From Butyrivibrio sp. (GTDB lineage Bacteria; Bacillota; Clostridia; Lachnospirales; Lachnospiraceae): DNA of 37,299 nt. Location of the stretch: assembly GCA_024690485.1 (NCBI GenBank), contig JAILPB010000015.1, positions 1 to 37,299 on the forward strand, read 5' to 3'. Positions within the stretch are counted from its first letter, which is position 1; each line of letters starts with the position of its first letter. Position numbers and translations under genes: made by a program. Under the pieces are notes generated by a model. That model saw only the letters and a list, made by a program, of their open reading frames with translations, searched no databases and was not told the DNA's origin. This document shows positions 1 to 37,299 of this stretch, piece by piece.

Positions 1-1011
1 TACCGTACATACAGATCCCCGGATCAGGACATATTTGATAAGATGAAGATCACAGATATAGAGAACCTTGAAAAGCTTACTGTGAGCGGAGCTAAGTTCT
101 CTAAGGAAAAACATCTTCAGTACATAATGGATTCTGAAGCAGAGGACTTTTATCCGGAAGATGGTTTTTTTGAAAATATAATTGTTAAGTGGAACCTCAA
201 AAACGGCAAAGTGGTATACAGAGATTACAGAATAAACCTTAATGAAGGTGATAATATTGAGGCTTACGGAAAACTCTTTGAGTCAGATGAGTATAAGTAT
301 GGAGTATTTCCACAGCTTTCTGCAAATGCAGATAGCTTTACACACATAGGCGGACAGACCATCATGGAGGATTTCCAGAAAAAGCTTCCTGAAGATAAGA
401 TAGGAGAGTTCATCGAGTGTTATAAGAAGGATGTGCTTGCTCAGAACCTGGATAGCCTTAAAAGTGAACTTCCTATGATAAATCTCTATGGATCAGTGGA
501 AGCGGGATGGCAGAATTACATTAATGTATATAATTTCTATATCTTCCCATCCTACACAAATACCATTGCATTCCTTAAAAAGAATGATATCCCTTATGAC
601 TGGAAGGATGGAACCGGTGATATTTCTTCCATAATAATTCAGAATGATTACGACTATTATGAGAAGGATGGTTTCAAGTGGGAGACAGAGGATAAGGGAG
701 AAATAAATGAAGCTCTTGATAATATCATCAGCGAAGAACTATTCCAAATGAATGGTAGTCTCTGGACTAAGTATAACGGTGATATGAAGGTACAGCACGG
801 CCTTATGGCAAGCTTTACAGGAGAAAACGTAAACGGCGGATATGAGACAATGGGAAGCTATAGCTTTGTTCTCTTTAATGGCAAAACACTTCCAAAGGGC
901 CTTAAGAAGGCATGTTTTTCTGATAAAGACGATGTCTCAGTAAACAGAGGAAATGCCGGCTGGGTTGACACAGTTGATCAGCCCCTCTACGACATAGATC
1001 TGCCACAGTAA
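1..1011 (+). CDS. C-terminal part of a larger protein, possibly the DUF6449-type domain of an ABC-2 permease-like protein (5' truncated)
   Basis: The reading frame of the 43..1011 ORF is open to base 1 (YRTYRSPDQDIFDKMK...), so the start lies outside the window. Family assignment is tentative. Confidence 0.55.
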   Translation, partial: YRTYRSPDQDIFDKMKITDIENLEKLTVSGAKFSKEKHLQYIMDSEAEDFYPEDGFFENIIVKWNLKNGKVVYRDYRINLNEGDNIEAYGKLFESDEYKYGVFPQLSANADSFTHIGGQTIMEDFQKKLPEDKIGEFIECYKKDVLAQNLDSLKSELPMINLYGSVEAGWQNYINVYNFYIFPSYTNTIAFLKKNDIPYDWKDGTGDISSIIIQNDYDYYEKDGFKWETEDKGEINEALDNIISEELFQMNGSLWTKYNGDMKVQHGLMASFTGENVNGGYETMGSYSFVLFNGKTLPKGLKKACFSDKDDVSVNRGNAGWVDTVDQPLYDIDLPQ

Positions 1012-1074
1012 TTACGATAATTAAGAAAAATACTAACTACACAATTCTGTTTTTGTTCAATTTAATATTTATAG

Positions 1075-1134
1075 AAAAAGCGTAGAATCTTAATCATTTT
1101 TTAACTAAATCTTGATTGAGGGGCTACGCTTTTT
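1075..1134. terminator. Bidirectional-looking intrinsic terminator
   Basis: AAAAAGCGTAG...CTACGCTTTTT arms with an inner CTTAATCA/TGATTGAG extension; A-run on the 5' side and T-run on the 3' side. Confidence 0.8.
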
Positions 1135-1165
1135 CATGTAGTATTAATTTTGAGGGGGAATATCT

Positions 1166-1402
1166 ATGGCACATAACGTGAAGAAAATATGCCTTAATTG
1201 CGGAAGAACTTTTAATGCTTATGAAAGTAGCTGGGCCTTTTGTTCCATGGAGTGCAAGCGCATGTATGGTAACTATGAAGGCTACAGGTGCAGAGAGTGC
1301 AGAAATGCCGCATGTAAGGTTAGAAATAATAGTTTAATGAATTCTCCGCCGGATTGCGAAAATCTTACTAAACATAGGTCTTATCGTGAGGCTAAAAAGT
1401 GA
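1166..1402 (+). CDS. Small Cys-rich putative zinc-ribbon protein
   Basis: 78 aa; CLNCGRTF...FCSMECKRMY...CRECRNAAC cysteine pattern; GAGGGGGA ribosome-binding site upstream. Confidence 0.6.
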   Translation: MAHNVKKICLNCGRTFNAYESSWAFCSMECKRMYGNYEGYRCRECRNAACKVRNNSLMNSPPDCENLTKHRSYREAKK

Positions 1403-1446
1403 TATAATATTGAGGATTATTTTTAATTTGTTGGAGGGAATATAAT

Positions 1447-2187
1447 ATGTGGACTAGAGCTATGCTCAAAGAAAATGGAAGGTACAGTATGCAGAGAAAC
1501 TATTGGTACTGCATGGCTGCGCTGATGGGCTTCTTCGCAATAGCGGGAGGGGCAGGAAATTTTGCGGGATTATATTATAACTTTACGATGTTTCCCCGCA
1601 TGGCAATGTATGGAGGAAGTTCTTATTCAGGAGTTCCAAGTGAAAGTATGATGCTGGCTATGTTTTCCGGCATGCTTGGTTCTTTTATAGTTATGTTTTT
1701 TATTACTTTTGCCTTAAGGGTTGTTTTGGTTTATCCTATTCAGGTCGGACTTAATAAATTCTTTATAATGAACAGAACTTCTGTAAGAACGGATGTAAGT
1801 TACCTTGTTTTTGCCTTTAAGAATGGATATGGAAACATTCTAAAAACAATGTTCATTACGCGTATGTTTCTTTTGCTCTGGTATTGCCTGTGCATAGTAC
1901 CTGGAATCATCAAGTCATATTCATACATGCTGGTTCCTTATATACTTGCAGATAACCCTAATATGGATACGATGGAGGCTATTGATCTGTCAAAGAAGAT
2001 GATGGATGGACATAAGGCAGAGGCCTTTGTTCTTGGTCTCTCATTTATTGGCTGGATCTTCCTTTCATATTTTACATGCGGAATTCTTTTGTATTTCTAT
2101 GTGATTCCTTATATGATGGCAACATATACTGAATTCTACACAGCTATTAAGGAAAATTACGTACCGGTTCCTGAGTACACAATGTAA
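1447..2187 (+). CDS. DUF975-family integral membrane protein
   Basis: Multiple TM segments; 'GIIKSYSYMLVPYILADNPNMDTMEAIDLSKKMMDGHKAEAF' is characteristic of DUF975; GGAGGG RBS. Confidence 0.75.
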   Translation: MWTRAMLKENGRYSMQRNYWYCMAALMGFFAIAGGAGNFAGLYYNFTMFPRMAMYGGSSYSGVPSESMMLAMFSGMLGSFIVMFFITFALRVVLVYPIQVGLNKFFIMNRTSVRTDVSYLVFAFKNGYGNILKTMFITRMFLLLWYCLCIVPGIIKSYSYMLVPYILADNPNMDTMEAIDLSKKMMDGHKAEAFVLGLSFIGWIFLSYFTCGILLYFYVIPYMMATYTEFYTAIKENYVPVPEYTM

Positions 2188-2212
2188 TCAGGAAAATAAA
2201 AAAGACAAAGCT

Positions 2213-2245
2213 GCTCCCTTGAAGAAATTTGAGGGAGCATTTTTT
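2213..2245 (+). terminator. Intrinsic terminator
   Basis: GCTCCCT...AGGGAGC followed by ATTTTTT. Confidence 0.8.
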
Positions 2246-2305
2246 ATTGCCATGTACTACAATAGTAGATATTGCTTTACAAATAAAGAAATGGGAGGAG
2301 CAGTT

Positions 2306-2989
2306 ATGCCCGCAATTACTGGAGACTGGCTTGAAGCTATAGGGGGAGAGTTTTCAAAGCCCTATTATAAGGATTTATATAAGTTCATAATTGAGGAATA
2401 CTCAAAAAATACTATCTATCCGCCAAAGAATGATCTTTTAAATGCCTTTTCATATACAAAACTTAATGATGTAAAGGTGGTTATTCTGGGACAGGATCCT
2501 TATCATGAGCCGGGACAGGCACACGGCCTGGCATTTTCTGTGCTTCCGGGACAGCCGGCGCCGCCATCTCTTGTGAACATATTTAACGAGCTTAAGGATG
2601 ACCTTGGATGTTATATCCCAAATAACGGATATCTGAAAAAGTGGGCAGATCAGGGAGTTCTTCTTTTGAACACGGTTCTGACAGTGCGTGCCCACAATGC
2701 CAATTCTCATAAGGGAAAAGGTTGGGAGCAGTTTACGGATGCAGTTATCAGAGCTTTAAATGAACAGGACAGACCAATCGTATTTTTATTATGGGGAAGA
2801 CCTGCCCAGATGAAGGAAGCTATGCTTAATAATCCAAAGCATCTGGTGCTGAAAGCGCCGCATCCAAGCCCTTTGTCAGCTTATAGAGGCTTTTTTGGAT
2901 GTAAAAACTTTTCCATGTGCAATGAGTTTCTTGAAAAAAATGGGCAAAAACCTATAGATTGGCAGATTGAAAATATTACTTTTTCATGA
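2306..2989 (+). CDS. ung: Uracil-DNA glycosylase (family 1)
   Basis: GQDPYHEPGQAHGLAFSV and HPSPLSAYRGFFGC motifs. The track start at 2219 lies inside the terminator; ATG 2306 has a GGGAGGAG RBS. Confidence 0.93.
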   Translation: MPAITGDWLEAIGGEFSKPYYKDLYKFIIEEYSKNTIYPPKNDLLNAFSYTKLNDVKVVILGQDPYHEPGQAHGLAFSVLPGQPAPPSLVNIFNELKDDLGCYIPNNGYLKKWADQGVLLLNTVLTVRAHNANSHKGKGWEQFTDAVIRALNEQDRPIVFLLWGRPAQMKEAMLNNPKHLVLKAPHPSPLSAYRGFFGCKNFSMCNEFLEKNGQKPIDWQIENITFS

Positions 2990-3032
2990 TAACGTATTAA
3001 AGTATATTGTTAGCAACTTATTATTTTAGGAA

Positions 3033-4337
3033 ATGATGGAGTATATTATGAAAAAAGCATTCACAACAAAAGAGCAGGTAGAAAAAATCGCGCAGCAGTA
3101 TCCCACACCCTTTTATTTATATGATGAAAAGGGAATCGTGGAAAATGCAAGGGCTGTAAGAGAAGCCTTTTCCTGGAATCCGGGATTTAGAGAGTATTTT
3201 GCTGTAAAGGCAACGCCAAACCCGGTAATTATGCAGCTTCTTAAGAAAGAGGGCTGCGGATTTGATTGTTCTTCAATTACTGAGCTTATGCTTTCTAAGT
3301 CAATTGGTGCTACCGGAGATCTCATCATGTTTTCATCCAATGATACACCTGCTGAAGAGTTTGTGTATGCTGATAAGATTGGCGGAATAATCAATTTCGA
3401 TGATATAACTCATATTGATTTTGCATATGAAGCTCTTGGAAACAGGATGCCAGAGACTATTAGTTGCAGATATAATCCCGGCGGAGTTTTCCAGATGAGT
3501 AACGGGATCATGGATAACCCGGGAGATTCCAAGTACGGAATGACTAAAGAGCAACTTATCGAGAGCTATAAGAAGCTTAAAGCATACGGAGTTAAGCACT
3601 TTGGTATTCATGCTTTTCTTGCAAGTAATACTGTAACAAATGAATATTATCCCATGCTTGCCGGACAGCTCTTTGAGCTTGCTGTAGAACTTGAGAAGGA
3701 AACCGGATGCGATATCGCATTTATTAACCTCTCAGGCGGCGTAGGAATTCCATATCTTCCGGATCAGGAAGGAAACGATATCTACGAGATTGGAAAGGGC
3801 GTAAAGGAGCAGTTTGAGAGAGTGCTTGTTCCTGCCGGAATGGGTGACGTTTCAATTTACACCGAGATGGGCAGATACATGCTTGGTCCTTACGGCGCTC
3901 TTGTTACTAAGGCTATTCATGAAAAGCATATCTACAAGGAGTACATCGGAGTTGATGCCTGCGCAGTAAACCTTATGAGACCTGCAATGTACGGCTCTTA
4001 CCATCACATCACTGTTTTGGGAAAAGAGGATGCACCTTTAGATCACGTATATGACGTAACCGGTTCTCTTTGCGAGAATAACGATAAGTTCGCCATAGAC
4101 AGAAATCTTCCGAAGATCGATATGGGCGACTATCTGTTTATCCATGATGCAGGAGCCCACGGTTTTGCCATGGGTTACAACTATAACGGTAAGCTTTGGA
4201 GCTCAGAACTCCTTCTTAAGGAGGATGGAAGCGTAGAACTTATAAGAAGAGCCCAGACTCCAAGAGATTATTTTGCAACCTTTGATTGTCTTCCTATGTT
4301 TTCGGAACTTGATAAAGTCCTTAAGGAAAATGAATGA
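3033..4337 (+). CDS. lysA: Diaminopimelate decarboxylase-like PLP enzyme (fold III)
   Basis: YFAVKATPNPVIMQLLKKEGCGFDCSS PLP-lysine region; TEMGRYMLGPYG; 434 aa. An internal ATG at 3036 or 3048 is also possible. Confidence 0.8.
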   Translation: MMEYIMKKAFTTKEQVEKIAQQYPTPFYLYDEKGIVENARAVREAFSWNPGFREYFAVKATPNPVIMQLLKKEGCGFDCSSITELMLSKSIGATGDLIMFSSNDTPAEEFVYADKIGGIINFDDITHIDFAYEALGNRMPETISCRYNPGGVFQMSNGIMDNPGDSKYGMTKEQLIESYKKLKAYGVKHFGIHAFLASNTVTNEYYPMLAGQLFELAVELEKETGCDIAFINLSGGVGIPYLPDQEGNDIYEIGKGVKEQFERVLVPAGMGDVSIYTEMGRYMLGPYGALVTKAIHEKHIYKEYIGVDACAVNLMRPAMYGSYHHITVLGKEDAPLDHVYDVTGSLCENNDKFAIDRNLPKIDMGDYLFIHDAGAHGFAMGYNYNGKLWSSELLLKEDGSVELIRRAQTPRDYFATFDCLPMFSELDKVLKENE

Positions 4338-5209
4338 TGGATGAAATATCTGCATTTATAACTGAATTAAAGCTTGAGGGGCGGCTTAGTGAAAACACTG
4401 TTCGCTCCTATGAGCTTGATCTTAGTAAGCTTTCAGAATATGCTCTGGAAAACGGAATAGTTAAAGGAATCGATCTGTCCGCGGATTTTCTTAAGAAGTA
4501 TCTGGAAAAAATAGAGGCGGATGATCTGTCACCATCAACTATTGCCAGAAATATAGTGTCCATCAAAGCTTTTTCCAGGTATTTATTAAAAAAGGAGATA
4601 CATCCCTTTGATATATCAGAGGATTTAAAGGCACCAAAGACTTCTCAAAGTCCTGTGGTAATTCTTACGAGGACTCAGATAAAAGCCTTGCTTGATGCTC
4701 CTGATAAGAGCTATGCGAAGGGACAGAGAGATGAGGCAATCCTTCATCTTTTGTATGCTACAGGTATCAAGGTGTCCGAGCTTATTAAACTAAAAGTTGA
4801 AGATGTTGATATGCAGATTGGAAGCATCGAGATAAGCGCTCCCAAGATGGACAGAGTGGTTCCTTTTAACAAAGAAACAAGAGAAGTTTTAAGCAGATAT
4901 CTTCAGGAGGGCAGAAGACATCTTATTACAACTACCTCAGAGGAGCTTCTGTTTGTAAATTACAAGGGAATGCCCATGAGCAGACAGGGTATATGGAAGA
5001 TCATCCGCGAGTATTCAAGAGCTGCGGGAATAGATCAGTCTGTTACTCCTGAGATGATACGGCATAGCTTTGCAGCCCACATGATAGAGAGAGGGGCAGA
5101 TATGGACGCTGTTCAGTTCATGATGGGGCATGTAAGCAGTGCAGCTATGACAAGATATGCCAGAGATAATAAAGATTATATTAGAGATGTGTACAATAGC
5201 ACTCATTAA
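4334..5209 (+). CDS. Tyrosine recombinase (XerC/XerD family)
   Basis: SAM-like N-terminal domain; catalytic R (LLYATGIKVSELIKL), HSFAAHMIERGAD, GH and Y (MTRY) residues; overlaps the lysA stop. Confidence 0.9.
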   Translation: MMDEISAFITELKLEGRLSENTVRSYELDLSKLSEYALENGIVKGIDLSADFLKKYLEKIEADDLSPSTIARNIVSIKAFSRYLLKKEIHPFDISEDLKAPKTSQSPVVILTRTQIKALLDAPDKSYAKGQRDEAILHLLYATGIKVSELIKLKVEDVDMQIGSIEISAPKMDRVVPFNKETREVLSRYLQEGRRHLITTTSEELLFVNYKGMPMSRQGIWKIIREYSRAAGIDQSVTPEMIRHSFAAHMIERGADMDAVQFMMGHVSSAAMTRYARDNKDYIRDVYNSTH

Positions 5210-5210
5210 G

Positions 5211-5262
5211 AAAGAGGCTTAGCCTTGGATGATTGAATCAATCCGGGCAAAGCCTCTTTTTT
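5211..5262. terminator. Intrinsic terminator between convergent genes
   Basis: AAGAGGCTT...AAGCCTCTTTTTT with an inner GATTGAATCAATC stem. Confidence 0.75.
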
Positions 5263-5284
5263 ACGATTTTATCGTGACTGATCT

Positions 5285-6316
5285 TTAGCCAACAAGATCT
5301 GCAATATCAAGGATGAGACGCTCTGTATCATCCCAGCCAAGGCAGGGATCAGTGATTGATTTACCATAGATTCCTTCGCCGATTTTCTGGCAGCCTTCCT
5401 CAATATAGCTTTCTATCATAACGCCCTTTACAAGTTCATCAATGTTCTTGTTGGAACTCTTGGAGTGAAGGACTTCCTTTACGATTCTTATCTGCTCGCG
5501 GAACTTCTTGCCGGAGTTGTTGTGGTTTGCATCAATGATAGCAGCAGGGTTCTTGATGTCTCTCTCAGAATATAAGTAGCTGAGAAGATTTAAGTCTTCA
5601 TAGTGGTAGTTGGGCTGAGACTGACCATGCTTGTTGCTTGAACCACGAAGTACGCAGTGTGCAAGCTCATTACCGCCTGTTGTAACCTCGTATCCTCTGT
5701 AAACAAAGGAGTGAGGGAGCTGGGCTGCATAAACTGAGTTGAGCATTACGCTTAAGGTTCCACTTGTGGGATTCTTCATTCCTGCGGGAACACCAAATCC
5801 GCTGGCAACCATGCGGTGTTCCTGATCTTCAACAGAACGGGCTCCGATTGCTACATATGAGAGAATATCTTCTACATAACCCCAGTTTTCAGGATAAAGC
5901 ATCTCATCTGCAGCTGTAAGACCGGATACTTCAATAGCCTTGATCTGCATATGACGCATTGCAATAAGACCTGCTCTGAAATCGGTCTTACCTTCAGGAT
6001 CTGGCTGAGAGGTTATACCTTTATATCCTTCACCTGTGGTTCTTGGTTTATTTGTATAAATTCTGGGTACAAGGATGAGCTTATCCTTAACCTTATCATT
6101 AACTTTTGCAAGTCTGGAAACATAGTCGCAAACAGCATCTTCGTTATCGGCTGAACAAGGTCCTACAATCACGAGAAACTTATTACTTCTGCCGGTCAGA
6201 ACGTCAGCGATTTCAGCGTCTCTCTGCTTTTTGATCTCTGAGAGATTTTTTGATAATGGAAACTCTTCACGGATTTCTTCCGGTGAAGGTAACTGCTGTA
6301 TGTAGTTGAAAGACAT
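5285..6316 (-). CDS. 3-deoxy-7-phosphoheptulonate synthase (type I DAHP synthase, AroFGH family)
   Basis: VGPCSADNEDAV, RIYTNKPRTTGEGYKGITSQPDPEG and DANHNNSGKK motifs. Confidence 0.93.
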   Translation of the reverse strand: MSFNYIQQLPSPEEIREEFPLSKNLSEIKKQRDAEIADVLTGRSNKFLVIVGPCSADNEDAVCDYVSRLAKVNDKVKDKLILVPRIYTNKPRTTGEGYKGITSQPDPEGKTDFRAGLIAMRHMQIKAIEVSGLTAADEMLYPENWGYVEDILSYVAIGARSVEDQEHRMVASGFGVPAGMKNPTSGTLSVMLNSVYAAQLPHSFVYRGYEVTTGGNELAHCVLRGSSNKHGQSQPNYHYEDLNLLSYLYSERDIKNPAAIIDANHNNSGKKFREQIRIVKEVLHSKSSNKNIDELVKGVMIESYIEEGCQKIGEGIYGKSITDPCLGWDDTERLILDIADLVG

Positions 6317-6588
6317 TTTTTCACAACCTCCTGATAAATAACTTCACTCAATATATCACGTTAAAGTGTAAAAGTAAATGAAGGATATCTGTTTATTAAA
6401 AAACAATAAAAAATATCAATATATTGGCTTTGAAAGTTTTCGAAAATTTAAGAAATTATTATCGTATTTTTGTTAATGCCAATATATGATTATGATAAGA
6501 TATTGTTAAGTCGACCATAGAATTTTACTAGATTTGTCGGTGTTTGTAAAATTGCGAATTAAAAAGTTGGTTGTGAGAGGGCGAGATT

Positions 6589-8655
6589 ATGTTTAAAAAG
6601 ATGAGTATTATGGCGAAGATGCTGGTAGGAATCATACCTGTTGTTGCTGTTGCAATGATACTTATGACCTATATCAGTGTCACCAAGAGTAGAGACCTGG
6701 TACAGGAACAGAATTCCGAGAGGATTAATGCTATTACCGAAGGCAGCGTCAATAAGGTAAGCGGTTATCTGTCGGAGATCAAATCAACTGCTATGACATT
6801 GTCAGAGACTGTAGGAGGTACTTACAAAACAGCCAGCATTGAAGGATATAAGAATATATTCTCTAATGTACAGCTTGATAACGACATGATATCAGGTTGC
6901 GGAATATGGTTTGAGCCATATGTTTTTGATGCAAATGAAGAATATCAGGGCCCTTACTGGTATAAAGATGGCTCAAATATAGTAGAGACCTGGGATTACA
7001 GTAATGCTGAATATAACTATTTTTCACAGGAATACTATACAAATGCAAAGGCCCTTAAAAAGGGAACAGCAGAGATAACGGATCCATATTATGATCCTAC
7101 ATCACAGACAGTTATGTCCACATGCTCAGCGCCAATATATAACGATGCAAATGAGTTTATCGGATGTGTTACCGTCGACATCGTCCTTGATACTATTTCA
7201 GAAATAGCAGGTTCAATCACTGTAGGAAGAACAGGTTCTGCTATGCTTACTACTTCATCGGGAGTATATCTGTATTGTCTTGATAATCAGAAGGTCCAGG
7301 ATGGATTTAATATTCTGGATGAAGAAAATGAGACTCTTGTGGTTGTAGCAAATCAAGTCCTTGCTAATGAAAGCGGAATGGCTAGATTTGAAGAGAATGG
7401 AAAATACATTATCGTCACCTATGCAACTGTTCCGGATGTTAACTGGAAGCTTATGATCAGAATGGAACAGGATGAGCTCGAAGAAGAAGTTAATATTCTT
7501 ACCAATATGATGGTGGTAATTCTCATTTTTGCAATCATTATAAGTTCTCTTGTAGTTGTTATTATGGTAAGAATAATTGCTAAGAATCTGGCAAATGTTA
7601 GGAAGTTTGCAGGATCCCTTGCAAGTGGAGACTTCACTGTTTCCAAGCTTGTAACTAAGTCAGGAGATGAGCTGGGACAGATGAGTAACTCTCTCAACGA
7701 CATGTATGAGAATAACAGAAATGTTATCAGCCAGATTTCTGATGAGTCAGATAATATCAGTACATCAAGTAATTCACTTCTGTCTATGGCTAATGAGCTT
7801 AATAGCCAGTTTGAAAAGATTCAGACCAATATGTCCAGCGTTAATGACGCAATGATGTCATCCGGCGCGGCAACTGAGCAGGTAAGTGCTTCTGTTCAGG
7901 AGGTTAACACTTCCGTCCAGTCATTGGCTGAAGTCAGCGAAGAGAGCCAGAAGGCAACCAAGGAAATTGTTGTAAGAGCTCAGGAAATCGAGCAGAACAG
8001 CCAGAAGGCATACGATAACGCAATAGAAATCGCAACCCAGAGAAGACAGGAACTTAGCGATGCATCAGAAAAGGCACAGATTGTTAATGAAATCAGTAAT
8101 ATGGCTCAATCAATTGCTGAAATTGCTGATCAGATAAACCTCCTTTCACTTAATGCTTCAATTGAGGCAGCAAGAGCCGGAGAACATGGTAAGGGATTTG
8201 CGGTAGTTGCTTCTGAGATCAATAATCTGGCTAATGATACAGCTGAAGCAGTTTCTCAGATTCAGATCACTATTGATGGCGTTCAGGATGCATTTAAGAC
8301 ATTGACAGAGAGCTCGCAGAGTCTTCTTGATTTTGTAAATGACACTGTTGCACCTGATTATGAGAACTTCGTTAATATCGGTCGTCAGTATGGTGAAGAT
8401 GCTCAGCAGTTTGGAACTCAGACAGATCAGATAGCTCACATGGTTGAGAATATCAGAACCTCCATGGATGAAGTAAACAATGCTATCCATAATATCGCAG
8501 AATCCACCCAGGAGACAGCATCACATAGCTCAGATATCACAGATTCCATCAATACAGCCGCAGAAGTTGTAGGAAATGTTAGTGATATGTCCAGCAAACA
8601 GGAAGATATTGCTGTATCCCTTGATGAGATTGTTAAGAACTTTAAACTTAAGTGA
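6589..8655 (+). CDS. Methyl-accepting chemotaxis protein with extracellular Cache-type sensor, HAMP and signalling domain
   Basis: N-terminal TM, Cache-like region (WYKDGS...[21 protein letters not shown]...FIGCVTVDI), second TM, HAMP, and [44 protein letters not shown] signature. Confidence 0.95.
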
Positions 8656-8740
8656 TCAAAAGTTTCCGAAAAATAGTTAATTTTTCGAAGGAATTAGTAT
8701 ATTATTAACTTAGTAGTTTTTATATTACAGACAATAACAA

Positions 8741-8823
8741 TGCGGTCATGAGTGTAAAAGCTTATTGACCGCAATTCCTTGCGCGAATATCATGGAATCC
8801 GCAGACAATGCAGGTTTTTGCAT
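8741..8823 (+). promoter_or_regulatory. Three consecutive hairpins in the leader of the C1 peptidase gene
   Basis: TGCGGTCA...TGACCGCA (8741-8773), ATTCCTTG...CATGGAAT (8774-8798, one mismatch), ATGCA...TGCAT (8808-8823). Confidence 0.4.
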
Positions 8824-8865
8824 AAAGTAATTGAAATATAAATTTTTAATCATGTGGGGAGATTA

Positions 8866-10644
8866 ATGAAAAAAAAGAAGTACATCGGTTTATCTATATT
8901 GGGAGCGGTATCTTTACTTGCAGTGTCTTGCTCTTTTTCTGAAAAAAGTGAAACTACAGAAATACCCTCAGAGGTGGAAGCTTCAAAGGACGATGTCTCT
9001 AAAAGTGAAGTCTTAGGTGATAAAAAATCCGACAAAGAAGTTACGCAAGATGATAAGGAAACGGTAGAGTCTGCAGAAACAACAGCCGCTGAGCCAAAAG
9101 CTCGAAATTTAAAAGAACTGGTTTTAGAGGAAGCTATAGTAGTTGATGATACAGATAAGGATATTTTGGATAGTGCTTCAGGATATGAAGTTGATTATCC
9201 CGTAAATTCTGCAGATAAAGAGATACCTTCGGCTTATGTATCAGATACATCCGGGGAAAAGGACTTTGTTACACCTGTTAAAAATCAGGGTTATACCAAT
9301 CTGTGCTGGTCATATTCAACTATATCTGCAGTGGAGAGCGATATTTTGACCCATCACACTGATATTGATCAGAGTAATCTAAATCTGTCTGAAAAGCACA
9401 CAGCTTACTATAATATGCATAAAACTTCCGGGTCATACCTTGGAAACATAGATGAGGACTACAGAGAGTTTGTCTTTGACGGGGAAGACGATGAGTGGAT
9501 CAAGGATTATGATACCAGCTATGTCTCTGTTGGCGGAGTTACAGACTACTGCCTGTCTGTGCTTACAGCCTGGAAAGGTCCCGTAACTGACGAGGATTCA
9601 AATTCTTTTCATGTGATAAAGGGGCAGACTGATCTGTATTCCAAAAACGGCGATGTGCCATCTGATGCTTATACGGAGCCTGTTTGCCATGTGCAGGGTG
9701 TTTTCGAAGTTCCTGCCACAGAGAAAAACAGGGATTTAATAAAGAGGCTTATTATGGAGCACGGATCCGTTACCTGCAGTGTATGCGCAGCAGATGAGTA
9801 CTGGACCGGCCATAAGACATCCCTTTATGACTACAAAAAATACGGACCTGATAACGTGGCAGACCATGAAGTTGTGATCGTTGGCTGGGATGATGATTAT
9901 GATGCCTCAAATTTCATTACAAGGCCCAAGGAGAACGGTGCTTTTATCTGCAAGAATAGTTGGGGAACAAAGCAGGGGCAGGGAGGATATTTTTATCTGT
10001 CTTATGAAGATAGTATATTAACTTCCAATATTGTAGCTGCTTATGAGAGCGTTCTCCCGGGAGAAGAGGGCTGGTACGACAATAATTATCAGCATGCGGG
10101 ATTTATAACTCATATGACTGATGCCATCGTGGATCAAAAAAATGTTGTATATGCTTATGAAGACAACGATGCCGAATATGGTGTGATGTTCGATATGGGA
10201 GGCCGCGAGAGTCTTAAGGCTGTGGGCTTTTTCTCCATGGCTACAGATATGGACTATGGAGTTTTTGTTTATAAAAACCCGGATTCTGCGGAGGAAGACG
10301 CCATAAATCTTTTGTATATGGAGCAGCCTGTAAGCTACGAAGATTGTCATTTTATAACAGGTGGCTATCATACCGTAACGCTCTCTTCTCCGGTGGAGGT
10401 AAATGAGGGCGACAGGATATTTGTTGTAATACGGCCTAAAGAAAAAGCCAAGCTTTTGTATGAAAAAGCTATGGATAGCACAGCAGACGTAAATTACGAT
10501 GACTGGAAGCATGACCTTGGAGCAATACACACTCATAATGAAGCAAGCGGTAAAAGCTATTTATTGGATGAGTATGGTTCCTTTTATCTGAAGCAGACGG
10601 ATAAGGACTTCTTTATCAAGGCCTATACCTGTAATTTGGAATAA
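8866..10644 (+). CDS. Papain-like (C1 family) cysteine peptidase, predicted lipoprotein
   Basis: Lipobox-like LLAVSC; TPVKNQGYTNLCWSYSTISAVES (Gln/Cys), DHEVVIVGWDDDY (His), CKNSWGTKQGQGGYFYLSY (Asn). Start moved from 8854 (GTG) to ATG 8866 with GGGGAGA RBS. Confidence 0.9.
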   Translation: MKKKKYIGLSILGAVSLLAVSCSFSEKSETTEIPSEVEASKDDVSKSEVLGDKKSDKEVTQDDKETVESAETTAAEPKARNLKELVLEEAIVVDDTDKDILDSASGYEVDYPVNSADKEIPSAYVSDTSGEKDFVTPVKNQGYTNLCWSYSTISAVESDILTHHTDIDQSNLNLSEKHTAYYNMHKTSGSYLGNIDEDYREFVFDGEDDEWIKDYDTSYVSVGGVTDYCLSVLTAWKGPVTDEDSNSFHVIKGQTDLYSKNGDVPSDAYTEPVCHVQGVFEVPATEKNRDLIKRLIMEHGSVTCSVCAADEYWTGHKTSLYDYKKYGPDNVADHEVVIVGWDDDYDASNFITRPKENGAFICKNSWGTKQGQGGYFYLSYEDSILTSNIVAAYESVLPGEEGWYDNNYQHAGFITHMTDAIVDQKNVVYAYEDNDAEYGVMFDMGGRESLKAVGFFSMATDMDYGVFVYKNPDSAEEDAINLLYMEQPVSYEDCHFITGGYHTVTLSSPVEVNEGDRIFVVIRPKEKAKLLYEKAMDSTADVNYDDWKHDLGAIHTHNEASGKSYLLDEYGSFYLKQTDKDFFIKAYTCNLE

Positions 10645-10648
10645 AAAA

Positions 10649-10775
10649 GAACACCAATGGTGTTCGTGATTTTTGGGAGGTGGCTGTACGATGGGGAATC
10701 GTACAGCCATGTTGTATGAAAAAAGTTTTGGGGTTCAGAAGATGTCTTCATCTCTGATATGAATATGTTATGATT
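10649..10775 (+). ncRNA. Copy A of a recurrent three-hairpin intergenic element (family not recognised)
   Basis: GAACACCAATGGTGTTC hairpin, ttttGGGAGG, GGCTGTACGAT-GGGGA-ATCGTACAGCC hairpin, TATGAAAAAAGTTTTG, TCAGAAGATG...CATCTCTGA hairpin, TGTTATGAT. Same architecture as 32751-32868. Confidence 0.65.
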
Positions 10776-10928
10776 AATATGTTGCCAAAATGTGACAGGA
10801 TTCTAAATAAAAGCTAGTAAGTTTATTAAGGATACATTTGCCCTTTATTAACCATAAATAAAAATGAACGGATTTGCGTCTTGGCATTTTTTGAAGCCTT
10901 TGTGTGGCCTTACATATAGGAGTTTACT

Positions 10929-12278
10929 ATGAAAAATAAGATTTTAACAAAACTGATAGGCCTTGGTCTGGTTTCTGTTTTGGTATCCGGACAGCTGATC
11001 GGATGCGGAAATAAAACGACAAATAATGATGATATGGCGGGCTCTTCTAATACAGAAGTTCAGGAAAAATCTGAAGAAATTCCTGAAGAGGAAGAGGCAG
11101 AAGAGAAAGAAGTGGAAGAAGTTATGGAAGATGAGCTTCAGGCTGATGAAGAAGAGGAGAGTGAATCAGGGTCTAAGGAGGAAGACATGAAAGTCGATAT
11201 CTCAGTTCAGGCAGCAGATCTTGCAATTGATGTTTTAAAAAGTAATGATGATAAGAATAAGCTTATTTCTCCGCTTTCAGTTATGATGGCCATGGGAATG
11301 GCTGCTAACGGAGCAGCAGGAGATACAAGAAGCGAACTCTTTGATTCCCTTTCAATATCAGACGAGGAACTCTTTAACAAAGCCATGAAACAATATGTGA
11401 AGGCCGCAGGAAAAGAGGATTCTCAGCTAAAAATAGCAAACGGAATCTGGGCAAACTTAGACGTGTCCGTAAATACCAAATATGAAAAGATGATGGGCAA
11501 AGACTACGGAGCTAAGATAGAAGCTAAGGAGTTTGACGCATCTACAGCTGAAGAAATTAATAGTTTTGTTAATGATAATACTGACGGACAGATCGAGAAG
11601 CTCTTTGACGAAGTACCTTTCGATGCCTCAGTGATCCTGGTTGATGCCCTTTCCTTTGAAGGAAAGTGGAAAGAGCCCTTTGAAAACAGCGATATTCTTA
11701 CAGGAATGACATTTACTGCTGAGGATGGAAATGCGTCCGAAGTTACTATGCTTAAAGGAAAGAGAGACGAACTTATAGAATTAGACGATGCCGTGGGCTT
11801 TATTTTGCCCTATAAAGGAGGTAAGTATACTTTTGCCGCACTTCTTCCACAGGAGGGACAAAGCGTTAGTGAGTTTATCGGTTCAATTGATGGCAAAAAG
11901 CTTACAGATGCATTGAACAATCCGCTGGAAGCTGAAGTGAAATTTTTTCTTCCGGAGTTTTCATTTGATTACAACCTGGAGCTTACAGATTTCTTTATGG
12001 GAAAAGGAGCAAAAAAGGCATTTTCTGCAGATGCTGATTTTTCTGAAATGCTAGGAGAAAACAGCGGATATTTCATAAGCTCTGTTTTACATAAGACACA
12101 CATAACTCTGGACAGAGCAGGAACGAAAGCTGCAGCTGCCACGGATGTTATGGTTGTGGGATCAGCTCTTGATATGAATAGTGTGGAGATTTATCTGGAT
12201 AGACCTTTTGTATATATGATCCTTGATTCACAGACAAATACCCCTGTATTTATGGGCGTTTGCGATGAGATAAAATAA
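10929..12278 (+). CDS. Serpin (I4 family protease inhibitor), predicted lipoprotein with acidic linker
   Basis: Lipobox-like GQLIGC; Glu-rich linker; NKLISPLSVMMAMGMAANGAAGDTRSEL; hinge/reactive loop GTKAAAATDVMVVGSALD; C-terminal DRPFVYMILDSQTNTPVFMGVC. Confidence 0.93.
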   Translation: MKNKILTKLIGLGLVSVLVSGQLIGCGNKTTNNDDMAGSSNTEVQEKSEEIPEEEEAEEKEVEEVMEDELQADEEEESESGSKEEDMKVDISVQAADLAIDVLKSNDDKNKLISPLSVMMAMGMAANGAAGDTRSELFDSLSISDEELFNKAMKQYVKAAGKEDSQLKIANGIWANLDVSVNTKYEKMMGKDYGAKIEAKEFDASTAEEINSFVNDNTDGQIEKLFDEVPFDASVILVDALSFEGKWKEPFENSDILTGMTFTAEDGNASEVTMLKGKRDELIELDDAVGFILPYKGGKYTFAALLPQEGQSVSEFIGSIDGKKLTDALNNPLEAEVKFFLPEFSFDYNLELTDFFMGKGAKKAFSADADFSEMLGENSGYFISSVLHKTHITLDRAGTKAAAATDVMVVGSALDMNSVEIYLDRPFVYMILDSQTNTPVFMGVCDEIK

Positions 12279-12390
12279 TTCTTAACCCTTTAGGATTTGT
12301 TGCAAATCTCCTTTGGATGTGCTATATTTTGTGGTAGGAAGAATCAAAAACACAAATACTGCCAATGTAGCATTTATAGGAGGTTTTGAC

Positions 12391-12687
12391 GTGGGGAGAG
12401 ACGATAAATCACCTGCAGAAATTCGTACAACTGATAAATTAAAGATACAGAAGATATTACTCGAAGCTGGATATATGGTCGAGATGGGAAATGGAAGCGT
12501 TCCTACCGTTGTCTGCAAGAAGAGAGAAGACATGAGTAAGGACCTGGCTGCCATCAGGAAAATCCTAAAGGAACAGCGTTATGAAGGAAGCTTTGGTGTG
12601 AGAGCACCCAGAAAAACAGATGAGCTTCCGGTTCAGGGTTCAGAAACAGAAGAAACCATGGATGACGTAGTAGCTGTTGCAGGCTGA
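12391..12687 (+). CDS. Conserved small protein of unknown function
   Basis: GTG start with ATAGGAGG RBS (track start 12313 lacks a good RBS); 98 aa soluble. Confidence 0.6.
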   Translation: MGRDDKSPAEIRTTDKLKIQKILLEAGYMVEMGNGSVPTVVCKKREDMSKDLAAIRKILKEQRYEGSFGVRAPRKTDELPVQGSETEETMDDVVAVAG

Positions 12688-12700
12688 TATTACAGATATT

Positions 12701-12735
12701 AAAAAAGGAGTTGTCTTTTGGAGACAACTCCTTTT
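12701..12735. terminator. Bidirectional intrinsic terminator
   Basis: AAAAAAGGAGTTGTC-TTTTGGA-GACAACTCCTTTT between convergent genes. Confidence 0.9.
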
Positions 12736-12750
12736 GTCTTTCAGACAAAT

Positions 12751-13431
12751 TTAGGCTATATTATCAGCGGCTTCATCATTTATTAGAACACGGGACATGG
12801 ATTGCTGTTTCTTTATGTCCTCTTTCTGTTTCTTGATGTTCATGATAAATCCCATAAGATCACTGTCTATGCCACGCATCTTGCAACCTACCGCGTCATA
12901 GGTACCAATCTTGAAATGGCGCATAACTGTGAGATTGATCTCAATAGATCTTACAAAGCCTGCAGGTTTGAAGGTGAGTCTTATAACATCACCGATATCA
13001 GCCGTAGATCCCTTTCCAAGGAGAAGAGACATACCCTTGATTGATATATCAGAAATAATGGCACTTGCAGTATGATTATGATTGATAACTGCCTTTGCCA
13101 GGATATTTACTACGTACCTTTCTGCTTTACGCATGTTTTCAGATTCACCCACAGCTTCTGTTCCCTTTAAGAGATAAAATGTATCATTCCAGTTCTCATA
13201 TGGAACAATTGAATCAATATTGAAGCTGCAGTTCCTGCTTTCTCTAAGAAGCCATGCATCTGCTGTTGCCTGAGTAGCAGCAGGAATAGGAACTCCGTGA
13301 TATTTAAGTGGTCCAACCACCAGAGCTCCATTAAGTACAGAAATTGCTTTAGTTTTGATTGTTACGGGCATGTTGTCTATCAAAGTGCATACTGACAGCT
13401 CGGTGCCCGGTAATAACTCGTTGATATTCAT
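12751..13431 (-). CDS. PilZ-domain c-di-GMP-binding protein
   Basis: RKAER (RxxxR) followed by DISIKG (D/NxSxxG). The ATG at 13431 gives MNINELLPGTEL; the longer track start at 13500 lacks support. Confidence 0.8.
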   Translation of the reverse strand: MNINELLPGTELSVCTLIDNMPVTIKTKAISVLNGALVVGPLKYHGVPIPAATQATADAWLLRESRNCSFNIDSIVPYENWNDTFYLLKGTEAVGESENMRKAERYVVNILAKAVINHNHTASAIISDISIKGMSLLLGKGSTADIGDVIRLTFKPAGFVRSIEINLTVMRHFKIGTYDAVGCKMRGIDSDLMGFIMNIKKQKEDIKKQQSMSRVLINDEAADNIA

Positions 13432-13514
13432 AATGACCTTCTCTCCATAACTGTTATCATTGTAAAGCACAAATAATAAAAAGTAAACACAAAATATCAA
13501 AAAAAGAGAAAAAT

Positions 13515-14219
13515 ATGATTAAGTTCCCACTGGCCAAAATAGTACCAAACACTATAGTTGTATCATTTTATTCAGTTTTATCTATATTTTTTAGTTCGGT
13601 GTCAAAAAAGACTATTCAAAAGAATAAAAATGATAATATAAATTGCATAAAATTGAATGATAATGAGTTAATTTCTGACTCTTTTATCGAAAACCAGGAA
13701 AATTTAAAGAATATTTCCTTTGGAAGTGCAAAAAAATCTAATTTGTCATATTCGGGATGCGGAGTTATAGCAGCATGGAATGCTCTTGTGAGCCTATCTG
13801 ACAAAAGCTTCTCCCTTATAGACCTGATCAGTGCTTTTGAAAAGAAGGGAATAGTTTTAAAGGGAAAGCTTGGAGTTTCTCCAACGGCGATACATAAATA
13901 CTTTAACAGGTCAGGCTATAAGACCGGACGTATAACCAGTAGGAACCCTGAGAAAATCAGGAGATTCGGAGATTCCTGGGATACTTTTCTGGTTACCTTT
14001 TACTGGGATAAAGATGATGTGTTTCAAAAGCTTCATACGGTAAATATCTCGAAGAATGAAAATAAATACTATATTCATAATGATTATTTCAAAGATGAAA
14101 AGGGCAGATATGCGCAAAAAGGCCCCTACGACAGCCTTGATGTGGCTATAGAAAGCCTTGGGCAGAATGTGGCGTCCCTTTTTATTACCGGTATATCAAG
14201 GAAAGAAGACTTAGGCTGA
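13515..14219 (+). CDS. C39-like papain-fold peptidase domain protein
   Basis: SGCGVIAAWNALVSL (Cys), LHTVNIS (His) and YYIHNDY (Asn/Asp) arrangement; hydrophobic N-terminus. Confidence 0.55.
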   Translation: MIKFPLAKIVPNTIVVSFYSVLSIFFSSVSKKTIQKNKNDNINCIKLNDNELISDSFIENQENLKNISFGSAKKSNLSYSGCGVIAAWNALVSLSDKSFSLIDLISAFEKKGIVLKGKLGVSPTAIHKYFNRSGYKTGRITSRNPEKIRRFGDSWDTFLVTFYWDKDDVFQKLHTVNISKNENKYYIHNDYFKDEKGRYAQKGPYDSLDVAIESLGQNVASLFITGISRKEDLG

Positions 14220-14272
14220 TGGCGTAACAGATAGAATATCAGAGAAATACACTAAATAAGAAGGACATAATT

Positions 14273-16141
14273 ATGATTAGAGATTACTTAAAAGAAATAG
14301 ACATAAATAGCATAAAAACCTTGGAAAGAATTCCGGATATAGATAATAGAGCATTCTGGGATGGTCTTGACTCTGATCTTAAGGAAGAGCTTATAAAGGA
14401 AGGCTTAAGGGTTCAAAGTGAGCCCTGGTCGGTTATTCTGTTATCAGATTATAGAGAATTCTACGAAACCGGCAACAGAGTATATTATGAGGACAAGTGC
14501 TTCTCAAGGAGGATCAAGCTCTCAGCACTTGTTATGGCAGAGTGCGCAGAAAATGAGGGCCGGTTCATAAAGGACATATTGGATGGAATTTACATGATTC
14601 TTGAAGAGAGCAGCTGGTGCCATCCTGCCCATAATTCCCATATAAGGGATGCAAAGCAGACCAATATGCCGGATATTACTGCCCCTGTAATAGACCTTTT
14701 TGCGGCAGAAACGGGAGCTGTGATAGGTGTAGCTGAGTTTGTGTTAAGGCCAAGGCTCTGGGAGATAAATGATAAAATAACAGACCATATCGAATATGAA
14801 ATCAGAAACAGGCTTCTTATCCCCTATCTTAATGAGCATTTTTGGTGGATGGGAGATGAGGAAAACAAAGCTATTAACTGGACTGTATGGATAACGCAAA
14901 ATATTTTATTATCTTTTTTCACAAGGAGCGAGGGTTTTATTAAGGAGACTGATAAGGAAAAAATCTTAAATCAGGCAGCCCTATCTACGGATTATTTTGT
15001 GATGTCCTACGGAGAGGATGGCTGCTGCGACGAGGGAGCTCAGTACTATACCCATGCCGGACTTTGCCTGTTTGGAATCCTTGAGCTGTTAAACGACCTT
15101 GGAAAGGGAGCGTTTTCTGAAGCCTTTAGGGAGGATAAAGTTAAAAATATCGGAAGTTATATAAGAAAAATCTATGTAGGAAACGGATACTATGTTAACT
15201 ATGCAGACTGCGCTGCAAGAGCAGGACTTCGCTCTGCAAGGGAGTTTTTATTTGGGAAACGATGTGATGATAAGGAGCTTTGCGCCTTTGCGGCTGATGA
15301 TTACAAGGAAGAATCCTGGGGTGACAGACTTCTTACAAGCGAACATAACTTGTGGTATCGAATCCTTCAGGCGGGCTATCACAAGGAAATGATGGGCTAT
15401 CCTGATAGATTTCATGGGACTTATGATGATGTTTTCTTTGAGAGTACGGGCTTGTTTGTGGCAAGAAACAATAAGTTCCTTATGGCTGCAAAAGCGGGTC
15501 ACAACGATGATAGCCATAATCATAATGACGTGGGCTCAGTTACAGTCTATAAAAATAACATGCCATATCTTATAGACCTTGGAGTGGAGACCTATAGCGC
15601 CAAGACCTTTTCTGGGAGAAGATACGAGATATGGACAATGAGATCTTTGTTTCACAATATCCCTTCTTTTGTTGACGGAGATAATGAAATAGAGGAGCTT
15701 CCCGGAAGAGAGTACAGAGCAGATGCAGTAAATGCCCTCGATAACGAGCATAAAATATCGATGGATATCTCACGAGCCTTTGGAAATTCCGGAATCAAGT
15801 CATACATAAGAACTGTTAGACTTGACGAAAACGGCATAATTCTGGAGGATGAATATGAGGGTTCTTTGGATGCGGTGTTCAATCTTATGACCTATGAAGA
15901 GCCAAAGCTCCTGGATGATAACCAAATAAAGCTTGCAGTTGGCGACTTAGGAGAGATAACGTTTGATATAAAACCTGAGCTTAAGGAATCAAAAGAAGAT
16001 TGCCATCAACTAAAGACCGATAAGATACAGATAGAGCGCATAGATATATCTGACGCGAGACTATCTTTAACCTGGAAACATGAAGTGTATAGGATCCGCA
16101 TTCCTTTCAGGGCAGGAAAGATTACTGCAAAACTTAGCTGA
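14273..16141 (+). CDS. Heparinase II/III-like family protein
   Basis: GHNDDSHNHNDVGSVTVYKNNMPYLIDLGVETYSAKTF heparinase II/III C-terminal hallmark; alpha/alpha toroid-like N-terminal half; no evident signal peptide. Confidence 0.8.
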   Translation: MIRDYLKEIDINSIKTLERIPDIDNRAFWDGLDSDLKEELIKEGLRVQSEPWSVILLSDYREFYETGNRVYYEDKCFSRRIKLSALVMAECAENEGRFIKDILDGIYMILEESSWCHPAHNSHIRDAKQTNMPDITAPVIDLFAAETGAVIGVAEFVLRPRLWEINDKITDHIEYEIRNRLLIPYLNEHFWWMGDEENKAINWTVWITQNILLSFFTRSEGFIKETDKEKILNQAALSTDYFVMSYGEDGCCDEGAQYYTHAGLCLFGILELLNDLGKGAFSEAFREDKVKNIGSYIRKIYVGNGYYVNYADCAARAGLRSAREFLFGKRCDDKELCAFAADDYKEESWGDRLLTSEHNLWYRILQAGYHKEMMGYPDRFHGTYDDVFFESTGLFVARNNKFLMAAKAGHNDDSHNHNDVGSVTVYKNNMPYLIDLGVETYSAKTFSGRRYEIWTMRSLFHNIPSFVDGDNEIEELPGREYRADAVNALDNEHKISMDISRAFGNSGIKSYIRTVRLDENGIILEDEYEGSLDAVFNLMTYEEPKLLDDNQIKLAVGDLGEITFDIKPELKESKEDCHQLKTDKIQIERIDISDARLSLTWKHEVYRIRIPFRAGKITAKLS

Positions 16142-16219
16142 TGGAACACGTCACCTGATTAAAAATGTGATACAATACGTTTATTTGCAACTTGATTTTA
16201 CAAAATAGGAGATGAAAAA

Positions 16220-18049
16220 GTGAACTCAAAAAATAGATTTCCCACACAGGCTTCTATGATCATTTACTTTTTGAAGGGAAGCCTGAAATATTTTTTACTT
16301 GGTGTTTTGTTTTCAATGATGGTGGCATTTCTGGATATGATCAATCCTAAGATAATCCAGTATACAGTGGACTATCTTATTGATGATGCAGATTCCAGAA
16401 TGCCGTTTTATATGGAATTGATAATTCGTTTATCAGGAGGAAGAGAGCATATCAGAGGCCACCTCTATGTGATTGCGCTGATAGTTGCTTTTATAGCTTT
16501 TCTTTGCGCGGTTTTCAGATACTTAAATAAGCTTTTTAATTCAAAGGCTGCTGAAAAACTTATCAAAAGAATGAGAGATAAGCTCTTTGAACATATCATG
16601 AAGCTTCCTTTTGCATGGCATGGCCAGCATCATACAGGAGATATCATTCAGAGATGTACCTCTGACGTAGATACCATCAAGGTTTTCTTATCAGAGCAGC
16701 TCACATCGCTATTTAGAATAGTGATAATGATCGGCCTTGGAGTATATTTTATGCTTCAGATAGACCTCAAGCTTACGCTGGTCTCTGCAGCTTTTATACC
16801 TGTAATTGTTATGTACTCACTGTTTTTCCATAACAAGATAGGCTCAGCTTTCATGAAGGCTGACGTGGAGGAAGGAAAGCTCTCAGCAATCGCTCAGGAA
16901 AACCTTACCGGAGTCAGAGTCGTAAGAGCCTTTGGACGTGAGGTTTATGAGAGAGAAAGATTCGAGAAGAAGAACGATGAATACACGAATATGTGGATTC
17001 ATCTTATGAAGCTCTTGTCTGCATTCTGGACTTCAAACGATCTTATTTCAGGTTTTCAGGGTATGACAGTGGTCATCTACGGAACAGTGTTATGCGTTCA
17101 GGACGAGATAACCGTAGGCGAATTTATTGCCTTTGTGGCTTATAATGCCATGATCTCATGGCCTGTAAGGCTCCTTGGACGAGTTATATCCGAGATGAGT
17201 AAGGCAGGAGTTTCTGTAGACAGACTTAGGGACATCATGAATGCCGAGGCGGAAAAATATTCAGAGAGTACTGAAAAGCCGGATCTCTCTAAGGATATTT
17301 CCTTTAGAAACGTTAGCTTTTCCTATGAAAAGGACGGCATAGATATCCTAAAGAACGTAAGCTTTGACATTAAGGCGGGAAGTACCCTTGGCGTTCTTGG
17401 AGGAACAGGCTCAGGTAAATCTACCCTTATGTACCTTTTAGACAGGCTCTATGAGCTTCCAAACGACGCGGGACATATTTTCATAGGAGGCGTCGATATT
17501 AAGAACATCGACATGCATTACCTTAGAGAAAATATAGGTCTTGTATTGCAGGAGCCCTTCCTGTTTTCAAGGACACTTATGGAAAATATCGGGATAACCC
17601 AGAACAAGGCTGATATAAAGGACATTAAGAGGGCAGCAAAGATGGCATCTCTTGATGATACAATCGACAGCTTTGATGCAGGTTATGAGACCTTTGTCGG
17701 TGAGAGGGGTGTCACCCTTTCAGGTGGTCAGAAGCAGAGAACGGCTATTGCCCAGATGCTTGTGAAAAAGCCGCCAATCATGATCTTTGATGACTCATTG
17801 TCTGCAGTAGATACTGAGACTGATGCAAAGATCAGGGCTCAGCTTGATGGAAACCTGGCTGATTCCACAACAATAATCATTTCACACAGAATAACTACGC
17901 TTATGCATGCAGATCACATAATAGTTCTTAGTCACGGCGAACTAATTGAGGAAGGAAGCCACGAGGAACTATTAAAGAACGGCGGTCTGTATCGCAGAAT
18001 CTATGACATACAGATTCAGGGAGGAGGAGAAGACAATGAAGCAGAATGA
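16220..18049 (+). CDS. ABC exporter half-transporter, subunit 1
   Basis: GTG start; ABC_membrane TM domain; Walker A GGTGSGKST, signature LSGGQKQR, Walker B IMIFDD (Asp in place of the catalytic Glu). Confidence 0.92.
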   Translation: MNSKNRFPTQASMIIYFLKGSLKYFLLGVLFSMMVAFLDMINPKIIQYTVDYLIDDADSRMPFYMELIIRLSGGREHIRGHLYVIALIVAFIAFLCAVFRYLNKLFNSKAAEKLIKRMRDKLFEHIMKLPFAWHGQHHTGDIIQRCTSDVDTIKVFLSEQLTSLFRIVIMIGLGVYFMLQIDLKLTLVSAAFIPVIVMYSLFFHNKIGSAFMKADVEEGKLSAIAQENLTGVRVVRAFGREVYERERFEKKNDEYTNMWIHLMKLLSAFWTSNDLISGFQGMTVVIYGTVLCVQDEITVGEFIAFVAYNAMISWPVRLLGRVISEMSKAGVSVDRLRDIMNAEAEKYSESTEKPDLSKDISFRNVSFSYEKDGIDILKNVSFDIKAGSTLGVLGGTGSGKSTLMYLLDRLYELPNDAGHIFIGGVDIKNIDMHYLRENIGLVLQEPFLFSRTLMENIGITQNKADIKDIKRAAKMASLDDTIDSFDAGYETFVGERGVTLSGGQKQRTAIAQMLVKKPPIMIFDDSLSAVDTETDAKIRAQLDGNLADSTTIIISHRITTLMHADHIIVLSHGELIEEGSHEELLKNGGLYRRIYDIQIQGGGEDNEAE

Positions 18050-19865
18050 TAATGAAAAACAGATAAAGCTTCCCCTGCTTGGAATACCAAAGCTTCTTCC
18101 TTATATAAAGAAGTACAGGGTAAAAATGATAATCATGATCTTACTTGGATCAATGGTTAGTATGGTTGACTCATTTGTTCCGCTTTTTAACAGATATGTG
18201 ATCAACAATTTTGTTGCAAGGAAAACCACTGAAGGACTTGCGATTTTTGGAATCGTATATGCGATGACACTTGTAGGAAAGCTGATCATGGACTTTACAA
18301 GTGCTTATATGTGCGGAGAAATCGAGATGTCCGTTGATAAGGACCTTAGAAATGCGGCATTTAACCACTTACAGGAACTTTCATTTTCATATTTTAATCA
18401 GAACAATGTAGGCTACATTCACGCCAGAGTAATGAGTGATACAGGAAAAATCGGTATGCTCTGCGCCTGGAGAATGATGGATATAGTCTGGAACGGCAGC
18501 TATATCATATTTGTTCTTATTGTAATGTTCATGGTAAATGTCAGACTTGCCCTCTACGTTGTAATGCTTGTGCCGATCGCAGTGATTATGGTCATTTATT
18601 TCCAGAAGCATCTTGTGGTATTAAACAGAAAGATAAGAGAGCTTAATTCCAGGATCACAAGTAATTTCAACGAGGGAATAACAGGCGCAAAGGCCATTAA
18701 GACACTGGTTGTAGAAGAAAAGATCGAAAATGATTTTAGGGAAGATACGGAGAAATACAGAAAAACAGCGGTTCATGCAACTCATTTCTCAGCCCTGTTT
18801 ACAGCTTCAGTAACTATGCTTTCATCCTGCGCCCTTGCCCTTGTCCTTTGGAGGGGCGGCATTATCACAATGCAGGGAGTTATTGAGATAGGAACCCTGT
18901 CAGTGTTCCTGTCATATGCCCTTGGTATTCTTGAGCCTATTCAGAATATTATCGTGACAATATCAGACCTCATTGCAGTGCAGGTAAATATTGAGAGATT
19001 TACAAGACTTCTTGAGACAGAATCAGACGTTGCAGATTCTTCTGAAGTAGTTGAAAAGTACGGCGATACTTTTAATCCCAAGAAGGAAAACTGGGAAGAA
19101 CTCATTGGAGATGTTGAATTTAAGGATGTTTCCTTCCATTATCCTGATGGAACTGAGTACGTTCTTGAACACTTTAACTTAAAAGTTCCTCAGGGTACAA
19201 ATGTTGCCATCGTAGGAGAGACGGGAGCAGGAAAATCAACCCTTGTAAACCTGGTATGCAGATTCTTTGAGCCTACAACAGGTCAGGTCTTAATTGATGG
19301 AAGAGATGCAAAGGAGCGTTCGCAGCTCTGGCTTCACAGCAATATAGGCTACGTGCTCCAGACGCCTCACCTGTTTTCCGGAAGCGTAAGAGATAACTTA
19401 AAATACGGTAATCCCAATGCTACGGATAAAGAAATATGGGATGCTCTTAAACTGGTTTCTGCTGACAAGATCGTGGAAAAGATGAGTGATGGCTTATCCA
19501 GTGACGTAGGTGAGGGCGGAGATGCCCTTTCCACAGGAGAAAAGCAGCTTCTTTCATTTGCAAGAGCAATACTTGCAGATCCTAAGATACTTGTTCTTGA
19601 TGAAGCTACTTCTTCTATAGATACTGTGACAGAGAAGGCAATTCAGGATGCAATATCTGTAGTGATAAAGGGTAGAACTTCCTTTATGATCGCTCACAGA
19701 CTTTCAACGGTAGTAGATGCTGATGTGATCCTTGTAGTAAGAGATGGCAAGATCATAGAGCGGGGAACCCACAAAGAACTTATGAAAAATAAGAACGGAT
19801 ACTACTATCACCTGTTCTCAAGGCAATATGAAGAAATGTCACTAAAATCAGTTGAAAATTTGTAA
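18036..19865 (+). CDS. ABC exporter half-transporter, subunit 2
   Basis: ATG 18036 with GGAGGAG RBS, overlapping the upstream stop (track start 18003). Walker A GETGAGKST, signature LSTGEKQ, Walker B ILVLDE. Confidence 0.92.
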   Translation: MKQNDNEKQIKLPLLGIPKLLPYIKKYRVKMIIMILLGSMVSMVDSFVPLFNRYVINNFVARKTTEGLAIFGIVYAMTLVGKLIMDFTSAYMCGEIEMSVDKDLRNAAFNHLQELSFSYFNQNNVGYIHARVMSDTGKIGMLCAWRMMDIVWNGSYIIFVLIVMFMVNVRLALYVVMLVPIAVIMVIYFQKHLVVLNRKIRELNSRITSNFNEGITGAKAIKTLVVEEKIENDFREDTEKYRKTAVHATHFSALFTASVTMLSSCALALVLWRGGIITMQGVIEIGTLSVFLSYALGILEPIQNIIVTISDLIAVQVNIERFTRLLETESDVADSSEVVEKYGDTFNPKKENWEELIGDVEFKDVSFHYPDGTEYVLEHFNLKVPQGTNVAIVGETGAGKSTLVNLVCRFFEPTTGQVLIDGRDAKERSQLWLHSNIGYVLQTPHLFSGSVRDNLKYGNPNATDKEIWDALKLVSADKIVEKMSDGLSSDVGEGGDALSTGEKQLLSFARAILADPKILVLDEATSSIDTVTEKAIQDAISVVIKGRTSFMIAHRLSTVVDADVILVVRDGKIIERGTHKELMKNKNGYYYHLFSRQYEEMSLKSVENL

Positions 19866-19886
19866 ATAATCACAAAAATAAAACTA

Positions 19887-19915
19887 TTTACAAAAACGTC
19901 AAAAAATGTTATTAT
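19887..19915 (+). promoter_or_regulatory. SigA-type promoter of the flagellin gene
   Basis: TTTACA - 17 nt - TATTAT; predicted start near 19922. Confidence 0.6.
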
Positions 19916-19921
19916 CATTCT

Positions 19922-20078
19922 TAACTATAGGATATTCTGCCCTAAGTGCAGAATTTATGGAAGGATCCAAAAGGACAGGTAAATACCTTATTCAGCAGCT
20001 TTAGTGAGTGGGGACTTATGACGGGCTGCGGCGCCAAACGGATTTATCCTTGTTTCATGGAGGAAGAAAGGAGCGCTT
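19922..20078 (+). promoter_or_regulatory. Structured, GGA-rich 5' leader of the flagellin gene
   Basis: ATTCTGC-CCTAAGT-GCAGAAT hairpin (19934-19954), potential long-range AAGGAT/ATCCTT pairing, several GGA motifs including at the SD. Confidence 0.5.
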
Positions 20079-20741
20079 ATGATAGGTGGTGTAAGTAATA
20101 ATAGTTATCGTAACTATTCATCCTATGGCAAGATTGCCAGCGGTAACAAATTACCTACAGCCGCAGATGGTGCTGCCGAGCTGGCCATTAGCCAAAAGCT
20201 TGAGAAGGAGCAGAGAACTGCCGGAGTCTACCAGCGTAATGGTAGAGATAACGTATCTCAGCTTAACATCAGGGATGGCGTACTAGACGGAGTTACCGAT
20301 TATCTGCAGGATATTCGTGAGAATGCTGTCTATGCACAGAACGGCACCCTTTCAGCAGGAGAGAAGGGCGATATCGCCAATGCAAGCTCTCAGCTTATGA
20401 AGGGTATCGGACAACAGCTTAGTTCTCAACAGATGTCAGCACTTGGTCTTGATAAGATGGATTTGAGTGATATTGATTCCATTGACCAGGCTATTCAGAA
20501 CGTAAACAATGCAAGAGGTTCTGTGGGTGCTGTAACCAACGGATTTGAGCACAACATCAGCTACAATTCCGTTGCAAGAGAGAATCTTTTAAGTGCACAG
20601 AGCAGTATTGCTGATACTGATGTAGCTCAGGAGATTACAGAGCTTAAGAAGAATCAGACACTGGATGCATACCGCAACCAGATGCAGAAAAAGCAGATGG
20701 ATGATGAGGCTAACAAAAATAATATAAGCTACATGCTTTAA
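20079..20741 (+). CDS. Short flagellin (N- and C-terminal D0/D1 domains only)
   Basis: IASGNKLPTAADGAAELAISQKLEKEQRTAGVYQRNGRDNVSQLNIRDGVLDGV and ENLLSAQSSIADTDVAQEITELKKNQTLDAY; 220 aa without a D2/D3 insert. Confidence 0.85.
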   Translation: MIGGVSNNSYRNYSSYGKIASGNKLPTAADGAAELAISQKLEKEQRTAGVYQRNGRDNVSQLNIRDGVLDGVTDYLQDIRENAVYAQNGTLSAGEKGDIANASSQLMKGIGQQLSSQQMSALGLDKMDLSDIDSIDQAIQNVNNARGSVGAVTNGFEHNISYNSVARENLLSAQSSIADTDVAQEITELKKNQTLDAYRNQMQKKQMDDEANKNNISYML

Positions 20742-20747
20742 TTATCT

Positions 20748-21821
20748 TTAATCAGCCGGGAAACCATCTGAAGAGACAATTTCATAGTCGTCTTTAATGA
20801 ATAAGACAAATGTATCAGGGATGGAGTCTATAAGCTCCATCCCTTTTTCTGTGCCAAGTGACATGCAGATAGTGGACAGAGCATCTCCGTCGAGAGAGCT
20901 TTCTGAAACTATGGTAGCGCTAAGGAGGTCATTAGTGGTGGGAAAACCTGTTTTTGTATCTAAAATATGATGATAGATTCTGCCGTCTTTTTCAAAATAT
21001 CTGTCGTAGATTCCGCTTGTGACAACGGATTTATCTGATAAAGACAAGGTTTTAACAGCCTCTGCGGATCCTCCGAAGGGCTTCTGGATACCTACGTTAA
21101 TGGAAGAGCCGTCAGGCTTATTCCCCACAAGAAGGACATTTCCTCCAAGATTTATGATTCCGCTTTTTATGCCCCGCTTGGCAAAATGTTCCTTTATTTT
21201 ATCTGCAATAAAGCCTTTGGCAATCCCTCCAAGGTCAATCATAGCCTCAGGGTCAGATAAGCTCACATAGTAGCCGTCTGGCTTTTTTTCGAGATTAATG
21301 TTTCTGTAATCAACATGCTCTAAAGCAGAAGATAGTTCTGGCGCAGAAGGGAGATTTTTATCAGAATCTGCCTGGAAATCCCAAAGCTCGGTGACGGTTC
21401 CGATAGTGGGATCGAAAACGCCTCCTGAAAGCTCTGCGTAGTAGATGGCTTTTTCAAGGACAAAAGCTGTGTCATCGTCAATCTTTACTTCAGATCCGGC
21501 TGCGTGATTAATGTTATAAACATCGCTTCCTTCCCTTGTCTTACTAAGGAGGGATTCATAGTGATTAAGCAGATCGTCGCACTCATTTAAAAAAGAAGCG
21601 CATCTTTCCTGTGCTTTTTTATTTCTTGATATAAAGGAATCTGATTTGTCATAGAAATCTGAATCGTAAGCTACGATGGAAGTAAAGGTGTCTAAATGAA
21701 AACCGTTTACTTCACAGGATGAAAGCTTATCCTGCCCGCATCCTGCATAGAATGGGGCAGTGATAAGAATAAGTGACAAAAAGAAAAGAGTTTTTATACC
21801 GGATAATCTGGTTGAAGTCAT
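20748..21821 (-). CDS. apbE: FAD:protein FMN transferase (ApbE family lipoprotein)
   Basis: Lipobox-like FYAGC; DPTIGTVTELWDF, MIDLGGIAKGFIADKI, GIINLGGNVLLVG, SATIVSESSLDGDALSTICMSLG. Confidence 0.93.
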   Translation of the reverse strand: MTSTRLSGIKTLFFLSLILITAPFYAGCGQDKLSSCEVNGFHLDTFTSIVAYDSDFYDKSDSFISRNKKAQERCASFLNECDDLLNHYESLLSKTREGSDVYNINHAAGSEVKIDDDTAFVLEKAIYYAELSGGVFDPTIGTVTELWDFQADSDKNLPSAPELSSALEHVDYRNINLEKKPDGYYVSLSDPEAMIDLGGIAKGFIADKIKEHFAKRGIKSGIINLGGNVLLVGNKPDGSSINVGIQKPFGGSAEAVKTLSLSDKSVVTSGIYDRYFEKDGRIYHHILDTKTGFPTTNDLLSATIVSESSLDGDALSTICMSLGTEKGMELIDSIPDTFVLFIKDDYEIVSSDGFPAD

Positions 21822-22618
21822 TAGTTTGCCTTTTGTTTTAGTATTTTTGGAGATATTTTTACACTCATGTAGATATCGGCATATTGGGAAGCGGTCAGCT
21901 CCTCTATATAGTTTTGCATATAGTTTTTCTCAATGCCGTTTTTCTTAAGGACGTCAGCGGCCTTGTTGTAGGCGATGGCTGCTTCGTTCTCTGTATTATA
22001 CTTTCCTATTACAAAGTCGCCTTTAATATGAATGATCGCTTTATATTTTAGGAATCCTCGCTCAGCGTATTGTCTTACGCCGTAGTATCTGTTTAGAATC
22101 TCTATATTTTCATAGCGAAGATCGCTGGAGTTACCATTTAAAAATCTGTAATCCCGTCCCTCAACTGCATAGCTTTTGATGCCGTATCTGGACAAAATAC
22201 TTATCTGAGAGCCGTAGTCCGCCACAAACAAATGAGATCCCCTCTGCATTATCTTGTGGGATGAATAGTAGAAGAGATCATCAATGTCGAAGATCAGAGT
22301 CTGCTGCGGAGACAGATAGTATATAAAGAACTTTTTTTCAAGATAAATGGGCGTGGGAATATAAAGCCCCTTATCTCTGTAATTTACAAGGACAACGCAC
22401 TTTTCAAAGGGAAGAGTCTGGTTTGATCTGTAGGAATCAAGGGTCCATTCCTTGTTTTCCAGAATCTTCTGAGCCTGCTCGTAGGCCTTTCCTGCGGCCC
22501 TGGCAGTTGAAAAAGAACCAAGCGCTATGTGCTTTCCTTTGTAGGTGATGGAAGCGCGATAGGACCTGGTACCGTCCTTGAGTTTTGTCTCGTATACACC
22601 GGTCAGATTACTTGCCAT
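21821..22618 (-). CDS. AP2-like / degenerate HNH-like / AP2-like protein
   Basis: Two AP2-like segments: TGVYETKLKDGTRSYRASITYKGKHIALGSFSTARAAGKAYEQA and YGVRQYAERGFLKYKAIIHIKGDFVIGKYNTENEAAIAYNKAADVL. Between them, GRDYRFLNGNSSDLRYENIEILN resembles an HNH core. Confidence 0.6.
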   Translation of the reverse strand: MASNLTGVYETKLKDGTRSYRASITYKGKHIALGSFSTARAAGKAYEQAQKILENKEWTLDSYRSNQTLPFEKCVVLVNYRDKGLYIPTPIYLEKKFFIYYLSPQQTLIFDIDDLFYYSSHKIMQRGSHLFVADYGSQISILSRYGIKSYAVEGRDYRFLNGNSSDLRYENIEILNRYYGVRQYAERGFLKYKAIIHIKGDFVIGKYNTENEAAIAYNKAADVLKKNGIEKNYMQNYIEELTASQYADIYMSVKISPKILKQKAN

Positions 22619-22835
22619 TTCAGTTTCCCCCTCTGTCAGCTGAAAAAGGTCATGTATTTTAACTCATTATGTGGTATACTTTTTACTCAAAGTATGTTCT
22701 TTTCAGATGCGAATGAATCTCAAAATGAATTATTATTCAGAGATACATTCAAATCGACTCATTTGTGAAAAGTCTTCTTTTACCTATTTTATCATATTAA
22801 ACTTATATCAAACAATAAAAACGGAGGATTACGGC

Positions 22836-24326
22836 GTGGCAGAGATTTTGTATTCAAGTACCAGAGGAGATAAGAGTAAGGTGACTGCTTCACAGGCGAT
22901 TCTTAAGGGGCTTGCAGCAGATGGAGGTTTATTTGTACCTGATCATATTCCCCATTTAGACAAGACACTTTCAGAGCTTAAGGAGATGAGCTATCAGGAT
23001 ACAGCTTATGAAGTAATGAAGCTATTACTCACTGATTTTACCGAAGAGGAGCTGCGTTATTGTATAGACCATGCTTACGATTCAAAGTTTGATACAGAGG
23101 TAATTGCACCTATGACAGAGGCTGACGGGGCTTTTTATCTTGAACTGTATCACGGAAAAACCATAGCTTTTAAAGATATGGCGCTTTCGATCCTCCCTTA
23201 TCTCATGACTACAGCAGCTAAGAAGAATAACATAAAGAACGATATCGTTATTCTTACAGCTACCAGCGGAGATACCGGAAAAGCCGCACTTGCAGGCTTT
23301 GCAGATGTACCCGGAACCAAGATTGTTGTATTTTATCCCAAGCACGGCGTATCACCTATCCAGGAGCGCCAGATGGTTACTCAGGAGGGAGACAACACCT
23401 GCGTTATCGGAATCGAAGGAAACTTTGACGATGCACAGACGGGAGTTAAGAAGATCTTCACAGATCCTGAATTTGCCAGGGAGCTTGATGAAAAGGGATT
23501 CCAGTTCTCATCAGCAAACTCAATTAACATCGGACGTCTGATTCCTCAGATTGTTTACTACGTTTACGCATATACAAGACTTCTTAAGGAGGGCAGAATT
23601 GCTGATGGCGATGAGATAAATGTAGTTGTTCCCACAGGTAACTTTGGTAATATCCTTGCTTCATACTATGCAGCAAAGATGGGACTTCCAATAAAAACCT
23701 TTATCTGCGCTTCAAACTCCAATAAAGTTTTATATGATTTCTTTGGAACAGGAACATACGACAGAAACCGTGATTTTGTACTTACAAGCTCACCTTCAAT
23801 GGATATCCTTATCTCATCAAACCTTGAGAGACTTATCTATCACATTGCAGGTGATAACGCTGAGGTAGACGCTTCTTATATGAAGAAGCTCACTGAGGAA
23901 GGAAAATACGAAATCACTCCGCAGATGAGAGAAGCTCTTAAGTGCTTCTACGGCGGATTTGCAACAGAGGAAGCTACAGCAGCTGCAATCAAGGACCTTT
24001 TCGAGAGCACAGGATATCTCATTGACACACATACAGCTGTCGCTTCTAGTGTATACTCAGATTATGTTAAAAAGACAGGGGATAAGACTGTTACAGTTAT
24101 TGCTTCAACAGCAAGCCCCTACAAGTTTACAAGAAGCGTAATGCAGGCACTTGGTAAGGATGATGCAAATGCAGATGACTTCCAGCTTGCTGATAAGCTC
24201 TCAGAGATTTCTAAGGTTGAGATTCCTGAAGCAGTTACATCAATTCGCGATGCGAAGATCAGACACGACAAGGTTGTCGCTAAGGATGCACTTGCAGATG
24301 CAGTAAGGAGTTTTCTTTACAAATAA
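22836..24326 (+). CDS. thrC: Threonine synthase
   Basis: GTG start with GGAGG RBS (track start 22671 lacks one); YSSTRGDKSKVTASQAILKGLAADGGLFVP, FKDMALSILP, TATSGDTGKAALAGF. Confidence 0.92.
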   Translation: MAEILYSSTRGDKSKVTASQAILKGLAADGGLFVPDHIPHLDKTLSELKEMSYQDTAYEVMKLLLTDFTEEELRYCIDHAYDSKFDTEVIAPMTEADGAFYLELYHGKTIAFKDMALSILPYLMTTAAKKNNIKNDIVILTATSGDTGKAALAGFADVPGTKIVVFYPKHGVSPIQERQMVTQEGDNTCVIGIEGNFDDAQTGVKKIFTDPEFARELDEKGFQFSSANSINIGRLIPQIVYYVYAYTRLLKEGRIADGDEINVVVPTGNFGNILASYYAAKMGLPIKTFICASNSNKVLYDFFGTGTYDRNRDFVLTSSPSMDILISSNLERLIYHIAGDNAEVDASYMKKLTEEGKYEITPQMREALKCFYGGFATEEATAAAIKDLFESTGYLIDTHTAVASSVYSDYVKKTGDKTVTVIASTASPYKFTRSVMQALGKDDANADDFQLADKLSEISKVEIPEAVTSIRDAKIRHDKVVAKDALADAVRSFLYK

Positions 24327-24355
24327 CACAACAGATGTTGAGGAAAGGGGTATGA

Positions 24356-25732
24356 ATGAGCATAAAACACGAAGCTAATATTTATTCAGATTGTACACCG
24401 GAACTTGAAAGTCTTGCTGGGGTTGTAGAAAAAGCCGATCAGATCAATCCTGACCTTTTTACAAAATATGATGTAAAAAGAGGATTGCGTGACGTTAATG
24501 GTAAGGGTGTCCTTACGGGACTTACCAATATTTCTACTATAAATGCGAAGAAAATAATTGGTGGAATAGAGACTCCCATGGATGGTGAGCTCTACTACAG
24601 AGGAATCAATGTAAAGGATATTGTACATGGTACGGCAAGCACCTCTAAGTTTGGATTTGAGGAGGCTGCGTATCTTCTTCTCTTTGGAAAACTTCCAAAT
24701 GATGAGGAACTTAAGGGATTTTGCGAACTCCTTGGTTTTTACAGATCGCTTCCCACAGGATTTGTAAGAGATATTATCATGAAGGCTCCAAGCCGCGATA
24801 TGATGAACACTCTTTCAAGAAGTGTCCTTACTTTGTATTCCTATGATGATTATGCAGATGATGTATCAATGCCAAATGTCCTTAGGCAGAGTCTTCAGAT
24901 GATAAGTCTGTTTCCGCTTCTTGCTATATACGGATATCAGGCATATAACCATTATCACGAGGGTAAGAGTCTTTTTATTCACCCTCCCAAGGCAGAGCTG
25001 TCTACGGCAGAGCATATTCTTTATCTGCTTCGTCCTGACAGCAAGTACACAGAGCTTGAGGCGAGACTTCTTGATATCTGCCTTATTTTGCATATGGAGC
25101 ACGGCGGTGGTAATAACTCATCATTTACTACCCACGTTGTCAGCTCTTCCATGACTGATACTTATTCAGTTATAGCTGCAGCTATCGGATCTCTTAAGGG
25201 TCCTCGTCATGGTGGTGCCAACATTAAGGTGATCCATATGTTTGACCAGATGGAGCAGGAGCTTAAGGACTGGTCCGATGAAGAAGAGGTTAAGGAATAC
25301 TTAAAGAAGCTTCTTCACAAGGAGGCCTTTGACAAAGCAGGTCTTATCTATGGGGTAGGCCATGCTATTTACTCAAAGTCAGATCCGAGAGCTGTACTTC
25401 TTAAGGAATATACAATACAGCTTGCAAAAGAAAAGGGCATGGACAAAGAGCTTGCCCTCTACGAAATGGTTGAGAGACTTGCACCTGAAGTTATCAGCGC
25501 AGAGCGCAAGATGTATAAGGGTGTCAGCATAAACGTGGACTTCTATTCAGGCTTTGTTTACAAGATGCTTGAGCTTCCGGAAGAACTCTTTACACCTATG
25601 TTTGCCATTGCGCGTATAGTTGGATGGAGTGCTCACAGAATGGAAGAACTTGCAAACAACAGCAAGATCATTCGTCCTGCATATATGGCAGTGAGCGATT
25701 ATAAGGACTATGTTCCTATGGAAGAGAGATAA
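24356..25732 (+). CDS. Citrate synthase
   Basis: YYRGINVKDIVHG, FEEAAYLLLFGKLP, GSLKGPRHGGAN, GVGHAIYSKSDPRA, VDFYSGFVYKMLELP. Confidence 0.93.
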   Translation: MSIKHEANIYSDCTPELESLAGVVEKADQINPDLFTKYDVKRGLRDVNGKGVLTGLTNISTINAKKIIGGIETPMDGELYYRGINVKDIVHGTASTSKFGFEEAAYLLLFGKLPNDEELKGFCELLGFYRSLPTGFVRDIIMKAPSRDMMNTLSRSVLTLYSYDDYADDVSMPNVLRQSLQMISLFPLLAIYGYQAYNHYHEGKSLFIHPPKAELSTAEHILYLLRPDSKYTELEARLLDICLILHMEHGGGNNSSFTTHVVSSSMTDTYSVIAAAIGSLKGPRHGGANIKVIHMFDQMEQELKDWSDEEEVKEYLKKLLHKEAFDKAGLIYGVGHAIYSKSDPRAVLLKEYTIQLAKEKGMDKELALYEMVERLAPEVISAERKMYKGVSINVDFYSGFVYKMLELPEELFTPMFAIARIVGWSAHRMEELANNSKIIRPAYMAVSDYKDYVPMEER

Positions 25733-25781
25733 AAAAAGCAGAGCGTTTTGGTAATTTGCGCTGCTTAGGAGGATATATTAA

Positions 25782-27599
25782 ATGAATAAAGTTATTTGTG
25801 ACAGATTAGCTGCACTTAGAGCAAAAATGGCAGCAAATGGCATTGATTACTATCTTATGCCTACATCTGATTATCACAATTCAGAGTACGCAGCAGATTT
25901 CTTCAAGGTAAGAGAGTTCTTCTGCGGATTCACAGGTTCAAACGGAACCTTGGTTGTATCAAAGGACTGGGCAGGAATGTGGACAGATGGCCGCTATTTC
26001 ATCCAGGCTGAGAGAGAAATGGAAGGAACCGGAGTAACTCTCTTTAAGATGGGAGAGGAAGGCGTTCCTACAATTTCTGAGTATTTAGAGAAAAACATGG
26101 AAACAGGTGAAGTCCTTGGCTTTGACGGCAAGGTAGTTCCTGCTGCAGAGGGTCTTTCCTATGAGAAAAAGCTCTCTAAAAAGAAGATCAAGATCAGATA
26201 TGACAAGGATCTTGCCATGGAAGTATGGACAGACAGACCGGCACTTCCCTGCAATCCCATCTATGTTCTTTCAGATGAACTTTGCGGAAAGAGCTTTGAA
26301 GAAAAGCTCAGCGACGTAAGAAAAGTAATGGATGAGAACAACGCAAGCGCATATCTTCTTTGCAAGCTTGATGATATCTGCTGGCTTACAAACCTTAGAG
26401 GAAATGACGTTGAGTGTAATCCTGTTATCCTCAGCTACTTATTTGTTACAAAGAAGAACGTTGTTTTATTTGTACAGATAGAAGAGCTTAACGATGAAGT
26501 AAGAAAATATCTTGAAGCCAAGAACATTGAAATAATGCCTTATAACCGCATCATTTCATGGCTTGATGAGTATGAGTACGAAGGAATAACTCTCTATGAC
26601 GAGAGAAACGTAAGCTATCAGGTTTACAGAACTGTTGCTGACAATGCAAAGAATGTAGGAGCTACAGTTAAGAACATCCTTGATCCTACAGAAATGCTCA
26701 AGGCTTGCAAGAATGAAGTCGAGCTTAAGAACATAAGAGAAGTATATATCAAGGATTCAGCTGTACTTACCAAGTTCATTTACTGGGTTAAGCAGGCAGC
26801 AGGCAAGGAAGATTTAAACGAGTATACAGCAGCTATGCATCTTGATGCCATGAGAGCTGAGCTTCCCGGATTTATTGAGCTTTCATTCCCTACAATCAGT
26901 GCCTACAAGGATAATGCAGCTATGATGCATTACGAGGCTACAGAAGAAGCAAATGCAAAGATTAAGCCGGAGGGCTTCTTACTTGTAGATTCAGGCGCAA
27001 CCTACATGGGTGGAACAACTGATGTCACAAGAACAATTGTCCTTGGACCTCTTACTGATGAAGAGAAAAAGCACTACACACTTACTACAGTCGGTATGCT
27101 TCAGCTTGCAAATGCCAAGTTCCTTGAGGGGTGCTGTGGTAAGAATGTAGATATCCTTGCAAGAATTCCGCTTTGGAATATCGGTATCGACTACAAGTGC
27201 GGAACAGGACATGGTATAGGCTATATGCTTAACGTTCATGAGGGTCCTCACAGCATCAGATGGAGATCCCGTTCTGTAGAGGATGAAGCTCCTCTTAAGG
27301 AAGGCATGATCGTATCAGATGAGCCCGGCGTTTACATTGAAGGAAAGCACGGTATCAGAATAGAGAACATAATCGAAGTAGTTAAGGAGTTTAAGAACAG
27401 CGACGGACAGTTCCTTGGTTTTAGACACCTTACTTATGTTCCCCTTGATCTTGATGCTATCGATACAAAGTATCTTCAGCCAAAGGATATCGAAGCTATC
27501 AACGAATACCACAAGGCAGTTTATGAGAAAATCGAGCCCTTGATCGAGGAAAGCGAGATAAAAGCTTGGCTTAAGGAGGCTACTAGACCGATACAGTAG
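25782..27599 (+). CDS. Xaa-Pro aminopeptidase (M24 family, three-domain type)
   Basis: MPTSDYHNSEYAADFFKVREFFCGFTGSNGTLVV, DSGATYMGGTTDVTRTIVLG, GTGHGIGYMLNVHEGPHSIRW, DEPGVYIEGKHGIRIENI. Confidence 0.93.
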   Translation: MNKVICDRLAALRAKMAANGIDYYLMPTSDYHNSEYAADFFKVREFFCGFTGSNGTLVVSKDWAGMWTDGRYFIQAEREMEGTGVTLFKMGEEGVPTISEYLEKNMETGEVLGFDGKVVPAAEGLSYEKKLSKKKIKIRYDKDLAMEVWTDRPALPCNPIYVLSDELCGKSFEEKLSDVRKVMDENNASAYLLCKLDDICWLTNLRGNDVECNPVILSYLFVTKKNVVLFVQIEELNDEVRKYLEAKNIEIMPYNRIISWLDEYEYEGITLYDERNVSYQVYRTVADNAKNVGATVKNILDPTEMLKACKNEVELKNIREVYIKDSAVLTKFIYWVKQAAGKEDLNEYTAAMHLDAMRAELPGFIELSFPTISAYKDNAAMMHYEATEEANAKIKPEGFLLVDSGATYMGGTTDVTRTIVLGPLTDEEKKHYTLTTVGMLQLANAKFLEGCCGKNVDILARIPLWNIGIDYKCGTGHGIGYMLNVHEGPHSIRWRSRSVEDEAPLKEGMIVSDEPGVYIEGKHGIRIENIIEVVKEFKNSDGQFLGFRHLTYVPLDLDAIDTKYLQPKDIEAINEYHKAVYEKIEPLIEESEIKAWLKEATRPIQ

Positions 27600-27654
27600 A
27601 GTATCACTGGAGTTTCCTTAATAAAACCTTAATAAACATTTATGACAAAATTGC

Positions 27655-27682
27655 TTGAAATGCTGTGTTTATGATTTATAAT
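27655..27682 (+). promoter_or_regulatory. SigA-type promoter for the downstream ncRNA
   Basis: TTGAAA - 16 nt - TATAAT; predicted start near 27689. Confidence 0.65.
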
Positions 27683-27688
27683 GAAATC

Positions 27689-27964
27689 AAAGAACTGCAG
27701 AAGCAGTTTTATCGGTTAAATGTCCGACCTGGAATGTGCGACAACTCCGGTGTAATTTGAACCTACATTTACTTTAAACGGGACACCTATATTGCCACTC
27801 AAATGTCACGCCTTCGGCCCTGCACATGTGCAGACCAGCTATGGGAGAGGAAGACAGCTGTGATGGTCGCGGTAACCCACCTGGCGTATGCTAGGAGTCA
27901 AATAACCGGAACCGGCATCCCGGGACAAAACATTAGAACAGCCTTATTTTTGAGGCTGTTTTTT
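27689..27964 (+). ncRNA. Large multi-branched structured ncRNA; candidate raiA-motif RNA (6S RNA considered, less likely)
   Basis: Own promoter and terminator. Closing TGTCC(27721-)/GGGACA(-27927); GGTGT..ACACC enclosing TTTGAA..TTTAAA; GCCTTCGGC; CTGCACATGTGCAG; GACCAGCT..AGCTGTGATGGTC; CCTGGC-GTAT-GCTAGG. Family name from memory only. Confidence 0.7.
27937..27964 (+). terminator. Intrinsic terminator of the ncRNA
   Basis: AACAGCC-TTATTTTTGA-GGCTGTTTTTT. Confidence 0.9.
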
Positions 27965-27999
27965 GTTTGCAAAAACTCATTTGGTTATGGAAAGTTTAT

Positions 28000-28028
28000 T
28001 TGTTTATGCTTTTTTAGAATGATATAAT
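28000..28028 (+). promoter_or_regulatory. SigA-type promoter of the EAL-like/HDOD gene
   Basis: TTGTTT - 17 nt - TATAAT, followed by two GTTCGAAA repeats. Confidence 0.6.
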
Positions 28029-28082
28029 GAATTTACAGATAAAAAAGTTCGAAATTCGGAAAATGTTCGAAAGGAGAATGTA

Positions 28083-29312
28083 ATGCTTGCATCACTGATT
28101 CCGTTGTTTGATGACGACATGAAGGTATGTGCATATTCTGTATTTGCTCAAAGAGAGAATCATCTCATGCATCCTCACCTTATGGGAACAGGATTCCTTG
28201 ATAATGTTGTGAATATCGTGGGTCTTGATATTGTTGATAGTATCGGTACAAACGTTTTATCAGGGGATAAGGAAGTATTTGTTGAAATAAATAATATTTC
28301 CATTTTTGCAAATATAGAGGATCAGTGTAATGCGCCTAAATCCAGAATAGTTCTTTTGCTGGATAACTCAGTTCTTCCTGAGGAGCCTTATCTTGCAAGG
28401 CTTTGGGATCTTAGAGGACAGGGATATAAGATTGCCATAAGAAAACTTTCTGGCAACCAGTTTGACAGTTACAGACCTATTCTTGGTATGTGTGATTATA
28501 TCCTTCTTGATCATCGCAAGATCAATATCAGAAGTGCCAGATTGTATTTCAAGAAAGCATTTCCGGATATCAAGATGTGCGCTGTAGGCGTTGACACCTT
28601 AGATGATTACGAGAGGCTTACATCCGATGGTTCCTATGACCTCTATGAGGGTGCATTCTTCAGAGTTCCCGTTGAGGATTCTGAGAGAACAGTATCACCT
28701 CTTAAGATTACATACATAGAGCTGTTAAATGTAGTTAATAATCCTGATTTTGATCTTCAGGATGCGGCTGATGTCATCGGAAAGGATGCAGCGCTTGTTA
28801 TTTCCATGTTGGAGATGGTTAATCACATGAGTATTAATTCTGAGATTACATCTGTCAGACATGCAGCTGCAATGCTTGGACAAAAAGAACTTAAAAAATG
28901 GATAAATACAGCGGTTACCAAGGAGCTGTGTGCAGATAAGCCCAGCGAGATAACCAGAATCTCTATGGTAAGAGCAAAATTTGCAGAGAATCTGGCTGAT
29001 GTTTACGACATGAAGAATCTCTCTTCAGAGCTTTTCCTTATGGGACTTTTCTCACTCCTTGATATCATGATCGATCAGACAATGGAGCAGTCCTTAAAGC
29101 TTGTTCATGTAAGTAAAAAGATTGAGGATGCGCTTCTTAATAACACAGGTGAGCTGTGGCCGGTACTGGATTTTATATTCAACTATGAAAACGCTTCCTG
29201 GCAGGAAGTATCAAGACTTATGATCCTTAACAACATAGATATGGATAAAGTTTATGATGCGTATACCGGAGCACTTCGCTGGTACAGAGACCTGATTGAT
29301 CCGATTCAATAA
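28083..29312 (+). CDS. Degenerate EAL-like plus HDOD domain signalling protein (YuxH type)
   Basis: N-terminal EAL-fold-like region without an EAL motif (VCAYSVFAQRENHLM); C-terminal HDOD (LLNVVNNPDFDLQDAADVIGKDAALVISMLEMVNHM...ITSVRHAAAMLGQKELKKWI). Confidence 0.82.
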   Translation: MLASLIPLFDDDMKVCAYSVFAQRENHLMHPHLMGTGFLDNVVNIVGLDIVDSIGTNVLSGDKEVFVEINNISIFANIEDQCNAPKSRIVLLLDNSVLPEEPYLARLWDLRGQGYKIAIRKLSGNQFDSYRPILGMCDYILLDHRKINIRSARLYFKKAFPDIKMCAVGVDTLDDYERLTSDGSYDLYEGAFFRVPVEDSERTVSPLKITYIELLNVVNNPDFDLQDAADVIGKDAALVISMLEMVNHMSINSEITSVRHAAAMLGQKELKKWINTAVTKELCADKPSEITRISMVRAKFAENLADVYDMKNLSSELFLMGLFSLLDIMIDQTMEQSLKLVHVSKKIEDALLNNTGELWPVLDFIFNYENASWQEVSRLMILNNIDMDKVYDAYTGALRWYRDLIDPIQ

Positions 29313-29334
29313 AACAGATTTGACCCGATTCTAC

Positions 29335-29360
29335 AGCCGCTCCTAAGGGGGCGGCTTTTA
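29335..29360 (+). terminator. Intrinsic terminator
   Basis: AGCCGC-TCCTAAGGGG-GCGGCTTTT. Confidence 0.8.
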
Positions 29361-29458
29361 TTATTTCAATCTTTGACTTTAGCGTAGTAAAGAGTTGAAA
29401 GCAGATGGATGATATTATATAATAACTCCAATTGTAAAAATTTGAGGAGATGCACGCT

Positions 29459-30787
29459 ATGAAGAAATATCTGGAGATGACAAAAGCAGAGCTTGAGAAG
29501 GAATTAGTAGAGCTCAAGGCACAGTATAAGAAGTATCAGGGAATGGATCTGACACTTAATATGGCGAGAGGAAAGCCCTGTCACGAACAGCTTGACCTTT
29601 CAATGGGGATGATGGATGCACTTAATTCAGATGCCGACCTTTCCTGCGAAGACGGTACTGACTGCCGTAACTATGGCGTGCTTACAGGTATAGATGAGGC
29701 CAAAGTTTTAATCGGCGCAATGATGGAGAATAAGCCCGAAAATATCATTATTTACGGTAATTCATCTCTGAACGTAATGTATGATACTGTTTCAAGAGCT
29801 TATACTCACGGAATTATGGGAAATACTCCCTGGTGCAAGCTGGATAAGATTAAATTTCTTTGCCCTGTTCCGGGTTATGACAGACATTTTGCGATTACCG
29901 AGTATTTCGGAATAGAGATGATCAACATTGATATGACTCCCGAAGGTCCTGACATGGACCAGGTTGAGAAGCTTGTGGAATCAGATGAAGCAATAAAGGG
30001 TATCTGGTGTGTTCCTAAGTATTCCAATCCCCAGGGATATTCATATTCAGATGAGACAGTAAGACGTTTTGCAAGACTTAAGCCTGCAGCAAAGGACTTC
30101 AGAATTTTCTGGGATAATGCATATGGTATTCACCATCTCTACGATGATGATCAGGATTATCTGATTGAGATCCTTGCAGAGTGTAAGAAGGCAGGAAATC
30201 CTGACCTTGTTTATAAGTTTGCTTCCACTTCCAAGATCACTTTCCCCGGAAGCGGAATCGCTGCCCTTGCTACATCACTTAATAACCTTGATGATATTAC
30301 AACGCAGCTTCAGAACCAGACTATCGGTCATGATAAGGTTAACCAGCTTAGACATGTGCGTTTCTTTGGTGATATCGAAGGAATGAAGGCACATATGAGA
30401 AAGCATGCTGACATCATAAGACCTAAGTTTGATGCAGTTTTAGAGATCCTTGAGAGAGATCTTACTCCCTGCGGAATCGGAGAGTGGACAAAGCCCAAGG
30501 GAGGTTACTTCATTAGCTTTGATGCACCCGAAGGATGTGCTAAGGCTATCGTAGACAGAGCTAAGAAAGCCGGCGTAACTATGACAGGCGCAGGCGCAAC
30601 CTTCCCTTACAAGAAGGATCCCCATGACAGCAACATCAGAATAGCTCCCACATTTCCTTCACTTGGAGAGCTTAGAACAGCCATGGATATCTTTACAGTA
30701 TGTGTAAGACTTGTTTCAGCAACTAAGATTCTTGAAAACATGGAAAACGCACCTGTTAAAGAAGAAAAGAAATCTACAAAGAAATAA
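29459..30787 (+). CDS. Class I aminotransferase, aspartate-aminotransferase-like
   Basis: MDLTLNMARGKPCHEQLDLSMGM, CVPKYSNPQGYSYSDETVRR, WDNAYGIHHL, FASTSKITFPGSGIAAL. ATG 29459 preferred over 29450 for RBS spacing. Confidence 0.85.
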   Translation: MKKYLEMTKAELEKELVELKAQYKKYQGMDLTLNMARGKPCHEQLDLSMGMMDALNSDADLSCEDGTDCRNYGVLTGIDEAKVLIGAMMENKPENIIIYGNSSLNVMYDTVSRAYTHGIMGNTPWCKLDKIKFLCPVPGYDRHFAITEYFGIEMINIDMTPEGPDMDQVEKLVESDEAIKGIWCVPKYSNPQGYSYSDETVRRFARLKPAAKDFRIFWDNAYGIHHLYDDDQDYLIEILAECKKAGNPDLVYKFASTSKITFPGSGIAALATSLNNLDDITTQLQNQTIGHDKVNQLRHVRFFGDIEGMKAHMRKHADIIRPKFDAVLEILERDLTPCGIGEWTKPKGGYFISFDAPEGCAKAIVDRAKKAGVTMTGAGATFPYKKDPHDSNIRIAPTFPSLGELRTAMDIFTVCVRLVSATKILENMENAPVKEEKKSTKK

Positions 30788-30797
30788 AGGACATTTT

Positions 30798-32759
30798 ATG
30801 GCAAAAGGTTTTCCGCCTATTAGCAAAAATGATATGAAAGAGATGGGCATAGACCAGCTTGACTTTGTCTATGTATGTGGTGATGCATATGTGGATCATT
30901 CAAGCTTTGGTGCGGCCATCATTGTAAGAACATTAGAGGCTCACGGTTATAGCGTGGGCCTTATTTGTCAGCCCGATTTTAGGGATGAAAACAGTATAAC
31001 CGTTCTGGGAGAGCCAAGGCTTGGGTTCCTGGTTTCTGCAGGCAACATGGATTCCATGGTAAACCATTACACCGTTGCCAAAAAGAAGAGGAAGACAGAT
31101 GCCTACAGCCCCGGGGGAGTAAGGGGAAAGCGCCCGGATTATGCGGTTATCGTTTATTGCAATCTGATCAGAAAAATATACAAAAACAATCCAATAATAA
31201 TCGGTGGAATCGAAGGAAGTTTAAGAAGACTTGGGCACTACGATTACTGGTCAAATAAGGTCAGAAGATCGATCCTTCTTGATTCCGGTGCAGATATCGT
31301 ATCCTACGGAATGGGAGAAGTGAGCATCGTTGAGATAGCAGATGCGCTATCTTCCGGATTAGATGTAAAGGATATTACCTTTGTAAATGGAACAGTCTAT
31401 AAGACAAGAAATGAAGAAGACATCTATGATGCAGTAAGACTTCCGGATTTTGAGGATATAAAAAGCGATAAGAAGAGCTACGCCGAGAGCTTTAGGATTC
31501 AGTATCAGAACACTGATCCTTTTAATGGAAAAAGACTTTATGAAACCTATGATAAGAGTCTTTTCGTTGTACAAAATCCCCCTGCAAGGCCACTTACCCA
31601 GCAGGAACTTGATGATACCTATGACAGACCTTACATGAGGGCTTGGCATCCAATTTACGATTCTCAGGGAGGTGTTCCAGCCTTCAATGAGATAAAGTAC
31701 TCAATAACTTCAAACAGAGGTTGCTTTGGGGAGTGTAATTTCTGTGCGCTTACATTCCATCAGGGAAGAATAGTACAGTGCAGAAGCCATGAATCGATTA
31801 TTAAAGAGGCAAAGCTTTTTAAGGAAGAAAAAGACTTTAAGGGATATATCCATGATGTGGGAGGTCCCACAGCCCAGTTTAGAGCACCCGCCTGCAAAAA
31901 GCAGATGACAAAGGGCGCTTGCCCAAATAAGAAGTGTCTGCATCCCGAAGTATGTAAAAATATGGATGTGGATCACAAGGATTATATGAAGCTTCTCAAA
32001 AAGCTAAGAGAAATGCCGGGAATCAAAAAGGTATTTGTAAGAAGCGGTATTAGATTTGACTACCTTCTTGCAGACAAGGACCAGAGCTTTTTAAGGGAGC
32101 TTTGTAAGCATCATATAAGCGGACAGCTCCGTGTTGCTCCGGAGCATATATCAGATAACGTCCTTGATAAAATGGGTAAACCCAAGGTCAAGGTATATGA
32201 CAAGTTTATCGAGAAGTTTGATAAGGTGAACAAGGAACTAGGACTTAATCAGTACGCGGTGCCTTATCTTATGTCATCCCATCCAGGAAGTACCTTGAAG
32301 GATGCAATTGCTCTTGCTGAATACTTATGTAAGCACAGGCTGAGCCCCGAGCAGGTTCAGGACTTTTATCCAACGCCGGGAACAGTGTCCACCTGTATGT
32401 ATTACACAGGCATAGACCCTATTTCCATGAAGGAAGTATATGTAGCCAAAGATCCTCATGAAAAGGCTATGCAGAGGGCACTTATTCAGTTTAGAAGACC
32501 TGAGAACTATGACCTTGTAAAGGAAGCTCTGTTAAAGGAGCACAGAGAAGACCTTATAGGATTTGGGAAGGAATGCCTTATTCCTCCGAGAAAGCCTACG
32601 GAAGACAGAGATTTCCACAGGAAAAATACCGGAAATAAGGGTAATAAGACAAATAAAGGTAATACCGGAAATAAAGGCTTTTCAAAGGATAAAAAGAAAA
32701 AACCTGTAAACAAGGGAAAAACCGGACCTAAGCGAAATGGTAAAAAAAATAGAGCTTAA
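30798..32759 (+). CDS. YgiQ family radical SAM protein
   Basis: NRGCFGECNFCALTFHQGR CxxxCxxC cluster motif; GGIEGSLRRLGHYDYWSNKVRRSIL; basic Gly/Asn/Lys tail. Start moved from 30711 to ATG 30798. Confidence 0.93.
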   Translation: MAKGFPPISKNDMKEMGIDQLDFVYVCGDAYVDHSSFGAAIIVRTLEAHGYSVGLICQPDFRDENSITVLGEPRLGFLVSAGNMDSMVNHYTVAKKKRKTDAYSPGGVRGKRPDYAVIVYCNLIRKIYKNNPIIIGGIEGSLRRLGHYDYWSNKVRRSILLDSGADIVSYGMGEVSIVEIADALSSGLDVKDITFVNGTVYKTRNEEDIYDAVRLPDFEDIKSDKKSYAESFRIQYQNTDPFNGKRLYETYDKSLFVVQNPPARPLTQQELDDTYDRPYMRAWHPIYDSQGGVPAFNEIKYSITSNRGCFGECNFCALTFHQGRIVQCRSHESIIKEAKLFKEEKDFKGYIHDVGGPTAQFRAPACKKQMTKGACPNKKCLHPEVCKNMDVDHKDYMKLLKKLREMPGIKKVFVRSGIRFDYLLADKDQSFLRELCKHHISGQLRVAPEHISDNVLDKMGKPKVKVYDKFIEKFDKVNKELGLNQYAVPYLMSSHPGSTLKDAIALAEYLCKHRLSPEQVQDFYPTPGTVSTCMYYTGIDPISMKEVYVAKDPHEKAMQRALIQFRRPENYDLVKEALLKEHREDLIGFGKECLIPPRKPTEDRDFHRKNTGNKGNKTNKGNTGNKGFSKDKKKKPVNKGKTGPKRNGKKNRA

Positions 32760-32868
32760 ATAGCTCTTTTGGGAGGAGGAGCTGTCAGGTGGGGAACCCG
32801 ACAGCCCTGGTATGAAAAAAGTTTTGTTGGGGGAGTCAGAAGTTATTCACTTCTGATATTGTTATAAT
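32751..32868 (+). ncRNA. Copy B of the three-hairpin intergenic element
   Basis: AGAGCT-TAAAT-AGCTCT, ttttGGGAGG, GCTGTCaGGT-GGGGA-ACCcGACAGC, TATGAAAAAAGTTTTG, TCAGAAGT-TATTC-ACTTCTGA, TGTTATAAT; matches copy A. Confidence 0.65.
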
Positions 32869-33016
32869 ACAACCTAAATTTGTCTAAAGTATGTACGTTC
32901 CCTTAAAGAAACATAACAACTGTTAGGAAATACTTAAGGAAGTATTATTAAATCATAAACTATCATATTTTTGCGTTTTTGTAAATAGAATATGATTAAA
33001 AAGGAAGGATATTTAT

Positions 33017-34123
33017 ATGGACAGAAAAAAGATAATCGTTAAAACCAGTATTATAGGCATAGTAACCAACTGCATTCTTGCGGGTTTTAAGGCTTTTATC
33101 GGAATTATTTCAGGTTCCATAGCTATTACACTTGACGCTGTAAATAATCTAAGTGATGCTTTGTCATCTGTTATCACAATTCTTGGAACAAAGCTTGCGG
33201 GAAAAGCTCCAGACAAAAAGCATCCCCTTGGCTACGGACGTATAGAGTACGTAAGTACAGCCATGATCTCAGTCATCGTGCTTTATGCAGGTGTGACATC
33301 CTTTATAGAATCAGTAAAAAAGATATTCAATCCGGAGATCCCTTCGTATTCAACGATTTCTCTTGTAATCGTTGCAGTTGCCGTTGTAGTGAAGATAGTT
33401 CTCGGAACTTATGTAAAGAATAAGGGAAAAGAAGTTAATTCAGATTCTCTTGTGGCTTCAGGAGAGGATGCAAGACTTGATTCCGTAATATCAGCTTCAA
33501 CTCTGGTGGCAGCCTTTATCTTTATATTTACCGGGCTGTCTCTTGAGGCATATCTTGGTGCGGTGATCTCCGTCATCATTATAAAAGCCGGTGCTGAGAT
33601 GCTAAGAGATACACTGTCACAGATTCTTGGTGAGAGGATACAAAATGATTTTACTTTGGCTGTAAAAAAGACTGTGGCTTCATTTCCGGAGGTTGCAGGC
33701 GCTTATGACCTTATCCTTCATAACTACGGACCTGACAAGTATATTGGATCTGTTCATATCGAGGTTCCGGAGGATATTTCAATCAAAAAGCTTGATCAGC
33801 TTGAGAGAGAAATAGCACAGAAGGTTTATAAGGAACACGGAGTAATCATAGAAGCAGTCGGAATTTACTCGCAAAATGCAGAAGATTCTGTTGCAGGAAA
33901 GCTTCACAATGAGATTGTAAGGGTTATAATAAAACATGATTTTGTTAAACAGATACACGGCTTTTATTATGATGAGGTAAAACAGTATGTGTCTTTTGAT
34001 ATAGTAATAAGCTTTGATGCACCTGACCCTGAAAAGATTTTTGAAGAGATCATGACAGATGTCAGAGCAGCGTATCCCGATTATGAATTTGAGGTGGCTC
34101 TCGACAGGGATATTAGCGGCTGA
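33017..34123 (+). CDS. Cation diffusion facilitator (CDF) family transporter
   Basis: GSIAITLDAVNNLSDALSSVITILGTKLAGKAPDKKHPLGYGRIEYVSTAMIS; C-terminal cytoplasmic domain. Confidence 0.93.
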   Translation: MDRKKIIVKTSIIGIVTNCILAGFKAFIGIISGSIAITLDAVNNLSDALSSVITILGTKLAGKAPDKKHPLGYGRIEYVSTAMISVIVLYAGVTSFIESVKKIFNPEIPSYSTISLVIVAVAVVVKIVLGTYVKNKGKEVNSDSLVASGEDARLDSVISASTLVAAFIFIFTGLSLEAYLGAVISVIIIKAGAEMLRDTLSQILGERIQNDFTLAVKKTVASFPEVAGAYDLILHNYGPDKYIGSVHIEVPEDISIKKLDQLEREIAQKVYKEHGVIIEAVGIYSQNAEDSVAGKLHNEIVRVIIKHDFVKQIHGFYYDEVKQYVSFDIVISFDAPDPEKIFEEIMTDVRAAYPDYEFEVALDRDISG

Positions 34124-34148
34124 CGAGCTTTTTTGGTAGGAGAGAGAA

Positions 34149-34733
34149 ATGTTATTTTTACTAAATTCAATACTTCTAGGTGTTGGCCTTGCAATGGATG
34201 CCTTTTCAGTATCTATTGCTGATGCAATGGCTAACCCCACTATGAAAAACTCAAGGAAAAACCTGATTGCAGGAACCTATGCGATTTTTCAGTTCCTTAT
34301 GCCTGTAATAGGTTATGCCTGCGTACATAAGGCGGCTACTGTTTTTACAGAGTTCCAGAAGTTTATTCCATGGATAGCACTTATCCTTCTTGCTTACATA
34401 GGCGGAAAGATGCTTCTAGAGGGGCTTAGAAACCAGTTTGGAGAGGAAGAGGTTGAACCTGCCGATCTTACGCTTAAACTCCTGTTAGTTCAGGGTATTG
34501 CTACTTCAATCGATGCGCTTTCAGTAGGATTTACAATTTCAGATTACACATGGGTGATGGCGATTGGCGCAGCATTTATCATCGCAGTTGTGACTTTTGT
34601 TATCTGCAGAATGGGCCTTCATCTAGGAAGAAAATTCGGATTAAAGCTTGCGGGAAGAGCTACGATTTTTGGCGGCATAATTCTTATAGGAATAGGAATC
34701 GAGATTTTCTTAAAAGGATTCTTTGGATTCTAA
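34149..34733 (+). CDS. mntP: MntP-type manganese efflux pump
   Basis: GVGLAMDAFSVSIADAMA, IGGKMLLEGLR, GIATSIDALSVGFT motifs. Confidence 0.9.
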   Translation: MLFLLNSILLGVGLAMDAFSVSIADAMANPTMKNSRKNLIAGTYAIFQFLMPVIGYACVHKAATVFTEFQKFIPWIALILLAYIGGKMLLEGLRNQFGEEEVEPADLTLKLLLVQGIATSIDALSVGFTISDYTWVMAIGAAFIIAVVTFVICRMGLHLGRKFGLKLAGRATIFGGIILIGIGIEIFLKGFFGF

Positions 34734-34779
34734 GGCGAACCGGATTCGGCGTAAATATATAGATTGCAAGGAGATACAA

Positions 34780-35388
34780 ATGGCGAAGATCAAGAACATT
34801 GAGCAGCTTACAGAGAATAGATTTGTAAACCTGTTTCATTTTTCCGGAGAAAACTCCAAGGGACATAAATCAAATTACTATGTGGCTGCAAGGACTAAGG
34901 ACAAAGAAGGCCTTAAGGCAGTTAAACATAGAAATGATGCGGACGGAGTATCAATTTATGCTCTGTGCGGAGAAAAGAAGGATAAGGTAGTTCTTGTAAG
35001 ACAGTACAGATACCCTATAGACTCATATATCTATGAGTTTCCTGCAGGACTTTGCGAGGAGGGTGAGAACTTCAAGGAAGCTGCTGTTAGAGAACTTCAT
35101 GAGGAGACAGGTCTTAATTTCCATCCACTCGAAGTTGATTCTTTGTACGAGGAGCCCAGATTCTCCTCAGTTGGTATGACTGATGAATCCGTGGCTATGG
35201 TATATGGCTATGCTGACGGCGAGATAAGCGATAAGTTCCAGGAAGTCAGCGAGGAAATAGAAGTTGTTATCGCTGACAGGGATGAAGTCAGAAGGATTCT
35301 TAAGGAGGAGCAGGTAGCAATACTTGCGGCATATCAGCTCATGCATTTTTTGCATGACGAGGATCCCTTCGCATTCCTTAATATATAA
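34780..35388 (+). CDS. NUDIX hydrolase (ADP-ribose pyrophosphatase-like)
   Basis: AAVRELHEETGLNFHPLEVDSLYEEPRF NUDIX-box-like; ATG 34780 with AAGGAG RBS. Confidence 0.85.
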   Translation: MAKIKNIEQLTENRFVNLFHFSGENSKGHKSNYYVAARTKDKEGLKAVKHRNDADGVSIYALCGEKKDKVVLVRQYRYPIDSYIYEFPAGLCEEGENFKEAAVRELHEETGLNFHPLEVDSLYEEPRFSSVGMTDESVAMVYGYADGEISDKFQEVSEEIEVVIADRDEVRRILKEEQVAILAAYQLMHFLHDEDPFAFLNI

Positions 35389-35470
35389 ATGAGATAATGT
35401 TTGTTGTCGGTAATTGGTAAAAGCTTGGTTTTGGGGAAATCATTATTAGTATTTAAAAGGAATTGAAACT

Positions 35471-36169
35471 ATGTCAATCAGAGAGAATTTACTTGAAGTA
35501 GAAGAGAAAATACAGAAGGCCTGCGAAAGAGCAGGTCGTGACAGAAGTGAAGTTACACTTATTGCCGTAAGTAAGACAAAGCCTGTATCCGATATCAGGC
35601 AGGCAATGGACTGCGGAATAAAGGTATTTGGGGAAAATAAGGTTCAGGAAATAAGAGATAAGACAGAGGAGATCAAGGAACCCCTTGACTGGCATATGAT
35701 AGGGCATCTGCAGACTAACAAGGTAAAGTATCTGCCGGGAAAGGTCTGCATGATCCATTCTGTAGATAAAATGAGCCTTGCAGAGGAAATCGAGAAACAG
35801 GCTGCAAAGCATGATCTCGTTATGGATGTTTTATGCGAGGTTAATATGGCAGGGGAGGATTCCAAGTTTGGCCTTACTCCGGAGGAAGCTCCTGATTTTG
35901 TGAGAAGTATCGCAGCTTTCCCTCACGTAAGAGTAAGGGGGCTTATGACAATTGCTCCCTACACGGATGATCCTGAAACTAACAGGGAGTACTTTAGGAA
36001 ACTCCGTGAAATGAAGGATATGCTTTCTGCCGAGAATATCCCCGGCACCCAGATCGATACCTTATCCATGGGAATGACCGGAGACTACGAAGTCGCCATC
36101 GAAGAGGGCGCCACCTTCGTCCGCGTCGGCACCGGCATCTTCGGCGAGCGCAATTATGGCATTTCATGA
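35471..36169 (+). CDS. YggS family PLP homeostasis protein
   Basis: LIAVSKTKPVSDIRQAMDCGIKVFGENKVQEI, WHMIGHLQTNKVKYL, MGMTGDYEVAIEEGATFVRVGTGIFGER. Confidence 0.95.
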   Translation: MSIRENLLEVEEKIQKACERAGRDRSEVTLIAVSKTKPVSDIRQAMDCGIKVFGENKVQEIRDKTEEIKEPLDWHMIGHLQTNKVKYLPGKVCMIHSVDKMSLAEEIEKQAAKHDLVMDVLCEVNMAGEDSKFGLTPEEAPDFVRSIAAFPHVRVRGLMTIAPYTDDPETNREYFRKLREMKDMLSAENIPGTQIDTLSMGMTGDYEVAIEEGATFVRVGTGIFGERNYGIS

Positions 36170-36283
36170 CGCCCCGCGTAAAAAATGTCCGCGCAGAAAT
36201 GATTGTTTACGGCTACTCTGTATGACATCTCACTAAGCTCGATAGAACCTCGCTAAGTGATCTGCACATCCGCGCTGAATCAT

Positions 36284-36358
36284 TAAATAAAATACGACCG
36301 CAAATGCCTCATATCGTGTTACTCAAAACAATCGGCATTTGCGGTCGTATTTTATTTA
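36284..36358. terminator. Long perfect inverted repeat between convergent genes (bidirectional terminator)
   Basis: 25-nt arms TAAATAAAATACGACCGCAAATGCC / GGCATTTGCGGTCGTATTTTATTTA, 25-nt loop. Confidence 0.85.
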
Positions 36359-36628
36359 TGCGCCGTTGGCTACGGCTTTTAGGGCTTCGAATTCGGATTC
36401 GAAGACACCGCCCATTTTTTCCAGTTCATCCCACGCATACCATGAACCTGACAACTGAATTCCGTTTATGGAAACATCGGTTACAACCACCATGAAAGGC
36501 TTGTGGTTAATAACAATGTAGGCTGTACGGTTAAGAGCAAGCGGGATAACATAAATATGCCCTGTGTCAGTCATGTAATTAATCTGATCCAGTGTGAAGT
36601 TCTTGTTTAAAGGCATAGTCCTTTGCAT
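36356..36628 (-). CDS. Hypothetical protein
   Basis: 90 aa ORF with coherent codon usage; no domain recognised. Confidence 0.5.
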   Translation of the reverse strand: MQRTMPLNKNFTLDQINYMTDTGHIYVIPLALNRTAYIVINHKPFMVVVTDVSINGIQLSGSWYAWDELEKMGGVFESEFEALKAVANGA

Positions 36629-36797
36629 CAGATACTCCCTTTGTCTTCGGGCAACAATAATCTACTCTTTTATTCTAAATTTTATTGCAGTTTATAGCAA
36701 GAAAACGATTATAAAATATAAATAAAATTGCTAACTGTTCCAATATCACTAAGAAATAATATAATGTCATAGTAAGAAAAAATACGGTGGAAGTGCT

Positions 36798-37103
36798 ATG
36801 AAAATAAGAGAATTCGTCGAAGCAGATTATCAGAATTTATACGAAACATTATCTGATCCGGAAGTGATGAAGTATATAGAAGAACCTTATTCTGAGGAAA
36901 AGACTTTGGTCTTTCTTCAAGATGCAGGATTATGTGATAAACCATTGATCTATGCAGCCGAGAATGACAATGGCAATTATGTTGGTTATGTAATCTACCA
37001 TGACTACGATATTAGCAGCGTGGAAATAGGATGGATTCTTAAAAAATCTGAATGGGGCAAGGAATACGCCAGAGAACTTACCAAACCTATGCAAAACATA
37101 TAG
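36798..37103 (+). pseudogene. Probable truncated GNAT N-acetyltransferase
   Basis: MKIREFVEADYQNLYETLSDPEVMKYIEEPY...VEIGWILKKSEWGKEYARELTK is GNAT-like but stops at 101 aa, around the acetyl-CoA loop, without the C-terminal half. Confidence 0.5.
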
Positions 37104-37168
37104 AAATGCAGATGTTTATATAAAGGTGGCGTTTGAACGTATATTGGATTGTTTGACCAAAATGTCAG

Positions 37169-37216
37169 AAAAATAGCTATTTTGCAGGATGATTTACTGT
37201 GAAATGGCTATTTTTT
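37169..37216 (+). terminator. Intrinsic terminator
   Basis: AAAAATAGC...GCTATTTTTT with an ATTT/AAAT inner extension. Confidence 0.65.
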
Positions 37217-37255
37217 CTGTTATATTTAAAATATGTTTTTTAGATAAGGAGAGTT

Positions 37256-37299
37256 ATGAATATGGTAGAAATGAAAAAGTTGGGCATGGAAAGCTATGA
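37256..37299 (+). CDS. 5' end of an unidentified CDS (truncated by window end)
   Basis: AAGGAG RBS then ATGAATATGGTAGAAATG..., open to the window end. Confidence 0.4.
   Translation, partial: MNMVEMKKLGMESY

Follow-up and report, generated by a model that had tools for sequence, protein, structure and literature searches.

A multi-copy family of minus-strand small RNAs in Lachnospiraceae, predicted to pair with the translation starts of exported-protein mRNAs

Two related elements in a Butyrivibrio contig

The window analyzed in this study is a stretch of 37,299 nucleotides from Butyrivibrio sp. (contig JAILPB010000015.1) that carries two intergenic copies of one element, at positions 10649-10775 (copy A) and 32751-32868 (copy B). 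The blocks of the two copies, their order, and their coordinates were as a sequence-only reading had given them, and the letters are correct. None of 100 shuffles reproduces the GGGAGG..GGGGAA arrangement, which the window contains twice. A third sure copy (copy C, G000:C108), which has TATGAAAAAAGTTTTG and its context exactly, lies elsewhere in the genome. The excess of folding over shuffled sequences is large for copy A (z = -6.7), moderate for copy B (z = -3.1), and weak for copy C (z = -2.1).

Copy A is convergent with a gene for a papain-family peptidase and divergent from a serpin gene, and copy B is convergent with a gene for a radical-SAM protein and divergent from a gene for a cation efflux protein. 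The serpin, which has a lipoprotein-like N-terminus, adjoins the papain-family peptidase with its lectin-like domain (positions 8854-12278), and the two are a possible protease-inhibitor pair.

When folded on the minus strand, RNA A and RNA B each form three hairpins within 116 nt. From 5' to 3' on this strand, the layout is a promoter, a 5' hairpin, the conserved unpaired segment CCCCCAACAAAACUUUUUUCAUACC, a covarying hairpin with a UCCCC loop, an unpaired CCUCCC, and an intrinsic terminator. The CUCCCCCAACAAAACUUUUUUCAUACC strap between the 5' and central hairpins is shorter in copy A. The features are listed below, with the 5' ends (~10758 and ~32857) placed according to the position of the -10 element.

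10643..10758, minus: sRNA gene A (~116 nt; 5' end ~10758, 3' end ~10643); match to covariance model R1 at 10758-10677 (66.7 bits, E = 1.8e-15), fold and ends
10765..10770, minus: putative -10 hexamer TAACAT of sRNA A; promoter alignment of 33 copies
10778..10822, minus: 11-bp direct-repeat region upstream of sRNA A (CTGTCACATTT / TGGCAACATAT); lag-11 periodicity in 33 aligned promoters (z = 6.2)
10735..10757, minus: 5' hairpin of sRNA A (formerly "hairpin 3"); minus-strand fold
10710..10734, minus: unpaired segment of sRNA A with anti-start element AAAACUUUUUUCAUAC; invariant in alignment A2 and complementary to AUGAAAAAA starts
10681..10709, minus: central covarying hairpin of sRNA A with UCCCC loop (formerly "hairpin 2"); 11 of 11 pairs with double changes, 99.8% of cells paired
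10675..10680, minus: unpaired anti-Shine-Dalgarno CCUCCC of sRNA A; alignment
10643..10665, minus: intrinsic terminator GAACACCATTGGTGTTCTTTTTT of sRNA A (formerly "hairpin 1"), abutting the stop codon of the convergent peptidase gene (10642-10644); terminator scan
32742..32857, minus: sRNA gene B (~116 nt; 5' end ~32857, 3' end ~32742); R1 match at 32857-32775 (98 bits, E = 1.4e-23), fold and ends
32864..32869, minus: -10 hexamer TATTAT of sRNA B; promoter alignment
32872..32915, minus: direct-repeat region upstream of sRNA B (CGTACATACTTTAGACAAATTT); promoter alignment, lag-11 periodicity
32836..32856, minus: 5' hairpin of sRNA B; fold
32809..32835, minus: unpaired CUCCCCCAACAAAACUUUUUUCAUACC of sRNA B; nearly invariant in 40 homologues
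32777..32808, minus: central hairpin of sRNA B; covariation and fold
32771..32778, minus: anti-Shine-Dalgarno CUCCUCCC of sRNA B; alignment
32742..32767, minus: intrinsic terminator of sRNA B, overlapping the 3' end of the convergent radical-SAM gene; terminator scan and neighboring genes

Strand, covariation, and distribution of the family

The element had been read on the plus strand, where the GGGGA loop, GGGAGG, and GGGGGA are invariant or nearly so. Transcribed from that strand, an RNA might display GGA in its hairpin loops as a CsrA-type sponge does, or serve the serpin and efflux genes as a leader. Between copies A and B, both double compensatory changes reported in the central stem are genuine. 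A third changed position in the same stem had been missed, where C-G becomes A.C on the plus strand. Since this mismatch is a legal G.U wobble on the minus strand, it was the first sign that the latter is the functional strand.

A stem that is conserved as RNA drifts through G-U pairs on the strand that is transcribed. Across 36 distinct sequences, the central stem shows 32 G-U wobbles in the minus-strand reading and 1 in the plus-strand reading. Approximately 45 more copies, almost all of them from Butyrivibrio, came from a pattern scan. Of 49 copies, 42 have an intrinsic terminator after the element on the minus strand and 1 has one on the plus strand. Moreover, promoters lie upstream on the minus strand, with 16 copies of a sigma-28 type and 33 of a direct-repeat type. 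On these three independent lines of evidence, each copy is a predicted small RNA gene of approximately 116 nt on the minus strand. With stem changes that fit the minus strand by 32:1, terminators and both promoter types oriented the same way, and downstream genes on the plus strand that differ and are unrelated from copy to copy, a plus-strand RNA is very improbable. By the same strand evidence, GGA loops as in CsrA/RsmA sponges are not on the transcribed strand. A cis-acting leader or riboswitch would lie upstream of its gene in the same orientation, but the RNAs run away from the serpin and efflux genes and converge on their other neighbors. The element is therefore not a cis-element of the serpin gene, from which the RNA gene is directed away. 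Reading ATGAAAAAAGTTTTG as a leader peptide was rejected since the reading frames differ from copy to copy.

Thus, the proposal of a new structured RNA with three hairpins stands as to the RNA family, its covariation, its homologues, and the lack of an Rfam match, whereas its strand and anatomy had to be replaced. The variable "hairpin 1" said to open the element is the intrinsic terminator of the minus-strand RNA, and "TGTTATGAT" corresponds to its -10 region in reverse complement. Likewise, the GGGGA loop is the complement of the UCCCC loop, and the conserved unpaired CAAAACUUUUUUCAUA has "TATGAAAAAAGTTTTG" as its complement.

Lachnospiraceae are a major fiber-degrading family of the gut and rumen. 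Covariance model searches of genomes from the genus and from Lachnospiraceae recovered homologues beyond copies A and B. A model built from 40 sequences (R1) detects one to five copies per genome in 72 of the 79 species that represent the genus (45 of 47 when only good genomes are counted), and candidates in approximately 10 other genera of a family-wide sample. A second model (R2) was trained on both the genus copies and divergent members preceded by the promoter boxes described below. Of 397 Lachnospiraceae genomes sampled, R2 matches 158 at E<=1e-3 and ~96, about a quarter, at E<=1e-5. A fourth candidate copy in the source genome (G000:C77:18492-18564, 48.8 bits with R2) was not counted, as it overlaps a gene start and is without a convincing promoter.

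Structural conservation was as the sequence-only reading had supposed, with covariation in the 40 homologues far above shuffled and slid controls. All 11 central pairs show double changes in two alignments, again far beyond both kinds of control. What distant members still share is UUUUUCAU and CCUCC, which are the anti-start and anti-Shine-Dalgarno elements. A dispersed repeat (REP- or MITE-like) or a bidirectional terminator with no function of its own would suit the several intergenic copies per genome and the terminator hairpin, but it is hardly credible for an element that has only one to five copies per Butyrivibrio genome, is most conserved in its unpaired segments, has its own promoter at each copy, and keeps covarying stems and fixed spacers across genera.

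No Rfam 15 family was reached at the gathering threshold, and nothing relevant appeared at a relaxed threshold, where scores were at chance level only (e.g., CyaR). No earlier description of the family was found in a literature search that left outside its scope the supplementary tables of large RNA surveys (e.g., PMC8040213). This is a previously undescribed, multi-copy RNA family of Lachnospiraceae from rumen and gut. If confirmed, the covariance model would annotate hundreds of RNA genes that currently have no annotation.

Promoters and candidate regulators

All 16 copies with a sigma-28-type promoter carry a TTAAGTTTT-type -35 element and CCGATAT just before the 5' hairpin. These promoters were found in one subgroup of Butyrivibrio, and sigma-28 is encoded in the genomes tested, including the source genome. 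The other 33 copies have a TANNAT -10 element preceded by 11-bp direct repeats, for example CGTCCATATTT TGTCCAAATTT. Self-similarity of these 33 promoters at lag 11 is 0.535, compared to 0.304 at other lags (z = 6.2). The same periodicity is present in 18 R2 copies from other genera that were not used for training (z = 5.3), of which 14 have box pairs spaced by 11, 22, or 33 bp, versus 7 of 665 windows upstream of ordinary genes; the box is absent from the R2 model itself. Promoters from other genera contain up to four 11-bp repeats (TTCACA-N5-TTCACA-N5-NTCAAA-N5-KTCACA). A box pattern that was itself designed from the sRNA promoters matches 22 sites in 9 genomes, with 0 matches for the reversed control. 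Nearly all of these sites precede a recognizable family member, many of which are too divergent for R1.

From this arrangement of repeats, we infer that an OmpR/PhoB-type response regulator controls the direct-repeat promoters, and if confirmed, the family would provide a handle on that regulator. A crude motif screen revealed no two-component operon beside the sRNA genes. TTCACA also fits a broad PhoP-type consensus, but pstS promoters of the same genomes carry related but different repeats, of a TTTACA type. With TTTACA rather than TTCACA in the pst promoters, phosphate control of the sRNA genes is a possibility only.

Many Butyrivibrio loci, among them L032, L037, L038, L043, L058, L069, L076, and L092, have two sRNA genes approximately 600 bp apart, with a sigma-28 promoter at one and a direct-repeat promoter at the other (e.g., L032 200-1300). 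In L032 and L043, the pair flanks a gene for a protein of ~106 amino acids and is followed by a cbiD-like gene. In the window, an open reading frame of 98 amino acids (12391-12687, plus strand) resembles this protein by eye (TTDKLK...EAG...VPTVVC), which suggests a shared neighborhood history.

Predicted targets and relation to known small RNAs

The unpaired segments of the sRNAs are complementary to Shine-Dalgarno sequences and AUGAAAAAA starts. In a class sample outside Lachnospiraceae, R2 had weak matches only (E>=1.8e-4), and those inspected were mostly reverse complements of gene starts (GGAGG..ATGAAAAAAATT), which implies that the RNA is built like an antisense to them. A family spanning the order or class was rejected because these outside matches are weak and, among those inspected, mostly lie antisense to ordinary gene starts.

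Pairing was evaluated in ~0.8 Mb from each of two genomes representing two genera (G321 and Butyrivibrio G397), using simple gene calls and an RNA from which the central hairpin had been deleted as an approximation. In both genomes, the RNA outperforms 40 of 40 shuffled RNAs in mean duplex energy at translation-start windows, whereas internal coding windows show no advantage over shuffled RNAs. Export signals were assigned to the top 6% of genes by simple custom rules. In G321, 20 of these genes have signal-peptide-like sequences (6 expected; shuffled maximum 11) and 7 encode lipoproteins (shuffled mean 1.3). The trend is weaker in G397, with 13 signal-peptide-like genes (shuffled maximum 12) and 7 lipoproteins (shuffled mean 3.5, maximum 6). 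Given the pairing at start windows and the enrichment of exported proteins, translational repression at the Shine-Dalgarno sequence and start codon of exported-protein mRNAs is therefore the most likely mechanism, as predicted from sequence complementarity.

Our overall explanation, which we hold with good though incomplete confidence, is that of a trans-acting, promoter-controlled sRNA from the minus strand. Transcription would begin just before the 5' hairpin and end at the third hairpin, under a response regulator of the OmpR/PhoB type bound to the 11-bp direct repeats or, in one Butyrivibrio subgroup, under sigma-28. In the RNA, UCCCC would then be exposed in a loop, with CCUCCC forming an unpaired tail and CUUUUUUCAUAC an unpaired strap. 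These parts are predicted to pair with mRNA start regions (GGAGG...AUGAAAAAAG) typical of exported proteins, and the pairing would block ribosome loading. Hfq was not found in any of eight Lachnospiraceae genomes searched with TIGR02383, although controls were detected. A bolder proposal, which we regard as tentative, is that a two-component regulon consists almost entirely of this sRNA family. The family might then serve as a master RNA against translation starts, reducing the synthesis of exported AUGAAAAAA proteins without Hfq, with the flagellar sigma factor feeding into the same core in Butyrivibrio.

The sRNA might instead act mainly on a protein or on a few specific partners, for example as a sponge for an sRNA or protein, rather than on many translation starts. 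The near-invariant 5' part CUCCCCCAACAAAAC in Butyrivibrio is longer than pairing with start regions needs, and C-rich motifs can bind other RNAs. We nevertheless consider this unlikely, because complementarity to start windows exceeds that of all shuffles in two genera and distant members retain the anti-start and anti-Shine-Dalgarno parts.

The proposed repressor of translation starts resembles the csRNAs of the CiaRH regulon in Streptococcus (PMC3091779, PMC4507080). Both have several paralogous sRNAs per genome, an intrinsic terminator, direct repeats for a response regulator with N5 spacing (11-bp period) approximately 10-12 bp upstream of the -10 element, and hairpins that flank an unpaired region with anti-Shine-Dalgarno and CAU anti-start sequences. 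In the Lachnospiraceae RNA, the CAU and CCUCC elements are unpaired, and the duplex statistics support complementarity to the ribosome-binding region and AUG. However, the CiaR box is NTTAAG-N5-TTTAAG located 10 bp before the -10 element (PMC3091779), whereas the promoters described here have similarly spaced boxes of the TTCACA-N5 or GTCCA type, often in four repeats, and not TTTAAG-N5-TTTAAG. Furthermore, a covarying hairpin with a UCCCC loop splits the anti-Shine-Dalgarno from the anti-start element, one subgroup uses sigma-28, and the RNAs occur in another bacterial class with no sequence relation shown.

LhrC of Listeria monocytogenes is likewise a multicopy sRNA whose redundant UCCC motifs lie in loops and in an unpaired stretch; it is controlled by the two-component system LisRK and pairs with the mRNA of a surface protein in its start region (PMC4132741). 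The Lachnospiraceae RNA has one to five copies, a UCCCC loop, and unpaired CUCCCCC and CCUCCC. LhrC differs in sequence and in hairpin order, belongs to Listeria, and is not known to have a conserved CUUUUUUCAU strap. RsaE/RoxS, FsrA, and RNAIII of Firmicutes have an unpaired C-rich motif said to bind Shine-Dalgarno sequences (PMC4132741). The new RNA shares a motif of this kind, but it lacks an Rfam match to them at the relaxed threshold, is multi-copy, and has the additional anti-start strap. It likely works in the manner of csRNAs and LhrC, judging by these parallels, with membership of neither group supported. If confirmed, csRNA/LhrC-type control of exported proteins would extend to commensal Clostridia that yielded no Hfq in the search. 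The literature search gave no previous report of a conserved family of trans-acting sRNAs in Lachnospiraceae. Clostridium phytofermentans is reported to produce a strong non-coding transcript that is unexplained, and another upstream of an ABC transporter (PMC5171806).
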